A stretch of 64,000 nucleotides of DNA from an uncultured Bacteroidota bacterium. GTDB lineage: Bacteria; Bacteroidota; Bacteroidia; B-17B0; Aurantibacillaceae. The stretch covers positions 434,001 through 498,000 of the forward strand of contig CALMVZ010000011.1 in the NCBI GenBank assembly GCA_937873155.1, in the 5' to 3' direction. A program made the translations under genes and the position numbers. Shown here in pieces: positions 1-64,000 of the stretch (position 1 is its first letter; each line of letters opens with the position of its first letter). Under the pieces are notes generated by a model that was not told the DNA's origin, did not search any database, and saw only the letters and a program-made list of their open reading frames with translations.

Positions 1-2547
1 GTTGGTCACATTAACGGTTGGTGATACATAACTTGTAGACCATGTATACGAAGAGGCTCCGGAAGCTGTTAGACTTACGTATCCACCAATAGTGCACGCA
101 ACTGAACTTGTTCCGGTTATAGAAACTGTTGGATACGGCAGAGGAGAAACTGTAATGGTTCGCGTTGCAGTCATTGTGCCACATAAAGAATTATTTACGT
201 CTACCGTGTAAGTGGTAGTAACAGTTGGAGAAACGACAGTCGACTGGGTTGTGGTGCCGGTACTCCAACTATATGTTGTGGGAGTTGAAAACATAGTGGC
301 ACTTAGGCTTACTGTAGCGCCAACACATATGGATACCGAACTGACTCCGATATTGGCAGACGCTGGATCGGCCTTTACGGTGTGATTAGCAAATGGCCCT
401 TGACATCCATTGGCATCAGCTCCCAAAAGAAAATATGTAGAAACGGTAAATGGAGATACAGTTAAAGTCGGACCGGTTCCGATTGGTGTAAATGAGCTGT
501 TGGTCCATGTATAAGTATTGGCGCCTGATGCTGTTAATGTGGCGGTTTGCCCAAAACAAATTAGCGTTGGTCCGCTTATTGAAAGCGTTGGCATAGGGGC
601 AGCTGAAATAGGGAATACCGACATTGTTTTACACCCTCCTGCATCAGTAGCTGTAACCGAAAAATTAGTGGTTGTCGGTGAGTTAACGCTTGCAGTAATA
701 GAATTGCCACTATAAGTGTTAGTACCGAAAGTATAAGTGTACGAACTAAACCCTGAAGCGCTGACCGGAAATGAGCCGCCTGTACAAACGGTAGCAGGTG
801 AGGTGACCGTTAGTGTGTTACCGGATGGAGAATTTACAGTGACCTGTACGGTTTTTGTGACCGGACCGCAAGTGCTGCCAATTGATACTGAATAGATCGT
901 TGTAGAAGTTGGTTTTACATAGGTTGAGTAGGTGGTGGCTCCGGAGCTCCATAAATAGGAGCTTTGACCGATAGAAGACGATAATAAGGTTGAATCCCCA
1001 ACACAAAGAACACTTTTTGTTGCTAATGCAAAGACATTTGTGTTTGTGGGCACAGCCTGAATTGTAACTGATTTGGTAGTTCCTTTACACCCCTGAAGAC
1101 TAGTTCCATTTACCGTATACGTTGTATTAACCGATGGAGAAACCGTGATCGAAGGCGTATTGGCTCCCGTACTCCAGGTATAACTTGAAGCTCCGCTGGC
1201 TCCGATTGAAATAGGACTTCCGATGCAAACAGAAGCATTTCCTGAAACAGAAATTGTAGGAGTAGGATAAATTGTTATGGATTGCGTAGCTGAACTTTTA
1301 CATACCTTGCTCTGGCTTGATCCTGTTAAAGTATGAACAACAGATGCAGACGAGGCTATAGATAATATTGTGGCAGTGCTAATTGAGGGAAACCATGTAT
1401 AAGTTGCTGCGCCACTCGCTGTAAGCGTATATGCGGAACCCAAGCATGCAGATGTAGTGCCGCTATTAATAGAGACAGTTGGAGATAAATTTATTTTCCA
1501 ATGTTTTTCGAAGTTACAACCAGTGGTGAAACTCATAGCTAAAGAATAATAACCTTCATTGGAAGTTGTTATCGACTGCGAGCCGTATCCGGTAGATGAA
1601 GTTACCCAACTGTAACTTGACGCACCATTGGGAGCTGAAATTGTACAGGGATCATTAAAGCACGTGAAATCAAAATTAGAATGGAAAGGATAAGATAAAC
1701 TATTAATAGTTATTGAATTGGAGAATGCAGATGAACCGGCAGAATATAGTCCTGCATCAAAATAAGCGTAACCATAATGCCCTGTAAATACACAATCCCC
1801 AACAGCAACTTTCAAAGTCACGGTTTGACCTAAATAAGGCGAAAGGTCAAAACATAAAGTGTGCCATGGTGTATAGGCTCCGGTAAAAGCAAACTTATTT
1901 ATACCTGGACAAGCTCCATCTTGGTTCAGTGAGTAAAATTCGTGAAGAACAGTAGACTCATCACAACCTAACACCTGTATCTTAATATATGGATTGTCCT
2001 TACATTCATGCCCGGCATATTGGAAGACTAAGGCATGTGCGGTTTTCAAAAGAGTAGTTGTAGAAGTAACTTTGAACTTAGTCTTCATAGAAGTTACCTG
2101 AGCGTTATTTGTGTTATCATTCAATTTAATGATCTTAGTTCCGCCTAATGGAGAGACCAAGGAAACAGCACTTATGGGGTCTGTTCCGCCACTTAAAATG
2201 GTTTTTGTACCTACTGACAGTGAAAACGCAGTTGAATCTCTATAAGAACGCAAGTTAGTTCCACCGGAAAATTCCCAGCCAGTATAATTTCCTAATTCAA
2301 AACCAATGTTGGTTCCGGCAGAAGTTCCGCAAGCTGATAAAATTTGTTCCCTTTCGTTTTCCGGCTGAGAGTATTTATTAGGATTAATGTAGAGATCAAT
2401 ATAATTCTCTCGCTCAACCCCCTTAAGCCCATTTTCGTCTGCAATCCTTTCTGCATAGGAACGAAAAGTTTTCCCGGCTTTTTGTTGGGCAGAAGAAATA
2501 AAAGGAAAAAGAACAAAAAGAAAATATAAAAAAGAAACCTTTCTCAT
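1..2547 (-). CDS. Large secreted Ig-like repeat adhesin (5' part; continues past left edge)
   Basis: An uninterrupted minus-strand frame runs from ATG at 2547 to base 1, giving 849 codons with no stop; I checked every in-frame triplet. Residues 1-20 are a signal peptide (hydrophobic core, then SSAQ). Residues about 21-350 form a unique N-terminal region with a beta-sandwich-like composition. From about residue 350 there are repeated modules of roughly 80 residues containing a GASSYTW-type segment, Thr-rich strands and a Gly-Cys end, typical of the Ig/PKD-like repeats of Bacteroidota cell-surface proteins. Such proteins usually end in a T9SS sorting domain, but that end lies outside the window. 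Likely role: adhesion or gliding-associated surface protein (inference). It is divergent from the Rrf2 gene, with 114 bp between them. Confidence 0.85.
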   Translation of the reverse strand, partial: MRKVSFLYFLFVLFPFISSAQQKAGKTFRSYAERIADENGLKGVERENYIDLYINPNKYSQPENEREQILSACGTSAGTNIGFELGNYTGWEFSGGTNLRSYRDSTAFSLSVGTKTILSGGTDPISAVSLVSPLGGTKIIKLNDNTNNAQVTSMKTKFKVTSTTTLLKTAHALVFQYAGHECKDNPYIKIQVLGCDESTVLHEFYSLNQDGACPGINKFAFTGAYTPWHTLCFDLSPYLGQTVTLKVAVGDCVFTGHYGYAYFDAGLYSAGSSAFSNSITINSLSYPFHSNFDFTCFNDPCTISAPNGASSYSWVTSSTGYGSQSITTSNEGYYSLAMSFTTGCNFEKHWKINLSPTVSINSGTTSACLGSAYTLTASGAATYTWFPSISTATILSIASSASVVHTLTGSSQSKVCKSSATQSITIYPTPTISVSGNASVCIGSPISIGASGASSYTWSTGANTPSITVSPSVNTTYTVNGTSLQGCKGTTKSVTIQAVPTNTNVFALATKSVLCVGDSTLLSSSIGQSSYLWSSGATTYSTYVKPTSTTIYSVSIGSTCGPVTKTVQVTVNSPSGNTLTVTSPATVCTGGSFPVSASGFSSYTYTFGTNTYSGNSITASVNSPTTTNFSVTATDAGGCKTMSVFPISAAPMPTLSISGPTLICFGQTATLTASGANTYTWTNSSFTPIGTGPTLTVSPFTVSTYFLLGADANGCQGPFANHTVKADPASANIGVSSVSICVGATVSLSATMFSTPTTYSWSTGTTTQSTVVSPTVTTTYTVDVNNSLCGTMTATRTITVSPLPYPTVSITGTSSVACTIGGYVSLTASGASSYTWSTSYVSPTVNVTN

Positions 2548-2602
2548 AATTGAGTATTAAAAATACGAAATAAAAAGAAGATAATAAGGAAAATTTTAAT
2601 TC

Positions 2603-2617
2603 CTACTAAATTAGTAG
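2603..2617. promoter_or_regulatory. Probable Rrf2-type operator at the regulator's own promoter
   Basis: Perfect inverted repeat CTACTAA-A-TTAGTAG lying 45 bp upstream of the Rrf2 start codon. It sits directly before TATATTTA (2618-2625), which resembles the Bacteroidota -7 element TAnnTTTG. A bound dimer here would block the promoter, so autoregulation is likely. The core TACTAAATTAGTA recurs with one change at 3139-3151, ahead of the sulfate assimilation operon. Binding is inferred, not shown. Confidence 0.6.
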
Positions 2618-2661
2618 TATATTTACACCACAAGGTTGTCCCTATAGAATAAGTTTAAATT

Positions 2662-3111
2662 ATGCTGCAAAAAAAGACCAAATATGCCATAAAAGCCTTA
2701 CTGGCATTGGCAAAACACTATGGCGAGCATCGGCCGTTAAAGATCTCCGAGATCTCGAATAACGAAAAGATCCCGCGAAAATTTCTGGAAGCCATTATGG
2801 TCGACCTGAAAAAGATCGGTTATGTTAGCAGCACAATGGGCGCTCGCGGCGGATATGTTTTAATTAAACATCCGGAGGAAGTAATGCTAAGTAATATAAT
2901 AAGATCAACCGGCGGGCCAATAGCATTATTGCCTTGCGTGAGTTTGAATTTCTATGAATCCTGTAAAGAATGTGTTGGCGAAGACGTCTGCGGATTACGC
3001 GATGTTATATTAGAAGTCCGGGAAGCAAGTATAAAGATTCTCTCCAAAACCAGTTTAAGTGATATTTTAAGGCGTGAAAATAGACTTTTTAAGAAGTTTG
3101 GGTTACAGTAG
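2662..3111 (+). CDS. Rrf2-family transcriptional regulator of sulfur assimilation (predicted)
   Basis: A 149-residue protein with the full Rrf2 winged-helix layout: LQKKTKYAIKALLALA at the N terminus, the recognition-helix region around IPRKFLEAIM (38-47) and the wing motif GARGGY (60-65). The C-terminal part carries four cysteines in the pattern C92-x8-C101-x2-C104-x5-C110. IscR and NsrR use three cysteines in this area to bind an Fe-S cluster, so a cluster or thiol sensor is plausible. The family includes CymR, the cysteine-metabolism regulator of Firmicutes. The gene stands just upstream of the whole sulfate reduction operon, and matching palindromes precede both, so it probably represses itself and that operon. 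The start follows the operator and a -7-like element. Confidence 0.85.
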   Translation: MLQKKTKYAIKALLALAKHYGEHRPLKISEISNNEKIPRKFLEAIMVDLKKIGYVSSTMGARGGYVLIKHPEEVMLSNIIRSTGGPIALLPCVSLNFYESCKECVGEDVCGLRDVILEVREASIKILSKTSLSDILRRENRLFKKFGLQ

Positions 3112-3135
3112 TATCAATACTTACGAGCAATAATC

Positions 3136-3154
3136 TCATACTAAATAAGTATGA
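3136..3154. promoter_or_regulatory. Second probable Rrf2-type operator, ahead of the sulfur operon
   Basis: Inverted repeat TCATACT-AAATA-AGTATGA (7-bp perfect arms, 5-bp centre) located 25 bp after the Rrf2 stop codon and about 70 bp before the leader ORF. Aligned with the palindrome at 2603-2617 it shares 12 of 13 core bases, TACTAAAT(T/A)AGTA. Its place at the head of the sulfite reductase transcript suggests the regulator controls the operon. I could not fix the exact -7 element of this promoter. Confidence 0.55.
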
Positions 3155-3221
3155 TATACTAAAAATATTTCAAATTTTTCTTGCGGGAACGAAAATCTAT
3201 TCATTAATTTGTCCCACGAAA

Positions 3222-3332
3222 ATGAAAAACAATTTAAATAAATGTCTCTTTTTACTTCACGTTATGATGATGTGGATGTACTGCTGCAAGTATGATCATT
3301 TGCTGAAGGGACAACTTATACGCGTAAAATAA
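3222..3332 (+). CDS. Met/Cys-rich leader peptide ORF (36 codons, putative attenuation leader)
   Basis: A short ATG-to-TAA frame between the second operator and the sulfite reductase gene. Codons 15-22 (3264-3287) read MMMWMYCC: four Met and two Cys codons in eight, plus an earlier Cys at codon 8. The residues are products of the very pathway encoded downstream. The ORF is followed after 28 nt by a rho-independent-type hairpin (3361-3390). This is the classic layout of a transcription-attenuation leader: the ribosome would stall at Met/Cys codons when charged tRNAs are scarce. No Shine-Dalgarno is visible, which is normal for Bacteroidota. There is no homology evidence, and a chance ORF of this size is possible, but composition, position and the following terminator agree. 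Confidence 0.5.
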   Translation: MKNNLNKCLFLLHVMMMWMYCCKYDHLLKGQLIRVK

Positions 3333-3360
3333 AAAATACCGACTGACTATAAGAACGAAG

Positions 3361-3390
3361 CCCTTCCGCTAACAACGAGAAGGGTTTTTT
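3361..3390 (+). terminator. Terminator/attenuator hairpin before sulfite reductase gene
   Basis: Stem CCCTTC (3361-3366) with GAAGGG (3379-3384), extended by a CG/CG pair after a one-base bulge, followed by six T (3385-3390). It stands 74 nt before the sulfite reductase start codon, not at the end of a normal gene. The same CCCTTC strand can instead pair with GAAGGG at 3305-3310 inside the leader ORF, extended by GC/GC after one mismatch, or with GGAAGGG at 3433-3439. It can therefore be switched between alternative folds. Confidence 0.65.
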
Positions 3391-3400
3391 ATTACCCATT

Positions 3401-3439
3401 CTCTTCTGAAATCAGAAGAGTGCTTCCCAAAGGGAAGGG
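3401..3439 (+). promoter_or_regulatory. Two tandem stem-loops in the sulfur operon leader
   Basis: Stem-loop one pairs CTCTTCTGA (3401-3409) with TCAGAAGAG (3412-3420). Stem-loop two pairs CTTCCC (3423-3428) with GGGAAG (3432-3437). Neither has a T run, so they are not ordinary terminators. The second overlaps GGAAGGG (3433-3439), which is complementary to the 5' arm of the terminator plus one base (3361-3367). They may set the translation start of the next gene, which begins 24 bp later, or act as antiterminator parts. The pairing is seen; the role is inferred. Confidence 0.4.
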
Positions 3440-3463
3440 AATTAACAAGAAAGGAAGAAAAAA

Positions 3464-5572
3464 ATGCAAAGCTTTAGAACAGAAATAGAAAATACAGGCA
3501 ACAACAAGAAAGCACTTGTTGAGAAAGATATTATTGACCTGGAAAAAAAGATCCGCCAGTTCCGCGAAGGAAAAATCCATGAAGAGAAATTCCGCAGCCT
3601 GCGTTTAGCACGTGGAGTGTATGGTCAACGTCAGCAGGGTGTTCAGATGATACGTATCAAATTGCCGTTTGGAAAGGTTTCGGCAAAACAGCTACTACGT
3701 ATCGCTGACATCAGCGACGAATATTCTAATGGGAATTTGCACTTAACAACAAGACAGGATGTTCAAATTCACCACGTGAGCTTGGAAAGAACTCCGGAAT
3801 TGTGGGCAAAATTAGAACAAGATGATATTACATTACGTGAAGCTTGCGGAAATACAGTTCGTAACGTAACCGCATCTGCTGAAGCTGGAATTGATCCGAA
3901 TGAATTGTTCGATGTTTCTCCGTATGCAAAAGCAGTATTCGAATATTTTTTACGCAAACCATTCGGACAGGAATTAGGACGTAAAATAAAAATTGCTTTT
4001 TCGAATACTGATAAAGATACAGCAGTTACTTATATCCATGATTTCGGATTCATTCCTAAAATTGAAAATGGGAAGAGGGGCTTTAAAGTTTTAGTTGGTG
4101 GCGGATTGGGTGCGCAGCCTTTTTTAGCACAAACTGCTTTTGAATTTTTGCCGGAAGAAAAACTGATTCCCTTCTTAGAAGCAAGCATTCGGGTATTCGA
4201 TCGTTATGGAGAAAGAGCAAGTCGTCACAAAGCACGTATCAAATATCTGATCAATAAGATTGGTATTGACGAATTTTTGAAATTGATAAAAGAGGAGGAG
4301 AAAGCAATTTTAGTAAAAGTATTCCCCATTGATAGTTCCAGAACAGAAACCGAAATACAATTCCGTTCACAATTACCGGACGAAAATCCTGCAATAGATA
4401 AAGACGCTTTTTTTGTCTGGAATAAGACAAATGTATTCAAGCAAAAACAAGCGGGCTTTTTTGGAGTTTATATAAAGATTCAATTAGGTAACATTTCAAC
4501 AACTAAAGTAAGGGAGTTCGCAAGAGTGGCGAAATTATATTCTGATGCTTCAGATATTCGTATCACGATCAATCAGGGATTCTTATTGCGTAATGTAACG
4601 GCGGAAGAATTACCTTTTTTATTCAGCGAATTGTCACAATTAGGATTAGCAACTCCGGGATTTGATTCTGTTGGCGATATTACCGCTTGTCCCGGAACCG
4701 ATACTTGTAATTTGGCGATCTCTAACAGCACAAACGTTTCTGTCGAATTGGAGAAAGTGATTTATGCTGAATATCCTGAATTAATTTACAATCACGATAT
4801 CAAAATAAAAATTAGCGGTTGTATGAATGCATGCGGTCAACATAGTTTGGCACAGATTGGATTTCATGGCAGTTCATTTAAAATAGGAACGAATGTTGTT
4901 CCAGCACTGCAGGTTCTATTAGGCGGCGGAACTTTAGGAAATGGAAAAGGAAGAATTTCTGACAAGGTGATTAAAGTGGCGAGCAAACGCGGACCGGATG
5001 TTCTAAGAACTTTATTTGATGATTTTGAGAAGAACGCTGTTGAAGGAGAATATTTTAACTCTTATTATGATAATCAGGGAAAGGATTATTTCTATCAACT
5101 ATTAAAACCATTGGCAGATAATTCTTCTTTGAAAGAAACTGACTTTATTGATTGGGGTTCTGAAGAAAAATTCCAGACTGCGATTGGTGTTGGAGAATGT
5201 GCCGGAGTTGTTATTGATCTTGTTCAAACCTTATTTTTTGAAGCAGAAGAAAAACTTGAATTAAGTGCAGAAGCTTTTGGTAACGAACAATTTGGTGACA
5301 GTATTTATTACACTTACGCCGCTTTCATAAACGGCGCAAAGGCTTTGTTATTGGATAAAGAAATTCACGTGAACACACATCATGGTGTTATCGCCGATTT
5401 TGACAAACACTTTATTGAAACAAAAGAACTGAAATTAGAATCAAGCTTTAAAGACCTTGTTTTACAAATAAACCAGAACGAACCTTCAAAACAATTCGCA
5501 GAATTATATTTTATAGAAGCAAAAGAATTTTTACAAGCGGTAAAACAAATAAGACAAACCAACCTGGTATGA
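3464..5572 (+). CDS. sir: Ferredoxin-type sulfite/nitrite reductase with C-terminal HEPN domain
   Basis: A 702-residue protein. Residues 40-590 hold two ferredoxin-like and catalytic repeats of the siroheme sulfite/nitrite reductase family, including LTTRQDVQIHH, which matches the substrate-binding Arg-containing segment, and GGLGAQPF. The cluster-siroheme ligands are visible as C409-x5-C415 and C453-x3-C457. The context (APS reductase, CysDN, siroheme genes, MetZ) points to sulfite reduced to sulfide rather than nitrite to ammonia. Residues about 590-700 are helical and resemble a HEPN domain, a fusion seen in Bacteroidota homologues. Electrons probably come from ferredoxin recharged by the reductase encoded at 8769-9779. 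It is the first large gene of the operon, preceded by the attenuator-like leader. Confidence 0.85.
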   Translation: MQSFRTEIENTGNNKKALVEKDIIDLEKKIRQFREGKIHEEKFRSLRLARGVYGQRQQGVQMIRIKLPFGKVSAKQLLRIADISDEYSNGNLHLTTRQDVQIHHVSLERTPELWAKLEQDDITLREACGNTVRNVTASAEAGIDPNELFDVSPYAKAVFEYFLRKPFGQELGRKIKIAFSNTDKDTAVTYIHDFGFIPKIENGKRGFKVLVGGGLGAQPFLAQTAFEFLPEEKLIPFLEASIRVFDRYGERASRHKARIKYLINKIGIDEFLKLIKEEEKAILVKVFPIDSSRTETEIQFRSQLPDENPAIDKDAFFVWNKTNVFKQKQAGFFGVYIKIQLGNISTTKVREFARVAKLYSDASDIRITINQGFLLRNVTAEELPFLFSELSQLGLATPGFDSVGDITACPGTDTCNLAISNSTNVSVELEKVIYAEYPELIYNHDIKIKISGCMNACGQHSLAQIGFHGSSFKIGTNVVPALQVLLGGGTLGNGKGRISDKVIKVASKRGPDVLRTLFDDFEKNAVEGEYFNSYYDNQGKDYFYQLLKPLADNSSLKETDFIDWGSEEKFQTAIGVGECAGVVIDLVQTLFFEAEEKLELSAEAFGNEQFGDSIYYTYAAFINGAKALLLDKEIHVNTHHGVIADFDKHFIETKELKLESSFKDLVLQINQNEPSKQFAELYFIEAKEFLQAVKQIRQTNLV

Positions 5573-5790
5573 AAAAGTATACTTATTTAAAACATTGTTG
5601 TTGTTGTATGATAATGCTATAGCTGTATTACGGTTTCGGTTAATATAGCTACAGCACTCAAACCCGGAATGTAAACAGTTATAAATAAATCACCAGCCCC
5701 TCTTTTTCATGTAAGGAGGGAGCGCGGAGAAGAGTGAGGCAGAGCAAAGCACGCTTCGCTCCTTTAGTAAACAAATAAAAAACAAGAAAA
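5573..5790. other. 218-bp spacer inside the sulfur operon, with stem-loops
   Basis: There is no gene here. A hairpin pairs TAGCTGTATTA (5620-5630) with TAATATAGCTA (5641-5651) over 11 bp including one G-U, without a T run. Farther on, CCCTC (5698-5702) can pair with GAGGG (5716-5720), and GGAGCG (5719-5724) with CGCTCC (5757-5762). The second block looks like a remnant of a dispersed palindromic intergenic element. These structures could act as mRNA stabilisers or processing sites that adjust sulfite reductase output relative to downstream genes. Confidence 0.4.
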
Positions 5791-6564
5791 ATGAGCAAAG
5801 AAACCATATATCCAAAATTAACAGTAGTAGGAGCCGGTCCAGGTGATCCCGAATTAATAACCGTAAAAGCTATCAATGCTTTAAGCGAAGCAGATGTAAT
5901 CCTTTATGATGCTTTAGTAAACAAAGAACTTTTAAAATATGCCCCGGTTGATGCATTAAAGATCTACGTTGGAAAACGTAAGAACAAACACGAATACACA
6001 CAAGAGCAGATCAATAATCTGATAGTTGATTTTGCTTTCACCCATGGACGAGTGGTTCGCTTAAAAGGGGGAGATCCATTTGTGTTTGGAAGAGGCAGCG
6101 AAGAAATTCAACACGCCGAAGCTTTCAATATTGAGACAGCAGTTGTTCCCGGAATCTCAAGTTCAATTGGCGTTCCCGGTTTAAACGGAATTCCGGTAAC
6201 TCACCGGGGCATCAGCGAAAGTTTTTGGGTAATTACAGGAACAACACAGAACGGAAGAATCTCTAAGGATATTGCGAAAGCCGCGAAATCGAACGCGACG
6301 GTTGTGATCTTAATGGGCTTATCTAAATTAAAAGAGATCACTGAGATCTATAAAAAGGAAGGTAAAAGCGAAACATTAGTAGGTATCATTCAAAACGGAA
6401 CTTTAGCTACTGAAAATGTTGCTTTAGGAACCATTGATACTATTGTTAATGAGGTTGCGGAGCAAAATATAAAATCTCCTGCTATAATTGTTATTGGAGA
6501 AGTTGTGAAATTCCACAAATACTATCCGTCTCTTGCTACGAACTGGAATTATTTATTGAATTAA
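5791..6564 (+). CDS. cobA: Uroporphyrinogen-III C-methyltransferase (SUMT)
   Basis: A 257-residue protein of the tetrapyrrole methylase family. Signature segments are VGAGPGDPELITVKA near the N terminus (SAM-binding loop), RLKGGDPFVFGRG in the middle, and GIPVTHRG. It methylates uroporphyrinogen III twice, giving precorrin-2, the first step to siroheme. The length fits a stand-alone SUMT rather than the trifunctional CysG of enterobacteria. The oxidation/chelation half is found separately, fused to a transporter at 7296-8765. Position straight after sulfite reductase, whose cofactor is siroheme, supports this role rather than cobalamin synthesis. Confidence 0.93.
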   Translation: MSKETIYPKLTVVGAGPGDPELITVKAINALSEADVILYDALVNKELLKYAPVDALKIYVGKRKNKHEYTQEQINNLIVDFAFTHGRVVRLKGGDPFVFGRGSEEIQHAEAFNIETAVVPGISSSIGVPGLNGIPVTHRGISESFWVITGTTQNGRISKDIAKAAKSNATVVILMGLSKLKEITEIYKKEGKSETLVGIIQNGTLATENVALGTIDTIVNEVAEQNIKSPAIIVIGEVVKFHKYYPSLATNWNYLLN

Positions 6565-6582
6565 GCGCCTAAGAAAGTAGAA

Positions 6583-7299
6583 ATGAAAACAAAATTATTT
6601 TTCGGCTTAGTTCTTTTTGTTTTAGCAGTAAGATCGCAGGAGGCGGCCCCTCGTTATCGTAGTATTAATTCTGTTTGGCTTGGCTATTTAAATACAACAA
6701 CCATTGACGAAAAGTGGAATGTGAATACCGATATTCAGTATCGCACAAAGGAATGGCTTGAAAAACCGAGCCAGTTCTTAGTAAGAAGCGGCCTCGGATA
6801 TAAATTAAATGATAAGGTCAGAATTACTTTAGGCGCTGCACACTTCAGATTTTATTTAACGAGTATCACAACAAATGGAGAATGGAGACCATGGCAAGAG
6901 TTATTGATAAATGACGCGGTTGGAAAGACAAAGATCGCACATCGTTTCCGGGCTGAACAGCGGTTCAACCAAAAAGTAGTTGCTAATAAGCCAACTAATG
7001 ATCATAGTTTTAACTGGCGTTTTCGTTACAGGTTAGAAGCAACTCGTCATTTGATTAAGTATGGAAGCAAGGGAATTTCGCTAATTATTGGGAACGAGAT
7101 CCTTATTAATGCAGGGAACAGTATCCGTTATAATTATTTTGACCAGGATCGTTTGTATGCAGGATTTAATTTCGACCAGAACAAGCATCTTACTTATCAA
7201 ATAGAGTTCATGCACATTTGGCAGCAGCAATCTAACGGGATTACATTAGATAAAGTTTCAATAGTACGATTTAATATTTTTCACAGGATAAGTTTATGA
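6583..7299 (+). CDS. DUF2490-like outer-membrane protein in the sulfur operon
   Basis: A 238-residue protein with a hydrophobic N terminus ending at an SQEA-like site, so probably exported. The rest alternates polar and aromatic residues in short strands and ends in aromatic/hydrophobic positions (FHRISL), as in small outer-membrane beta-barrels. The pattern resembles DUF2490 proteins of Bacteroidota. It starts 18 bp after cobA, and its stop overlaps the next start (ATGA), so it is translationally coupled to the siroheme/transporter fusion. A role in outer-membrane passage of sulfate or another sulfur source is possible but rests on context alone. Confidence 0.65.
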   Translation: MKTKLFFGLVLFVLAVRSQEAAPRYRSINSVWLGYLNTTTIDEKWNVNTDIQYRTKEWLEKPSQFLVRSGLGYKLNDKVRITLGAAHFRFYLTSITTNGEWRPWQELLINDAVGKTKIAHRFRAEQRFNQKVVANKPTNDHSFNWRFRYRLEATRHLIKYGSKGISLIIGNEILINAGNSIRYNYFDQDRLYAGFNFDQNKHLTYQIEFMHIWQQQSNGITLDKVSIVRFNIFHRISL

Positions 7300-8765
7300 G
7301 CGTAGCAACAGAAAATAAGTTATTCCCTGTCTTTTTAAAACTCGAAAATTTTCGGGTTTTGATTGTAGGCGGCGGAAAGGGTGGTTTAGAAAAAGTTTCA
7401 GCTATCTTAAACAATAGCCCAAAAACGGAGATAACTCTTGTGGCAAGTCAGGTTAGTGATGAGATCAAGTTGCTGGCGCAAGCTAATCCGAATTTAAAAA
7501 TTCGTGAACGTTCTTTTGAAGAAACCGATCTGAATGAAATTGATTTCGTGATCTCAGCTGTAAACAATAAAGAAACAAGTCTTGAGATCAAACATTTGGC
7601 ACAGGAAAGAAACTTATTGACCAATGTAGCGGACACACCTGAACAATGTGATTTTTATTTGGGGTCAATTGTTCAAAAGGGCGATGTTAAGATCGCTATT
7701 TCCACCAATGGAAAATCACCGACTTTAGCAAAACGATTGCGGGAAACATTAGATGAATCTATTCCAAACGAAATAAACGAAGCGGTTCAGAATTTAGTCG
7801 GCATTAGAAAGTATCTGGAAGGAGATTTTACTGAAAAAGTAAAGCAATTGAATGAGATAACGGCCGTATTAACTAAGGAAGGCATCACGCAAAAACCAAA
7901 GATCAGCAAACAACGTGTATGGATCTATAGTTTAACAGCGCCCGTTTTAATTTTGGTCGGCTATTTATTGTGTAATTTTTTACCCCCCGAAGTGTTGAGC
8001 GGATACGCAGGGAGATTAACGCAAAGTGTTGATTCGAGTATTTTAATTTTTATTCTCGCAGGATTCACGGCGCAAATGATAGATGGAGCATTAGGAATGG
8101 CCTATGGTGTAACAGCAACTACTTTTCTGTTGTCAGCCGGAGTTCCTCCTGCCGCTTCAAGCGCGAGCGTTCATGCATCCGAAGTTTTTACAAGCGGAGT
8201 TTCAGGATTAATGCATTTGAAATTCGGGAACGTGAATACGAAATTATTCCGTACCCTTTTAATTCCGGGAGTACTCGGTGCAATTCTCGGAGCATATATT
8301 TTATCTTCTTTCCAGGAGTATAATTATATCATCAAACCCTTAGTTTCAATTTACACACTAGTATTAGGATTGATAATTATTTTCAAGGCATTGAAGAAAG
8401 ATAAGGTTCGCGAAAAGATAAAACGTATTTTTCCTTTGGCGGCTGTTGGTGGCTTTTTAGATTCAATAGGTGGTGGAGGCTGGGGGCCAATTGTTTCTTC
8501 AACTTTGATAGCCGGAGGAAGAAACGCCCGTTACACGATTGGCTCTGTAAATCTCGCGGAGTTCTTTGTTTCTCTCGCAAGTTCAATAACATTCTTCACA
8601 TTAATTGGTTTAACCCATTGGGCAATTATTGCAGGATTGATCATTGGAGGAATCATTGCCGCACCGATCGCCGCATATTTAGCAAACCGTATCCCAACAA
8701 AGGCCATTATGATCTTAGTAGGAGTTGTAGTAATTATAGTTAGTCTTAAACGTTTATTTTTCTAG
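7296..8765 (+). CDS. Fusion: siroheme synthase (precorrin-2 dehydrogenase) + TSUP/TauE-type transporter
   Basis: A 489-residue protein of two parts. Residues about 8-195 match the CysG/Met8 N-terminal unit: NAD-binding loop VLIVGGGKGGLEK, NVADTPEQCDFYLGS, and the segment AISTNGKSPTLAKRLRE. This part oxidises precorrin-2 and inserts iron, or at least dehydrogenates it. Residues about 205-489 are a polytopic membrane domain with GFTAQMIDGALGMAYG and GGFLDSIGGGGWGPIV, the paired motifs of the TSUP (TauE/SafE) family of sulfite, sulfonate and sulfate carriers. The operon encodes no other transporter, so this half may bring in sulfate or export excess sulfite. The gene overlaps the DUF2490 gene by 4 bp. 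Confidence 0.88.
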   Translation: MSVATENKLFPVFLKLENFRVLIVGGGKGGLEKVSAILNNSPKTEITLVASQVSDEIKLLAQANPNLKIRERSFEETDLNEIDFVISAVNNKETSLEIKHLAQERNLLTNVADTPEQCDFYLGSIVQKGDVKIAISTNGKSPTLAKRLRETLDESIPNEINEAVQNLVGIRKYLEGDFTEKVKQLNEITAVLTKEGITQKPKISKQRVWIYSLTAPVLILVGYLLCNFLPPEVLSGYAGRLTQSVDSSILIFILAGFTAQMIDGALGMAYGVTATTFLLSAGVPPAASSASVHASEVFTSGVSGLMHLKFGNVNTKLFRTLLIPGVLGAILGAYILSSFQEYNYIIKPLVSIYTLVLGLIIIFKALKKDKVREKIKRIFPLAAVGGFLDSIGGGGWGPIVSSTLIAGGRNARYTIGSVNLAEFFVSLASSITFFTLIGLTHWAIIAGLIIGGIIAAPIAAYLANRIPTKAIMILVGVVVIIVSLKRLFF

Positions 8766-8768
8766 AAC

Positions 8769-9779
8769 ATGATCACAACAGATATCGCCATAATTGGCGC
8801 AGGACCAGTAGCATTATTTTCAATCTTTGAAGCAGGGCTATTAAAGCTGCGTTGCCATCTGGTTGATTATTTACCACAGGCGGGAGGACAACTTTCGGAG
8901 ATCTATCCAAAAAAACCAATCTATGACATTCCTGGTTTTCCGAGTGTTTTGGCTCAGGAATTAGTTGATAATTTAGTAAAACAAGCAGAACCATTTAAAC
9001 CAACTTATACTTTAGGTGAGAGAATTGAATCACTGGTTAAGATTGCCGAGCGTGATTTTATTTTGACCACTAACATGGGAACAAAAATTTCTGCACAAGT
9101 TGTTGTGATAGCAGGGGGTCTTGGTTGCTTTGAACCCCGTAAGCCGGAAGTAAAAGACCTTGAAAAATTCGAGAACGGGAAGGGCGTTTCTTATATGGTA
9201 TTAGATCCTGAATCCTATCGCGACAAAAAAATTGTTATCGCCGGCGGAGGAGATAGCGCTTTGGACTGGACAATATTTTTAACGAATGTGGCAAGGGAAG
9301 TGACATTAGTTCACAGAAGCGAATCATTCCGTGGTGCCCCGGATAGTGTAAATAAAGTGTTGAAGTTGGCGGATGAAGGAAAAATGAAATTGTTGCTAAA
9401 TACTAATCTTACCAATGTAAAAGGGGACTCGGTTTTGAAAACGGTCGATGTAGTCAATATAAAAAGCGGCGCCGGAGAAACGATAGAGGCAGATAACCTG
9501 ATTCCACTGTTTGGTTTGAGCCCAAAGTTAGGGCCGATCGAAAATTGGGGGTTGAACATTGACAAAAATGCTATTGAAGTGAATGCGGAAGATTACAGCA
9601 CTAACATCCCGGGCGTTTACGCAATTGGGGATATTAATACCTATAAGAATAAACTGAAATTGATCTTATGTGGTTTTCATGAGGCGGCTTTGATGAGCCA
9701 TAGTGCCTATAAATACATTAATCCGGGAGTAAAATACACTATGAAATATACCACCGTTAACGGTGTGAATTCATTCTAA
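8769..9779 (+). CDS. Ferredoxin--NADP(+) reductase, thioredoxin-reductase-like (YumC type)
   Basis: A 336-residue flavoprotein. Residues 7-20 carry the FAD dinucleotide fold (IIGAGPVALFSIFEAG), followed by QAGGQLSEIYPKKPIYDIPG, typical of the YumC-type reductases. The second Rossmann loop IAGGGDSALDW lies near residue 155 and binds NADPH. The C-terminal YAIGDI motif contacts FAD. No CxxC redox pair is present, which separates it from thioredoxin reductase. In this operon it would recharge the ferredoxin that feeds sulfite reductase; no ferredoxin gene is adjacent. It starts 3 bp after the previous stop. Confidence 0.9.
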   Translation: MITTDIAIIGAGPVALFSIFEAGLLKLRCHLVDYLPQAGGQLSEIYPKKPIYDIPGFPSVLAQELVDNLVKQAEPFKPTYTLGERIESLVKIAERDFILTTNMGTKISAQVVVIAGGLGCFEPRKPEVKDLEKFENGKGVSYMVLDPESYRDKKIVIAGGGDSALDWTIFLTNVAREVTLVHRSESFRGAPDSVNKVLKLADEGKMKLLLNTNLTNVKGDSVLKTVDVVNIKSGAGETIEADNLIPLFGLSPKLGPIENWGLNIDKNAIEVNAEDYSTNIPGVYAIGDINTYKNKLKLILCGFHEAALMSHSAYKYINPGVKYTMKYTTVNGVNSF

Positions 9780-9797
9780 AATAGGTATCTTTATTCC

Positions 9798-10211
9798 ATG
9801 AAAATTACAATTAAAAGAACCGATGACGATTTTGCCATGGAAGCAAAAAATGAGGATGGGAACATCATCGCCATGGATGGCCCTCCGAATTTAGGAGGAC
9901 ATAATTTGGGGTTCAGGCCAACTCAATTGTTGTTAGCTGCCGTTGGTGGCTGCAGCGCTATTGATGTCGTGATGATCCTGAAAAAGCAAAAACAAAAAAT
10001 AGACTCATTTGAAATTGAAGTTGACGGCGAAAAGGAAAAAGTGGAAGAATATTCTTTATTCAGAAATATTACAATTCACTTCAAATTAAAGGGAGAAATT
10101 GAATTAGAAAAAGCACAGCGCGCTGTGCAGTTGTCAATAGAAAAATATTGTTCAGTATCAAAAACATTGGAACCGACGGCAAAAATTAGTTATAAAGTGA
10201 GCGTAAATTAG
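9798..10211 (+). CDS. OsmC/YhfA-family protein
   Basis: A 137-residue protein of OsmC type, with GPPNLGGHNLGFRPTQLLLA then GCSAIDVVMILKKQKQ, where the cysteine of GGCSA fits the first conserved OsmC thiol; a second lies in KYCSVSKTL near the C terminus. OsmC/Ohr proteins reduce organic hydroperoxides through the two cysteines, while the YhfA branch is less well understood. It sits 18 bp after the reductase gene and 1 bp before MetZ, so it is firmly in the sulfur operon. A link to sulfur chemistry or persulfide/peroxide detoxification is inferred from context. Confidence 0.85.
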   Translation: MKITIKRTDDDFAMEAKNEDGNIIAMDGPPNLGGHNLGFRPTQLLLAAVGGCSAIDVVMILKKQKQKIDSFEIEVDGEKEKVEEYSLFRNITIHFKLKGEIELEKAQRAVQLSIEKYCSVSKTLEPTAKISYKVSVN

Positions 10212-10212
10212 T

Positions 10213-11379
10213 ATGAAAGACAAGAAATTTGAAACCAGGGCTATTCGCGCACAATTAGAACGGAGCGGGAACAATGAGCACTCGGCGCCTTTGTATTTAA
10301 CTTCCAGTTTTGTTTTTGATACAGCGGAAGATATGCGCGCTGCTTTCAATGATGAAAGTGATGCTTTTATTTATTCACGCTATACCAATCCGAACAATAA
10401 TGAATTCGTCAATAAAGTTTGCTTATTAGAAGAAGCAGAAGCCGGAGTTGCTTTGTCTTCAGGCATGGCAGCTATTTACACAACATTCATGGCATTATTG
10501 AAATCGGGGGATCATATTGTTTCTTGCTCTTCAGTTTTCGGGGCAACACATGCCATTTTCACAAAGTATTTTCCTAAACTAAATATTTCCTATTCGTATT
10601 TTAATATTAAAGATCCGAATAGTATCGAGAAATTAATAAAACCTGAAACACGTTTTATTTATTTAGAAACGCCAACGAACCCGGCAATTGAATTGATAGA
10701 TCTTGAATTTGTAGCGGGTGTTGCGAAAAAACACAGTAAACTTTTGATCGTCGATAATTGTTTTGCTACTCCGTATTTACAACAACCAATAAAATATGGC
10801 GCAGACCTTGTAATTCATTCCGCAACAAAATACATGGATGGTCAAGGGCGCGTATTAGGAGGAGTTGTAGTTGGGAAGAAGGAACTGATCAATGAAATTT
10901 ATTTATTCGGGAGAATAACAGGACCGTCTATGAGCCCGTTCAATGCCTGGGTATTAAGTAAAAGTTTAGAGACGCTTGCATTAAGAATGGATCGTCATTG
11001 TGAAAATGCTTTATTTATTGCCGACGCTTTAGAAAAAAATTCAGCTTTAGAGAATGTTTCGTATCCATTCCTGAAATCACATCCGCATCACGCTATTGCT
11101 AAAAAACAAATGAAAGCGGGTGGTGGAATTATTACCGTTACAGTTAAAGGCGGTTTAGAAGGAGCGAAGAAATTCATGGACAAATTGCAAGTGATAAAGA
11201 TCTCTCCAAACCTGGGAGATTCAAGAACAATTGCCACACATCCGGCTTCGTCCACACATTGCAAGTTAAGCGAGGAGGAGCGATTGTCTGTTGGGATTTC
11301 TCAAGGGTTGATCCGGATCTCCGTCGGATTAGAGAATAAAGAAGATATATTAAAAGATATAGAACAAGCTCTTAAATAG
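10213..11379 (+). CDS. metZ: O-succinyl/O-acetylhomoserine sulfhydrylase (trans-sulfuration PLP enzyme)
   Basis: A 388-residue enzyme of the Cys/Met-metabolism PLP family. Visible marks are YSRYTNPNNNEF (phosphate-binding Tyr/Arg), SSGMAAIYTTFMALL, the PLP-ring Asp in LLIVDNCFATPYLQ, and the Schiff-base lysine in HSATKYMDGQGRVLGG. The DGQGRVLGG ending is typical of the MetZ branch, which uses sulfide directly to make homocysteine, rather than cystathionine synthase or lyase. That fits an operon whose product is sulfide. Choice between succinyl and acetyl ester cannot be made from sequence alone. Its stop shares one base with the GTG start of cysH. Confidence 0.85.
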   Translation: MKDKKFETRAIRAQLERSGNNEHSAPLYLTSSFVFDTAEDMRAAFNDESDAFIYSRYTNPNNNEFVNKVCLLEEAEAGVALSSGMAAIYTTFMALLKSGDHIVSCSSVFGATHAIFTKYFPKLNISYSYFNIKDPNSIEKLIKPETRFIYLETPTNPAIELIDLEFVAGVAKKHSKLLIVDNCFATPYLQQPIKYGADLVIHSATKYMDGQGRVLGGVVVGKKELINEIYLFGRITGPSMSPFNAWVLSKSLETLALRMDRHCENALFIADALEKNSALENVSYPFLKSHPHHAIAKKQMKAGGGIITVTVKGGLEGAKKFMDKLQVIKISPNLGDSRTIATHPASSTHCKLSEEERLSVGISQGLIRISVGLENKEDILKDIEQALK

Positions 11380-12077
11380 TGAGTAAAGTAAACGACATAG
11401 AAGAATTAATTGCCGGGAGATCTGCAGAAGAAATTCTGGAAGTAATTTCCGGACTGTCATCTGAGAAAATTGTTTTCTCAACCAGTCTCAGTTATGAAGA
11501 CCAGGTGATCACGCACATGATCTTTTCTAAGAAATTGAATATTGAAGTTTTTACGTTGGATACGGGACGTTTATTCTCAGAAACTTATTCTGTGTTTAAT
11601 AGCACACGCGGTAAGTACAAAAGAGAAATAAAAACGTATTACCCAAGAACAGAAGCTGTAGAAAATATGGTTTCTACAAAGGGCCCAAATAGTTTTTATG
11701 AATCAGTTGAGAACAGAAAGGAATGTTGTTATATCAGGAAAGTTGAACCATTAAAGCGAGCTCTTACAAAGAAAACAATTTGGATCACGGGAATTCGCTC
11801 TGAGCAGTCAGCTAATAGAAGTGACATGAGACAGGTGGAGTGGGATGAAACACATCAATTAATAAAAGTTCATCCATTATTGAATTGGACTTTTGAAGAG
11901 ACAAAAGCATATATCAACAAACATAACATTCCTTACAATTCTTTACACGATAAAGGTTTTGTAAGCATTGGTTGTCAGCCCTGCACAAGAGCAATTAAAA
12001 CAGGAGAAGATTTTCGGGCCGGGCGATGGTGGTGGGAAGACAGTACAAAAAAAGAATGCGGTTTACATACAAATTAA
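11379..12077 (+). CDS. cysH: Assimilatory APS reductase (CysH family, 4Fe-4S type)
   Basis: A 232-residue PAPS/APS reductase. It has the phosphate loop FSTSLSYEDQ and the segment TGIRSEQSANR. Two cysteine pairs are present, C116-C117 (ECCYIRK) and C199-x2-C202 (GCQPCTR), which ligate a 4Fe-4S cluster in APS reductases and are absent from the PAPS-specific enterobacterial enzyme. No APS kinase (cysC) is encoded nearby, consistent with direct APS use. The GTG start at 11379 overlaps the metZ stop by one base. The C-terminal ECGLH end carries the catalytic cysteine that attacks APS, with reducing power from thioredoxin. Confidence 0.93.
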   Translation: MSKVNDIEELIAGRSAEEILEVISGLSSEKIVFSTSLSYEDQVITHMIFSKKLNIEVFTLDTGRLFSETYSVFNSTRGKYKREIKTYYPRTEAVENMVSTKGPNSFYESVENRKECCYIRKVEPLKRALTKKTIWITGIRSEQSANRSDMRQVEWDETHQLIKVHPLLNWTFEETKAYINKHNIPYNSLHDKGFVSIGCQPCTRAIKTGEDFRAGRWWWEDSTKKECGLHTN

Positions 12078-12078
12078 A

Positions 12079-12990
12079 ATGAGCAAGTACTATTTAGATT
12101 ATTTAGAACAATTAGAATCGGAAGCCATTCACATCATGCGTGAGGTGGCCGGACAATTCGAAAAACCAGCGTTGTTATTCAGCGGCGGGAAAGATTCTAT
12201 TACTTTGGTGAGATTGGCAGAGAAAGCATTTCGTCCGGGGAAATTCCCTTTCCCTTTAGTTCATATCGATACAGGACACAATTTCAGAGAAGCATTGGAT
12301 TACCGTGACAATATGGTAAAGCAAATGGGCGAGAAATTAATTGTCCGCTACGTTGAAGATACGATCAAAGAAAAAAAACTGGCAGAGCCAAAAGGAAAAT
12401 TCGCAAGTAGGAATGCTCTGCAAACTTATACTTTATTGGATACGATCGAAGAATTCGGATTTGACGCTTGTATCGGCGGCGCCCGACGTGATGAAGAAAA
12501 AGCAAGAGCGAAAGAGAGAATTTTTTCTGTAAGAGATGAATTTGGCTCATGGGATCCAAAGTTGCAGCGCCCGGAATTGTGGAATATTTATAACGGTAAA
12601 ATTCACAAAGGAGAGAATGTCAGATGTTTCCCTATAAGTAACTGGACGGAATTAGATGTTTGGAATTATATCAAGAAAGAAAATATTCCGTTACCAAGCA
12701 TTTATTTCGCTCACGAACGGGAATGCGTTGTGACGAATCAAAATCAACTAATAGCAGTTTCTGATTTCATTCAAATTGAACCGAGCGATAAAATTGTAAA
12801 AAAGAAAGTACGTTATAGAACAGTTGGTGATATGACCTGTACAGCCGCAGTAGAAAGCGACGCTTCAACAATTGATGATATTGTAAAGGAGATCGCCATT
12901 TCGCGCTTAAGCGAAAGAGGAGAAACCAGAATCGATGACCAGGTTTCAGAAGCAGCGATGGAAGATAGAAAAAAGGGAGGATATTTTTAA
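12079..12990 (+). CDS. cysD: Sulfate adenylyltransferase subunit 2
   Basis: A 303-residue protein, the usual length for CysD. The ATP pyrophosphatase loop FSGGKDSITLVRLA and the family signature CIGGARRDEEKARAKER are clear, followed by SWDPKLQRPELWN. With CysN it forms APS from ATP and sulfate. The frame is open upstream to 11968, but that part overlaps cysH and reads as nonsense. ATG at 12079, one base after the cysH stop, gives the family N terminus (YYLDYLEQLESEAIHIMREV). A palindromic repeat separates it from cysN. Confidence 0.96.
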   Translation: MSKYYLDYLEQLESEAIHIMREVAGQFEKPALLFSGGKDSITLVRLAEKAFRPGKFPFPLVHIDTGHNFREALDYRDNMVKQMGEKLIVRYVEDTIKEKKLAEPKGKFASRNALQTYTLLDTIEEFGFDACIGGARRDEEKARAKERIFSVRDEFGSWDPKLQRPELWNIYNGKIHKGENVRCFPISNWTELDVWNYIKKENIPLPSIYFAHERECVVTNQNQLIAVSDFIQIEPSDKIVKKKVRYRTVGDMTCTAAVESDASTIDDIVKEIAISRLSERGETRIDDQVSEAAMEDRKKGGYF

Positions 12991-12998
12991 CTAACATT

Positions 12999-13053
12999 CA
13001 TGCTGAACTTGTTTCAGTATCTTAAAAATTCCGAAACAAGTTCGGAATAACAC
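12999..13053. repeat. REP-like palindromic intergenic element, copy 1 (between cysD and cysN)
   Basis: GAACTTGTTTC (13005-13015) and GAAACAAGTTC (13033-13043) form an 11-bp perfect inverted repeat. Each arm is itself a small palindrome, CTGAACTTGTTTCAG and CCGAAACAAGTTCGG. A second copy with the same design lies at 45175-45233. Elements of this form are dispersed in Bacteroidota intergenic DNA. Here it lies inside an operon, where a strong RNA hairpin could stabilise or partly separate the cysD and cysN messages. Confidence 0.75.
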
Positions 13054-13062
13054 GAAGGACAA

Positions 13063-14304
13063 ATGGACATATTAAGATTTATAACAGCGGGAAGCGTAGA
13101 TGATGGAAAGAGTACTTTGATCGGAAGATTACTGTACGACAGCAAATCTATTTTAGCCGATCAGTTAGCAGCTATTGAAAAACAAAGTAAGAATAAAGAC
13201 AAAGGTGAGATAGATCTGGCAATTCTTACAGATGGATTGCGTGCAGAACGCGAACAAGGCATTACAATAGATGTTGCTTACAAATATTTCTCTACTCCAA
13301 AACGTAAATTCATTATTGCAGATGCGCCAGGACATATTCAATACACCCGGAACATGGTTACAGGCGCGAGTAATTCGGACCTGGTTGTAATTTTAATTGA
13401 TGCTCGCAAGGGGGTAATTGAACAAACAAAGCGCCACTCGATAATAGCTTCGTTACTAGCCCTACCTCATGTTGTAGTTGCAATTAACAAAATGGATCTC
13501 GTGAATTATGATGAGAAAGTTTACAACCAAATTGTTACGGATTATAAAAACATTCAGGAACAACTGGGGATTAAAAATCCGAGGTTCATTCCTATCAGCG
13601 CCCTGAGCGGAGAAAATATTGTTGATCCTTCAGCGAACATGAAATGGTATAAAGGGGGAACTTTAATTACTATTCTGGAGAATGTTGAATTAAAGAACGA
13701 TATCAACTTAACAGACGCGCGTTTCCCTGTTCAATACGTTATACGTCCCCAAACTGATGACCTTCACGATTACCGTGGGTACGCCGGAAAATTAACGAGC
13801 GGTATTTTAAAAGTAGGCGATAAAATTTCTGTGCTTCCGGCAGGACACAAAAGTACGATCAAATTAATTGAGAAGGATGGTAAACCTGTTGATGAGGCAT
13901 TCGCACCGCAAAGTGTGATTGTTCATTTAGCTGACGAGATCGATATTAGCCGCGGCGATGTGATTGTAAGAGAAGGCAACGAGCCGACCGTTACACAAGA
14001 TATTGAAGTACTATTATGCTGGATGGACGCAAAGGCAATGGAAGTTGGCAGCAAATATTTGATCCAGCACAATAACAAACAAATTCGTTGTGCCGTGAAA
14101 GGGATCGAGTATAAATTGGATGTTAATACGCTCGAAAAACAAACTTCAGTTGCTGCTGCGCAATTAAACGATGTTTGTAAAGTAACTCTCAAAACGGCAA
14201 GGCCCATTGCCGTCGACAGTTATGCTAAACTCCGCACAAACGGAGGAGCTGTTTTAATTGATGAGACAAGTTACGTTACCGTTGGCGCCTGTATCATCCA
14301 GTAA
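13063..14304 (+). CDS. cysN: Sulfate adenylyltransferase subunit 1 (GTPase)
   Basis: A 413-residue translation-factor-type GTPase: G1 GSVDDGKSTLIGRLLYD (8-24), G2 region REQGITIDVAY, G3 DAPGHIQYTRNM, G4 NKMDL, then the beta-barrel domains 2 and 3. It couples GTP hydrolysis to APS synthesis by CysD. It is shorter than E. coli CysN and lacks a fused APS kinase domain, in line with an APS-using CysH. It is the last gene of the sulfur operon and is followed by a hairpin at 14319-14348. Confidence 0.96.
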   Translation: MDILRFITAGSVDDGKSTLIGRLLYDSKSILADQLAAIEKQSKNKDKGEIDLAILTDGLRAEREQGITIDVAYKYFSTPKRKFIIADAPGHIQYTRNMVTGASNSDLVVILIDARKGVIEQTKRHSIIASLLALPHVVVAINKMDLVNYDEKVYNQIVTDYKNIQEQLGIKNPRFIPISALSGENIVDPSANMKWYKGGTLITILENVELKNDINLTDARFPVQYVIRPQTDDLHDYRGYAGKLTSGILKVGDKISVLPAGHKSTIKLIEKDGKPVDEAFAPQSVIVHLADEIDISRGDVIVREGNEPTVTQDIEVLLCWMDAKAMEVGSKYLIQHNNKQIRCAVKGIEYKLDVNTLEKQTSVAAAQLNDVCKVTLKTARPIAVDSYAKLRTNGGAVLIDETSYVTVGACIIQ

Positions 14305-14318
14305 TTTTGTGGTTGTGC

Positions 14319-14348
14319 GATAAGTAAATTTTCATATATTTACTTATC
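14319..14348 (+). terminator. Probable operon-end hairpin after cysN
   Basis: A perfect 11-bp inverted repeat, GATAAGTAAAT (14319-14329) and ATTTACTTATC (14338-14348), with an 8-base loop. It lies 15 bp after the cysN stop and 12 bp before the next start codon. The stem is AT-rich and has no long T run, so it may be a weak terminator or a dyad operator for the downstream gene. Confidence 0.45.
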
Positions 14349-14360
14349 AAATAAACTACC

Positions 14361-15962
14361 ATGAAAAAAGCATTCACCATTTTCTCTATTCTTGGAATTT
14401 TTGGAATTGCCGTTTTAGGTTATTTCTCTCATAAAGCTTTATGGGCTTATGTTTTTGTTCTTCCCATCGTATTGATCGGTGTAATGGACATGCTTCAAAC
14501 AAAGCAAAGCTTAAAACATAATTTTCCTGTTGTAGGAAGAATGCGCTGGTGGGCAGAATGGATGCGTCCGAAAGTGTACCAATATTTTATTGAGTCAGAT
14601 ACCGATGGCGCACCATATAACCGCTTAAGCAGGAATGTGATTTACCAACGCGCAAAAAAAGTAAACGACACAACTCCTTTCGGCACGCAATTGAATGTTT
14701 ATGAAACAGGATACGAATGGTTAAATCATTCTATTTCTCCATTGCCTCATGATAAAGTGGATCATAGTCCGCGTGTTTTGGTTGGCGGGCCGGACTGTAA
14801 ACAGCCTTACTCGGCAAGTATTTTAAATGTTTCTGCAATGAGTTATGGGTCATTAAGTAAAAATGCGATCATGGCTTTGAATGGCGGCGCAAAAATAGAC
14901 GGCTTCGCACACAATACCGGAGAAGGAGGATTAAGCCCGTATCACTTATCACCGGGAGGAGATATTATCTGGCAAATAGGTACAGGCTATTTTGGGTGTA
15001 GAAATCAGGATGGTTCATTCAACTATGATTCTTTTGCGGAGAGAGCAGTGTTGCCAAATGTAAAAATGATCGAGATAAAATTATCTCAAGGCGCAAAACC
15101 GGGACACGGCGGGATTTTGCCGGCAGCAAAAGTTACAGATGAGATCGCGAAGATCCGTTTGGTTGAAAAAGGAAAAGACGTTCTGTCTCCTCCATATCAT
15201 ACAGCATTCAATTCTCCAATGGGCTTATTGGAATTCGTAAAAAAACTGCGTGATTTAAGCGGTGGAAAACCGGTTGGATTTAAATTATGTATTGGACAAA
15301 AAAGCCAGTTCATTGCTATTTGTAAAGCGATGGTTCGCACAGGTATCATGCCTGATTTTATTACAGTTGATGGCGGAGAAGGCGGAACAGGAGCAGCGCC
15401 ATTGGAATTCAGCAACTCTGTTGGAATGCCATTACGTGATGGATTAGCTTTTGTTTACGATTCACTTCATGGTTTCGGTTTGAAGAAACACATTAAGATC
15501 ATTGCTTCAGGAAAAGTTCACACAGGCTTTGATCTTGTAAAAAATATAGCACTTGGTGCTGATATGTGCAATAGCGCTCGTGCGATGATGTTAGCTTTGG
15601 GTTGTATCCAGGCATTAGAGTGTAATCATAATACTTGTCCTACAGGAGTAGCAACTCAAAATCCAAGTTTAACAAAAGGCTTAAATGTTGATGATAAAAA
15701 AGTACGCGTTGCGAATTATCATCACGAAACAATTAAAGCCGCTGTTGAGTTAATGGCAGCTGCAGGAATTGATCATCCGGATAAGTTACACCGTTCGCAT
15801 ATTTACAGGAGGGTTAGCGCAAACTTAATTCAGACCTATGCAGAAATGTATCCGTATTTATTACGCGGTTCTTTATTAGAGCCGCCGTTCCCTCAGGGAT
15901 GGGAATTAAATATCATGCATAGCCATCCGGAAACGTTTGATCATGCGATCAAATACGCTTAA
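14361..15962 (+). CDS. FMN-binding glutamate-synthase-like protein, membrane-anchored
   Basis: A 533-residue protein. Residues 1-45 hold two hydrophobic segments (FTIFSILGIFGIAVLGYF and WAYVFVLPIVLIGVMDML), so the enzyme is anchored in the membrane. The rest is the glutamate synthase central/FMN domain: LNVSAMSYGSLS, GEGGLSPYHL, KPGHGGILPAAKV, TVDGGEGGTGAAP and NTCPTGVATQNP. In GltB the last region binds the 3Fe-4S cluster. The glutamine amidotransferase and C-terminal GXGXG domains are missing, so it is not a classical GOGAT. Its substrate is unknown. It lies after the sulfur operon but has its own upstream dyad, so membership of that operon is doubtful. Confidence 0.85.
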   Translation: MKKAFTIFSILGIFGIAVLGYFSHKALWAYVFVLPIVLIGVMDMLQTKQSLKHNFPVVGRMRWWAEWMRPKVYQYFIESDTDGAPYNRLSRNVIYQRAKKVNDTTPFGTQLNVYETGYEWLNHSISPLPHDKVDHSPRVLVGGPDCKQPYSASILNVSAMSYGSLSKNAIMALNGGAKIDGFAHNTGEGGLSPYHLSPGGDIIWQIGTGYFGCRNQDGSFNYDSFAERAVLPNVKMIEIKLSQGAKPGHGGILPAAKVTDEIAKIRLVEKGKDVLSPPYHTAFNSPMGLLEFVKKLRDLSGGKPVGFKLCIGQKSQFIAICKAMVRTGIMPDFITVDGGEGGTGAAPLEFSNSVGMPLRDGLAFVYDSLHGFGLKKHIKIIASGKVHTGFDLVKNIALGADMCNSARAMMLALGCIQALECNHNTCPTGVATQNPSLTKGLNVDDKKVRVANYHHETIKAAVELMAAAGIDHPDKLHRSHIYRRVSANLIQTYAEMYPYLLRGSLLEPPFPQGWELNIMHSHPETFDHAIKYA

Positions 15963-17268
15963 AATTATTTAACGCTTTTTTATAAGCATCTAAAGTTCTT
16001 ATACGCGCTTGCGCATGATCAACCATTGGTTCAGGATATTTATCTGTACCGAATTCGGGCACCCATTTTTTAATGTATTCAAATTCCGGATCAAATTTTT
16101 GTTGTTGTGAAACAGGATTGAAAATTCTGAAGTAAGGCGCGGCATCACATCCGCTTCCTGCAGCCCATTGCCAGCCACCATTGTTGGCACTCAGATCAAA
16201 ATCATTTAATTTTTCTGCAAAGTACGCTTCGCCCCAACGCCAATCGATCAAAAGATCTTTCACCAGAAAACTGGCCGTGATCATTCTCACACGGTTATGC
16301 ATAAAACCAGTTGCATTCAATTCACGCATACCTGCGTCAACGATCGGAAATCCTGTTTCTCCTTTGCACCATTTTTCAAATTCCTTTTCATTATTGCGCC
16401 ACTCAATGTGATCGTATTCTTTTTTGAACGAACTTTTTTCAATGAATGGAAAATCCCAGAGGATCATCATATAAAACTCACGCCATATTAATTCATTCAA
16501 CCACGTTTCGCTGTATTGCAAAGCGTACAGAGTTGTTTTTCGGATGCTGATGGTTCCGAAACGTAAATGCATACTTATTCTGCTTGTTCCGGCTATGGAA
16601 GGAAAATCACGATTGGCTTTGTAATTCTTTAAAAGGGCCGGCGTAAGTTTTGGCAACGAAAATTTTATATCCGTTCTTTCAAAACCAATTTCTTTCAGAG
16701 AAGGAATTGGAAATGCTTTAGCCTGAATCAAATTCCTGAAATATTTTTTTGTAGGATATTCTTTGGTGTGATCTTCAGTTAATTTTTTTTTCCACTTGCG
16801 GCTGTAGGGCGTAAAAACAGTGTACGGCCTCCCATCATCTTTTGTCACCTCATCTTTTTCAAAAACCACTTGGTCTTTAAAAGTGGTGAACGGAATTTTA
16901 TTTTTTTCAAGAAAAACCTTTATTTCTCCGTCGCGTTGTTTTGCATAAGGTTCATAATCGTGATTAGCGTAAACTGCTTTTATCTCAAATTCCGAAACGA
17001 TTTTTTTGTAAGCATTTAATGGTGTGTCGTGAACTACATACAAAGAAGACCCCATTTTTACCAACTCCTCTTGTAAATTTGTAAGCACCTGATGAATGAA
17101 ATCTACACGGCGGTCACACTTGTTTTCAAGGCGATCCAAAATGGTCATGTCAAAAATAAACACCGGCAGAACAGGCAGCCCCGATCGCAGCGCATGGCTC
17201 AAACCCGCGCTATCATTGAGACGCAGGTCCCGGCGCATCCAAAAAACAACCGCTTCCTGTTTAGGCAT
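15949..17268 (-). CDS. phr: Deoxyribodipyrimidine photolyase
   Basis: From ATG at 17268 the protein has 439 residues; an in-frame TTG at 17292 would add eight. The N-terminal antenna domain starts AVVFWMRRDLRLNDS. The C-terminal FAD-binding domain shows WLNELIWREFYMMIL, the GFPIVDAGMREL segment, MHNRVRMITASFL and NDFDLSANNGGWQW. It repairs cyclobutane pyrimidine dimers using blue light, pointing to a sunlit habitat. The gene is convergent with the glutamate-synthase-like gene and overlaps it by 14 bp at the 3' ends. Confidence 0.95.
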   Translation of the reverse strand: MPKQEAVVFWMRRDLRLNDSAGLSHALRSGLPVLPVFIFDMTILDRLENKCDRRVDFIHQVLTNLQEELVKMGSSLYVVHDTPLNAYKKIVSEFEIKAVYANHDYEPYAKQRDGEIKVFLEKNKIPFTTFKDQVVFEKDEVTKDDGRPYTVFTPYSRKWKKKLTEDHTKEYPTKKYFRNLIQAKAFPIPSLKEIGFERTDIKFSLPKLTPALLKNYKANRDFPSIAGTSRISMHLRFGTISIRKTTLYALQYSETWLNELIWREFYMMILWDFPFIEKSSFKKEYDHIEWRNNEKEFEKWCKGETGFPIVDAGMRELNATGFMHNRVRMITASFLVKDLLIDWRWGEAYFAEKLNDFDLSANNGGWQWAAGSGCDAAPYFRIFNPVSQQQKFDPEFEYIKKWVPEFGTDKYPEPMVDHAQARIRTLDAYKKALNNFKRI

Positions 17269-17380
17269 TTTTAACTTTTTTAACGTGTACAAAAGTCATA
17301 ATTTGGTCTAAATCAAAAACTTAAAAAGTTTAGACTTATTAGATTATACTAACAATCATTTCAGAACTAGCGTAAATACT

Positions 17381-17388
17381 TAATTTTG
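17381..17388 (+). promoter_or_regulatory. Bacteroidota -7 element upstream of lysS
   Basis: TAATTTTG matches the Bacteroidota sigma-A -7 consensus TAnnTTTG. It ends 14 bp before the lysS ATG, which would give a very short 5' leader. I see no clear -33 TTG at the expected spacing. Confidence 0.5.
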
Positions 17389-17402
17389 CAAAAAAGAGTG
17401 CT

Positions 17403-18938
17403 ATGTATCAAGAACTTAGTGAGCAAGAAGTTTTAAGAAGAGAGAAACTGACCGAAATAAGGAGTTTAGGTATCGATCCATATCCTGCAGAAGAATTTCC
17501 TATTAATTGTAACGCTGCAGACATCAAAGAAAATTACGAACGTGACAAATTAAATTATAAAGATATTTCTTTAGCCGGCCGCATCATGAGTGTTCGTGAT
17601 ATGGGTAAAGCTGCTTTTGCCGTTTTGCAGGATTCAACAGGCCGCATTCAAATTTATATTAAACGCGATGAGGTTTGCCCGGGCGATGATAAAACTTTGT
17701 ACGATTCGCTTTGGAAAAAACTTTTGGATATCGGTGATATCATTGGCGTGAATGGCTATGTGTTCACAACAAAAACCGGTGAAACTTCTATTCACGTTTC
17801 ATCATTCAAACTATTAAGCAAAGCATTAAAACCATTGCCAATTGTAAAAACGGATGCGGACGGAAATTCGTTTGATGAAGTAACGGATCCTGAATTCCGT
17901 TACCGTCAGCGTTACGTTGATCTGATCATTAATCCGAAAGTAAAAAAGACATTCGAGCAGAGAACAAAAATTATAAATACGATCCGTCAGTACTTAAATG
18001 ATGGCGGTGCATTGGAAGTTGATACACCGGTTCTGCAAAGTATTCCCGGCGGCGCAACTGCCCGTCCTTTCATCACACATCACAATGCGCTGGATATTCC
18101 TTTGTATTTACGTATCGCAAATGAATTATATTTAAAACGCTTGATCGTTGGCGGATTTGATTGGGTGTATGAGTTCAGCCGTAACTTCCGTAATGAAGGA
18201 ATGGACAGAACACACAATCCTGAATTCACCATTTTGGAATTTTACGTAGCATACCGTGATTATTTCTGGATGATGAACACCACAGAAAAATTATTGGAAA
18301 AGATCGCAATAGATCTTCACGGCACAACTGATGTAACTGTCGGAGATAAAACAATAAGTTTCGCCGCGCCATTTAAACGCATTACGATCTTAGATGCGAT
18401 AAAAGAATTTACCGGAATTGATGCAGGCCCGATGGATGAAGATCAATTACGTGCTGAATGTAAAAAATTGCATTTGGAAATTGATAATACCATGGGGAAA
18501 GCAAAACTGATCGATACAATTTTCGGTGAGAAATGCGAAGGGAATTTCATTCAGCCAACTTTCATTATTGATTATCCGGTGGAGATGAGCCCGCTTACAA
18601 AAAAACACCGCAGCACCCCAGGATTGGTTGAGCGTTTTGAATTAATGATCAACGGAAAGGAAATTGCAAATGCATATTCTGAATTAAATGATCCTGTCGA
18701 TCAGCGCGAACGTTTTGAAGAACAGGTAAAATTAATGGAACGCGGAGATGATGAAGCAATGTTCATTGACGAAGATTTTTTACGCTCATTAGAATACGCA
18801 ATGCCTCCAACTGCCGGAATCGGGATCGGAATTGACAGGTTATGTATGTTGATGACCAATCAACCATCAATACAGGATGTCTTACTATTCCCAACCATGC
18901 GTCCTGAGAAAAAAGAAGTAGCTAACGAAACAGAATGA
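17403..18938 (+). CDS. lysS: Lysyl-tRNA synthetase, class II
   Basis: A 511-residue protein. The N-terminal OB-fold anticodon-binding domain (about residues 50-160, LAGRIMSVRDMGKAAFAVLQ) is followed by the class II core. Motif 2 appears as NFRNEGMDRTHNPEFTILEF, and motif 3 as GIGIGIDRLCMLM near the C terminus. It charges tRNA-Lys. Length and order are normal. A short lipoprotein gene follows after 4 bp and is probably co-transcribed. Confidence 0.97.
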   Translation: MYQELSEQEVLRREKLTEIRSLGIDPYPAEEFPINCNAADIKENYERDKLNYKDISLAGRIMSVRDMGKAAFAVLQDSTGRIQIYIKRDEVCPGDDKTLYDSLWKKLLDIGDIIGVNGYVFTTKTGETSIHVSSFKLLSKALKPLPIVKTDADGNSFDEVTDPEFRYRQRYVDLIINPKVKKTFEQRTKIINTIRQYLNDGGALEVDTPVLQSIPGGATARPFITHHNALDIPLYLRIANELYLKRLIVGGFDWVYEFSRNFRNEGMDRTHNPEFTILEFYVAYRDYFWMMNTTEKLLEKIAIDLHGTTDVTVGDKTISFAAPFKRITILDAIKEFTGIDAGPMDEDQLRAECKKLHLEIDNTMGKAKLIDTIFGEKCEGNFIQPTFIIDYPVEMSPLTKKHRSTPGLVERFELMINGKEIANAYSELNDPVDQRERFEEQVKLMERGDDEAMFIDEDFLRSLEYAMPPTAGIGIGIDRLCMLMTNQPSIQDVLLFPTMRPEKKEVANETE

Positions 18939-18942
18939 TCTC

Positions 18943-19482
18943 TTGAGATTCCTATATAAAATATTCTTTCCTTTAATTGCACTTGCAATTATGGCGGCAT
19001 GCAGTGAACCCGAACAGCCAAAGGCAGAAGTGAAACCACGCGTATTCCCGGAGTATCATGTTGCTTTGGATGCGATCATCAAAACAAAAGCAGGGGTTAT
19101 CCGCGGCATCAATCTGAATAATAACGCCGACAGTATTAAAAAAGCAGAAGGAATAAGCCCTATTGAAACGGAAAAAGATCATTTGTATTTTGAATACGTT
19201 GTGGATAGCTTAACTAATTACTCAATTGATTATTCATTAATAAACGACAGCCTTGAAGAAGTGAGCCTCCAGATAAATTGCAAGGACCCGGAAGTAGGAT
19301 CAAAAATTTATGCTGACCTGAAAGATTATTACGAGAAGAAATTACCAAACCCGATGGAAGACCAGGGGCAAGTAGTTTATAATTGCTTTGAAGGACAAAA
19401 GAAGCCATTCGTTGTTTCTTTAATGGACAACAGCACGCCTGTAAAAGGGATCATCAATCTCCTGATCTATAAAGATAAGTAG
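18943..19482 (+). CDS. Predicted lipoprotein of unknown function
   Basis: A 179-residue protein starting at TTG 18943. That start is chosen because it gives a full lipoprotein signal: positive FLYK, hydrophobic stretch, then lipobox IMAAC with Cys20. Later Met starts would destroy it. The mature part is charged and soluble-looking, with no domain I recognise. It starts 4 bp after lysS and is likely co-transcribed. It ends 1 bp from the stop of the convergent DUF1648 gene. Confidence 0.75.
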   Translation: MRFLYKIFFPLIALAIMAACSEPEQPKAEVKPRVFPEYHVALDAIIKTKAGVIRGINLNNNADSIKKAEGISPIETEKDHLYFEYVVDSLTNYSIDYSLINDSLEEVSLQINCKDPEVGSKIYADLKDYYEKKLPNPMEDQGQVVYNCFEGQKKPFVVSLMDNSTPVKGIINLLIYKDK

Positions 19483-19483
19483 A

Positions 19484-19960
19484 TCACTTAACTACTTTTC
19501 TCCATTTCATCAACCAATAAATTATCACTCCAAAAATCAGCGGAATGAAAAGCGCAAGAAGTTTGATATAGGAGGTATACTTTAATTCTGCAGACTGAAC
19601 CATAAACCAAACAATAACAAAAAGGAACACAGAGAAAAGTAGTTTCATACTTCGCGCCATTTTCGAAGTTAGTTTATATTGAAGATCCATATCAAGCCTT
19701 TCGTCCATTCTGTATCTATAGAATTGCGGGTTAAATTCAAGTATCGTAAAGCCAATATACATTGGCAAAGGTAAAAGCGCCCCGATCCAAAGAAGATGTT
19801 TGCTGCCATAATTATCAGGCTCCCCTGAGAATTTAAAATGACATGGGATAATATCCGGCAGTTGGGGTATAGAAGCCGCAACCAGTATGATCCCTGCTAA
19901 GAAAAATAAAGCTGAGAACACTTCCGAAATTTTATCAGTAGTATCTAATTTAATTCTCAC
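19484..19960 (-). CDS. DUF1648-type integral membrane protein
   Basis: A 158-residue protein with a GTG start at 19960. Four hydrophobic segments are visible. Between the first two lies LPDIIPCHFKFSGEPDNYGS, matching the DUF1648 motif (IPxHxxxxGxxDxxG) found in SdpI-like immunity and signalling proteins. The function is unknown. It lies 8 bp after the stop of the T9SS cargo gene on the same strand and may be read through from it. Confidence 0.75.
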   Translation of the reverse strand: MRIKLDTTDKISEVFSALFFLAGIILVAASIPQLPDIIPCHFKFSGEPDNYGSKHLLWIGALLPLPMYIGFTILEFNPQFYRYRMDERLDMDLQYKLTSKMARSMKLLFSVFLFVIVWFMVQSAELKYTSYIKLLALFIPLIFGVIIYWLMKWRKVVK

Positions 19961-19968
19961 GGCAGCTA

Positions 19969-22680
19969 TTATTTATGGAATACCTGGATGTAGCCTTTGA
20001 GTAACCTTGGCTTTGTTGGTTTTACGCGCATTTCGTTTACGGTACATGTGTAAAAATAAGTTCCTTCGCTGCAAAGCATTTTAGTTTGGATGACAGTTCC
20101 ATTCCAATTAAAATATGGATCAGTAGTATGATATACTAATTGCCCCCAGCGGTTGAAAATATTAAGATCGATGTCTTTGATCTGTTTTACTTTTATCGCT
20201 TTAAAAAAATCATTCACACCGTCACCGTTAATAGTAACCACATTCGGCAATTCGAATTCAGGACAATTATCCACGCAATTCGCTTCGCCGATCGTACTTT
20301 GGTTGAACGATGAATCTACAGCGGTAACAACATAACATCCGGCGATAGAAGAAAGACCGTCTAAAACATAAGTTGTATCCGAAAGAACAGTTACAGAATC
20401 GATCACCGTTAAAGGTTCATCTTCTGTCGGTTTGAAATAGATGAGATATTTGATTACATCATCAGAACAGGTATGATTCGGATTATTCCATTTCAACTCT
20501 ACGAAACCGGTATTACAATTTGAAGCAATGGATAAGGTTGGCGAACAAGGCGGCGTTAAGTCAACCGCTGTTGCACAAACTTCCTGCGAATTATTTAATA
20601 ATGGTTTTAAGATAGCAGGATCACTGTATTGTCCTTTGGTCAATACTTTATAACAATAAGTAAAACGGTTCACTACATTAACAGAATCCACATAATTTAA
20701 AGTTGTGGTGCTGTCGTGTAAATTAAATACGGTTTGAGACGGATCTTTCCTGTAAATAAAATATTTGTAATTGCTCCAGGGCACATAATGCACCCAGCTT
20801 AAATTCATTTTACGGTCAGACGGAACAACAGTTAAGTATGGAGAGCTTGCTGTTTGTGCAGAACCAACAAAAGTATTATTCGAGTAAAAATCAAGCTTGT
20901 AGATCCAAAGATTGTTCGTGGTATTTATGTTCGAATGCGTGAATGTAGTGTCTGTTAATTGATTGAATCCTGCAAAATAAGTTTTAGGGACAGAATACAC
21001 CTGTGTAAAAGTTCCGTTCAAGCCTTGCTTGGCGGACAAACGGAATTCATAAGGCCCGGTGAGGATAGTAGTATCTAAATTTGATGCGCTGACAACCGGT
21101 TTTACCCAACGTACAAAAACCTGTCCGGTAGACGTATTTGTAGTAACAACATCCACATTGATCATGATAGGCACATCACGTTTGAGCTGAACACAAACCT
21201 GGTTGCTTGCATAACTTAAAGAACCGTCAGCGTAAACAGCAACAACAACGTAACTGTAATTAACACCATGCGCTAAACCAATGCCTCCATTTGTATCAGT
21301 AAATGTAGTGTCGTTAATACTTGTAGTTTGTCCGATATAACTGAATCCCGAGGAAGGAGGCACTCCTGTTTCACAAGGACTATGCACCCACGGAACGCAA
21401 TCTGCTTTTCTGTAAACCTTGTAATGCGTTACTTTATTTCCTAAACCAACATTATTACAAGCACTTTTATGCCAGAGTAATTTAACGGAAGTTCCTAAAG
21501 GTGTCGCTGTAAGATTTAAAGGAGGAGGGCCAACAACCGTTATCCTATAAGTTTTAAAATCAACAAGCTTAACAGGGAAACCGTTATCTTCAGCTTTAAT
21601 AGTTACCTGATAAGGGGAGGTGCGCACGTGCGCACAAGCGGTTTGCCAGTTAAAAGTTCCGCTTACAGTTCCGGTTGCCTGTACAGTTCCAAAAGTAGCA
21701 ACAGGAGGAGTAGCAATAAATGGCCCGCCGGTTGCTGTCAAAGTTATAAGTTGGGTACTGTTAGGGTCGGTTGCCTTAAATGTTTTTGTGATCAAAGTTC
21801 CGGCAACAACACAGGTATCCTGCATCTGAACAATCACCGGTGGTTCGTTGGGGCAAGTACTAATGATTATCTGCATATCACGCATTACAAAGCCAACGGA
21901 TTGCCAGACACCATCAACATCTTTACGCCACTCCCTGATATAAAATGCAACATTGTATTCGCCGGGCACCTGAGGGTCACACCACGTTAATGTTCCGCCA
22001 GCGTCAATATAAAATGAGCCGCCAACGCCAGTACTAGGGTAATTATAACCGGGAATCGTAACGCCAATTTGTCCAAGCCCGTTCTCACCTTTACACATTA
22101 CTAATTCATAAGATAAACTGTCACCATCAATGTCAACCGCGCCCGGATTATGTAAAAAACAAGTTCCAACGCACCCTTCATCAATGGGATCCCGTGTTAG
22201 CACAGGAGAATTATTAGGCCCTAGAAAAGCATTGATGCTTAATAACGTTTCAAGATAAAACGGTTGATTCACGGAATTAGGAACATTAATAACACCTGAA
22301 TTCCGGTTACGGTCGAACATGTAAATTTTATAAAGACCCGGACCATCGTAAGTATGCACACATGAGTAAACATTTTTTTTGACATTAATAGGGCTGGTTT
22401 TTATTAAAACTCCCTTAAACGAGGTAGGGCACTCTGCACTTGAAATATCGAGAACCCCGTTTTCACGGATAGCCTGACAGCTGTCACCATCACCAAAATG
22501 GATCGTGAGCTTACAACGGTCAGCAATACTGGAACCATCATCAGTATAAGTAATAAGAGTAATAGAATAAGTATATCCGCCCAGCCATTTATAGGTGATC
22601 TCACCTGCACGGTTGTGTGTGGCTTTCAGGAAAGTTCCTAAAAACAGGAACAGGATACAGATATATAATTTATTGATCAA
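19969..22680 (-). CDS. T9SS cargo protein with fibronectin-like repeats and gliding-type CHU_C C terminus
   Basis: A 903-residue secreted protein from a TTG start at 22680 (signal peptide LYICILFLFLGTFLKA). The N-terminal module begins THNRAGEITYKW and includes TIHFGDGDSCQAIREN. The middle holds PKD/fibronectin-III-like segments (PLNLTATPLGTSVKLLWHK; FVELKWNNPNHTCSDD). The last 90 residues are the gliding motility-associated C-terminal domain, with LPNVVTINGDGVNDFF, then IFNRWGQLVYH and GTYFYTCTVNE. That marks type B export by the type IX secretion system. The start overlaps the end of the upstream paralogue by 11 bp, so the two are translationally coupled. Confidence 0.9.
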   Translation of the reverse strand: MINKLYICILFLFLGTFLKATHNRAGEITYKWLGGYTYSITLITYTDDGSSIADRCKLTIHFGDGDSCQAIRENGVLDISSAECPTSFKGVLIKTSPINVKKNVYSCVHTYDGPGLYKIYMFDRNRNSGVINVPNSVNQPFYLETLLSINAFLGPNNSPVLTRDPIDEGCVGTCFLHNPGAVDIDGDSLSYELVMCKGENGLGQIGVTIPGYNYPSTGVGGSFYIDAGGTLTWCDPQVPGEYNVAFYIREWRKDVDGVWQSVGFVMRDMQIIISTCPNEPPVIVQMQDTCVVAGTLITKTFKATDPNSTQLITLTATGGPFIATPPVATFGTVQATGTVSGTFNWQTACAHVRTSPYQVTIKAEDNGFPVKLVDFKTYRITVVGPPPLNLTATPLGTSVKLLWHKSACNNVGLGNKVTHYKVYRKADCVPWVHSPCETGVPPSSGFSYIGQTTSINDTTFTDTNGGIGLAHGVNYSYVVVAVYADGSLSYASNQVCVQLKRDVPIMINVDVVTTNTSTGQVFVRWVKPVVSASNLDTTILTGPYEFRLSAKQGLNGTFTQVYSVPKTYFAGFNQLTDTTFTHSNINTTNNLWIYKLDFYSNNTFVGSAQTASSPYLTVVPSDRKMNLSWVHYVPWSNYKYFIYRKDPSQTVFNLHDSTTTLNYVDSVNVVNRFTYCYKVLTKGQYSDPAILKPLLNNSQEVCATAVDLTPPCSPTLSIASNCNTGFVELKWNNPNHTCSDDVIKYLIYFKPTEDEPLTVIDSVTVLSDTTYVLDGLSSIAGCYVVTAVDSSFNQSTIGEANCVDNCPEFELPNVVTINGDGVNDFFKAIKVKQIKDIDLNIFNRWGQLVYHTTDPYFNWNGTVIQTKMLCSEGTYFYTCTVNEMRVKPTKPRLLKGYIQVFHK
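22283..22532 (-). repeat. 250-bp identical repeat inside T9SS paralogues, copy A
   Basis: By eye this block is identical, base for base, to 24045-24294 at an offset of 1762 bp, including third codon positions. It encodes the segment from about DRCKLTIHFGDGDSC to VINVP. Flanking sequence is clearly diverged, so this looks like recent gene conversion or a partial duplication. Confidence 0.85.
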
Positions 22681-24448
22681 GTTTTACTATTGGTTTATAC
22701 GAAGTATTATTTTCTTCGTTCTCTATTTTTAAAATATAATAACCGTTCTCAAATTCCTTCAGGTCTAATTCCAGGTCCATACTTCCATTTACAAAGGTAG
22801 TATTAAGTTGTTTGATCTGTTTGCCGTTGAGGTCAAATAATTCAATTGTAAAAACCCCGTTTTTTTGAGTTGCAAGTTTAAGGGAAAACACCCCGCTGCC
22901 TGGATTCGGGAAAACAGTTGCAGAATAATTAAGCTTTGTTTTTTCATCAATGCCAATCGTTAGCTGATTAGATGCAGGCGATGAAGCATAACTTTCTGAA
23001 CAATCTGAATAACGGGCAAATACAACATAACTGCATGTTGAGTTATTTGGCAAAGATATAACCGAATAATCCGTTGTTGTTGTATCATTCTCGGCAAATG
23101 TTGAACCTACAAAAGAATATCCAGAAGAAGCGGGCACACCTCTTTCACAAGCTGCATGTGTCCAGGATGAAGCGCTGTTGATCCTGTAAATGGAATAACC
23201 AACGATCTTATTTCCTGAAGTCGGGTGGCAGGCCGGCTTGTTCCAACTCAATTGCATTGTATTTAATCCTGCAACAACAGATAAGTTTTGCGGAGCGGGT
23301 GCAATAACAGAAATATCGTAAACCAAAAAGTTAGATAATTGAACCTGGCTTGAATTATCAATAACCTTAAAGTAGGCAGTATGATTTGATTTTCGTATAT
23401 CAGAACAAGATGTCGCCCATGAAAAAGTTGCACTTGCGTTTACTGATACAGAAGTAGAGATAGTAGCAACTGATAAAGAAAAAGGAGAGCCTGTTGCAGT
23501 AATAGTTAACATATCAGTTGCGGCATCTGTAGCAGTTATTACGCTACTTAAAACACTTCCTGCCTGTACGCAAGTATTCGTTACAATACTGAATTGAGGA
23601 GGATTATTTGAAGAAGTGTTTACAATTATCTGCATATCCCTTGTAACAAAACCGATTAAAGTTGGAGCGCCGTTACATGATCTTCTCCATTCTTTAATTA
23701 CGAAGGCTATATTATATTCTCCTGCTTGTTGGGGTTGACACCAAAGTACAGTTCCTGTTAAAGAGTCAATGCTGAAAATACCACCTGATCCATAAGCCGG
23801 ATAACTGTAACCGGGAATGGCTACACCAATTTGTCCTAACCCGTTCTCGCCTTTACAAGTAGTTAATTCGAAAGACAAACTATCACCATCAATATCATAA
23901 GCTCCGGCGTTGTGATAGAAACATTTAAAAATTACAGCATCATCAATAGGAGGGATTGTTAATTGACTTGAACTATTTGGCCCGAGAAAAGTACTAATAT
24001 TTAAAAATGATTCGATATAAAAAGGCTGGTTAACAGAATTAGGGACATTAATAACACCTGAATTCCGGTTACGGTCGAACATGTAAATTTTATAAAGACC
24101 CGGACCATCGTAAGTATGCACACATGAGTAAACATTTTTTTTGACATTAATAGGGCTGGTTTTTATTAAAACTCCCTTAAACGAGGTAGGGCACTCTGCA
24201 CTTGAAATATCGAGAACCCCGTTTTCACGGATAGCCTGACAGCTGTCACCATCACCAAAATGGATCGTGAGCTTACAACGGTCAGCAATACTGGCACCAT
24301 CATCAGTATAAGTTGTAAGAGTAATTGAATAAGTATAACCTGAGATCCATTTATAAGTGATCTCACCGGCCCGGTTATGGGTGGCTTTCATAGAAAATGC
24401 AGTTCCGGAAAGAGCAAGTAAAAGGAAATATCGTAAAGATCGTATCAT
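22670..24448 (-). CDS. T9SS cargo protein with Por-tail (type A) sorting domain; paralogue of the next gene
   Basis: A 592-residue secreted protein from ATG 24448; an in-frame TTG lies two codons upstream. The signal peptide (SLRYFLLLALSGTAFS) is followed by the same N-terminal module as its downstream neighbour (THNRAGEITYKW, then the stretch encoded by the 250-bp identical block). A fibronectin-III-like part follows (PQNLSVVAGLNTMQLSWNKP). The last 75 residues, beginning ATVFPNPGSGVFSLKL and including LFDLNGKQI and GYYILKI, are a typical T9SS type A sorting domain. It is probably attached to the cell surface. With 19969-22680 it forms a two-gene operon created by duplication. Confidence 0.9.
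   Translation of the reverse strand: MIRSLRYFLLLALSGTAFSMKATHNRAGEITYKWISGYTYSITLTTYTDDGASIADRCKLTIHFGDGDSCQAIRENGVLDISSAECPTSFKGVLIKTSPINVKKNVYSCVHTYDGPGLYKIYMFDRNRNSGVINVPNSVNQPFYIESFLNISTFLGPNSSSQLTIPPIDDAVIFKCFYHNAGAYDIDGDSLSFELTTCKGENGLGQIGVAIPGYSYPAYGSGGIFSIDSLTGTVLWCQPQQAGEYNIAFVIKEWRRSCNGAPTLIGFVTRDMQIIVNTSSNNPPQFSIVTNTCVQAGSVLSSVITATDAATDMLTITATGSPFSLSVATISTSVSVNASATFSWATSCSDIRKSNHTAYFKVIDNSSQVQLSNFLVYDISVIAPAPQNLSVVAGLNTMQLSWNKPACHPTSGNKIVGYSIYRINSASSWTHAACERGVPASSGYSFVGSTFAENDTTTTDYSVISLPNNSTCSYVVFARYSDCSESYASSPASNQLTIGIDEKTKLNYSATVFPNPGSGVFSLKLATQKNGVFTIELFDLNGKQIKQLNTTFVNGSMDLELDLKEFENGYYILKIENEENNTSYKPIVKLDQ
24045..24294 (-). repeat. 250-bp identical repeat inside T9SS paralogues, copy B
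   Basis: This is the partner of 22283-22532, in direct orientation. Identity breaks at 24044 (G versus A in copy A) and 24295 (C versus A). The two copies flank about 1.5 kb, so recombination between them could delete or fuse the two genes in frame. Confidence 0.85.
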
Positions 24449-24646
24449 TAACAAAAAACTCTCAAAAAAGCAGATATAAAGCTACAATTTCCATGCCACA
24501 AAAGCAATCCGCTTTATATGTAAATAACGGGCTTTGGTGCCCATTTAGTGCTTTTAACATGCGTTATTTTAAATAATTTGTCTAAATGCTGTTAGCGACC
24601 TCTTTTTTTGTTATACTTTTACCCCGTTTTTAATCTTAATCCCTAA

Positions 24647-26632
24647 ATGGGAACCAACGGAAACGGTCACCACGACCATCATTATTTAAACAAACTTACC
24701 CTCGGCGGCTTAATTGTTACCCTCGGTATCATTTATGGTGATATCGGGACATCTCCGCTTTATGTATTCAGGGCAATTGTCGGGAATGAGGCCATTGATA
24801 AAGATGTTGTTCTGGGCGCCATGTCACTTATTTTCTGGACCCTCACTTTACAAACTACTGTCAAATATGTGATCTTTACCCTTAAAGCGGATAACAAAGG
24901 TGAAGGTGGTATTTTTTCACTTTATACCTTGGTTAAAAAAGCACGGGTAAAGTGGCTGATCTTTCCGGCTGTTATAGGCGGCTGCTGTATTTTGGGAGAG
25001 GGGATCATTACACCGCCCATTTCAGTTGCAGCTGCAGTTGAGGGATTACGCATGTTACCTGCTTTTGCAGATATAAAAACGATCCCTATCATCTTAGGCA
25101 TTATCGCACTTCTGTTCTTCATCCAGCAATTCGGTACAAAGTTCGTTGGGAAATTCTTTGGTCCTTTAATGTTGATCTGGTTCTTAACCTTAGGCACTTT
25201 TGGTCTGATCGGTATATCTCAAAATCCTGAAGTTTTAAAAGCATTGAATCCGTATTATGGCATCAATATGCTGATCCAACATCCCGGCGCTTTTTGGTTA
25301 TTAGGCGCAGTATTCCTGTGTACAACAGGAGCTGAAGCTTTGTATTCTGACATGGGTCATTGCGGCAGAAAGAATATCCGCATCAGCTGGATCTTTGTAA
25401 AAACAACTTTAGTGATCAATTATCTTGGACAAACAGCCTGGTTAGTTAATTCACACGGAAAAACGTTAGAAGGCACTAATCCTTTTTTCGCTATCATGCC
25501 CGAGTGGTTCTTGCCTGCAGGCATTATCATCGCAACCATTGCTGCAGTAGTTGCCAGCCAGGCGTTGATCAGCGGATCATTCACATTGATAAACGAAGCG
25601 ATGCGTTTGAATTTCTGGCCGAAAGTGAAAGTGAAATATCCTACAGACCTGAAAGGACAATTATATGTTCCGTCAATCAACTGGTTATTATTTGTAGGCT
25701 GCGTGTTCGTTGTACTTTACTTCAAAGAATCTGCGAATATGGAAGCGGCTTACGGATTAACGATTATTTTAGGAATGATCATGTCATCGCGCTTGCTTGC
25801 TTTCTTCATGCGGATAAAAAAATATCCGATGTGGTTCGTTTACATTTTTATAGTAACGTATTTAGTGATCGAAGGTTCCTTCTTAATTGCGAACCTCGAG
25901 AAATTCACCCGTGGCGGTTACATCACTTTATTAATTGCAACTGTTCTTGCTTTGGTGATCGGTATTTGGTACACAGCGAAAAAGATCGGCACACAATATA
26001 CTGATACGGTTAAACTGGCCGATTACCAGCAGTTCATTATTGATCTTAGCCGTGATGAATCGATTTCGAAATACGCAACGCATTTGGTGTATTTGACTTC
26101 TGTTAATAATCCTTCAGAGATCGAGCATAAGATCATCCACTCTATTTTACAACGCCGACCGAAGCGCGCCGATATTTATTGGTTCGTGCATGTGGATGTT
26201 GTGGATGAACCTTACCGCATGGAGTACAAAGTAAATCACATTGCGGAAGACGACATCATCCGCATTGATTTTAAATTAGGGTTCAGGATAGCGCCGCGTA
26301 TTAATTTAATGTTCAGAAAAGTTGTTGAGGACCTGGTAGAGAATAAAGAAGTGGATATCCGCAGCCGGTACGATTCATTGAACAGGAATAACATCAGCGG
26401 CGATTTCAAATTCGTTGTCGTAGAAAAATATCTGTCATACGATAATGAAATCCCATTCTTCGAAAAATTGATCCTGAACGCGTATTACTTTATTAAACCT
26501 TACAGTTTAAGTGAAGCAAAAGCTTTTGGTTTGGATAGCAGCTCTGTTAAAGTTGAAAAATTCCCAATGATCTTTAAAGCGCCAAAATTGATCAATATGA
26601 AGCGCATCCCGGATGGCCATCATGGCTGTTAA
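24647..26632 (+). CDS. kup: KUP-family potassium uptake transporter
   Basis: A 661-residue polytopic membrane protein. The first helix shows IIYGDIGTSPLYVFRAIVG, the Kup signature, followed by DNKGEGGIFSLYTLV and GEGIITPPISVAAAVEGL. About 12 membrane segments precede a soluble C-terminal region from about residue 450. It is a proton-coupled potassium importer. The 198-bp upstream spacer back to the divergent T9SS gene has no recognisable riboswitch. The 3' end overlaps the convergent histidine kinase by 4 bp (TTAA). Confidence 0.95.
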   Translation: MGTNGNGHHDHHYLNKLTLGGLIVTLGIIYGDIGTSPLYVFRAIVGNEAIDKDVVLGAMSLIFWTLTLQTTVKYVIFTLKADNKGEGGIFSLYTLVKKARVKWLIFPAVIGGCCILGEGIITPPISVAAAVEGLRMLPAFADIKTIPIILGIIALLFFIQQFGTKFVGKFFGPLMLIWFLTLGTFGLIGISQNPEVLKALNPYYGINMLIQHPGAFWLLGAVFLCTTGAEALYSDMGHCGRKNIRISWIFVKTTLVINYLGQTAWLVNSHGKTLEGTNPFFAIMPEWFLPAGIIIATIAAVVASQALISGSFTLINEAMRLNFWPKVKVKYPTDLKGQLYVPSINWLLFVGCVFVVLYFKESANMEAAYGLTIILGMIMSSRLLAFFMRIKKYPMWFVYIFIVTYLVIEGSFLIANLEKFTRGGYITLLIATVLALVIGIWYTAKKIGTQYTDTVKLADYQQFIIDLSRDESISKYATHLVYLTSVNNPSEIEHKIIHSILQRRPKRADIYWFVHVDVVDEPYRMEYKVNHIAEDDIIRIDFKLGFRIAPRINLMFRKVVEDLVENKEVDIRSRYDSLNRNNISGDFKFVVVEKYLSYDNEIPFFEKLILNAYYFIKPYSLSEAKAFGLDSSSVKVEKFPMIFKAPKLINMKRIPDGHHGC

Positions 26633-28599
26633 GCAGGGAAAGTTATCGAAGCCGTTGTTCCTTTATCATTCGTGAAAACTAATTTACTGTTCAGTTGTTC
26701 AGCCAGCATTTGTATCAACTCCATTCCTAAACTATGCGTTTTTATTTTCGATGGATCAAAACCCTTTCCGTTATCACGAACGCTTAAAGTGTAAGTGCTG
26801 TTGGCTTCATCCTTAGTGAACAGAACATTGATAACACCGGCCTCAGATTTTTTAAAGGCGTGTTTGTAGGAATTGGTTACCAGTTCATTTACAATTAATC
26901 CTAACGGAATTGCTGTATCAAGATCGATATTGATGGAATCACATTTCAGATCGGTGACAACATTTGAAGAAACAGAATTGTACGAACTCTCTATCTGTGA
27001 TAATAATGTACTGAGGTAATCAGATATTGAAACATTCAGCATATTATTCTTGCTGTAAAGCAACTGGTGGATCAGCGCCATCGAATTGATCCGCAAACGG
27101 CTTTCCTGTAACACTTCTTTGGCCTCTGTATTATCGATCGTTTCCGCCTGGAGGTTCAGCATACTGGAGATGATCTGTAAATTATTTTTTACACGGTGAT
27201 GGATCTCTTTAATTAAAAACTCTTTTTCTTTTAAAGCGTTCTCTATGGCAGTTTTTTGCTGGATGATATGTTTGTTCTTAATGAATAATTCAGCCTGGCG
27301 GCGTTTATTCATTTGTGTATTGATCACTAATAATAATATCACAAACACCAAAACCACAATACCTAATAGCAGATACGAGCGTTGCGTTTTTTGATGTTCG
27401 GCCGTTAATTTATTTTTCTGGATGATCTTTTCTTTCTCTGTAAGCAACCCTTCTTTCTGATATAATTCGAACGATACCTGCTGGTTTATCAATTTATTTT
27501 CGTTGTCAGTTTTGGTGATGGAATCTTTGAAGTGAATGTATTTATCGTAGAACTCCGCTGCTTTGTTGAGGTTACCTGTGTATTTATAATATTTAGCTTC
27601 CACTAACATGTTACTTAAGGTTGGCGATAACTCTTCGATCTCGGCGATCAACGGCTTACAGCTATCAATGTATTTACGGGCCATTTTGTAATCTTTCAAT
27701 TCCAGGTAACATTCGGCAATTAAATTGTAACTGTTCGATGCGCTTAACAAATTCTTCGCTTTTAAACTGTAATAGATATCTTTTTTAAGTGGAGGAATAG
27801 CTTCTTTATATTTTCCGCGCTTTGCAAGGGCAGAGGCAATGTTGCCATCGATAAGTCCGCTGAAAAAATCATAATAGGTTTTATTCGGATCGTATTTTCC
27901 TTTTGCATCCACGTAACCTTTCGCTTTATTGAAATAAAAAACAGCGCTGTCTAAATTATTGGCGCGGTTAAAATGCACGCCCATGTCGTTATAAAAATTT
28001 CCAATAACATTAGTGTCTTTACGTTGTGCTGCAGGTTTTTGATTGAATTCTTTTCGCAGTTCACGCACCGATTCATTATATAAACCTAATTGTAAATAAA
28101 TAAAACTCTTACTGGAAACAAAGGTCGTTTTCTGTTCATCATTCATGCGCGGGCGGATGCGTTCCAGGATTTCCTGGATCTCAAAAGCTTTGTTGTAGTT
28201 GCGTAACTTCATATAAGAAGGCGACAGCATTTTAAAAATGTTGAGACTATCACTCAAACTTTGTGCATGAAAACGCAAGCCGTTCTCAAGAACAAAAATG
28301 GATTTATGGTATTGATGATTGTTCTCTTCAACGCGCGCATCAATGATATCAAAAAGGTATTTTGCTTCGTTACTTGTGGTTTTGTTATATACTTTTTGCT
28401 TGACATCTAGAAGTGTATCCTGAATCTCAGCATAAACAGATTGTAACTGTTCGTTGTTTAATTTAGATGTAAGAATGACCTTTTGCTTGATATCCGCGTC
28501 GTTGAAAGCCTTAATAAAAGAATCTTTACTGAAGGTTTGTTGGAAAACCAAAAAGGGACAAAAAAGCAGGATATATATAAGGTTCGATCGCAAAAACAA
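26629..28599 (-). CDS. TPR sensor histidine kinase (HisKA_2/LytS-like)
   Basis: A 656-residue protein from a TTG start at 28599, preferred because it supplies a signal sequence (RSNLIYILLFCPFLVF). Residues about 70-370 are tetratricopeptide-like helices, probably periplasmic. A membrane segment lies near 405-425 (YLLLGIVVLVFVILLLVI). A coiled linker precedes the HisKA_2 box IKEIHHRVKNNLQIISSML, with the phospho-acceptor His at 467 or 468. The C terminus has the HATPase N box (LIVNELVTNSYKHAF) and G box (VRDNGKGFDPSK). No response regulator is adjacent, so the partner is unknown. Confidence 0.92.
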   Translation of the reverse strand: MFLRSNLIYILLFCPFLVFQQTFSKDSFIKAFNDADIKQKVILTSKLNNEQLQSVYAEIQDTLLDVKQKVYNKTTSNEAKYLFDIIDARVEENNHQYHKSIFVLENGLRFHAQSLSDSLNIFKMLSPSYMKLRNYNKAFEIQEILERIRPRMNDEQKTTFVSSKSFIYLQLGLYNESVRELRKEFNQKPAAQRKDTNVIGNFYNDMGVHFNRANNLDSAVFYFNKAKGYVDAKGKYDPNKTYYDFFSGLIDGNIASALAKRGKYKEAIPPLKKDIYYSLKAKNLLSASNSYNLIAECYLELKDYKMARKYIDSCKPLIAEIEELSPTLSNMLVEAKYYKYTGNLNKAAEFYDKYIHFKDSITKTDNENKLINQQVSFELYQKEGLLTEKEKIIQKNKLTAEHQKTQRSYLLLGIVVLVFVILLLVINTQMNKRRQAELFIKNKHIIQQKTAIENALKEKEFLIKEIHHRVKNNLQIISSMLNLQAETIDNTEAKEVLQESRLRINSMALIHQLLYSKNNMLNVSISDYLSTLLSQIESSYNSVSSNVVTDLKCDSINIDLDTAIPLGLIVNELVTNSYKHAFKKSEAGVINVLFTKDEANSTYTLSVRDNGKGFDPSKIKTHSLGMELIQMLAEQLNSKLVFTNDKGTTASITFPA

Positions 28600-28701
28600 G
28601 TTCAGTAAAAGCTAACGGGTTTAACTAATAACAAATATAACCGTTTAGGCTTTAGTTTTACATGAAAACTTAAATTTTAGTGATTCTTGTAAGTGGCAAA
28701 T

Positions 28702-30537
28702 TTATTGTTGTAATAGTTTTTTAAGTCTGTTCCCCTGATACGCATGAAAGAAGTAGGAAACAGAGGCGTTGAAATAGTAACTTTCGCCAACACCTGCACC
28801 AACTTCACCGGCCCATTTATTATGGGCTACAATTTTTAATGAAAGTGAACCAATGGGTTTATTTCCTGCGATCCCAACGCCTACTCGCAGAATGCTTCCA
28901 TTATCACGTCCTAATCCTGTTCCTATACCAACTGTTACAGGATATTTACTCGAGTTAAAACCAAAAACCGGATATCCCGCACGTCCATCGAAGAAAATAA
29001 TTTTTGTAAACCCAACTCTTAACCTTCCAACCGGCATTATTCCGAATTCAGGAACTCCACCTGACAAGGAACTTCTTTCCTGACCTGTATTAGAATCCAT
29101 TGCCCTGAAAGTGCCCGCTATAAGACCACCTTCAATCCCTACGATCTTTGTGTCTCCGCCAATTACGAACGCACCGCCATATGTATTTATTCCGGCTTGA
29201 GTTTGTGGTGCATCGCGGTGTTGCGGATCATCATCTGTATCATTTCCAGCGTAAGCAGAGGCTTTATAAAACAAACGTTTATAGCGGCCTAAATTCTGGT
29301 AAGCACTGAATGAGACCCCTCCCGTGTAAACATTATGGGTATAATACCGGTCATAAAAATAACCTCCGCAACTATTCGGATTAGGAATTGCCGCCTGATG
29401 ATAATGGAAAAAGGAATGGAAGGCCCCGTTAAGGCTTACCTCTTTATATGAATAGCAGGTATCTTTCGAATTATCAAAAGCCACCTGTGCAGTCATAGGT
29501 AATACTAAAATAATAAAACACACTATTGAGAAGGCATGTATAGATCTTTTATAGTTTGGAAAATAGTAATTGATAAAATAATAACCGGAGCTGATAAAAA
29601 ATAAAGAAGAGAACAGAATAAAAAGACTTTTTTCTAATGGCGTGAACCATCTGCTTACACAGCAAACAACCATGCTCAAAAGCGTGACAACAATAACCGG
29701 GAGAAAATTTCGATGATATGTTGTTTCGCTGAAAGTGTTAGTTGTGATACCTTTTTTTTCACGGACCAATGCAATGGAGAATAAAACAAAACTGACAACT
29801 AAAAATATCCATTGGGCTTTTTTCAATCCGAAAACAATATTCCCGAAACTTCCGTTGGTTAAGGGATCACGGAAAAATTCAACAAAAAACCTGCCGAATA
29901 CAAAGCAGGCAATTGCCAATATGAAAAAGGTTCCTTGTGTTTTGATCTTAGGCCTGATCATAAAAAGCACCATAGCAGAAATAAGACAACACAATAAAAG
30001 ATAAAGTGGAACCGGATGAACAGCAGCAGTATTTTCTGTAAATGAACTTAACCATCCATGTTTAAAAAAATGAAAATGCGCTAATGTGCCAGGGCCATAA
30101 CTAATACCAAAACCTGAATTAGTTGGAAGGCCATGACAACAACCCGCAAACAAACAGCCCAATCTTTGTATTCCCATTGCCATGAGAACAGGGATTGCTA
30201 CCGAGTCAAGGAACGGAGCTTTGACATTAAATAAATGTTTTCCAATCCATAAACCAACCGGACCAAAAGCCAGCGCGCCTATTACCGTCAATTTTGTTGT
30301 GGCCGGAAATGATCCTCCTGAAATAAAGTCTTTCCACTGATAAAACTCAATAGTAAATAATTTCGAGCCTGTTATCAAAAACAGAACTGTTATAAAATAG
30401 ATGCCTGTTAACTTGAAAAATGGAATATTGAATTTCCTCATTCCTGAAACGCTGAAGCAGGTAAATAAAAAGATTAGCGCTAAAGCAAGGAAAAACCCAA
30501 AATTATCGAAGCCGGTGTTGTAAATATTGAAAACCAT
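28702..30537 (-). CDS. Lgt-like membrane protein fused to a beta-rich C-terminal domain
   Basis: A 611-residue protein. Residues 1-265 are polytopic and match the prolipoprotein diacylglyceryl transferase fold: GIQRLGCLFAGCCHG, then HPVPLYLLL and FGRFFVEFFRDP. True Lgt has GRxGNxxNxE at the first site; here it is replaced by a Cys-rich GCC(H)G version, so the substrate is probably different. Residues about 270-360 add more hydrophobic helices. Residues about 370-611 are soluble, rich in Gly, Tyr and short strands (GGAFVIGGDTKIVGIEGG; VGAGVGESYYFNASVSYFF), resembling an outer-membrane-barrel-like sequence. It is a lone gene on this strand. The function is unknown. Confidence 0.7.
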   Translation of the reverse strand: MVFNIYNTGFDNFGFFLALALIFLFTCFSVSGMRKFNIPFFKLTGIYFITVLFLITGSKLFTIEFYQWKDFISGGSFPATTKLTVIGALAFGPVGLWIGKHLFNVKAPFLDSVAIPVLMAMGIQRLGCLFAGCCHGLPTNSGFGISYGPGTLAHFHFFKHGWLSSFTENTAAVHPVPLYLLLCCLISAMVLFMIRPKIKTQGTFFILAIACFVFGRFFVEFFRDPLTNGSFGNIVFGLKKAQWIFLVVSFVLFSIALVREKKGITTNTFSETTYHRNFLPVIVVTLLSMVVCCVSRWFTPLEKSLFILFSSLFFISSGYYFINYYFPNYKRSIHAFSIVCFIILVLPMTAQVAFDNSKDTCYSYKEVSLNGAFHSFFHYHQAAIPNPNSCGGYFYDRYYTHNVYTGGVSFSAYQNLGRYKRLFYKASAYAGNDTDDDPQHRDAPQTQAGINTYGGAFVIGGDTKIVGIEGGLIAGTFRAMDSNTGQERSSLSGGVPEFGIMPVGRLRVGFTKIIFFDGRAGYPVFGFNSSKYPVTVGIGTGLGRDNGSILRVGVGIAGNKPIGSLSLKIVAHNKWAGEVGAGVGESYYFNASVSYFFHAYQGNRLKKLLQQ

Positions 30538-30727
30538 ATTTTTTTATTTGAACCTAAAAGTAGAATTCCGAACACGACTCTAAAAATTGATTTTCATAAG
30601 GGGAAAATGCAAAAAATTAAAAAATAATAATAGCCGGAAAAAGTACTGCTTTATTAATTCGAAATTTGCGTAATTCGCAAAGGCGCTTAGTTGAATTGCA
30701 AATACTGCAAAAGATTCTAATTAAATT

Positions 30728-32266
30728 TTACCCCGCCCATCCGTCACGGTCTAAACTTCTGTATTGAATAGCTTCAGCAATGTGATTCGGTAAAATATCA
30801 ATTGACGCATCAAGGTCAGCAATGGTTCTCCCAACTTTCAGTATCCTGTCGTAAGCGCGGGCAGATAAACCTAATTTTTCCATTGCATTTTTAAGTAAGG
30901 TATTTCCTGCTTCACTTAATCCGCAGAATATTTTTAGTTCTTTGGTGTGCATTTGAGCATTATTATAAATTCCCGGCAACCCTTTAAATCGCCCTGTCTG
31001 AATCTCACGGGCTTTAATAACCCGCTCACGGATAACAGAACTTGATTCTGAACTTTGTTCTTTACTCAATTCGCTGAAAGGAACAGGCGTCACTTCAACA
31101 TGCAGATCGATCCTGTCTAACAACGGACCTGAGATCTTTGTCAGGTATTTTTGTACAACACCGGGAGCACAAACACATTCTTTTTCCGGGTGATTATAAT
31201 AACCGCACGGACAGGGATTCATGCTGGCCACTAACATAAAACTGGCAGGATATTCCACGCTAAAACGGGCTCTGCTGATAGTTACTGTCCGATCTTCTAA
31301 TGGTTGACGCATTACCTCGAGCACGGTTCTTTTGAATTCCGGTAATTCATCTAAAAACAGAACACCATTATGCGCTAAAGAAATTTCTCCCGGCTGCGGA
31401 TTATTTCCGCCGCCAACTAAAGCCACATCTGAAATTGTGTGATGAGGATTCCGGAACGGACGTTGTGTAATTAATCCCGATTGCCGTACAGTTTTTCCTG
31501 CAACGCTGTGAATTTTTGTGGTCTCCAATGCTTCGTCTAAGGTCAATGGTGGTAAAATAGAAGGCATCCTTTTACTCAACATGGTTTTTCCTGCACCGGG
31601 CGGACCAATTAAAATTGCATTATGTCCGCCGGCAGCAGCAATTTCTAATGCGCGTTTAATATTTTCTTGTCCTTTTACATCTGAAAAATCAAATTGAACA
31701 TCATTCAATCTGTTCAGGAAGGTTTCGTTTATGTTGATGGAAATCTTTTCTAAGCCAACGCCCTCATTAAAAAATTCTACTACCTGCCTGATATTATCTG
31801 CACTGTAAACCTCGAGCCCTTCAACAACTGCCGCTTCGGCTGCATTCAGCGCGGGTAAAATAATTCCTTTGAAGCCATCTTCTTTTGCTTTTATGGCAAT
31901 TGGCAAACAACCTTTTATCGGACGGATCTCTCCATCTAATGCAAGTTCACCCATGATGGCGTATTTATCAATGTTATCTGTACTTACCAGATCAGAGGCA
32001 GCCAGAATGCCAATGGCGATTGTAAGATCATAAGCCGATCCTTCTTTCCGGATATCAGCCGGCGCCATATTCACAGTGATCTGCTTGCCAGGAATTTTAT
32101 AACCATTATTCCTGAACGTTGAATGGATCCGTTGCTGGCTTTCTTTTACAGCACTGTCCGGTAATCCAACAATAAAAAAATTGACTCCTTGTCCGATACT
32201 TACTTCTACAATTACTTTTGTAGCATTAATTCCGTGTACCGCATACCCGCACGTTTTTACCAACAT
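30728..32266 (-). CDS. YifB/ComM-family Mg-chelatase-like AAA+ ATPase
   Basis: A 512-residue protein with the standard three parts: an N-terminal Lon-protease-like ChlI domain (SIGQGVNFFIVGLPDSAVKE), the AAA+ core with Walker A GPPGAGKT at 221-228 and Walker B GVLFLDELPEF, and a C-terminal Mg-chelatase helical domain (GLSARAYDRILKVGRTIADL). A cysteine-rich CPCGYYNHPEKECVC insertion resembles the zinc knuckle of the family. ComM homologues are hexameric branch-migration helicases used in natural transformation. The gene is isolated, with 190 bp on its 3' side. Confidence 0.93.
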   Translation of the reverse strand: MLVKTCGYAVHGINATKVIVEVSIGQGVNFFIVGLPDSAVKESQQRIHSTFRNNGYKIPGKQITVNMAPADIRKEGSAYDLTIAIGILAASDLVSTDNIDKYAIMGELALDGEIRPIKGCLPIAIKAKEDGFKGIILPALNAAEAAVVEGLEVYSADNIRQVVEFFNEGVGLEKISININETFLNRLNDVQFDFSDVKGQENIKRALEIAAAGGHNAILIGPPGAGKTMLSKRMPSILPPLTLDEALETTKIHSVAGKTVRQSGLITQRPFRNPHHTISDVALVGGGNNPQPGEISLAHNGVLFLDELPEFKRTVLEVMRQPLEDRTVTISRARFSVEYPASFMLVASMNPCPCGYYNHPEKECVCAPGVVQKYLTKISGPLLDRIDLHVEVTPVPFSELSKEQSSESSSVIRERVIKAREIQTGRFKGLPGIYNNAQMHTKELKIFCGLSEAGNTLLKNAMEKLGLSARAYDRILKVGRTIADLDASIDILPNHIAEAIQYRSLDRDGWAG

Positions 32267-32412
32267 ATTCTTTCGGTTTAGAATACAAAGAAACTACGGA
32301 ACGTAACAATTGATGGCTATAATTTGTAGCATTTTATATTTTCCCAAATAAAAAGGCTTGTAAATATGCAGTATAACCCTTATTTTTAAAACCTAAATTG
32401 TTACCAATGTTG

Positions 32413-32859
32413 ATGAAAAAGATATACCTCGCCACAGCTTTTACCTGCCTTTTTTCAGCAGGGACTTTCGCACAGAAGAAAACGGATGCGGCTGAATTGA
32501 ATTGCTTTAATAAGTGGTCGGTAAAATTCGAAGAAAGGGGTGCTGAAGAAGTGAAGGATGGTCCTTATAATGACGTAATTGTTACTTTCCGTCAGGGTTC
32601 AAAAGCAGATTGTTATAGCGGAAAAGCCGATGTAAAAGACGGGAAAATATTGAATTTCTATATCATGCTGGATGACGGATCTTATGATAAAGTACAAAAA
32701 GTTTGGAAGAACAATTCTGATAAGGATGTAGAGATCATCAATGGCATAAGCCGTACTATGATCACAGTTCATAGCGAGCTGATAAACGTTATCTGGCCTA
32801 ATAAACTGAAAGCCAAAAAAGCAGCTCCTAAGCGCGCTCCTGAGCCAACTGACGATTAA
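32413..32859 (+). CDS. Small secreted protein of unknown function
   Basis: From ATG 32413 (148 residues) the protein begins with a clean signal peptide, KKIYLATAFTCLFSAGTFAQ; in-frame starts at 32407 and 32398 are less likely. The mature part is charged with a single cysteine pair (AELNCFNKWS, KADCYSGKA), and ends in a basic, Pro-rich tail (KAKKAAPKRAPEPTDD). I recognise no domain. It precedes the trigger factor gene by about 107 bp, with a separate -7 element between them. Confidence 0.65.
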   Translation: MKKIYLATAFTCLFSAGTFAQKKTDAAELNCFNKWSVKFEERGAEEVKDGPYNDVIVTFRQGSKADCYSGKADVKDGKILNFYIMLDDGSYDKVQKVWKNNSDKDVEIINGISRTMITVHSELINVIWPNKLKAKKAAPKRAPEPTDD

Positions 32860-32937
32860 AACCCAGAATTTAAGTTAATTACAGCATTTCTATAGTGAAA
32901 AACCTGTTTTTCAGAGGGTTTCCTATTAAAAATTGCT

Positions 32938-32945
32938 TATTTTTG
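32938..32945 (+). promoter_or_regulatory. Bacteroidota -7 element upstream of trigger factor
   Basis: TATTTTTG fits TAnnTTTG exactly and ends 21 bp before the tig start codon. No convincing -33 element was found at the usual spacing. Confidence 0.5.
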
Positions 32946-32966
32946 CACCCCTTATATTAAAGAAAG

Positions 32967-34313
32967 ATGGCAATGAACATTTCTAAGAAAGAGATCGATA
33001 AGTTAAACGCTGAGGTTGTGATCAACCTTGGCCCAAGCGATTACGAAGAAAAAGTTAACGAGGCAATTAAAAAAGTTCAGCGCAATGCTGCATTACCGGG
33101 ATTCCGTCCGGGTAAGGTGCCTTCGGGTTTAATTAAAAAACAGTATGGCACTTCTATATTGGTTGAAGAGTTGAACAAATTATTGAACGACACGCTTCAC
33201 AATTATATCAACGATAATAAGATCGAGATCTTAGGCAATCCATTACCTAAAGAAGAACAACCTGTTGATTGGGCTAACCAAAAAGATTTTACGTTCACTT
33301 ACCAAATTGGGTTAGCGCCGCAATTCGACCTTAAGATCGACGGCAGTCATTCATTCAATTACAAAAAAGTAAAAGTGGATGAAGAGTTAGTTGAGAAATA
33401 TATTAAAGATGTTCGCCGCAATTACGGTAAGCCGGTTAATCCTGAAGCAGCGGGCGATAAAGATGTGTTGTTCGTTGATATTGTGGAATTAGATGCTGCA
33501 GGAACAATTGTACCTGGCGGCGTTTTTAAATCAACAAGTGTTGGCATCGATCGTTTAAAGAACGAAGCTTTAAAAACAAAATTAGTTGGTTTAAAGAAAG
33601 AAGATAAGTTAGTTATCAATGTAAATGAACTTTACGAAACAGCATTGGATAAATCAGTATCTCTTGGCATCGATAAAGAAGCGGCAGAAAATTTCAGTGC
33701 GAATATTCAATTAACCGTAAAGAACATTGCGCGTTTGGATGATGCTGACATCAACCAGGAATTATTCGATAAAGTTTATGGTGAAGGAAAAATAACTTCA
33801 GAAGAAGAATTCAGAAATAAGATCAGGGAAGAGTTAGGAATGATGTTCAACCAGGACAGCGACCGTGATCTCCGTAAAGAGATCGAAAAAACCCTGATCA
33901 GCAAATTGAACTTACAATTACCTGACGAATTCTTAAAGCGCTGGTTAATGGCAGTAAATGAAAAACCATTATCGAAAGAACAATTGGAAAAAGAATATCC
34001 TGATTATTCTGAAGCAATGAAATGGCGTTTGATAGAGAACAAGATCATCAAAGAAAATAATATTGCTGTTAACGCTGACGAAGCCAAGGACGAGGCAAAA
34101 GCATTTATCAGAAGCGAATACGCGCGTTACGGACAAACTCCGCAGGATGAAGATGTAGAAAAGATAGCTAAGGATCTTTTAACTAAAGAAAAAGAAGCAC
34201 AAAAGATCTTCGAAAATCTTTACGCTAAAAAAGTTCTTGACTTAATTAAAACCAATTGTAAACTCGAGAGTAAGGAAGTTTCTTACAACGAGTTCTTCGG
34301 AATTAGCAATTAA
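32967..34313 (+). CDS. tig: Trigger factor, ribosome-associated chaperone
   Basis: A 448-residue protein. The N-terminal ribosome-binding domain contains LPGFRPGKVPSGLIKKQYG, close to the GFRxGKxP signature. The middle region, about 150-240, is the position of the FKBP-like PPIase domain and looks diverged. The C-terminal part is the long-helical chaperone arm (LLTKEKEAQKIFENLYAKKVLDLI). ATG at 32967 and 32973 are both possible starts. It folds nascent chains at the ribosome exit. A strong terminator follows directly. Confidence 0.93.
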   Translation: MAMNISKKEIDKLNAEVVINLGPSDYEEKVNEAIKKVQRNAALPGFRPGKVPSGLIKKQYGTSILVEELNKLLNDTLHNYINDNKIEILGNPLPKEEQPVDWANQKDFTFTYQIGLAPQFDLKIDGSHSFNYKKVKVDEELVEKYIKDVRRNYGKPVNPEAAGDKDVLFVDIVELDAAGTIVPGGVFKSTSVGIDRLKNEALKTKLVGLKKEDKLVINVNELYETALDKSVSLGIDKEAAENFSANIQLTVKNIARLDDADINQELFDKVYGEGKITSEEEFRNKIREELGMMFNQDSDRDLRKEIEKTLISKLNLQLPDEFLKRWLMAVNEKPLSKEQLEKEYPDYSEAMKWRLIENKIIKENNIAVNADEAKDEAKAFIRSEYARYGQTPQDEDVEKIAKDLLTKEKEAQKIFENLYAKKVLDLIKTNCKLESKEVSYNEFFGISN

Positions 34314-34317
34314 AATT

Positions 34318-34344
34318 AAAGCCCTGCAAATAGCGGGGCTTTTT
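34318..34344 (+). terminator. Rho-independent terminator after tig
   Basis: AAAGCCCTGC (34318-34327) pairs with GCGGGGCTTT (34333-34342) around a five-base loop, with one G-T pair, running into T5 at 34340-34344. The next gene begins only 3 bp later. Confidence 0.85.
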
Positions 34345-34347
34345 GTT

Positions 34348-35559
34348 ATGAGGATATTTCTTCTTTCATTATTTCTTTTCTCAGTTATAAAAGTGAATTC
34401 ACAATCTCTTTCCGAAGAGGTTATGGATTTCGGACTCAATCCTGGGAATTTAAGTTTATTCTATTATGTTCCTGAAACGGTAAAACCAAATGCACCAATG
34501 GTTGTGGTTTTGCATGGTTGCGGACAAGGCGCTACTGCAGCGGCGGAATTAACGGGTTGGAATAAGTTAGCGGATGAATATGGATTTTATGTAATGTATC
34601 CTCAACAGCATTTTCCAAATAATCCACAACACTGTTTTAACTGGTTCAAGAATAATGAAATTGAAAGAGGAAAAGGCGAATGCGAGAGCATTAAGCAAAT
34701 GGTGGATTACATGCTTAAGAAATTCAAGATCGACAGTAAAAACGTTTTTGTAACAGGAATGTCGGCAGGGGGAGCCATGGCAACCGTTATGATCGCAACA
34801 CAACCCGGGATGTTCAAAGCCGCTGCAATTTTTGCAGGAGGGCCGTATAAACCGGGCAGTAATATATTTGCTTCATCAGGAAGTATGATATGGGGTGTGA
34901 ATAAAACGCTGGAAGAGTGGGGCGACTTAGTTTGGAGACAAAACCCCGCTTTTAAAGGAAAATATCCGCGCGTCTTAATTTTTCACGGAACAAAAGATCC
35001 TGTTGTGAATTTCAGAAGCGCACATGAGATTGTTGAACAGTGGACCTTTTTACATAATGCTGATACTATTCCTGCAGTTATTGATTCGGCATATCTGGGA
35101 GCTAAAGATGTGACGCGTTATGCCTATCACACTAAAGAAAGGGAAGAAGCGGTTGTTTTTTATAAAGTGAAAGATATAGGCCATGCGCTTCCTATAGGTA
35201 TGGGAGAATGTGATAACCAGGGAGGGAAGCCGGGAGTTTTTGCTACCGAGAAAAGCTTTTATTCAACCTATTATACCGCTTGTGAATTTGGTTTGATCCC
35301 GGATTGGAATGTGGAAGGCCCGAATAAAATTGCTCCGGGTGAAAAAGTAAAATTTTCTATTCCAACTGTCGGACAAAAGAAAGCGTATATCAATGCCTGG
35401 CTCTTTCCTGAAGATTGTAAAGTTGTTGGTGATAATACAGGAACTACAATTGAATTGATTTGGGGGAAAACTCCTGGTACAGTTACATTAGAAGAAATAG
35501 CGCCTAACGGCTGCCGCTACTACCATAGTAAAGTACAAGTGAAATTAAAGAGTAATTAA
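34348..35559 (+). CDS. Secreted PHB-depolymerase/feruloyl-esterase-type hydrolase
   Basis: A 403-residue protein with a signal peptide (RIFLLSLFLFSVIKVNSQ). The alpha/beta-hydrolase core shows the oxyanion segment VVLHGCGQGA, the segment YVMYPQQHFPNNPQHCFNWF, and the nucleophile elbow GMSAGG with Ser139; the HGTKDPVVNF region carries the acid, and IGHALP the His. These are marks of the LpqC/esterase PHB family, which cleaves short polyesters or feruloyl esters. The last 75 residues resemble a PKD/Ig-like domain (KIAPGEKVKFSIPTVG). It starts 3 bp after the tig terminator, so its promoter must lie within tig or it is expressed by read-through. Confidence 0.85.
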   Translation: MRIFLLSLFLFSVIKVNSQSLSEEVMDFGLNPGNLSLFYYVPETVKPNAPMVVVLHGCGQGATAAAELTGWNKLADEYGFYVMYPQQHFPNNPQHCFNWFKNNEIERGKGECESIKQMVDYMLKKFKIDSKNVFVTGMSAGGAMATVMIATQPGMFKAAAIFAGGPYKPGSNIFASSGSMIWGVNKTLEEWGDLVWRQNPAFKGKYPRVLIFHGTKDPVVNFRSAHEIVEQWTFLHNADTIPAVIDSAYLGAKDVTRYAYHTKEREEAVVFYKVKDIGHALPIGMGECDNQGGKPGVFATEKSFYSTYYTACEFGLIPDWNVEGPNKIAPGEKVKFSIPTVGQKKAYINAWLFPEDCKVVGDNTGTTIELIWGKTPGTVTLEEIAPNGCRYYHSKVQVKLKSN

Positions 35560-37079
35560 TCTACAGCAGCTTTGATCTTATCGATCAGGTAAGGATGTCC
35601 AAACAATTCGCTGCAAGTCACAACCGAATTTACTGTCACGCCCATCACTCCATGAAGGTTGATATTCTGCCCGGTTAAGAACAGATTGGGTATTTTTGTT
35701 CGCGGGGTAATGAATGATTTCAAAGGATCATTATAATCTTTTATGATGCCATATAGGTTTCCGTCACGCGTTCCGATATAATCGCGATAAGTTAACGGAG
35801 TAGCTGAAGTATAAGACTTGATTTTTCCTCTAAGCTCAGGCAGTCTCATATAGATATTTTCAAGCAGCACCTCTGATTTGCGTAGTTTAAATTCCTCATA
35901 CTCGTCCCCTCTCCCGGTTTCATGATTTGGAATGGTACGGAATGTGTTTTCCCACTTCTGCACCTCTTCAAAATTCATATAAGCCATCGCTGTGAAATGT
36001 TCCATGTGTTCAGGATGTTTAGAAGAAGTGCCGGGGAAAAGGCCGATACCTTCCGGCCAGTTCTCAGGATCGTAATCAGGACCATTCCATACGTTAGGAA
36101 TTTTATAATGGTAGACATTATGGTTCAGATAAGGGAAAACGTCAGGTTTCACAACGGCATTAACTAAAAAAGCGGAAGGTGAGTTTTCAAGACTTTTGAT
36201 CCTGTTCTTATAGGCCGCTCTTAGTTGAGGGCCCTCTACCATGTCAACCGTTTTAGCAAGATCGATTCCTGAGACAAAATATTTTCCGGCAACTCTTTCG
36301 CCATTTTTCAATTCAACTTCGTCGATCTCATTTCCTTTGAAATGAAATCTTACGGCTTCGCTGTAATTAAATATTTCCCCTCCCATTTGTTTAATGGAAT
36401 CTGAAAGCACGCGTGTGATCTGCGAACTGCCGTCAATACACCTGTAAGAACTTTCAATATAAGAATTGATAACAAGCGCGTGTACATAGAACGGAGTTAC
36501 GTTCTCGCGTCCGGCATATAAGATATTGCTTCCACCCAAAACTTCAGCCAGTCTTTTATTCTTTGTTATCGAATCAATGAATGATTTCGCATCAACACTT
36601 AAATACCAGGCGTTCGCAAAATCTTTTTTACCGCTATCTAAATTATAAAGCGGAAATGCAGCACAAACTTCGCGCACTTTATCAACGTATAATTGTATGT
36701 TCGCCCTTTCCCCGGGAAAGAAGCGCGCCAGTTGCTCAACAAAATTATCATAACCCATAGCGTGCGGATAGTGATTGTCATCGCCCGCAAAGGTGATAAT
36801 ATCAAACCCGTTCTCATCCATTCGATGAAGTTTTAATTTGTCTTCAGTAAGCCCGAAATACTTAAAATACCTGTACAGATTTTGCCCCGGATCGAGAGAC
36901 CCGATATAATGGACACCGGTATCAAAAATGGATTTATCCCTGCTAAAGATCTGTAGCGATCCGCCGATCTGGCGGTTCTTTTCGAGAACGCAAACTTTCA
37001 TGCCTTCCTTGGCCATTATATAGGCAGTACAAAGACCACCCATTCCACTACCAATTATTACTGCATCATAACGTTCCAT
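35556..37079 (-). CDS. FAD-dependent oxidoreductase, phytoene desaturase / retinol saturase-like
   Basis: A 507-residue protein. The dinucleotide loop VIIGSGMGGLCTAYIMAKEG (8-27) and the GGSLQIF region are those of the CrtI/RetSat/amine-oxidase group. The C-terminal FAD contact is LFLTGQNINLHGVMG. Such enzymes desaturate, saturate or isomerise carotenoids and retinoids; no other carotenoid gene is nearby except a polyprenyl synthase at 51554, so the substrate is open. The gene is convergent with the esterase and shares a 4-bp stop overlap. Confidence 0.85.
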   Translation of the reverse strand: MERYDAVIIGSGMGGLCTAYIMAKEGMKVCVLEKNRQIGGSLQIFSRDKSIFDTGVHYIGSLDPGQNLYRYFKYFGLTEDKLKLHRMDENGFDIITFAGDDNHYPHAMGYDNFVEQLARFFPGERANIQLYVDKVREVCAAFPLYNLDSGKKDFANAWYLSVDAKSFIDSITKNKRLAEVLGGSNILYAGRENVTPFYVHALVINSYIESSYRCIDGSSQITRVLSDSIKQMGGEIFNYSEAVRFHFKGNEIDEVELKNGERVAGKYFVSGIDLAKTVDMVEGPQLRAAYKNRIKSLENSPSAFLVNAVVKPDVFPYLNHNVYHYKIPNVWNGPDYDPENWPEGIGLFPGTSSKHPEHMEHFTAMAYMNFEEVQKWENTFRTIPNHETGRGDEYEEFKLRKSEVLLENIYMRLPELRGKIKSYTSATPLTYRDYIGTRDGNLYGIIKDYNDPLKSFITPRTKIPNLFLTGQNINLHGVMGVTVNSVVTCSELFGHPYLIDKIKAAVD

Positions 37080-37169
37080 AAAAGGGGATAAATATAGTTA
37101 AATATAGCCGTATTGCAAACCTCCGCCTATTGGGAAATCCTTGGTTATTTTGTAATTTTAAACATTATT

Positions 37170-39641
37170 ATGTCGGGTCTGCGCAAGGTTTTATTTGTCA
37201 TTTTTTTGATATGCTGCTTAGCTAAAACGCAGGCTCAGCAATACACCATAAAAGGAAAAGTTTTTAGTACAGAGAATAAAGAAGCTTTGCCGTTCGTTCC
37301 CGTGATCATTAAAGGAACTACCATCGGCGCCCAAACAGATTTCGATGGGAATTACGTTATTAAAACAAACAAACTTGGCGACTCGATCGTTGCGAGTTAC
37401 TTCGGATACAAACGCGCGGCAAGAAAGATCAACCCCAATTTAACGGTACAGGAACTGAATATTCCGATGCAAAACGAAGGCGTTGCTTTAGAAGAAGTGA
37501 CCGTTAAGGCAGGAGAAAATCCCGCCCACAGGATCGTAAGGAACGTGATCAAAAACAAAGAAAAAAACAACCGCGACAAACTTGAGGCTTACGAATACGA
37601 AACGTATAATAAAATCGAGTTTGACCTAACGCGTATTCCAAAAGACATGCGTGAAAAGAAGATCCTGAAACCTATCGCTTTCGTTTTCGATAATGTAGAT
37701 AGTTCGTTCAGCGGCGAAAAACCATCCCTTCCTTTTTTCATGATCGAAAACATCTCTGATTTCTATTTCCAGAAAAACCCAAAGCGTAAACGTGAAGTTG
37801 TAAGAGCGAGTAAGATCACCGGGTTAGAAAATACAAGTATCTCATCGGTGATGGGAGATATGTACCAGAATATTAATTTTTACGATAATAATATTTTGGT
37901 CTTTAATAAACAGTTCGCAAGCCCGATCTCTGATAATGGATTCTTTTATTACAAATATTATTTGGAAGATAGTTTGTTCCTCGGTAATACCTGGTGTTAC
38001 CATATCCGTTTTAAACCAAAACGTCCCCAGGAACTATCGTTTACCGGTAATATGTGGATCGCCGATACGACATGGGGCGTAAAGCGTTTAGAAATGACGA
38101 TGCCGAAAGATGCGAACATCAACTTTATTAATACAGCCAGCATTGTTCAGGAATTCATATATACCGACAGTACCTGGATAATAAGTAAAGACCGTTTGAT
38201 AATTGATTTTTCTCCTGAGAAAAAAATGACCGGATTTTACGGGCGTAAAACAACCTCGTATAAGAATATTGTTCTGAATAAACCGCGCGAAGAGAAATTT
38301 TACGCGCTGGGCGATCAGATCGATGTTGCTGATGATGCAACAAAAAAATCAGATGAATTCTGGCAACAGAATCGTCACGATAGTTTAAGCCAGAGGGAGT
38401 TGAAGATCTATAAAATGATCGACACTATTCAATCATTGCCGGTATATAAAACGTGGGTGGATATTTTTTATGTGTTGGTTGCCGGTTATGCAAAAGCAAA
38501 TAATTTTGAGATAGGGCCGTATTATAACATCGCCAGTTATAATAAAGTAGAAGGGATGCGTGTCCGTTTGGGCGGAAGAACAAGTTCCAAATTCAGCCGC
38601 TGGTACGAGTTAAATGGATATGTGGCTTATGGCGTGTTGGACGAAAAATATAAGTATAGTTTAGGATTTAAATCTTTCTTGAGTAAAAAACCACGACGGC
38701 AGTTAGTGGGAGTTGAATTAAAAAGTGATTACGAGATTTTGGGACAAAGCACCAATGGATTTTCGCAGGACAATTTATTTGCATCATTTTTCAGGACAAC
38801 ACCGCTGTTTAATTTAACGAAGGTTGATAATACACAAGCGTGGTATGAACGAGAATGGTTTCCCGGCCTCACAACTAAATTAACTTTAAGCGGAAGTTTG
38901 TACACGCCGGTTGGCGCCGCAAGATATTTGTATTATAAGAGGGATGGAGCTATTGCGGAGAAAGAAAATTTACGGAATACAGAAGCAAGAATAAACATTC
39001 GTTTTGCTTACAAAGAGAAATTTGTCGGCGGTGATTTTGAAAGAGTGTCGCTTGGAACAACCTGGCCGATCATCCAGTTAAATTATGCTAAATCATTACA
39101 AAACGCTTTTGGCGGCGAATACGATTACCAGAAAGTTGCCGTTAATATTTTCGACAGGATCCGCATCACACCGATTTTAGGGTATACAGATTACATGATA
39201 CAAGGCGGAAAAATATGGGGACAAGTTGCGTTCCCTTTGTTGGAGTTGCACGGCGGTAACGAAACTTATGTTTACGATCTTTATGCGTACAACATGATGC
39301 GTTATTATGAATTCGGAAGCGATCAATATGTTGCTGCGGGAATTGTGCACCACTTCGAAGGACTGTTGTTCAATAAGGTTCCTTTACTAAAGAAATTAAA
39401 ATGGCGTGAAGTGATAAGTGCAAAAGGCGTTTGGGGAAGTGTTGAACCTAATAACAGGAAAGCAATGATCTTCCCGTCAACTTTGAAATCATTGGAGAGT
39501 GGTCCTTATATTGAAGCGACCGCAGGCATTGAGAATATTTTCAAGGTATTCAGGGTAGATGCATTGTGGCGTTTAACTTATCCGCGCGCACGTGCCGTAG
39601 AGAATTTCGGATTTAAATTTAGTTTTCAATTTGCTTTATAA
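37170..39641 (+). CDS. DUF5686 / carboxypeptidase-regulatory-like outer-membrane protein
   Basis: From ATG 37170 (823 residues) the protein has a signal peptide ([20 protein letters not shown]); the longer frame back to a TTG at 37113 would bury it. Residues about 25-110 are a carboxypeptidase-regulatory-like beta-sandwich ([20 protein letters not shown]). The rest fits the large DUF5686 barrel-like domain of Bacteroidota outer-membrane proteins, ending in [11 protein letters not shown], a typical barrel C terminus with terminal aromatic/Leu. Function is unknown. Its stop overlaps the start of lptB (TAATG), suggesting envelope-linked co-expression. Confidence 0.85.
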
Positions 39642-40366
39642 TGATTTTACGTTCGGAGAATTTAGTTAAGAAGTACAAGAACCGCACAGTAGCTAATAAC
39701 GTATCTGTTGAGGTAAAGCAAGGTGAAATTGTAGGATTGCTTGGTCCGAACGGCGCAGGGAAAACCACTTCATTCTACATGATCGTGGGAATGGTAAAAC
39801 CAAATTCCGGAAAAATATTTTTGGACGATCTGGAGATCACAAAAGAACCAATGTACCGACGCGCTCAATTAGGAATTGGTTATTTGCCACAGGAAGCTTC
39901 TGTATTCAGGAAATTAAGTATAGAGGATAATTTACGTGCGGTTTTGGAAATGACCAAACTCACAAAAAAAGAGCAGGAAAACAAAGTAGAAACATTATTA
40001 GATGAATTTGCATTGCACCACGTTCGTAAAAATTTAGGCGATCAGTTATCAGGCGGAGAAAGAAGACGAACGGAAATTGCACGCGCGCTCGCAACTGATC
40101 CAAAGTTTATTTTATTGGATGAGCCTTTCGCTGGCGTGGATCCGATCGCAGTAGAAGACATCCAAAGCGTCGTAAGAACGTTGAAAAGTAAAAACATCGG
40201 TATTTTGATAACAGATCATAACGTACACGAAACTTTAAATATCACCGATAGGGCTTATTTGCTGTATTCTGGAAGCGTGATAAAATCCGGAACAGCTGAG
40301 GACCTTGCTAATGATGAACAGGTACGTAAGGTTTACCTTGGACAGAATTTTGAGTTAAGGAAGTAA
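39641..40366 (+). CDS. lptB: LPS export ABC transporter ATPase LptB
   Basis: A 241-residue ATPase with Walker [11 protein letters not shown], the Q-loop segment [15 protein letters not shown] typical of LptB, the signature [16 protein letters not shown] and Walker [14 protein letters not shown]. It powers LPS extraction from the inner membrane with LptF/G, which are not encoded here. The ATG overlaps the stop of the DUF5686 gene by one base. Confidence 0.95.
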
Positions 40367-40370
40367 ACTT

Positions 40371-40568
40371 TTAATCTAAATTTTTGTTAATGATGCTTTG
40401 TTTTCTTTCTTCAGGGGTTTGCAAGCTAAAAACAAACATGGAAGTTTTTTCAAGCCATTCAAACACTTCAATAACGGTTCTTTTTTGATGGGCAGCTATC
40501 TGATCATCACTAACTGTATAATGGAACCCCTTATGTTCGTTTTCTTTTATCGGGATTAACGGACTCAT
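40371..40568 (-). CDS. Small protein, partner of a nucleotidyltransferase gene
   Basis: A 65-residue soluble protein. It overlaps the 3' end of the broken nucleotidyltransferase gene by 4 bp on the same strand, so the two form a coupled pair. The core HQKRTVIEVFEWLEKTSMFVF resembles short partner proteins that accompany AbiEii-like nucleotidyltransferases in toxin-antitoxin-like pairs. That likeness is from memory of the pattern, not a search. Confidence 0.55.
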   Translation of the reverse strand: MSPLIPIKENEHKGFHYTVSDDQIAAHQKRTVIEVFEWLEKTSMFVFSLQTPEERKQSIINKNLD

Positions 40569-41052
40569 TTTTTCGGAAATAATTTAGAAAGCAAAATTAC
40601 ATCATCCTGGTCCTGTTTACGGTTCGCAAAAGTTTTCATTTCAATAAGATGTTGGACTGAAACCAGGTTGACCTCAAAATTTTCCGTTTTTCGTATTTCT
40701 CTTTTTACCCAGAGATCCTCAAATGAAAGCGGAGGATTAATTAATACATCTACATTCATATAATTAGAACGGCTGTTATAAAAAGAATAGGCTACACGAT
40801 TTTTTCTTTAACTAACTCAATTCGCCTGGTTTGTTCACTTAGTTGTGAAATTGGAAGCGGGATAGCCGGCAAATACGACAGATCTTTAAGTGTTTCTTCA
40901 AATTTTTCAAGATTATGCTTCTCAAAATCTACTAACAAATCTATATCAGCCGTCATCCGGGGAATTCCATAAATATTCACAGCCAAACCACCGCATATCA
41001 AAGTTCTGATATTGGCCTGATGAAGCCTTTTGAACAGCTGTTCATATTCCAT
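40565..41052 (-). pseudogene. Nucleotidyltransferase (AbiEii/DUF6036-like), split by a frameshift
   Basis: Two minus-strand pieces read as one gene. The 5' piece (41052-40792, 86 residues) carries the nucleotidyltransferase core GGLAVNIYGIPRMTADIDLL, where GG and DxD are the metal/NTP-binding marks. It stops at TAG after VKEKIV. The 3' piece, ending at 40565, continues in another frame with VAYSFYNSRSNYMNVDVLIN, which fits the rest of the family. One extra A in the run of six A just before the stop (minus-strand GAAAAAATC, plus-strand about 40798-40806) restores a single frame of about 160 residues. It may be a recent loss, a phase-variable tract or a sequencing error. Confidence 0.75.
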
Positions 41053-41120
41053 ATACCAAAAATACTATACTTATTGACAAATGTGTTAAAAACCTCCTGT
41101 CAAACACCCCTTTTTTTCAC

Positions 41121-41128
41121 TAAATTTG
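41121..41128 (+). promoter_or_regulatory. Bacteroidota -7 element upstream of purQ
   Basis: TAAATTTG fits TAnnTTTG exactly and ends 20 bp before the purQ start codon. It also supports choosing 41149 rather than an upstream start. Confidence 0.5.
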
Positions 41129-41148
41129 TCTCTTTAAATTCCATACAA

Positions 41149-41847
41149 ATGAAATTTGGCGTTGTAGTATTTCCCGGCTCAAATTGTGATGAGGACATGG
41201 TGTATGTTCTTCAAACCATCCTAAAACAAGAAACAGTTAAATTGTGGCACAAGAACACAGACCTGGAAGGCTGTACTCATATTATTTTACCGGGTGGTTT
41301 TTCTTATGGTGATTATTTGCGCAGCGGTGCTATTGCACGCTTTTCCCCGATCATGACAAGCGTTATTAAACACGCTGAGAATGGCGGATTTGTATTTGGT
41401 GTTTGTAACGGTTTCCAGGTATTGTGCGAAGCAGGATTATTACCGGGCGCACTTTTACACAACAACAGCCGTAAATTCATTTGCAAAAATGTTTTCATTA
41501 AAGCAGAGAATAATGATACTGCAGTTACGAATTCTGTTCCAAAGAATACGGCATTAAAAATTCCTATTGCTCATGGTGAAGGAAAGTATTTTGCTGACGC
41601 AGATACTTTGAAAAAACTGAACTCAAACGGACAAATATTATTCCGCTATTGCGATGAAAAAGCAAACATTACTGATGAATCGAATCCGAATGGAGCAACA
41701 GAGAATATTGCCGGTGTTTGTAATTCTACCAAAAATGTATTTGGCATGATGCCACATCCTGAACGCGCTGCTGATGCAGAATTAAAAAATGAGGACGGTA
41801 AATTTTTATTTGAAAGTATCTTAAAGGCAGCTTTAGTTAACGTTTAA
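41149..41847 (+). CDS. purQ: Phosphoribosylformylglycinamidine synthase, glutaminase subunit
   Basis: A 232-residue class I glutamine amidotransferase. FGVVVFPGSNCDED is the PurQ N terminus and fixes the start at 41149; the frame is open 43 codons upstream but that part is unrelated and overlaps the opposite gene. The nucleophile is Cys86 in FGVCNGFQVL, and the His/Glu pair lies in MMPHPERAAD. It supplies ammonia to PurL in purine synthesis. PurS and PurL are not adjacent. Confidence 0.96.
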   Translation: MKFGVVVFPGSNCDEDMVYVLQTILKQETVKLWHKNTDLEGCTHIILPGGFSYGDYLRSGAIARFSPIMTSVIKHAENGGFVFGVCNGFQVLCEAGLLPGALLHNNSRKFICKNVFIKAENNDTAVTNSVPKNTALKIPIAHGEGKYFADADTLKKLNSNGQILFRYCDEKANITDESNPNGATENIAGVCNSTKNVFGMMPHPERAADAELKNEDGKFLFESILKAALVNV

Positions 41848-41856
41848 AATTGTCGC

Positions 41857-42309
41857 ATGAAAAGCCTTTATAACTTAAACGACGTTCAGGAATTTATTGG
41901 CCGTATCAATAAGATCAACGCAACCACAAAACCTCAGTGGGGAAAAATGAACGCTTCGCAGGTTATGGCACATTGTACCGCACCGTTAAAAATGGCTCAC
42001 GGTGAAATTAAAAGCAAGAGAGGCCTGATTAGTTTTCTATTCGGAAAGTCAGCAAAGAAAAAATATACAACCCCCAATGTTGTGTTCGGAAAGAATTTGC
42101 CAACTGACACTAATTTTATCTTCCCTAATGCAAAAGAATTTGAAGAAGAGCGTCAGAAACTGATCGCTAAGTTACATGAGTTTGCTTCAAAAGGAAAAGC
42201 AGGAATTACCAAACAACCACATTCTTTTTTTGGAAATATGTCACCTGAAGAATGGGATATCATTCAAAGCAAGCATCTCGATCATCACCTAAGGCAATTC
42301 GGAGTTTAA
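41857..42309 (+). CDS. DUF1569 (DinB-like) protein
   Basis: A 150-residue protein. PQWGKMNASQVMAHCTAPLKMAHG and the closing SPEEWDIIQSKHLDHHLRQF place putative metal-binding histidines as in the DinB-like four-helix proteins of the DUF1569 group. Its function is unknown; relatives may be thiol-dependent transferases. It lies 9 bp after purQ and 15 bp before an alpha/beta hydrolase, so the three are probably co-transcribed. Confidence 0.75.
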   Translation: MKSLYNLNDVQEFIGRINKINATTKPQWGKMNASQVMAHCTAPLKMAHGEIKSKRGLISFLFGKSAKKKYTTPNVVFGKNLPTDTNFIFPNAKEFEEERQKLIAKLHEFASKGKAGITKQPHSFFGNMSPEEWDIIQSKHLDHHLRQFGV

Positions 42310-42324
42310 ATTTTCATACGCCGT

Positions 42325-43125
42325 ATGATCAAAACCGCGACATTCAAAAAAGGGAAAGTTACTTTTTCCGATACGGGAAAAGGACGCGTTGTAGTTTTGC
42401 TTCATGGCTTTCTGGGTTCTCATGAGATCTGGGAACAAACTATCACTAATCTTTCAAAATCATATCGTGTAATTGCCATTGACCTTCCCGGTCACGGAGG
42501 CACAGATAATTTCGGGTATGTACACACTATGGAATTATTGGCGAAATGTGTGAAAGCAGTTCTTGATAAGTGTCGCGTAAAACGTTATGTATTAGTTGGA
42601 CATAGTATGGGGGGTTACGCCGCACTTGCTTTCGCTGATCTTTTCCCTGATAACATTTCAGGCATCTGTTTATACCATTCTTCTTCTTATGCCGATAGCG
42701 AGGAGAAAAAACGTGACCGTACCCGCTCAATAAAAGTTGTAAAGGCTAATCATAAAATTTATACAAGTGAAGTGATCCGCAATCTTTTCGCTACAAAAAA
42801 TTTGAAGTATCTGAAAAGGGAGTTAGCGTTTGCTACCAAAATTGCCGGTAAAATGAGTAAGCGGGGAATCATTGCCTCACTGGAAGGAATGAAAGACCGT
42901 ATCGACCGCCGAATTATTTTAGGATTGGTTGAGTACCCTATCATGATGGTTATTGGTGAGCACGATAATGTTCTGCCTGCCGCACAATTATTAGAACAAG
43001 CTGAGAAAATTCAGAATAAACACATCCTCTATTTAGAACACGATGGACACATGGGATTTCTGGAATCCCCAAAAGCGTCCAATAAAGCTCTGCGGCAATT
43101 CCTGCGCAAGTGCTTCAGAAAATGA
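42325..43125 (+). CDS. Alpha/beta hydrolase
   Basis: A 266-residue soluble hydrolase with the oxyanion segment VLLHGFLGSHEIW, IDLPGHGGTD, and nucleophile elbow VGHSMGGYAAL (GHSMG). The acid lies near MMVIGEHDNVLP and the base His in LEHDGHMGFLE. The pattern is that of general esterases and MenH-like enzymes, and the substrate is not known. Third gene of the purQ group. Confidence 0.88.
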   Translation: MIKTATFKKGKVTFSDTGKGRVVVLLHGFLGSHEIWEQTITNLSKSYRVIAIDLPGHGGTDNFGYVHTMELLAKCVKAVLDKCRVKRYVLVGHSMGGYAALAFADLFPDNISGICLYHSSSYADSEEKKRDRTRSIKVVKANHKIYTSEVIRNLFATKNLKYLKRELAFATKIAGKMSKRGIIASLEGMKDRIDRRIILGLVEYPIMMVIGEHDNVLPAAQLLEQAEKIQNKHILYLEHDGHMGFLESPKASNKALRQFLRKCFRK

Positions 43126-43127
43126 GA

Positions 43128-44126
43128 TCAGAAAACGCAGAAGTTATTGTTTGTCCCACCCACGCTTTCTATACAAACGTCATGGACGTTAAGAGCGCGT
43201 GAGTGAAACAAGTCGTTATAAATATCCTGCACTTGCGGATACGAACTTAAAATAGATTCGCGTAAAAAGCAATTATGCGAAATACGAGCGACCTTTTTCA
43301 GATCAAGATAATTTGCGTTCTTTGCTAAGCGCATTGGCCGTGACCCAAGTAAAAACTCCCCTAACAGAAAAGTGGCACCTTTAAGCGCAGGATCTTTTTT
43401 GTTATACATTACATAAATGTTTTTCTGGATACATAATTTTTCCAACAGTTTATAATGTCCGCGTGAAGGCACACACGGCGCATTGAAAATGATATTATCG
43501 GCCAGATTTGAATTGTATTTTTCTGAACCATACTTTCTCAAAGTATTTAACAGGACAGCATTTCCCATACTGTGGAAGAACATGGAAAGATTGGTAATAT
43601 TTTCTTTATGCGCATTATTCCTGTATTCACCAAGCGCCAGAAGTAACTCGTTGAATTGTTTGGTTACCGATCTTGCTGTCCGGAATGAAGTATGAAAGTC
43701 CTTTTCTACCTTATAACCCGGAACTTTAGAAGGCCAGTCGAACATGATAACACTCACCGCATAAAGTCTGCTGGTTTGAATTCCCCTTTCAACATTATCC
43801 GAAAACAGTTTTCCGTGCCCCTCAGTATACAACATAAAATCAGTTGATATATTAGCATTATCCATCGCTTCTTCTAAAGTTTTACGCGGTGCTATCTTTA
43901 TTTCTTTTCCTTTAAAATAGATATTATAGAAACGTAATCTGTTATCTTTGGCAACTGTATTATCAAATATATGCATGCCGCTTTCTGTATTAACAGCACG
44001 CGTAGTCACAAAAACAATACAGGAATCAGAACTTTTGTAAGTGGAATCGGCGCTTAGAACCTTTTTGTTTGCTTTAGACAGTAAGCCTAAAAACAATAGC
44101 AACACCAGTAACCCTCTCTTGCACAT
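43128..44126 (-). CDS. Exported alpha/beta-hydrolase-like protein (DUF900-like)
   Basis: A 332-residue protein with a signal peptide (RGLLVLLLFLGLLSKA). The middle shows VIMFDWPSKVPGY and the elbow-like SMFFHSMGNAVLL, close to the DUF900 hydrolases (FSWPS ... HSMGN). However, the oxyanion-loop motif VHGYN expected upstream is replaced by MLYTEGHGKLF, so activity may be altered. The function is unknown. It is convergent with the alpha/beta hydrolase gene, 2 bp apart. Confidence 0.65.
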   Translation of the reverse strand: MCKRGLLVLLLFLGLLSKANKKVLSADSTYKSSDSCIVFVTTRAVNTESGMHIFDNTVAKDNRLRFYNIYFKGKEIKIAPRKTLEEAMDNANISTDFMLYTEGHGKLFSDNVERGIQTSRLYAVSVIMFDWPSKVPGYKVEKDFHTSFRTARSVTKQFNELLLALGEYRNNAHKENITNLSMFFHSMGNAVLLNTLRKYGSEKYNSNLADNIIFNAPCVPSRGHYKLLEKLCIQKNIYVMYNKKDPALKGATFLLGEFLLGSRPMRLAKNANYLDLKKVARISHNCFLRESILSSYPQVQDIYNDLFHSRALNVHDVCIESVGGTNNNFCVF

Positions 44127-44281
44127 AGCTTTCTTTATTTAGTACGAATCTGATTCAAAATTACTTCAGGAAAACGCTTCCGGGCCTGCTTTTCGGCATT
44201 GAATACTTTAGAATCGCCCTGTACGGAAAATATTATACTGTAATTTAAAATGGTGTTATAAAAGTTTTGTACTTTTATACT

Positions 44282-45163
44282 ATGTCAGAATTAGAAGTAT
44301 TAAAGACCTATAAATTATATATCGGCGGACAATTTCCAAGAACGGAAAGCGGAAGATATTATGAGTTAAGAAATGCTAAAAAAGAATTGCTCGCAAATAT
44401 TTGTTTATCATCGCGCAAGGATTTCCGTAACGCAGAAGTAGCAGCGCGTGGCGCATTTTCAGCTTGGAGTGGTAAAACACATTTTAACCGCGGTCAAATT
44501 TTATACCGGATTGCTGAAATGATGGAAGGCCGTAAGGAACAATTTATTTCTGAGTTGATCTCACAAGGCCTGACAAAAAAACAAGCTGAGCAGGAAGTAA
44601 TACTATCCGTCGACCGCTGGGTTTATTATGCGGGCTGGTGTGATAAATATTCGGCCTTGTTTTCAACAGTGAACCCTGTTTCATCTTCTCATTTTAATTT
44701 CTCTGTTCCGGAACCAACGGGTGTCGTTTCCATTATTGCTCCTGAAAAATCTTCTCTGTTAGGTTTATGTTCTGTGATCGCGCCTGTAATTGCAGGAGGA
44801 AATACGTGTGTTGTTCTGGCTTCAGAAAAAATGCCCCTGTGCAGTATTACTTTGGCAGAAGTTTTGGCAACATCTGACCTTTCGGGAGGGGTTGTAAATA
44901 TTCTGACAGGCACAAGCGCAGAATTACATTCTCATTTTTCTTCCCACATGGATGTGAACGCTGTGATCTATTGTAGAAATAATAAAGAAGAAATAAAGCT
45001 GATCGGCGAGAACGCCTCATTAAATGTGAAGCGCGTTTTTTATTGGGATAAAGATTGGGCCAAAGACGAATCTCAAAACCCATACCTGATCTTAGACCTC
45101 CAGGAAACGAAAACTACCTGGCACCCGGTTGAGAATATTGGGACGAGTGGAAGTAAGTACTAA
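44282..45163 (+). CDS. C-terminally short aldehyde-dehydrogenase-like protein
   Basis: From ATG 44282 there are 293 residues, against about 480 for a full ALDH. It matches the N-terminal NAD-binding half: KLYIGGQFPRTESG, WSGKTHFNRGQILYRIAEMM, EPTGVVSIIAPEKSSLLGL and SGGVVNILTG. The catalytic cysteine and the ELGGK segment are absent, and the protein ends in KTTWHPVENIG. Short ALDH-like proteins with this ending exist as real genes in Bacteroidota and Actinobacteria, next to full-length ALDHs, but none lies here. It may be a non-catalytic partner or a decaying gene. Confidence 0.75.
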   Translation: MSELEVLKTYKLYIGGQFPRTESGRYYELRNAKKELLANICLSSRKDFRNAEVAARGAFSAWSGKTHFNRGQILYRIAEMMEGRKEQFISELISQGLTKKQAEQEVILSVDRWVYYAGWCDKYSALFSTVNPVSSSHFNFSVPEPTGVVSIIAPEKSSLLGLCSVIAPVIAGGNTCVVLASEKMPLCSITLAEVLATSDLSGGVVNILTGTSAELHSHFSSHMDVNAVIYCRNNKEEIKLIGENASLNVKRVFYWDKDWAKDESQNPYLILDLQETKTTWHPVENIGTSGSKY

Positions 45164-45174
45164 CAAATCAGAAA

Positions 45175-45233
45175 GTCATCCTGAACTTGTTTCAGGATAT
45201 TTTATGATGCCGAAACAAGTCCGGCATGACCAC
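45175..45233. repeat. REP-like palindromic intergenic element, copy 2
   Basis: GAACTTGTTTC (45183-45193) and GAAACAAGTCC (45212-45222) form the same nested inverted repeat as 12999-13053, with outer GTCAT/ATGAC ends (45175-45179 and 45226-45230) that are weaker in copy 1. It lies between two convergent genes, where its hairpin could also serve as a bidirectional terminator. Confidence 0.75.
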
Positions 45234-45234
45234 G

Positions 45235-45909
45235 TTATTTTTTATTGTAATAATCTTTAATGATCAGATCACTTTTCGCAACTGAAGTTTTCAGCCACTC
45301 TAAATAAATTTCTTGTTTATCCGACTCACTTATCAATGTTGGGATCTTTTGTTCCCTCATCCGCGTTGTTAACTCATACATGCACAGGGCGGCGCAAACG
45401 CTGATATTAAAACTCTCTGTAAAACCATACATTGGTATTTTCACAAACTCATCGGCCATTTTAAAAACAGTTTCACTTATGCCGTCGATCTCCGTTCCGA
45501 AAACTAAAGCGAATGGTTTTGTGACGTCTAATTCTGAAATTGTACAGTCATCTTTATGCGGAGTTGTAGCTACGATCCTATACCCTTTACTTTTTAATTC
45601 ACTTATACATTTTACAGTATTATTCTCTTCTGTATTGTGTTTTTTGATCGTCAGCCATTGCGTAGAGCCCATCGACACATCTTCACTGATCTTGAATTTA
45701 TTCCTGTTCTCAATGAAATGAACATCCTGTACACCGAAACAATCACAGCTCCGTAACACAGCACTTGCATTATGCGCCTGGTAAACATCCTCTAAAACAA
45801 CGGTCATGTGCCGGGTACGTTCGGCCAAAACCTCCTTTAAGCGGTCACGCCGGCGATCGCTGACAAAACCTTCCATATATTTTATCAGTTCAAGGGTATT
45901 TTCTTGCAT
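45235..45909 (-). CDS. trmH: tRNA (guanosine-2'-O)-methyltransferase, SpoU/TrmH family
   Basis: A 224-residue SPOUT methyltransferase. Motif 1 appears as VYQAHNASAVLRSCDCFGV (the NxxAxxR), motif 2 as FALVFGTEIDGIS, and motif 3 as IPMYGFTESFNISVCAALCMY. It most likely methylates G18 of tRNAs; a rRNA-specific role cannot be excluded. It is convergent with the short ALDH gene across a REP-like element and divergent from the patatin gene. Confidence 0.92.
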   Translation of the reverse strand: MQENTLELIKYMEGFVSDRRRDRLKEVLAERTRHMTVVLEDVYQAHNASAVLRSCDCFGVQDVHFIENRNKFKISEDVSMGSTQWLTIKKHNTEENNTVKCISELKSKGYRIVATTPHKDDCTISELDVTKPFALVFGTEIDGISETVFKMADEFVKIPMYGFTESFNISVCAALCMYELTTRMREQKIPTLISESDKQEIYLEWLKTSVAKSDLIIKDYYNKK

Positions 45910-46011
45910 ACAGCAAAGATACTTTTATTAAATTTACTGTATGCAAACCCTGAGGAAGAAAATCAATCCTGGGTATTGAGGCATACAAAAATTAAAGAGG
46001 GAGAACTATTT

Positions 46012-47013
46012 ATGGCAACAAAGAAGATTGATTTAGCCCTTCAGGGTGGTGGAGCACATGGGGCTTATTCATGGGGGGTTATCGACCGTTTGTTAGATGA
46101 TGAACGTATTGAGATAGAAGGTGTATGCGGTACCAGTGCCGGCGCTATGAATGGGGTATGTACCATTTATGGTTTGAATAAAGGCGGCAAGAACATGGCG
46201 AAACATATCTTGGTAAAATTCTGGCACAAGATCTCCGAAGCAGGAAAATTATCATTATTGCAGCCTTCTTGGATGGATAAAATGATGAGTCCCGGGAATA
46301 TGGATTTTTCTCCGACCTATAAGTTATTCAGCATGGCCTCTGAGAATTTCTCACCGGCACAGTTGAACCCGCTTGGATTAAATCCGCTTGAAAAAATATT
46401 GACCGACCTTATCGATTTCGATGAACTTCATAAAATGAGTCCGCCAAAATTATTTGTGTGTGCAACTAATGTGCGTACCTGCGAAGCAAAAGTTTTTGGA
46501 TTCAGCGAAATTACTGCGAAGGCTGTTTTAGCTTCGGCATGTTTGCCTTATATGTATAAAGCTGTGGAAATTGACGGTGAGTTTTATTGGGATGGTGGTT
46601 ATATGGGAAATCCACCTTTGGAGCCATTGATCGAACATACTGAAGACACGGACGACATTTTATTGATCCAGATCAATCCGATCAGAACAAAAACTGTTCC
46701 GACAAACATCGAAGAAATTAAAGACCGCGTGAACGAGATCAGTTTTAATTCAGCTTTAATGCATGAGATAAAACATTTGCAATTCAAACAGGACCTGATC
46801 GCAAAAGGTGTTAAGTTAGGGGAGAAGATCCCTAAAGTAAATATTCACAATATCAGTGCAGACATGGATCTTGGCGATTTTAATTTATCAAGTAAGTTAA
46901 ATACATCCTGGGATTTTTTAATGCACCTTAAAAATTTAGGCTACCAGGCATGCGATACCTGGATCAAAGCTAATTACGATAAAATAGGAAAAGAATCTAC
47001 ATTTAAAATATAA
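46012..47013 (+). CDS. Patatin-like phospholipase
   Basis: A 333-residue protein from ATG 46012; the open frame upstream (to 45904) overlaps trmH and is rejected. It has the oxyanion-loop GGGAHG (12-17), nucleophile GTSAG with Ser42, and the dyad Asp194 in DGGYMGNPPL. No signal peptide is seen, so it is a cytoplasmic lipid acyl hydrolase of the RssA-like group. Substrate unknown. Confidence 0.9.
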   Translation: MATKKIDLALQGGGAHGAYSWGVIDRLLDDERIEIEGVCGTSAGAMNGVCTIYGLNKGGKNMAKHILVKFWHKISEAGKLSLLQPSWMDKMMSPGNMDFSPTYKLFSMASENFSPAQLNPLGLNPLEKILTDLIDFDELHKMSPPKLFVCATNVRTCEAKVFGFSEITAKAVLASACLPYMYKAVEIDGEFYWDGGYMGNPPLEPLIEHTEDTDDILLIQINPIRTKTVPTNIEEIKDRVNEISFNSALMHEIKHLQFKQDLIAKGVKLGEKIPKVNIHNISADMDLGDFNLSSKLNTSWDFLMHLKNLGYQACDTWIKANYDKIGKESTFKI

Positions 47014-47116
47014 GCCAGACTTTTCTCCTCTTGTTTAAGAAGAGGCCGTTAATTATCCCCTTTAGCAGATAGTTTGCGAGAGAGGTCGCCAAAGGCGGAA
47101 TTAAATACGAAAGACT
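47014..47116. other. Spacer with a hairpin after the patatin gene
   Basis: 103 bp with CCTCTT (47027-47032) and AAGAGG (47040-47045) forming a short stem, followed by no T run. The tail (GAGAGAGGTCGCCAAAGGCGG, in part) resembles a dispersed repeat fragment like that at 5690-5765. It may work as a weak terminator before the peptidase gene. Confidence 0.35.
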
Positions 47117-48808
47117 ATGCAACGCAATTACATTCCAAAAGAGTTTACCATTTCAACATGGGACAAATTAGAGCCTTATTTTTCAAAACTTGAGGAAAGA
47201 AAGATCACATCTGCAGATGACCTGGAAAAATGGTTGCGGGATTACAATGAACTAGGGGCGGTTGTCAGTGAGAATATGGCGTGGCGTTATATTAAAATGA
47301 CCTGCGATACCACGAATGAAGAGATAAGAAACAGTTTTAATGATTTCATTACAAACATTGAGCCGAATATTTCCCCTATCTCAAATAAACTTAATAAAAA
47401 ATTAGTTGAGAGTCCTTCGAGTAAAGACCTGAATGAGAAAAAGTACTTTGTTTATTTACGTGGAGTAAAGAATAGTATTGAATTATTCCGTGAAGAAAAT
47501 ATTCCGTTGTTCACGCAGCTTCAACAAAAAGAGCAGCAATTCGGTGAAATTTCCGGGGCTCAAAGCATAGAGCATAATGGAGAAAAAATGACCTTGCAAA
47601 AAGCGGGCGTGTTCTTAAAAGATCTGAACCGTGCTTTGCGTGAGGAGGTTTATCGCAAGATACAAAATCGTCGTGCTCAAGATGAAGAAGCTTTAAATAA
47701 TTTGTATTCTGAATTAATTCAACTTCGTCATCAGGTAGCGTTGAACACCGGCTTCAAAAATTTCCGTGATTATAAACATCAATCGCTGGGACGATTTGAT
47801 TACAGTGTTCAGGATTGTTTGAATTTTCATGATGCTGTTCAAAAGCATGTTGTGCCGTTAGTGACAGAGCAGGAAAAGAAGCGCAAAGAGAAATTAAACC
47901 TGCCCGATTACCGTCCATGGGATAAAGAAGTGGATGCCGAAGGAAAACCTCCTTTAAAGCCATTTGATGGGGCAAGAGACCTGATCAACAAAACAGTAAA
48001 ATGTTTTGATAGTATTGATAAATTCTTTGGGGATTGCATCCGCACCATGGATAAAATGGGAAGACTTGATTTGGATTCCCGTTTAGGAAAAGCGCCGGGA
48101 GGATACCAATATCCATTGTATGAAACGGAAGTTCCATTTATATTCATGAATGCAGTTGGTCTCCATCGTGATATGGTGACGATGGTTCATGAAGGAGGAC
48201 ATGCTATTCATTCGTTCTTAGATATTCCGTTAGACCTTGTAGATTTCAAATCACCACCAAGTGAAGTTGCTGAATTGGCGAGTATGAGCATGGAGTTGAT
48301 CAGTATGGAGCATTGGGATGCATTTTTTAATAATGAAGAAGAATTGAAGCGCGCTAAACGTCAGCAATTGGAAAGCGTATTAGATGCATTGCCTTGGATC
48401 GCGGCTGTAGATAAATTCCAGCATTGGGTGTATCAAAATCCGAACCATACAGTTGAAGAACGTTATTCAACATGGATGCAACTCATGAAAGATTTTGGAA
48501 CCGGTGTTGTGAATTACGAAGGGCTGGAAGCAAATCTGAAAAGAAGATGGCAGGTACAATTACATTTATTCGAAGTACCATTTTATTATATAGAATATGG
48601 TTTTGCGCAATTAGGAGCTATTGCTGTATGGAGAAACTATAAACGTGACCCTAAAAAAGCAATTGAACAATACAAAACCGCATTAGCTTTGGGCTATACA
48701 AAACCAATTCCTGAAATCTATAAAGCGGCCGGAATAGAATTTAATTTCTCGCCTGAGTATGTGAAGGAGTTGGCGATGTTTGTAAAAGAGGAGTATGATA
48801 AGTTATAA
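47117..48808 (+). CDS. M3-family oligoendopeptidase
   Basis: A 563-residue metallopeptidase. The zinc site is VHEGGHAIHSF with His358, Glu359 and His362, and the third ligand Glu lies downstream in SPPSEVAELASMSMEL. The helical N-terminal half and length agree with PepF/oligoendopeptidase F-like enzymes. It cleaves short peptides in the cytoplasm. The 3' end faces a membrane protein gene 1 bp away. Confidence 0.93.
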   Translation: MQRNYIPKEFTISTWDKLEPYFSKLEERKITSADDLEKWLRDYNELGAVVSENMAWRYIKMTCDTTNEEIRNSFNDFITNIEPNISPISNKLNKKLVESPSSKDLNEKKYFVYLRGVKNSIELFREENIPLFTQLQQKEQQFGEISGAQSIEHNGEKMTLQKAGVFLKDLNRALREEVYRKIQNRRAQDEEALNNLYSELIQLRHQVALNTGFKNFRDYKHQSLGRFDYSVQDCLNFHDAVQKHVVPLVTEQEKKRKEKLNLPDYRPWDKEVDAEGKPPLKPFDGARDLINKTVKCFDSIDKFFGDCIRTMDKMGRLDLDSRLGKAPGGYQYPLYETEVPFIFMNAVGLHRDMVTMVHEGGHAIHSFLDIPLDLVDFKSPPSEVAELASMSMELISMEHWDAFFNNEEELKRAKRQQLESVLDALPWIAAVDKFQHWVYQNPNHTVEERYSTWMQLMKDFGTGVVNYEGLEANLKRRWQVQLHLFEVPFYYIEYGFAQLGAIAVWRNYKRDPKKAIEQYKTALALGYTKPIPEIYKAAGIEFNFSPEYVKELAMFVKEEYDKL

Positions 48809-48809
48809 C

Positions 48810-49523
48810 TTAGTTCTTTTTTAAACGTTCCAGCGTCTTTTCAATCGACTTCTCATTCGTCATCAGGGCCTTCTGAATTCGTTTGGCGTAAGTGATACTG
48901 TCCGTAATTTCTTTATTCTTATGACTGATCTCATCATGACTTTTCTTCACCTCGTTTAGTAATTCTAAACGGAGGGATTCATTTCTGAAGACCAAGAATA
49001 AAAGTATGGCGGAAAGAATTATGGTGTCCTGGAAATAATAAAATAACGGAACCTTTTCCGCTAAGGGTTTAAAAGAGTAGGCGTTCGTTACTTCGAGAAC
49101 ATAAAAAGATATGAAGGCGAGGATAACCATAACAGCCCAGAATAAAGCAATTCTTCTATTACTGATTGTGAGCGCAAAAACAGGGATCACAAGAAGGCTG
49201 TAGAGGTCAGGAGAATAAATGCCTCCTGTAGCAATGGCAGCAGATGTTAGCGCGAGAAAACTTATACCATTCAGAAAGAGAGCCATAAAAGTAAACGAAC
49301 CGGTTCTTTTGAAAACGAACATAGAGATAAGGATCACTACCGCAAATCCTCCGCCAATACTAAGATAGATAGGATCGTGAATCGCATATACAGCATAGAA
49401 GAATGAAAATATAGTTATTGCAATAATTAGCAAACAGGCTGCAGAAACAAAACTTGCTTTACGGAACAATTCCTTATCCGACTTGAGTTTATCAGGAACA
49501 AAATAATGGATCAATTTTTTCAC
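48810..49523 (-). CDS. Membrane protein with sensor-type linker but no output domain
   Basis: A 237-residue protein from GTG 49523. About six transmembrane segments span residues 25-190. The C-terminal tail, HDEISHKNKEITDSITYAKR and on to the end, is the coiled linker that normally connects a 7TM-like sensor to a SpoIIE phosphatase, but the protein ends there. The neighbour at 49562-50932 has the same linker with the phosphatase attached. It may be a regulatory partner or a truncated paralogue. Confidence 0.7.
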   Translation of the reverse strand: MKKLIHYFVPDKLKSDKELFRKASFVSAACLLIIAITIFSFFYAVYAIHDPIYLSIGGGFAVVILISMFVFKRTGSFTFMALFLNGISFLALTSAAIATGGIYSPDLYSLLVIPVFALTISNRRIALFWAVMVILAFISFYVLEVTNAYSFKPLAEKVPLFYYFQDTIILSAILLFLVFRNESLRLELLNEVKKSHDEISHKNKEITDSITYAKRIQKALMTNEKSIEKTLERLKKN

Positions 49524-49561
49524 TATACGAATATATAAAATATCCGCAAGAATGGATGGCT

Positions 49562-50932
49562 TTATAATTTAATGCCGATGATACACACATCATCAACCTG
49601 CTCAATATTTCCTTTCCAGTCAGTAAACGTATTGTCCAATACATCACGTTGTTCGGTCATGGATAGATTTTTATTTCTTAAGATAAGATCAGCAAGTTGT
49701 TTGTATTTGAATTTTTTTCCTTTTGGCCCGCCGAATTGATCGGCGTAACCATCAGTGAATAAATACACCAATGTTCCTTTTGCTAAATTCAACACGTGAG
49801 TGGTGAAAGAAGTATATTTTTCACTTTTGCCAACGGGCTGTTTGTTAGCTGTGATCTCTTTTAATTCATTATCATTATTAATATACCAAAGCGGGTTGTT
49901 GGCGCCGGCCCATGCAACTTCTCTTGTTTTTGTATTTATAACACAAAGCGAAATATCCATGCCATCTTTAATATCTGTATGTCCTTTCTTAAATGTATCG
50001 ACAACCATTTCAGTTACCTTATCTAAGATCTCTCCCGGTTTTTTTAATTCTAATTCAGATACGGCTTTATTTAATGCATTACTGCAAACTAAACTTACCA
50101 TAGCTCCCGGTACACCATGACCAGTGCAATCCGCGGCAGCGACAAAGAAATAATCGTCTTTGTGTTCTGCAAAATAAAAATCCCCGGCAACTATATCTTT
50201 TGGTTTGTACAAGATAAAGCTGTCGGGAACAGAATTATAGATCTCTTCTTCGGGAGGAAGAATAGCTTCCTGCAATCTTTTGGCGTAAGTGATACTGTCG
50301 ATGATCTCAGTATTTTTCTGACTGATCTCTTTGTTCTTCTCTTCTAATTCTTCTTCATATTCTTCAGAATCAGACCTGAAATGATGAACGATAAAAAAGA
50401 TAACCATGAATACAGTTGCTACAGAACAGGTAGAGTAGATCCACTGTGCCGTTACAGGTAGCTGAACTAAAGGATCGAATAGATTCTGATAAAGCGTTAT
50501 CAAAAAGAAAGAAAGCATATTAATGCCGAACATTAAATAAATGGTGCGCTTGTTCTTAAATAAAATTAACGGTAAAGTGGCCGATGTGAGAAGTAAATAT
50601 TTATCGCCTAGCTCTGAACTATTATGAATACATACACCTATTAGAAAGAATAAAGGGATCACTGCAAAATAACCCCTGCAAAATTTTAATTGTCCGATAT
50701 GATTTAAATATGGTGGCAGCCCGAAGGCAAACATAAAAGGGACAGTAAGATACAGTACATGTGAAAGATCAAACAGAGGAGCGCTTACCGAAAATACGAT
50801 CATTGTTAACACATTAATGATACTCATCCGGTTAATGAACAAGAGGCTTTTGCGGTCGTGAGGGGTTAGGGCCAACCGTAAACCGGAAACGGTGATCTTC
50901 TTCCAGGCGTAATAAATGTAGTTTGAATTCAT
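49562..50932 (-). CDS. Membrane-bound SpoIIE-type PP2C serine phosphatase
   Basis: A 456-residue protein. About six membrane segments span residues 30-175, followed by a coiled linker (EISQKNTEIIDSITYAKRLQ). The phosphatase domain (about 230-456) shows DIVAGDFYFAEHKDD, ADCTGHGVPGAMVSL and VYLFTDGYADQFGG, the acidic metal-binding positions of the PP2C/SpoIIE family. Such proteins act in partner switching with anti-sigma-type kinases or in environmental signalling. The paralogue at 48810-49523 follows on the same strand after 38 bp. Confidence 0.9.
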   Translation of the reverse strand: MNSNYIYYAWKKITVSGLRLALTPHDRKSLLFINRMSIINVLTMIVFSVSAPLFDLSHVLYLTVPFMFAFGLPPYLNHIGQLKFCRGYFAVIPLFFLIGVCIHNSSELGDKYLLLTSATLPLILFKNKRTIYLMFGINMLSFFLITLYQNLFDPLVQLPVTAQWIYSTCSVATVFMVIFFIVHHFRSDSEEYEEELEEKNKEISQKNTEIIDSITYAKRLQEAILPPEEEIYNSVPDSFILYKPKDIVAGDFYFAEHKDDYFFVAAADCTGHGVPGAMVSLVCSNALNKAVSELELKKPGEILDKVTEMVVDTFKKGHTDIKDGMDISLCVINTKTREVAWAGANNPLWYINNDNELKEITANKQPVGKSEKYTSFTTHVLNLAKGTLVYLFTDGYADQFGGPKGKKFKYKQLADLILRNKNLSMTEQRDVLDNTFTDWKGNIEQVDDVCIIGIKL

Positions 50933-51031
50933 TTTTACGGGGGTTTACTATATGGTTATACCACCTTAAAAATAAAGGGTTTCAATTATTACGTTAAATT
51001 AATAGCTAAAGGGACTCTTTAAAGGCCTGAA

Positions 51032-51058
51032 AGCCCTGAAACCCTGTGTTTACGGGCT
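51032..51058 (-). terminator. Weak hairpin at the end of the MORN lipoprotein gene
   Basis: AGCCCTGAAAC (51032-51042) and GTTTACGGGCT (51048-51058) pair with a two-base internal mismatch. It overlaps the stop codon and, read on the minus strand, is not followed by a clear T run. Terminator role is tentative. Confidence 0.35.
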
Positions 51059-51539
51059 ATTTGGAGGATGTTACATCTATATCCTCTTTAAAAGTGATGC
51101 GTTGAGCTACGGCTCCGGATTCATCATAAAACACCCAAATACTATCACGCAGATCGTTCTTATACCAGCCGTTGTATCTTGGCTTCCCGTTTTCATAAAA
51201 GACATTGTTTGCACCATGACGAAGGCCTTTATCATAAAAACATTCACTCCACATCATACCATTCGCGTAAAATGCCAGCCACTGGCCATGACGTTTCCCA
51301 AAACGGAAAAAACCTTTGAATTTAACATTGCCGTTCTCCCATTTTGACAAGTGATCGCCGGTATAATTAGTGTCAGGCGGTTCTATAAGATATTTATTCA
51401 ATTCTTTTTTAACAGCGCTATCTATTTTATTGGCTTGCGCAATAGAGTCCTTATTAATAGCAGTTTCTTTTTGAGTTCCGTTGTTACATGAGAACAAAAC
51501 GAAAAAGGGAAGAATGTAAAGGATGTGTTTCAGGATCAT
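51057..51539 (-). CDS. MORN-repeat (YwqK-type) lipoprotein
   Basis: A 160-residue protein with a lipobox (ILPFFVLFSC, lipidated Cys17 or nearby). From about residue 65 there are tandem MORN-2-like units: KWENGNVKFKGFFRFGKRHG, WLAFYANGMMWSECFYDKG and NNVFYENGKPRYNGWYKND. Such repeats are common in Bacteroidota lipoproteins; they are often annotated as toxin-antitoxin YwqK antitoxins without proof. Function is unknown. Confidence 0.82.
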   Translation of the reverse strand: MILKHILYILPFFVLFSCNNGTQKETAINKDSIAQANKIDSAVKKELNKYLIEPPDTNYTGDHLSKWENGNVKFKGFFRFGKRHGQWLAFYANGMMWSECFYDKGLRHGANNVFYENGKPRYNGWYKNDLRDSIWVFYDESGAVAQRITFKEDIDVTSSK

Positions 51540-51553
51540 ACCGCAAAAATAAT

Positions 51554-52531
51554 TTATTTTTTTCTTTCTATCGAATACACCACTAATTGCTCAAGGCTGT
51601 TACGTGATGGAGACTCGGGGAAGTCTTTCAATAAAGTTAAGGCTTTATTTTTATAATCCAGCATTATTTTTTCTGCATAAGCTATACCGCCTTTCGCGAT
51701 CACAAAATCGATAACAACTTTAACTTTATCCGTATCTGTATTATGATTTTTAATGATATTGATGATCTTCCGTTTCTCGAGCCACGAACTTTGGTTCAGC
51801 GCATATATTAAAGGTAAGGTCATTTTCTTTTCTTTAATATCAATACCGGTGGGTTTGCCAATATCAGAACTGCTGCCGAAATCGAAAAGATCATCCTTGA
51901 TCTGAAATGCCATTCCTGTTAAAATACCAAACTCTTTAAACTTTGCGATCGTATTTTTATCTTCAGTCACAGATGCCGCACCGCTTGCACAACAAGCGGC
52001 AACTAAACTCGCGGTCTTCTGACGGATGATCTCATAATAAATTTCTTCAGATATATCCAGCCTGCGCGCCTTTTCAATTTGTAACAATTCACCCTCGCTC
52101 ATTTCTTTTACCGCGGTGCTAACTATTTTCAGTAAATGAAAATCATCATTGTCCAGCGATAATAGCAAGCCCCTCGATAATAAAAAATCCCCGATCAGCA
52201 CGGCGATCTTATTTTTCCAGATAGCATTTACACTGAAAAATCCGCGGCGTTCGTTACTATCATCAACAACATCATCATGCACTAAAGTTGCCGTGTGTAA
52301 TAATTCAATTAACGCTGCCGCACGATAAGTACTTTCATTAATGGTCCCAACTGTTTGAGCACTTAAGAACACGAACATGGGACGTAACTGCTTCCCTTTT
52401 CTCTTAACAATGTAATTAGTGATCTTGTCCAGTAAAGGCACAGAACTTTTCATAGAATCTTTGAACTTTGATTCAAAGATCTTCATATGCTCGGCAACGG
52501 GTGCCTTGATATTTTGTGTAGGTGTTGGCAA
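51554..52531 (-). CDS. Polyprenyl diphosphate synthase (trans-isoprenyl type)
   Basis: A 325-residue protein from a TTG start at 52531, which gives the usual family N terminus. First Asp-rich motif DDVVDDSNERRG with DDxxD at 86-90, second motif QIKDDLFDF. The KRKGKQLRPMFVFLSA segment is typical. It makes a long-chain prenyl diphosphate, most likely for menaquinone. Chain length cannot be judged safely. It lies 14 bp before the MORN gene and 40 bp after rlmN on the same strand, in a three-gene operon. Confidence 0.92.
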   Translation of the reverse strand: MPTPTQNIKAPVAEHMKIFESKFKDSMKSSVPLLDKITNYIVKRKGKQLRPMFVFLSAQTVGTINESTYRAAALIELLHTATLVHDDVVDDSNERRGFFSVNAIWKNKIAVLIGDFLLSRGLLLSLDNDDFHLLKIVSTAVKEMSEGELLQIEKARRLDISEEIYYEIIRQKTASLVAACCASGAASVTEDKNTIAKFKEFGILTGMAFQIKDDLFDFGSSSDIGKPTGIDIKEKKMTLPLIYALNQSSWLEKRKIINIIKNHNTDTDKVKVVIDFVIAKGGIAYAEKIMLDYKNKALTLLKDFPESPSRNSLEQLVVYSIERKK

Positions 52532-52571
52532 TTAAACCGTAAAATTAGGACTTCTTACGACTTATAAAAAT

Positions 52572-53633
52572 CTATTTCAATTCCTGCACCGCCAATTTGT
52601 TCTTATTGGCTAACTGTCCGCAGGCGGCATCAATATCCTTACCACGGCTGCGGCGGACATTTACAATTACCTTGTTCTTTTCAAGATGTTGAACAAAAGC
52701 GGCCAGGCGCTCGGGGGTCGTTTGTTTAAATTCACCGTCATCTATAGGATTGTATTCAATAATGTTTACTTTCGATTTTATGCGCTTGCAATAGTCTGCC
52801 AATTCCTGCGCGTCTTTAATGCTATCATTGAAATCTTTAAAAACTATGTATTCAAAAGTAACACGGGTTCCGGTTTTCTCAGTAAAATAATTCAATGCTT
52901 CTGCTAAATTATCCAATGAATTCGTTTCGTTGATCGGCATGATCTTATTCCGCTTTTCATCATTTGCCGCGTGAAGTGATAATGCTAAATTGAATTTTAC
53001 ACCATCATCTCCGAGTTTCATTATCATTTTGGCAACACCAGCGGTAGAAACAGTAATGCGTTGCGGACTCATTCCCAATCCTTGCGGAGAAATGATCTTT
53101 TCAGTCGAGCGGATCATCTCAGCGTAATTCAACAACGGTTCTCCCATTCCCATGTAAACGATATTTGTCAGAGGCGCATCATATTTTTCCCTGGCCTGAT
53201 CGCGGATCAAAACAACCTGGTCAAAGATCTCATCTGCATTTAAATTGCGCATCCGTTTTAATTTGCCGGTAGCACAAAAAGCACAGGTTAAACTACAGCC
53301 TACTTGTGACGAGATGCACGCTGTCATTCTATCGCTTGAAGGGATCAATACGCTTTCCACAACATAATCATCATGTAATTTCATCGCGCACTTGATGGTT
53401 TTGTCCTTGCTGATCTGAAGATCGTGGATCTCAACGGCATTGATCGTAAAATTCTCATCTAACCAATCACGCATTGGTTTTGATAAATTGCTCATGTCAT
53501 CAAAAGTAACAGCGCGCTTTGCCCACAACCAATCATAGATCTGTTTGGCACGGAAGGATGGCTCGCCTTTTTGTTTTACCAATTGGGCTAATTCATCCAG
53601 GCTGAGTTTGCGTATGTCTTTTCTTGCAGGCAT
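52572..53633 (-). CDS. rlmN: 23S rRNA (adenine-2503-C2)-methyltransferase
   Basis: A 353-residue radical-SAM methyltransferase. The cluster motif CxxxCxxC is C113-SLT-C117-AF-C120, followed by ATGKLKRMRNL. The second catalytic cysteine is Cys338 in AACGQLANK. MGMGEPLLNY and LALSLHAAND are family signatures. It methylates A2503 of 23S rRNA and possibly A37 of tRNA. Its start is 44 bp from the divergent amidohydrolase start. Confidence 0.96.
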   Translation of the reverse strand: MPARKDIRKLSLDELAQLVKQKGEPSFRAKQIYDWLWAKRAVTFDDMSNLSKPMRDWLDENFTINAVEIHDLQISKDKTIKCAMKLHDDYVVESVLIPSSDRMTACISSQVGCSLTCAFCATGKLKRMRNLNADEIFDQVVLIRDQAREKYDAPLTNIVYMGMGEPLLNYAEMIRSTEKIISPQGLGMSPQRITVSTAGVAKMIMKLGDDGVKFNLALSLHAANDEKRNKIMPINETNSLDNLAEALNYFTEKTGTRVTFEYIVFKDFNDSIKDAQELADYCKRIKSKVNIIEYNPIDDGEFKQTTPERLAAFVQHLEKNKVIVNVRRSRGKDIDAACGQLANKNKLAVQELK

Positions 53634-53677
53634 GGCGCAAAGATACGATATTATCAGGCATTTATTATATTTACATC

Positions 53678-54832
53678 ATGCGGTATATTTCGGCTACATA
53701 TGTTTTTGACGGGAAGCAATTCCTCGATGACCGTCCCGTTCTGGTGTTGGATGACAATGATAATTTTGTTGAATTCAGAAGAAGTATCAAGGAAAAAGTT
53801 GAGTATTATGAAGGGATCATTTGCCCCGGCTTTGTAAATGCACATTGCCATTTGGAGTTAAGCCACATGAAAGGGGTAATTCCTCCAAAAGGGAAACTGT
53901 TAAACTTTGCAAAGGAGATCATAACAAAGCGCCGTTCATTCTCAAAAGAACAAATTCAGACGGGAATAGAAGAAGCTGATAAATTGATGTGGGAGAACGG
54001 AATTGTGGCAGTTGGTGATATTTCGAATACACCTGATACTTTTGAGGTAAAGCAGAAAAGTAAAATCTTCTATCATACTTTTCTCGAGTTGATCGGTTTC
54101 GATCCCGAACAAGCGTTAAATGTTTTTGCTCTGGGAAAGGAGTTACAACGCGGGGCGAGCAGGGCAGATCTTAAAAATTCTTTGGTACCGCATGCGCCTT
54201 ATAGTGTTTCTGAACCTCTAATGAAACTGATAAGTAAAGATGTATTAGACACAAAATATCCTGTCAGCATTCATAACCAGGAAAGTGCGGAAGAAAATTT
54301 ATTCTTCAGGAAGAAAGACGGGGACTTTGTTGAGCTGTATGAATTTTTGAGAATACCGATCGATCATTTTAAACCAAGCGGCTATTCATCTTTACAAACT
54401 TATTTAGCTCATATGGGCGTTTGTAAGAATTTAGTGTTGGTTCATAATACGTTTTCTTCGAAAGAAGATATAGAGTTCGCAAAAAAATTGCATGATGAAG
54501 TATATTGGTGTTTATGCCCGAATGCTAATTTGTACATTGAAGATAAATTGCCTGATCTGAATAATTTCCTTTCTGAAACCGTCAGGGTGGTGATCGGGAC
54601 AGATAGCTTAGCTAGCAACCATTCTTTGTCGGTTGTAGATGAAATAAACGTTTTACTTGGTGATTTTAACCGGGTAAAAATTGCCGATGTTCTAAAATGG
54701 GCCACTTATAATGGAGCAGAAGCATTAGGAATTGAAACTAGTTTTGGAGGATTTATTAAAGAAAGGAATGCCGGGATAAACCACCTCAGTTATTCGGCAA
54801 ACCACCTCAAATTAGAGAGGAAGATCGCCTGA
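53678..54832 (+). CDS. Amidohydrolase-family deaminase/hydrolase
   Basis: A 384-residue protein from ATG 53678; the open frame upstream overlaps rlmN. The metal site begins with NAHCHLELSHMKG (HxH), and LVPHAPYSVS, SIHNQESAEE and GTDSLASNHS supply later ligands. This is the pattern of MtaD/SsnA/guanine-deaminase-type enzymes. It may deaminate a purine or a thio-adenosine derivative; the substrate is not clear. Confidence 0.87.
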   Translation: MRYISATYVFDGKQFLDDRPVLVLDDNDNFVEFRRSIKEKVEYYEGIICPGFVNAHCHLELSHMKGVIPPKGKLLNFAKEIITKRRSFSKEQIQTGIEEADKLMWENGIVAVGDISNTPDTFEVKQKSKIFYHTFLELIGFDPEQALNVFALGKELQRGASRADLKNSLVPHAPYSVSEPLMKLISKDVLDTKYPVSIHNQESAEENLFFRKKDGDFVELYEFLRIPIDHFKPSGYSSLQTYLAHMGVCKNLVLVHNTFSSKEDIEFAKKLHDEVYWCLCPNANLYIEDKLPDLNNFLSETVRVVIGTDSLASNHSLSVVDEINVLLGDFNRVKIADVLKWATYNGAEALGIETSFGGFIKERNAGINHLSYSANHLKLERKIA

Positions 54833-54968
54833 TCATACCTTGTTTATGGTAGTTAAATCCACTAAAAAAACATAACTTTACCCAATGAAATAGTCATTAT
54901 GGAGTTAACAGATGATCCAAAATGAATGTGGCTATTCCATGTGTCAAAAAAGAACAATTTAAATTCAC

Positions 54969-55190
54969 ATGAAAACCCTTGATAAATTAAGTATCGGAGA
55001 GAGCGGAGTTGTTAAATCTTTAACTAAGAAAGATCTTGCACTAAAACTTATTGAAATGGGTTGTTTCCCCGGTGAAAAGATCACGCTTACTAAAATAGCA
55101 CCGCTCGGTGATCCGATAGCTATTTCAATTTCAGGATACGAATTAAGTCTCCGAAAGGATGAAGCCTCAACAGTTGTGTTAGAGGATTAA
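54969..55190 (+). CDS. feoA: FeoA-domain protein
   Basis: A 73-residue SH3-like protein: TLDKLSIGESGVVKSL, LALKLIEMGCFPGEKITL, and AISISGYELSLRKDEA are the FeoA core. It helps FeoB in ferrous iron uptake. It lies 1 bp before feoB. The 136 bp upstream contain a probable promoter but I could not single out a Fur box. Confidence 0.93.
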   Translation: MKTLDKLSIGESGVVKSLTKKDLALKLIEMGCFPGEKITLTKIAPLGDPIAISISGYELSLRKDEASTVVLED

Positions 55191-55191
55191 A

Positions 55192-57207
55192 ATGGAAACT
55201 AGTTCCCAAAAAATAATTACGAAACCAATTTCTGTTGCACTGTTAGGAAATCCTAATTCGGGCAAAACAACTTTATTCAATGCGCTTACCGGATTAAATC
55301 AAAAAACAGGAAATTATCCCGGGGTAACTGTAGACAAACATGTTGGCGTTACAAAAACAGCTGACGGAGCAAAATTGAATATCACTGATCTTCCCGGGAC
55401 TTACAGTTTATATCCGAAATCGTTGGATGAAGAAGTGGCATGCAAAGTTTTATTGGGAGATGATATTGATGTGGCCGTTGTGGTAACTGATTCTTCCAAT
55501 TTAAAGCGCCACTTACTTTTAGCAACGCAGGTGATCGATCTTAAAATTCCGGTGATCGTTGTGTTGAACATGATCGATGAAGCAGACGCTTTAGGATTAA
55601 AAATAAACACTGAAGAACTTAGCCGTTTATTAGGAGTAAAAACTGTAACGGTCAATTCAAGGACACACCAGGGCCTGGATGAATTAAAGAAAAAGATCAC
55701 AGAAGCAACGTCTTCTGAAAATTCATTTTATGATGTAACTAAAACCGGTGAACTGAATAATAAAGAATTTAAAAAGATCATCGCTAAACAATTTGAAAAT
55801 GATGCGTTGTACAATTCAAAACTAAATGCTTTCGAAGAGCAGGATAGTATTTACCGCTTCAATGTTATCAATTATATTTTTGCTAAAACGGTAACGCTTC
55901 CTCAACATGCCACAAGAAGTTTTTCTGATAAAGCGGATAAATTGATCACGCATCCAATAGTTGGCTACGGGATTTTACTTTTAGTGTTGTTCGTTGTATT
56001 TCAATTTATTTTTTTTATCGCTGAATACCCAATGTTGTGGATAGAAAATTCGTTCTCGTTCCTGATGGAAAAAACAGCTTCTGTAATGCCGGCAGGACAA
56101 TTAACCGATCTTTTAGTGAATGGCGTTTTAGCGGGAATAAGCGGGATAGTTGTTTTTATACCACAGATCGCGTTGTTGTTTTTCTTCATTGGTTTATTGG
56201 AAGATTCAGGCTATATGGCACGGGTAAGTTTTATCATGGATAAAATTTTCAGGCGTTTCGGGTTAAACGGAAAATCCGTGATTCCGATTGTAAGTGGTGT
56301 TGCCTGTGCAGTTCCTTCTATTTTAGGAACACGTACGATCAGCAATTACAAAGAAAGATTGATCACGATCTTAACGATCCCATTAATGAGTTGCTCAGCA
56401 CGATTACCTGTTTACACTTTATTGATCTCACTAATGGTTCCCGATGACGCCGTGTTGGGAATATTTAATTTAAAAGGACTTGTTTTACTAGGAATGTACC
56501 TGTTAGGATTTGCAGCAACACTTATAACCGCTTTTATATTAAAGCTAGTTGTAAAAACAAAGGAGAAAAGTTATTTCATTATGGAATTACCGGTTTACCG
56601 GATGCCCCAATGGCAAAGCATCGGCGTGATTGTGGTCGGAAAAGTAAAAGTGTTTTTATGGGAAGCCGGAAAAATAATTTTGGCTGTTTCTATCGTATTG
56701 TGGTTCTTAAGTTCACACGGTCCCGGAGATACATTTGAAAAGATAGAATTAAAATACGCAAGCAGTAGTTCTGATCCGCAAATTGAAAAACAAATGCAGG
56801 CGGACAAACTGGAAGCTTCTTATGCAGGATGGTTAGGAAAAAAAATCGAGCCGGCAATTGCACCTTTAGGTTTCGATTGGAAGATCGGCATTGCATTAAT
56901 AACCTCATTCGCAGCACGAGAAGTTTTTGTTGGCACGATGGCCACAATTTACAGTGCGAATGATTCTGAGAACGTCACTTCCGTCAGGGAGAAACTGATA
57001 CTTGAGAAAGCTAAAGATGGAAAGCCAAAATATAATGTTGCAGTATGTATGTCTTTATTAGTGTTCTATGCATTCGCGATGCAATGTATGAGCACCATGG
57101 CAGTTGTATTAAGGGAAACCAAAAGCTGGAAATGGATGTTTGCCCAATTATTCTATATGACAGGGCTGGCCTATGTGTCTTCTTACATTGTCTACAATTT
57201 ATTCTAG
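55192..57207 (+). CDS. feoB: Ferrous iron transporter FeoB
   Basis: A 671-residue GTP-gated transporter. The N-terminal G domain has ALLGNPNSGKTTLFNALTG (G1), DLPGTYSL (G3) and NMIDEAD (G4). The membrane part has the Gate motifs, with GVACAVPSILGTRTI and SCSARLPVYTLLISLMVP, the Cys of the pore region included. It is slightly shorter than E. coli FeoB and carries no FeoC domain. Iron import fits the Fe-S and siroheme enzymes encoded in this window. The 3' end overlaps the convergent YdcF gene by 4 bp. Confidence 0.96.
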   Translation: METSSQKIITKPISVALLGNPNSGKTTLFNALTGLNQKTGNYPGVTVDKHVGVTKTADGAKLNITDLPGTYSLYPKSLDEEVACKVLLGDDIDVAVVVTDSSNLKRHLLLATQVIDLKIPVIVVLNMIDEADALGLKINTEELSRLLGVKTVTVNSRTHQGLDELKKKITEATSSENSFYDVTKTGELNNKEFKKIIAKQFENDALYNSKLNAFEEQDSIYRFNVINYIFAKTVTLPQHATRSFSDKADKLITHPIVGYGILLLVLFVVFQFIFFIAEYPMLWIENSFSFLMEKTASVMPAGQLTDLLVNGVLAGISGIVVFIPQIALLFFFIGLLEDSGYMARVSFIMDKIFRRFGLNGKSVIPIVSGVACAVPSILGTRTISNYKERLITILTIPLMSCSARLPVYTLLISLMVPDDAVLGIFNLKGLVLLGMYLLGFAATLITAFILKLVVKTKEKSYFIMELPVYRMPQWQSIGVIVVGKVKVFLWEAGKIILAVSIVLWFLSSHGPGDTFEKIELKYASSSSDPQIEKQMQADKLEASYAGWLGKKIEPAIAPLGFDWKIGIALITSFAAREVFVGTMATIYSANDSENVTSVREKLILEKAKDGKPKYNVAVCMSLLVFYAFAMQCMSTMAVVLRETKSWKWMFAQLFYMTGLAYVSSYIVYNLF

Positions 57208-57860
57208 TAGACCGTATCCTTAAAATTAATATTCTTGCCCCAGGTTCCCCGGAGTCGTTTCCATTTGCCTTCTCTTTCAGGAAGAGGGATAAACCCGGAA
57301 TCTAATTTTAAATGTTTGTATTCAATTATTGGAGATTCGTGAGAATAAATGCGTGTAGTGTCGGTTAATGCCGGAAGCATTTCCACACCCTTTGTCCTTT
57401 TTTTTACGAACCTGTATAACAATTTTGTTTGGAAAGGATCACTGGCGACAGCAATGGTTTTGAATCGTAGTTTTTTGGCAAGAAGATAACCGTACCAAAC
57501 ATTTTCAGTACTGTGTAAAGCTTTTCCTTCAACAAAAACATGGTCTGGAGGAACACCCATTGCTACAGCATATTGTTTCATGATCTCGGCTTCAACATAA
57601 GGCGTATAAACAGCCGCACCGCTCATAATGATATTCTTAACATAACCCTTTTTATATAAATGCACTGCCCATATCATTCTCATCATGGTTGGTCCGCCCC
57701 AGGGCTCTACATTAAAAGGGAACCCCGGAACTATGATCGCATCATACTGAGCGTGTTTTTTTAAAGCTCTCCTGTTGAGTTTCTTAGCACTTGGGGTGAA
57801 CAAAGCGCAATTTGACAAAAACAAAGTTACAACAAGAAAAAATATGAATTTTTTGTGCAT
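57204..57860 (-). CDS. YdcF/DUF218-family lipoprotein
   Basis: A 218-residue protein with a lipoprotein signal (FIFFLVVTLFLSNC, Cys18). The DUF218 fold is marked by YDAIIVPGFPFN, VKNIIMSGAAVYTPYVEAEI and ENVWYGYLLAKKL. YdcF-like proteins bind nucleotides or envelope intermediates; the exact role is unknown. It is a lone gene between feoB and the TPR gene. Confidence 0.87.
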   Translation of the reverse strand: MHKKFIFFLVVTLFLSNCALFTPSAKKLNRRALKKHAQYDAIIVPGFPFNVEPWGGPTMMRMIWAVHLYKKGYVKNIIMSGAAVYTPYVEAEIMKQYAVAMGVPPDHVFVEGKALHSTENVWYGYLLAKKLRFKTIAVASDPFQTKLLYRFVKKRTKGVEMLPALTDTTRIYSHESPIIEYKHLKLDSGFIPLPEREGKWKRLRGTWGKNINFKDTVY

Positions 57861-57937
57861 AAACGATTTAGGATAAAGATAGGGAGTTTATAATAAAATA
57901 TTGTATTTTAGTCACAATAATACAACCTACATAACGC

Positions 57938-58990
57938 ATGAAAAAACTATTTATAGTACTTCTGTGTGCATTTAGCTATAACCTGTTCCCGCAGGATACA
58001 GTTAAAGTAGCATCACAACTCACGCCCGACCAGCAGGCCGAAGCCGATTACAATTTCGGGCTCGAAAAATTAAAGGCCAACGATTACACCTCGGCGATCG
58101 ATTTTTTCACTAAAAGTATTACTAACAAACCAACATTCGACAAAGCTTTATATAACCGGGCGGTTGCTTTAACGCAAGCTAAACGTTATGTAGAAGCTGC
58201 ATCGGACATAAACGCTGTAATAAAATTAACACCGAACAATGCAGATGCATATTTTACCAAAAGCCTTATCTACTTCAATGAAGGAAAGAAAGATTCGCAG
58301 CTGGTGGCGCTGGATAAATGTATAGGTATAAATGCAAATCATGGCGAGGCCAGTTATTATAAAGGATTATTACTTTATGAGAACGGAGATTATAAATCAG
58401 CGATCGATAGCTATGGAAGAGCAATATTAGCAAAAGCGGATTACGCTTATGCATATAACGACCGCGCCAGTGCAAAACGCGCACTCAATGATCTTGCAGG
58501 TGCAATTGCTGATTATGAAAAAGCGATTAGCCTTGATCCAAACCAGGCTTTTATTTATAACAATTTAGGTTCAGTATACCACGAAAATAAAAATTTACCT
58601 AAAGCAATTGAAGCTTACGACAAAGCATTACAAGTGAATCCAAAATATCTGATCGCGCAAAATAACCGCGGTGCAACAAGACTAGAAAGTGGTAATACAA
58701 AAAGCGCGCAAGCAGATTTTGAAGATGTCCTTAAAAAAGACCCGGGCAATTCTTCAGCATATAACGGACTTTCTTCGGTGTTTATTAAAACCAAAGAATA
58801 TGCAAAAGCGAGAGATATGGCGAATAAGGCGATCCAGTTAAATGCTAAGAACGGCCCTGCGTATTACAACAGAGGAATAGCAAGGCAAATGTTGCGTGAA
58901 GAAGAAGGTTGCTGCCAGGATTGGAAAAAAGCACTTGAATTAGGAGTGACCGCAGCGAAATCATTTATTAACACAGACTGTAGCGAATAG
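57938..58990 (+). CDS. Secreted tetratricopeptide-repeat protein
   Basis: A 350-residue protein with a signal peptide (KKLFIVLLCAFSYNLFPQ). Residues about 30-335 are built of nine or so TPR units, as in AYAYNDRASAKRALNDLAGA and FIYNNLGSVYHENKNLPKAI. It is a protein-protein scaffold in the periplasm. It precedes a PorE-like OmpA protein by 4 bp, so they are co-transcribed and may act together in the envelope or T9SS. Confidence 0.88.
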   Translation: MKKLFIVLLCAFSYNLFPQDTVKVASQLTPDQQAEADYNFGLEKLKANDYTSAIDFFTKSITNKPTFDKALYNRAVALTQAKRYVEAASDINAVIKLTPNNADAYFTKSLIYFNEGKKDSQLVALDKCIGINANHGEASYYKGLLLYENGDYKSAIDSYGRAILAKADYAYAYNDRASAKRALNDLAGAIADYEKAISLDPNQAFIYNNLGSVYHENKNLPKAIEAYDKALQVNPKYLIAQNNRGATRLESGNTKSAQADFEDVLKKDPGNSSAYNGLSSVFIKTKEYAKARDMANKAIQLNAKNGPAYYNRGIARQMLREEEGCCQDWKKALELGVTAAKSFINTDCSE

Positions 58991-58994
58991 ATAT

Positions 58995-61052
58995 ATGAAA
59001 AAATTAGTTTACATACTAGCGGTCCTTTCTTTACCGGCATTCAATTTCGCTCAAGGGAATGTTGAATTTGAAAAAAAGAATTTTCCTGATAAGAAGGATG
59101 AATTAAAAGAAGTGATCAAGGAGATCCGCGAAGGCGATGCGATCTGGGATCTTCAGCAATCTAATATTTATCCTGTAGCTATTCCGCATTATTTGAAAGC
59201 ACAGCATTTCAATCCTAACAACGCTTTGATCAATTATCGTTTAGGTGTTGCGTATTTGCAAACTCATGAAAAAGGAAAAGCTTTTGATTACATTACCAAG
59301 GCTTATAATTTAAATCCGGCTGTTGACGAGAGGATCAGGTATTATACCGGATGGGTATACCATTTAAGATCAGAATGGGAGAAGGCTATAACAGAATACC
59401 AGGGTTATATTGTAAGCCTTGGCAGTAAACACAAAGATGAACTTGCAAAGGCGCAAAAACGTATCGAAGAATGTAAGACAGGTATGGAACTGGCAAAAAA
59501 TCCTATCCGTGTATTTATTGATAACGTTGGACCGGAGATCAACTCTTCATACAGTGATTATTCTCCTGTTATTACTGCTGATCAAAGTATAATGATGTTC
59601 ACGTCACGTCGCCCCGGCGGAGTTAGTGCGGGACTAAGCGAAGAAGATAATTTACCATATGAAGATATTTGGATGTCAACCAAAAATGGTAAGAAATGGA
59701 CGAATGCGAGAAATATCGGAACACCTGTAAACCTGGAATTACACAACGCTGCGATCTGTTTATCTCCTGATGGACAAAAATTAATTACATATGATGGCGC
59801 TAAGCAAGGTGGAGATCTTTTCATCTCTGAATTAATGGGTGCGATGTGGACTAAACCCGAAGCTTTAGGAAAAAAGATCAACACGGATGGACATGAAGCA
59901 TCTGCTTCTTTCTCTTATGATGCAAAAATACTTTACTTTGTTAGTAGCGATAGGAAAGACGGATTAGGCGGGCATGATATCTATTATTCACCAATTAACG
60001 AAAAAGGAAAATTTGAACACGCAGTAAATATTGGTCCGCCGATCAATACGCCTTACGATGAAGATGGTGTATTCATGATGCCTGATGGAAAGACCATGTA
60101 TTACTCTTCGAAAGGAGCGGGTTCAATAGGAGGCTATGATATTTTTAAAACGACTTTTGAGAATGGAAAATGGACGCAGCCAATAAACGTCGGCATTCCT
60201 ATCAATACACCTGATGATGATGTGTTCTTTGTTTTAGCAGCTAACGGCCGTCATGCATTTTATGCGAGTGCAAGTATGAAAGGTTATGGCGGACAAGATA
60301 TTTACCGCTTAACCATTTTAGGCCCGGAAAAAGAACCGTTGACAAATACAGAAGATCAATTATTAGCAATGGCGGCAAATCCTATTTCGAATTTAAAAAC
60401 TGAGGCGGCTGTGGAAAGCAAAGGCCCGAAAATGGCTTTATTAAAAGGTGTGATCACCGATGCAAAAACAAACGCGGTATTAGAAGCATCTATCGATCTG
60501 ATCGATAATGATAAGAACTTATTATTGGCAACATTTAAATCTAACAGTACAACAGGTCGTTACCTCGTTACATTACCTGCAGGAAAAAACTATGGTATCG
60601 CTGTAAGAAAAGACGGCTACTTATTCCACTCTGAGAATTTCATTATCGATATCAATGCAGACTATATCGAGTACAATAAAGATGTAGCTTTAAAGAAAGT
60701 AGAAGTAGGAAGTGTGATCGTGTTACGTAACATCTTCTTCGATTTTGATAAAGCAACGATCCGTCCCGAATCGGCTAACGAATTAGACCGTTTAATCAAA
60801 TTGTTAACGGAGAATCCTACAATTAAAATTGAGTTAGGTTCGCATACAGACAGCAAAGGCTCTGATGATTATAATATGAAATTGTCTGATAACCGTTCTA
60901 AGTCTGTAGTGGATTACCTGATCCAAAAAGGAATTCCGTCTGACCGTTTAACAGCAAAAGGTTATGGAGAAACAAAACCGATAGATACGAATGATACAGA
61001 CGAAGGTCGTCAGAATAACCGCCGTACAGAATTCAAGATCACAAGTAAATAG
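58995..61052 (+). CDS. PorE-like OmpA-family protein (TPR, beta-propeller, CRD, OmpA)
   Basis: A 685-residue protein with a signal peptide (KKLVYILAVLSLPAFNFAQ). Domains in order: TPR helices (about 20-160), a PD40/WD40-like propeller (about 190-445, repeated units such as MFTSRRPGG and YFVSSDRKDGLGGHDIYYS), a carboxypeptidase-regulatory-like domain (about 475-565) and the OmpA C-terminal peptidoglycan-binding domain (575-685, FFDFDKATIRPESANELDRL and LSDNRSKSVVDYL). This order is that of PorE of the type IX secretion system, which anchors the machine to the cell wall. Many paralogues exist, so true PorE identity is not certain. A terminator follows. Confidence 0.85.
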   Translation: MKKLVYILAVLSLPAFNFAQGNVEFEKKNFPDKKDELKEVIKEIREGDAIWDLQQSNIYPVAIPHYLKAQHFNPNNALINYRLGVAYLQTHEKGKAFDYITKAYNLNPAVDERIRYYTGWVYHLRSEWEKAITEYQGYIVSLGSKHKDELAKAQKRIEECKTGMELAKNPIRVFIDNVGPEINSSYSDYSPVITADQSIMMFTSRRPGGVSAGLSEEDNLPYEDIWMSTKNGKKWTNARNIGTPVNLELHNAAICLSPDGQKLITYDGAKQGGDLFISELMGAMWTKPEALGKKINTDGHEASASFSYDAKILYFVSSDRKDGLGGHDIYYSPINEKGKFEHAVNIGPPINTPYDEDGVFMMPDGKTMYYSSKGAGSIGGYDIFKTTFENGKWTQPINVGIPINTPDDDVFFVLAANGRHAFYASASMKGYGGQDIYRLTILGPEKEPLTNTEDQLLAMAANPISNLKTEAAVESKGPKMALLKGVITDAKTNAVLEASIDLIDNDKNLLLATFKSNSTTGRYLVTLPAGKNYGIAVRKDGYLFHSENFIIDINADYIEYNKDVALKKVEVGSVIVLRNIFFDFDKATIRPESANELDRLIKLLTENPTIKIELGSHTDSKGSDDYNMKLSDNRSKSVVDYLIQKGIPSDRLTAKGYGETKPIDTNDTDEGRQNNRRTEFKITSK

Positions 61053-61053
61053 A

Positions 61054-61761
61054 CTAAAAAACATTCACAACTAGGCTCAGGCTGGTGTAAAACCAGGTTG
61101 AGCCTTTTTCTTTTATGTGAGCGGGTTGGTATTCCACGCTTGCTATCAATTCAGGTGCTACATCAAGGTTCGGAAATAAATTATCAACCCCTATCCCTAA
61201 GAGCGCGCCAATTTTATATTTCCGTTCGCTGTTGTGTTTCAAAAATGTTTTATCCGATTGCTGATAAGAAAATTTCGGACCGACAATTAAATAACTTTGT
61301 CGTGATGTTAAATAGTAACTCATATTAGGCGCCATTCTGATAACAGGTTCTGTATCCCTGCAGCCGATCCGGATAATAAGCTGAGGTTTAAATTCAAGTC
61401 CAAAGAAAGTTGAGTAAACAGTTCGGTCTGTTTTCGGGAAAATAATTTTGTGAGTAGTGATCCCGAATGTTGCATTTACTTCAGGGCGGTAGGCATGACA
61501 AGGACTAAGATTGATCCATAAAAATAAACCTTGTTTCCAGCCATAATTATAAGACGCTACGAGCGGAGCTTCTGTGAATTTATTTTTAGAAATGGGGTCT
61601 TTACTAAAATTATTTTCTCTAATCATATTATTTAACGTGATCCCCGAAAAAGTAGAAGTGCTGTAGCCGTAATCAATTTTCCGGGCAGAGTAATCCATCG
61701 GCGTTTGTGCGCTGCCGAATTGAAATAGCAGTACAGGAAAGGTTTTCGCGAGGAGTTTCAT
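61054..61761 (-). CDS. Putative outer-membrane beta-barrel protein
   Basis: A 235-residue protein with a signal-like start (LLAKTFPVLLFQFGSAQ). The remainder alternates aromatic and polar residues (KQGLFLWINLSPCHAYRPEV) and ends in VVNVF, compatible with a small barrel terminated by an aromatic residue. No named domain is recognised. Its 3' end contains the terminator of the convergent PorE-like gene. Confidence 0.6.
   Translation of the reverse strand: MKLLAKTFPVLLFQFGSAQTPMDYSARKIDYGYSTSTFSGITLNNMIRENNFSKDPISKNKFTEAPLVASYNYGWKQGLFLWINLSPCHAYRPEVNATFGITTHKIIFPKTDRTVYSTFFGLEFKPQLIIRIGCRDTEPVIRMAPNMSYYLTSRQSYLIVGPKFSYQQSDKTFLKHNSERKYKIGALLGIGVDNLFPNLDVAPELIASVEYQPAHIKEKGSTWFYTSLSLVVNVF
61073..61109 (+). 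terminator. Strong terminator of the PorE-like operon, inside the convergent gene
   Basis: AGGCTCAGGCTGGT (61073-61086) and ACCAGGTTGAGCCT (61092-61105) pair over 14 positions, including two G-U pairs, with a five-base loop and a T run at 61105-61109. It lies 20 bp after the OmpA-gene stop but within the 3' coding end of the minus-strand gene. Confidence 0.8.
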
Positions 61762-61815
61762 TAAAAGGGTAACGTCTTATTTTAAGTTCGGTTACAAAAA
61801 TTAAGTAAAAACCCT

Positions 61816-61924
61816 TTCCTTCAGGGCTAAAGCCCATACGTTATCACCGTTGGTCTTAACCCCGGACTTAAGTCCGGGGTTATTAATGATAATGAATCTT
61901 AATGGGCTTTAACCCTGATAGGAA
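61816..61924. repeat. MITE-like nested palindromic element
   Basis: The outer arms, 61816-61836 and 61903-61924, are inverted copies with two differences (TTCCT-TCAGGGCTAAAGCCC against the inverse of GGGCTTTAACCCTGATAGGA). The inner part holds a perfect 26-bp palindrome at 61857-61882 with core CCCCGGACTTAAGTCCGGGG. It contains no ORF. The layout matches non-autonomous palindromic elements scattered through Bacteroidota genomes. It sits in the intergenic gap between a minus-strand barrel gene and mscL. Confidence 0.75.
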
Positions 61925-61967
61925 GTAGCTGAATGTGTATAGCTCTAAGAGGCGGTTTTACGAAGAA

Positions 61968-62351
61968 TTATTTTTTCAGCGCATCGCGGATCTCCATCAG
62001 AAGTTTTTCCTCTGTAGTTGGTTCAGGTATAGTTGCAGGCGCTTCAGCTTCTTTCTTCTTCATCCGGTTAATGCCTTTTATCACCAGAAACAGAACGAAA
62101 GCTATTAGCGTGAAAGATATTATTTGCGCAATGAAATTGCCGTATTTAATGGCGGTTCCCGGCACGGTAAGCTCAGCCAGATTGGTAAGATGCGCCGCCT
62201 TAAGGGCCGGTGTTAAAATAGCCGGTGTAAGAATATCATCGACCAAGGATTTCACTATGCCGTTGAAAGCAGCTCCGATAACAACACCGACAGCAAGATC
62301 AACAACACTGCCGCGTAATGCGAACTCTTTAAATTCTTTTGAAAATCCCAT
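61968..62351 (-). CDS. mscL: Large-conductance mechanosensitive channel
   Basis: A 127-residue protein. GFSKEFKEFALRGSVVDLAV and GVVIGAAFNGIVKSLVDDIL are the MscL N terminus and first pore helix. The second helix is IAQIISFTLIAFVLFLVIKG, followed by a cytoplasmic coil (TTEEKLLMEIRDALKK). It opens under membrane tension to vent solutes. It lies 14 bp after the OmpA lipoprotein gene and is co-transcribed with it. Confidence 0.97.
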   Translation of the reverse strand: MGFSKEFKEFALRGSVVDLAVGVVIGAAFNGIVKSLVDDILTPAILTPALKAAHLTNLAELTVPGTAIKYGNFIAQIISFTLIAFVLFLVIKGINRMKKKEAEAPATIPEPTTEEKLLMEIRDALKK

Positions 62352-62365
62352 TTCTATTTTAAGTA

Positions 62366-63364
62366 TTAATTCGTACCAAGTACTTTTAACAACTCATCTA
62401 ATTTAGGAGTCAGGATAATTTCCGTTCTCCTGTTCTTTTTTCTTGCTTCAGGGGTTTTTGCCGGATCCAAAGGGAAAAATTCACCACGGCCTGCAGATGT
62501 GATCCGTTTTGGATCGATAGTTGTTCCTCCTAAAATAATTTTTGTTACAGATGTTGCACGCATCACACTAAGATCCCAATTATCTTTTATTTCTCCCGCG
62601 CCCTTCATTGGAACATCGTCAGTATGGCCCTCTACCATTACATTGATATCAACCTCTTTTTCTAAAACTTTTGCGACATGCTTCAACGCTTCAACGCCTT
62701 TAGGTTCAACCGCAGTTTTTCCGCTCGCAAATAGTAAACTCTCATCCATACTCACATAAACTTTCCCATTCTTTTGCGTGATCGTTAACCCCTTATTTTC
62801 AAAGCTGAATAAAGCATCGCTCATTTTCTTTTTAAGATCAGCAGCAGCCTGGTCTTTTTTCTTAAGTATATCTTCAAGTTCGGCTACACGGGCCTCACGT
62901 TTTTTTAATTCAGCAGAAAGCGCTTCCAGTTCGGCTTGTTGTTTTTTCAAACGCATTTCCAAACCGTTCAATTCATCTTGCTTTTTCAACAATTGTTCCT
63001 GTGTGAATTGAAGGTCGCCCGTCAATTTTGCATTATCTTTTTCACTGCCTGCCATTAATTTTTCAAGGCGCGCCATTAGCTGTTCGTTCAGCGCATTAAG
63101 CTTATCATATTTACCGGTAAGATTTCTGTAACTCGCCCCGGTAATTGAAGTATCTTTTTGTAATCCGTTCAGCGCTTTCGCATCTTTTTCCGATTGTGCT
63201 TTTAGTTCAGCAAATTTAGCTTCACTCTCAGCGCAAGACTTTTTGAGTGCGGTCAATTCTTTATCACAAGCATCAGCTTTAGCTTTTGTTTCTTCCATTA
63301 AGCGTTGCGGTACACAGCCTGCCATGCCTAAAAGTATAGCGGGTATTAAAACGAATCTTTTCAT
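62366..63364 (-). CDS. OmpA-family lipoprotein with long coiled coil
   Basis: A 332-residue protein from ATG 63364; an in-frame TTG lies one codon upstream. The lipoprotein signal is VLIPAILLGMAGC with lipidated Cys18. Residues about 25-190 are a long charged coiled coil. The C terminus (about 200-325) is an OmpA-like domain: LLFASGKTAVEPKGVEALKH, VMVEGHTDDVP and MRATSVTKIIL. It binds peptidoglycan and spans from the outer membrane to the wall. It forms a two-gene unit with mscL. Confidence 0.92.
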   Translation of the reverse strand: MKRFVLIPAILLGMAGCVPQRLMEETKAKADACDKELTALKKSCAESEAKFAELKAQSEKDAKALNGLQKDTSITGASYRNLTGKYDKLNALNEQLMARLEKLMAGSEKDNAKLTGDLQFTQEQLLKKQDELNGLEMRLKKQQAELEALSAELKKREARVAELEDILKKKDQAAADLKKKMSDALFSFENKGLTITQKNGKVYVSMDESLLFASGKTAVEPKGVEALKHVAKVLEKEVDINVMVEGHTDDVPMKGAGEIKDNWDLSVMRATSVTKIILGGTTIDPKRITSAGRGEFFPLDPAKTPEARKKNRRTEIILTPKLDELLKVLGTN

Positions 63365-63562
63365 CAATTTTTGTTTTACTCAAAATTACCTCAGTAACTA
63401 ACAACTATTGGAAGACTTTCCTATACTTTTTAACAAACTGTTTGTGGTAATTTTTAACATATTTTAGGTAACAAAGCCTGTTTTAGGCCGTATAATTGTG
63501 TGTGCCGATCTCAATATCCCATAAATCCGGCCAATTGAGCAGCGGCATTAAAAGCAGCTTTT

Positions 63563-64000
63563 ATGGAAACACTCAATAAAAATTGGCTTACCGAAGGGCT
63601 CTCAGACTTTGAGTACAAGAAGTATATTTTACTGGCCTATCTGCAAAAAGTGAAACTTCATTTTGATAAGACCGAGTTATATCCGCCATTATCTGATCTT
63701 ATCTGGCATTATAGAAATCTGTTAAGTATAAAAACATCCTACGAGCAATTGGATTCTGGGTTTAAAAAAGAATTAGAAAGTTTTGATGTGAAAGACCTGA
63801 AACTGATCTATTCGAAACACCAACAGGAAGAATGGCTGAAAGAAATGACAGATATCATTCAATACGCAACACCCTTGCTGGAAAAAAACATTTATGACGG
63901 GAAAAAAATCTATGATCTGATAGAAGAACAATTGAATCTTAGTACGGTTGGTATCATGCCTCTCGACCATTCAGAGGGCTATTTTTTATTCCATTATACG
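63563..64000 (+). CDS. Hypothetical protein, cut by right window edge
   Basis: An open frame from ATG 63563 to the window end, 146 codons without a stop. The sequence is soluble, Leu/Lys/Glu-rich and helical (TEGLSDFEYKKYILLAYLQK; LSTVGIMPLDHSEGYFLFHY). No domain is recognised. It is divergent from the OmpA lipoprotein gene across 198 bp that contain a small palindrome ACAAAC-T-GTTTGT at 63433-63445. Confidence 0.7.
   Translation, partial: METLNKNWLTEGLSDFEYKKYILLAYLQKVKLHFDKTELYPPLSDLIWHYRNLLSIKTSYEQLDSGFKKELESFDVKDLKLIYSKHQQEEWLKEMTDIIQYATPLLEKNIYDGKKIYDLIEEQLNLSTVGIMPLDHSEGYFLFHYT

Follow-up and report, generated by a model that had tools for sequence, protein, structure and literature searches.

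A Predicted Cysteine- and Methionine-Codon Attenuator at the Head of Sulfite Reductase Operons in Bacteroidota

The Sulfur Gene Cluster and Its Leader Region

The sulfur genes considered in this work lie in a 64,000-nt stretch of DNA from an uncultured bacterium of the Bacteroidota (contig CALMVZ010000011.1, positions 434,001 to 498,000), which is called the window throughout; their features are collected in table 1. The first gene past the leader region encodes a siroheme sulfite/nitrite reductase family protein (SiR), which also shows a weak C-terminal match to the Pfam HEPN domain (residues 588-666, 24.3 bits with respect to a cut-off of 22), a domain that to our knowledge is unusual for a sulfite reductase. 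The genes that follow would encode a cobA-like tetrapyrrole methylase, a DUF2490 protein, a fusion of siroheme synthase with TauE, a PLP enzyme of Cys/Met metabolism and CysH-, CysD- and CysN-like proteins; the ORFs at 8769-9779 and 9798-10211 lie outside these family assignments. No riboswitch or T-box family of Rfam 15 matches the window at gathering score, and none matches at E<=1 between 3100 and 5900.

The gene preceding the leader encodes an Rrf2-family regulator, for which the NCBIfam models of CymR and IscR remain below their cut-offs. An inverted repeat, CTACTAAATTAGTAG, is situated before this gene at 2603-2617 and resembles CATACTAAATAAGTATG, which stands before the leader promoter; judging from their sequence, the two repeats are candidates for autoregulation and for control of the operon by the Rrf2 protein.

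Table 1. Position of the leader elements and sulfur genes in the window
Feature	Position	Strand	Basis and remarks
Rrf2-family transcription regulator gene, directly upstream	2662..3111	+	Pfam PF02082, E=4e-32; NCBIfam rrf2_super above cut-off
Inverted repeat CATACTAAATAAGTATG, candidate Rrf2 operator	3137..3153	.	Sequence; role inferred
Predicted promoter: TTG (3181-3183), 20 nt, TTAATTTG (3204-3211)	3181..3211	+	Sequence; start site inferred
Leader ORF, 36 codons	3222..3332	+	Starts 10 nt past the -7 box; L002/L031, L003 and L004 share its frame and Met/Cys core
Met/Cys control codons MMMWMYCC (ATG ATG ATG TGG ATG TAC TGC TGC)	3264..3287	+	Sequence; Met enriched close to the Cys codons across 28 leaders
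Antiterminator arm GCTGAAGGG	3302..3310	+	Complements 3361-3369
Intrinsic terminator: CCCTTC (3361-3366), 12-nt loop, GAAGGG (3379-3384), T6 (3385-3390)	3361..3390	+	Sequence, terminator scan
First gene past the attenuator: SiR, of the siroheme sulfite/nitrite reductase family	3464..5572	+	Pfam PF01077, PF03460
Second poly-Cys ORF MKKYTYLKHCCCCMIML	5569..5622	+	Start overlaps the SiR stop (ATGA, 5569-5572)
Predicted H-type pseudoknot: S1 5620-5630/5641-5651, S2 5633-5639/5664-5670	5620..5670	+	Fold versus shuffles; S2 counted from sequence
Rest of the sulfur gene cluster	5791..14304	+	Pfam domains; gene names inferred

The leader ORF translates as MKNNLNKCLFLLHVMMMWMYCCKYDHLLKGQLIRVK followed by its stop codon. 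This ORF with its MMMWMYCC run, as well as the terminator having CCCTTC as its 5' arm, had been reported in an earlier sequence-only reading of the locus, and both are present exactly as described there. In the putative promoter, TTAATTTG resembles the -7 box TAnnTTTG of flavobacteria, organisms in which, according to the available part of the same source, Shine-Dalgarno sequences are absent (PMC9723704). By eye, a similar promoter precedes several leaders of related bacteria; none could be seen upstream of the leaders of L157 and L167, which lie directly 3' of the preceding gene.

Recurrence of the Leader Among Related Bacteria

Searched against 87 genomes of the family, the leader peptide reaches E 0.0011 or better in no genomes but that of the window and three of its genus (L002/L031, L003 and L004). 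These three relatives keep the frame, and their cores read MMMWMCCC, MMMWMCCC and MTMWMRCC. Weaker matches, up to E 10, came from 32 more of these genomes, and the architecture was not seen in the two examined, L005 and L006. Peptide homology was consequently discarded as a route to relatives, since the sequence is lost outside the genus.

The distribution becomes very different when the leader is sought from the side of SiR, which was found in 36 of 100 genomes. The best 30 places, including that of the window and one cut by a contig end (L166), were scanned, and in 23 of them a terminator upstream of SiR is immediately preceded by a short ORF with at least two Cys codons. The class as a whole was then sampled evenly, covering 88 of 94 genomes with SiR and an upstream stretch of 1.5 kb for 30 loci and of up to 2.5 kb for 58, shorter at contig ends as in L208 and L225. 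A short ORF with CC or CxC followed by a terminator appeared in 44 of the 88 loci, spread over 16 of 25 families; the scan detected no leader in the other 44, and families without any include f54 (0/12), f12 (0/7), f15 (0/5) and f68 (0/4). As to the six remaining genomes, which were covered by the scan of 30 loci, the leader is present in G117, G035 and G011, and none was found within 1.5 kb in G005, G121 and G097.

Among 80 loci from named organisms, the CC/CxC ORF with its terminator lies within 1.1 kb upstream of SiR in 13, and the scan returned no leader for the other 67, among which are all eight titled Flavobacterium. Two leaders beyond these 13, in L037 and L062, were recognized by inspection or in the first scan. 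The scan is known to miss weak terminators: the leader of L037 is visible by eye, and L205, having the same match position, scores none. Such ORFs precede 13 of the 24 terminators situated within 1.1 kb upstream of SiR versus 9 of the 298 found elsewhere in the 80 loci (Fisher p 2e-11); of the 13, four come from Pedobacter and are nearly identical, so that they do not count as independent. Named carriers include Pedobacter (L054, L055, L058, L064), Mucilaginibacter (L078) and Rhodocytophaga (L062); in Pedobacter gandavensis LMG 31462 (L064) and Mucilaginibacter myungsuensis (L078), which are culturable, SiR comes immediately after the leader.

Beyond the genus, the leader peptides have little in common except Cys and Met. 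Counted over 28 leaders, 68 of the 346 residues near the Cys cluster are Met, versus 13 of 364 elsewhere (Fisher 5.5e-12); no corresponding figure is given for Cys, since the leaders had been selected by it. The arrangement is also found ahead of first genes other than SiR, namely an apparent aldo/keto reductase (L033, L036) or an apparent peroxiredoxin (L034), all named by eye and all standing before SiR. The attenuator thus follows the head of the operon and not a given gene. By inspection, 12 of the 88 class-wide loci carry two tandem Met/Cys leader-terminator units (L175, L176, L179, L182, L183, L186, L187, L194, L208, L216, L243, L249), a count that leaves out L191, L206 and L251, in which the second match falls inside an apparent gene. 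The sequence-only reading would have been refuted by a lack of conservation of the frame or of the Met/Cys codons in relatives; leaders and terminators recur throughout the class, and the refutation did not materialize.

Elsewhere in the genome of the window, the DNA pattern ATG-TGY-TGY revealed no other leader of the head type, a negative of little weight because this pattern misses even the window's own leader. The sequence TGYTGYTGYTGY has 75 matches in this genome versus 19 for its reversed control, and among the first 30 of the 75 there are short ORFs with CCCC at L120, at L125 and at one place covered by L129-L136.

Covariation of the Antiterminator with the Terminator

In the window, GCTGAAGGG (3302-3310) can pair with CCCTTCCGC (3361-3369) at eight of nine positions, with one mismatch. 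Capture of the terminator's 5' arm by a segment just past the Met/Cys codons had been proposed before, and the pairing stands; its extent, formerly given as 3305-3310, is best read as the longer segment. A second partner proposed at the same time, GGAAGGG at 3433-3439, is indeed in the sequence and was rejected as an antiterminator, since it is not conserved: in the three relatives of the genus (L002/L031, L003, L004), no counterpart was seen in the segment that separates the terminator from SiR.

Across the leaders, an arm 3' of the Cys codons complements the 5' arm and loop of the terminator and changes along with it. For example, the arm and its target are GCGGAAG/CTTCCGC in L039, TCAACGG/CCGTTGA in L038, TGCGAA/TTCGCA in L032, AACGGA/TCCGTT in L033 and TTCGGA/TCCGAA in L034. 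In a set of 28 leaders, obtained from 31 by dropping near-duplicates (L144, L145, L148) and with terminator arms and loops chosen by hand from the scans, this pairing exceeds that of dinucleotide shuffles with a Fisher combined p of 2e-18, 15 leaders being individually below 0.05 and 13 not. None of 20,000 permutations that swapped terminators among leaders reached the pairing of the leaders with their own. An automatic repeat on 52 units from 38 loci outside the first set, which omitted six loci already used (L169, L183, L184, L195, L197, L200) and retained three apparent chance ORFs inside genes (L191 at -475, L206 at -444, L251 at -537), gave a combined p of 3e-33, with 34 units below 0.05, 18 not significant and, again, 0 of 20,000 permutations. 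Since relatedness makes the loci of a family dependent on one another, these combined p-values overstate the evidence. Covariation of the leader arm with the terminator, which had been suggested as a check of the attenuator, is nonetheless evident in both sets.

Position of the Ribosome and Folding of the Leader

The front edge of a ribosome lies about 12 nt beyond its A site. The gap between the first Cys cluster and the start of the arm has a median of 15 nt in the set of 52 units, which fits this distance. When a ribosome was placed on the last Cys codon of 15 modelled leaders, at least five antiterminator pairs were expected in every one. With the ribosome four codons further on, less than one pair was left in 8 of the 15; pairing was partial in L037, L033, L004, L036 and the window, and the arm was still strongly paired in L101 (10.8 pairs) and L039 (8.1).

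How can the arm be masked by a ribosome that has reached the stop codon? The sequence-only reading had doubted that masking would be complete, and the doubt was justified for the window's genus, in which the arm ends 14-18 nt ahead of the stop, and for some other lineages, given that 10 of the 52 arms in the second set end at least 12 nt before it, those of the inner f21 units among them. A ribosome at the stop leaves the arm masked (less than one pair) in 8 of the 15 modelled leaders, partly open in four, the window among them (3.3 of 8.3 pairs), and open in three (L031, L003, L039). Arms lying far before the stop would be exposed once the ribosome is released, so that masking there must be transient.

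In the absence of a ribosome, and before the 3' arm of the terminator is made, at least five antiterminator pairs are expected in 12 of the 15 leaders. No protector hairpin is therefore evident, and leaders left untranslated should be read through in the absence of some other factor. In a trp-type attenuator, a protector hairpin would form in untranslated RNA and let the terminator win; among the modelled leaders, the terminator does stand at 0.99 or more in 13 of 15 after synthesis of the complete leader. Modelled at equilibrium, the full-length leader prefers the terminator (0.96 or more in 13 of 15) even while a ribosome occupies the last Cys codon, so the model needs a kinetic race. Equilibrium folding was for this reason set aside as a test of attenuation, being uninformative.

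Proposed Mechanism and Alternative Explanations

Attenuators of the trp, his and leu type combine a short leader ORF containing codons for the pathway's product, an intrinsic terminator and a competing antiterminator. The corresponding criteria are met here: the leader ORF is short and carries codons for the pathway product, an intrinsic terminator separates it from the first gene, and the antiterminator excludes the terminator and is conserved by covariation. As a conserved architecture of RNA and ORF, the attenuator is real; the ORF, its codons, the terminator, their recurrence and the covariation of the antiterminator have all been computed. We consider it very probable that this architecture works as a ribosome-mediated transcription attenuator sensing Cys, and probably also Met. 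This interpretation, already advanced in the sequence-only reading, draws its support from the class-wide recurrence and from the covarying antiterminator; termination itself is no part of the evidence and is inferred. The same holds for the start of transcription, for stalling and the kinetic race, for the direction of the response and for how much Cys and Met each contribute.

Transcription would begin a few nucleotides upstream of the leader ATG. In cells well supplied with Cys-tRNA, and probably with Met-tRNA, the ribosome would pass the control codons and cover 3302-3310 while the polymerase makes 3361-3384; the terminator could then form and the transcript would end near 3390. A shortage of Cys (or Met) is expected to halt the ribosome on MMMWMYCC with its front edge leaving 3302-3310 free, and this segment would capture CCCTTCCGC before the terminator closes, so that the polymerase would enter the sulfite reductase operon.

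The same codons could matter through the peptide that they specify. A nascent chain rich in Cys and Met might bind a metal or be oxidised and thereby stall the ribosome, so that the switch would respond to copper, zinc or redox conditions and not to the supply of amino acids; both residues serve as metal and thiol ligands, metal-sensing leader ORFs do exist, and Trp is found in the cores (11 of 346 core residues versus 4 of 364 others). No spacing or motif is fixed, however, as CCC, MCCMMC, CMCG, CCCMCCCC and MMCCWMMQRCC all occur, and the downstream genes belong, by their domains, to the synthesis of Cys and Met; we regard such a sensor as improbable. Even less credit can be given to the idea that a small Cys/Met-rich protein with a function of its own is made from the ORF, the terminator only tuning the output of the operon. 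Preservation of the frame and core within the genus would suit it, yet the ORF is unconserved outside the Met/Cys run, with the good peptide matches confined to 4 of 87 genomes, it has no NCBIfam match up to E 0.1, and the covariation of arm and terminator would be left unexplained.

Control of sulfur by the Rrf2 regulator alone, with leader and terminator serving as a passive constitutive dampener, has equally slight standing in our judgement. An Rrf2 gene and inverted repeats do flank the operon, and in L165 and L171 the apparent end of an Rrf2 gene, recognized by eye, lies upstream of SiR without any clear leader-terminator unit; a passive terminator, however, needs neither a Met/Cys ORF nor a covarying antiterminator.

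Relationships with Known Leaders

The codon-sensing attenuator proposed here shares with the trp, his and leu type the leader ORF with product codons, the intrinsic terminator and the competing antiterminator. It differs in having Met besides Cys codons, in an arm that often pairs with the inner 5' arm and loop of the terminator, in the lack of an evident protector hairpin, in the tandem units present in 12 of 88 loci and in a promoter that nearly abuts the start codon. A comparative study of attenuation by Lopatovskaya (2010) may contain related predictions.

Among described leaders, the uORFC-8-2 motif before cysS in Rhodobacterales is similar in having a uORF with two tandem Cys codons followed by an intrinsic terminator; it belongs to another phylum and gene, and the available part of its description mentions no Met run (PMC8632094). 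Poly-Cys leader ORFs also stand upstream of the cys operons of mycobacteria and other Actinobacteria, with Cys runs before operons of Cys biosynthesis as in the window. According to the portions of that literature at hand, the mycobacterial ones are leaderless, and the window's leader is nearly so by prediction; they lack conserved terminator hairpins, unlike the window (PMC1262725).

Within the same phylum, leader-peptide-like ORFs have been noted in general terms in the 5' regions of Flavobacterium psychrophilum, upstream of amino-acid operons (PMC9723704), and in those of Bacteroides thetaiotaomicron (PMC7366714). These are likewise short 5' ORFs, and the accessible text of the two papers, supplements excluded, mentions no Cys/Met leader of sulfur genes. 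The main text of a survey of premature terminators of 2010, as far as it was available, does not mention Bacteroides or Bacteroidetes (PMC2965389). No description of a Cys/Met leader peptide of sulfate assimilation in Bacteroidota was present among the matches listed from the open-licence PMC literature, in agreement with the earlier statement that no such leader was known in this phylum.

The mechanism is classical, and what is new as far as we know lies in the sensor codons, the distribution and the tandem arrangement. Given that the same arrangement is present in many related bacteria, it looks like a common, apparently undescribed thermostat for sulfur, and it may provide a concrete and widely distributed candidate for the control of sulfate assimilation in a large part of the Bacteroidota. 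It also points to ribosome-mediated attenuation on transcripts that have hardly any sequence before the leader ATG, in bacteria of a phylum in which Shine-Dalgarno sequences are absent or little used.

Poly-Cys ORFs Inside the Operon and Before metX

The most novel part of the system is a relative of the attenuator that involves a pseudoknot. A CC-containing ORF starting within 17 nt of the SiR stop was found in 13 of the 30 loci, the window included, and L153 has a version of it with one Cys; it was not seen in others, for example L146-L150. From the stop codon of this poly-Cys ORF onward, an H-type pseudoknot is predicted that beats shuffled sequences in 14 of 16 regions, several of which are from close relatives: 13 regions reach p=0.01, the floor with 100 shuffles, and the window p=0.04. 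In L157 and L038, no pseudoknot better than shuffles was obtained. The stems of L159 are wholly different (TTTCCTCC/GGAGGAAA with TTATAATGAG/CTCATTATAA). In the window, the first stem begins at the stop codon of the ORF, and in 12 of the 14 pseudoknot regions it starts 0-5 nt from the first base of this codon; the best-scoring stems of L162 and L166 start 9 and 13 nt past the stop. From this position it follows that a ribosome finishing the poly-Cys ORF must unfold the first stem, which one stalled on Cys need not do. We favour the inference that the unit exerts a Cys-dependent control of expression past SiR, without an effect on cobA being established. A different arrangement is seen in L038 at about 7822-7900, where a hairpin resembling a terminator, TCCTTACACG...CGTGTAAGGATTTTTT, takes the place of the pseudoknot after the post-SiR poly-Cys ORF.

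A further poly-Cys ORF is present in the same genome on contig C27 (G000, minus strand, L173). Upstream of metX, a SAM riboswitch (RF00162, 67 bits) is followed on its 3' side by an ORF ending in MCCMCCCCCMC and then by an ORF of 71 amino acids, for which there is no Pfam or NCBIfam match. The same order of SAM riboswitch, poly-Cys ORF and small ORF recurs in L033 (1354-1614) and L035 (2146-2406), with metX following in L173 and L033; the region possibly exerts a two-signal control by SAM and Cys.

Could these elements form a single scheme? Tentatively, and with slightly less than even confidence, we propose that the sulfur operons of this lineage carry layered Cys/Met-codon sensors, consisting of one or two attenuators at the head, a coupled poly-Cys ORF and pseudoknot after SiR and a SAM riboswitch with poly-Cys ORF before metX. 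If this is true, the unit of ORF and pseudoknot would represent a novel type of ribosome-gated switch, placed inside the operon and without a terminator. The natural single, tandem and pseudoknot versions would lend themselves to direct tests of how the position of the ribosome steers the folding of RNA.

Two minor observations concern the SiR proteins themselves. In L034 (6001-8484), the SiR frame stops at 8097 and the protein match continues to 8484, as if the 3' end had been duplicated or interrupted. The sulfite reductase of L110, a metagenome-assembled genome titled Klebsiella pneumoniae, is 57% identical to that of the window, which is within the range of Bacteroidota; the label is thus probably wrong.
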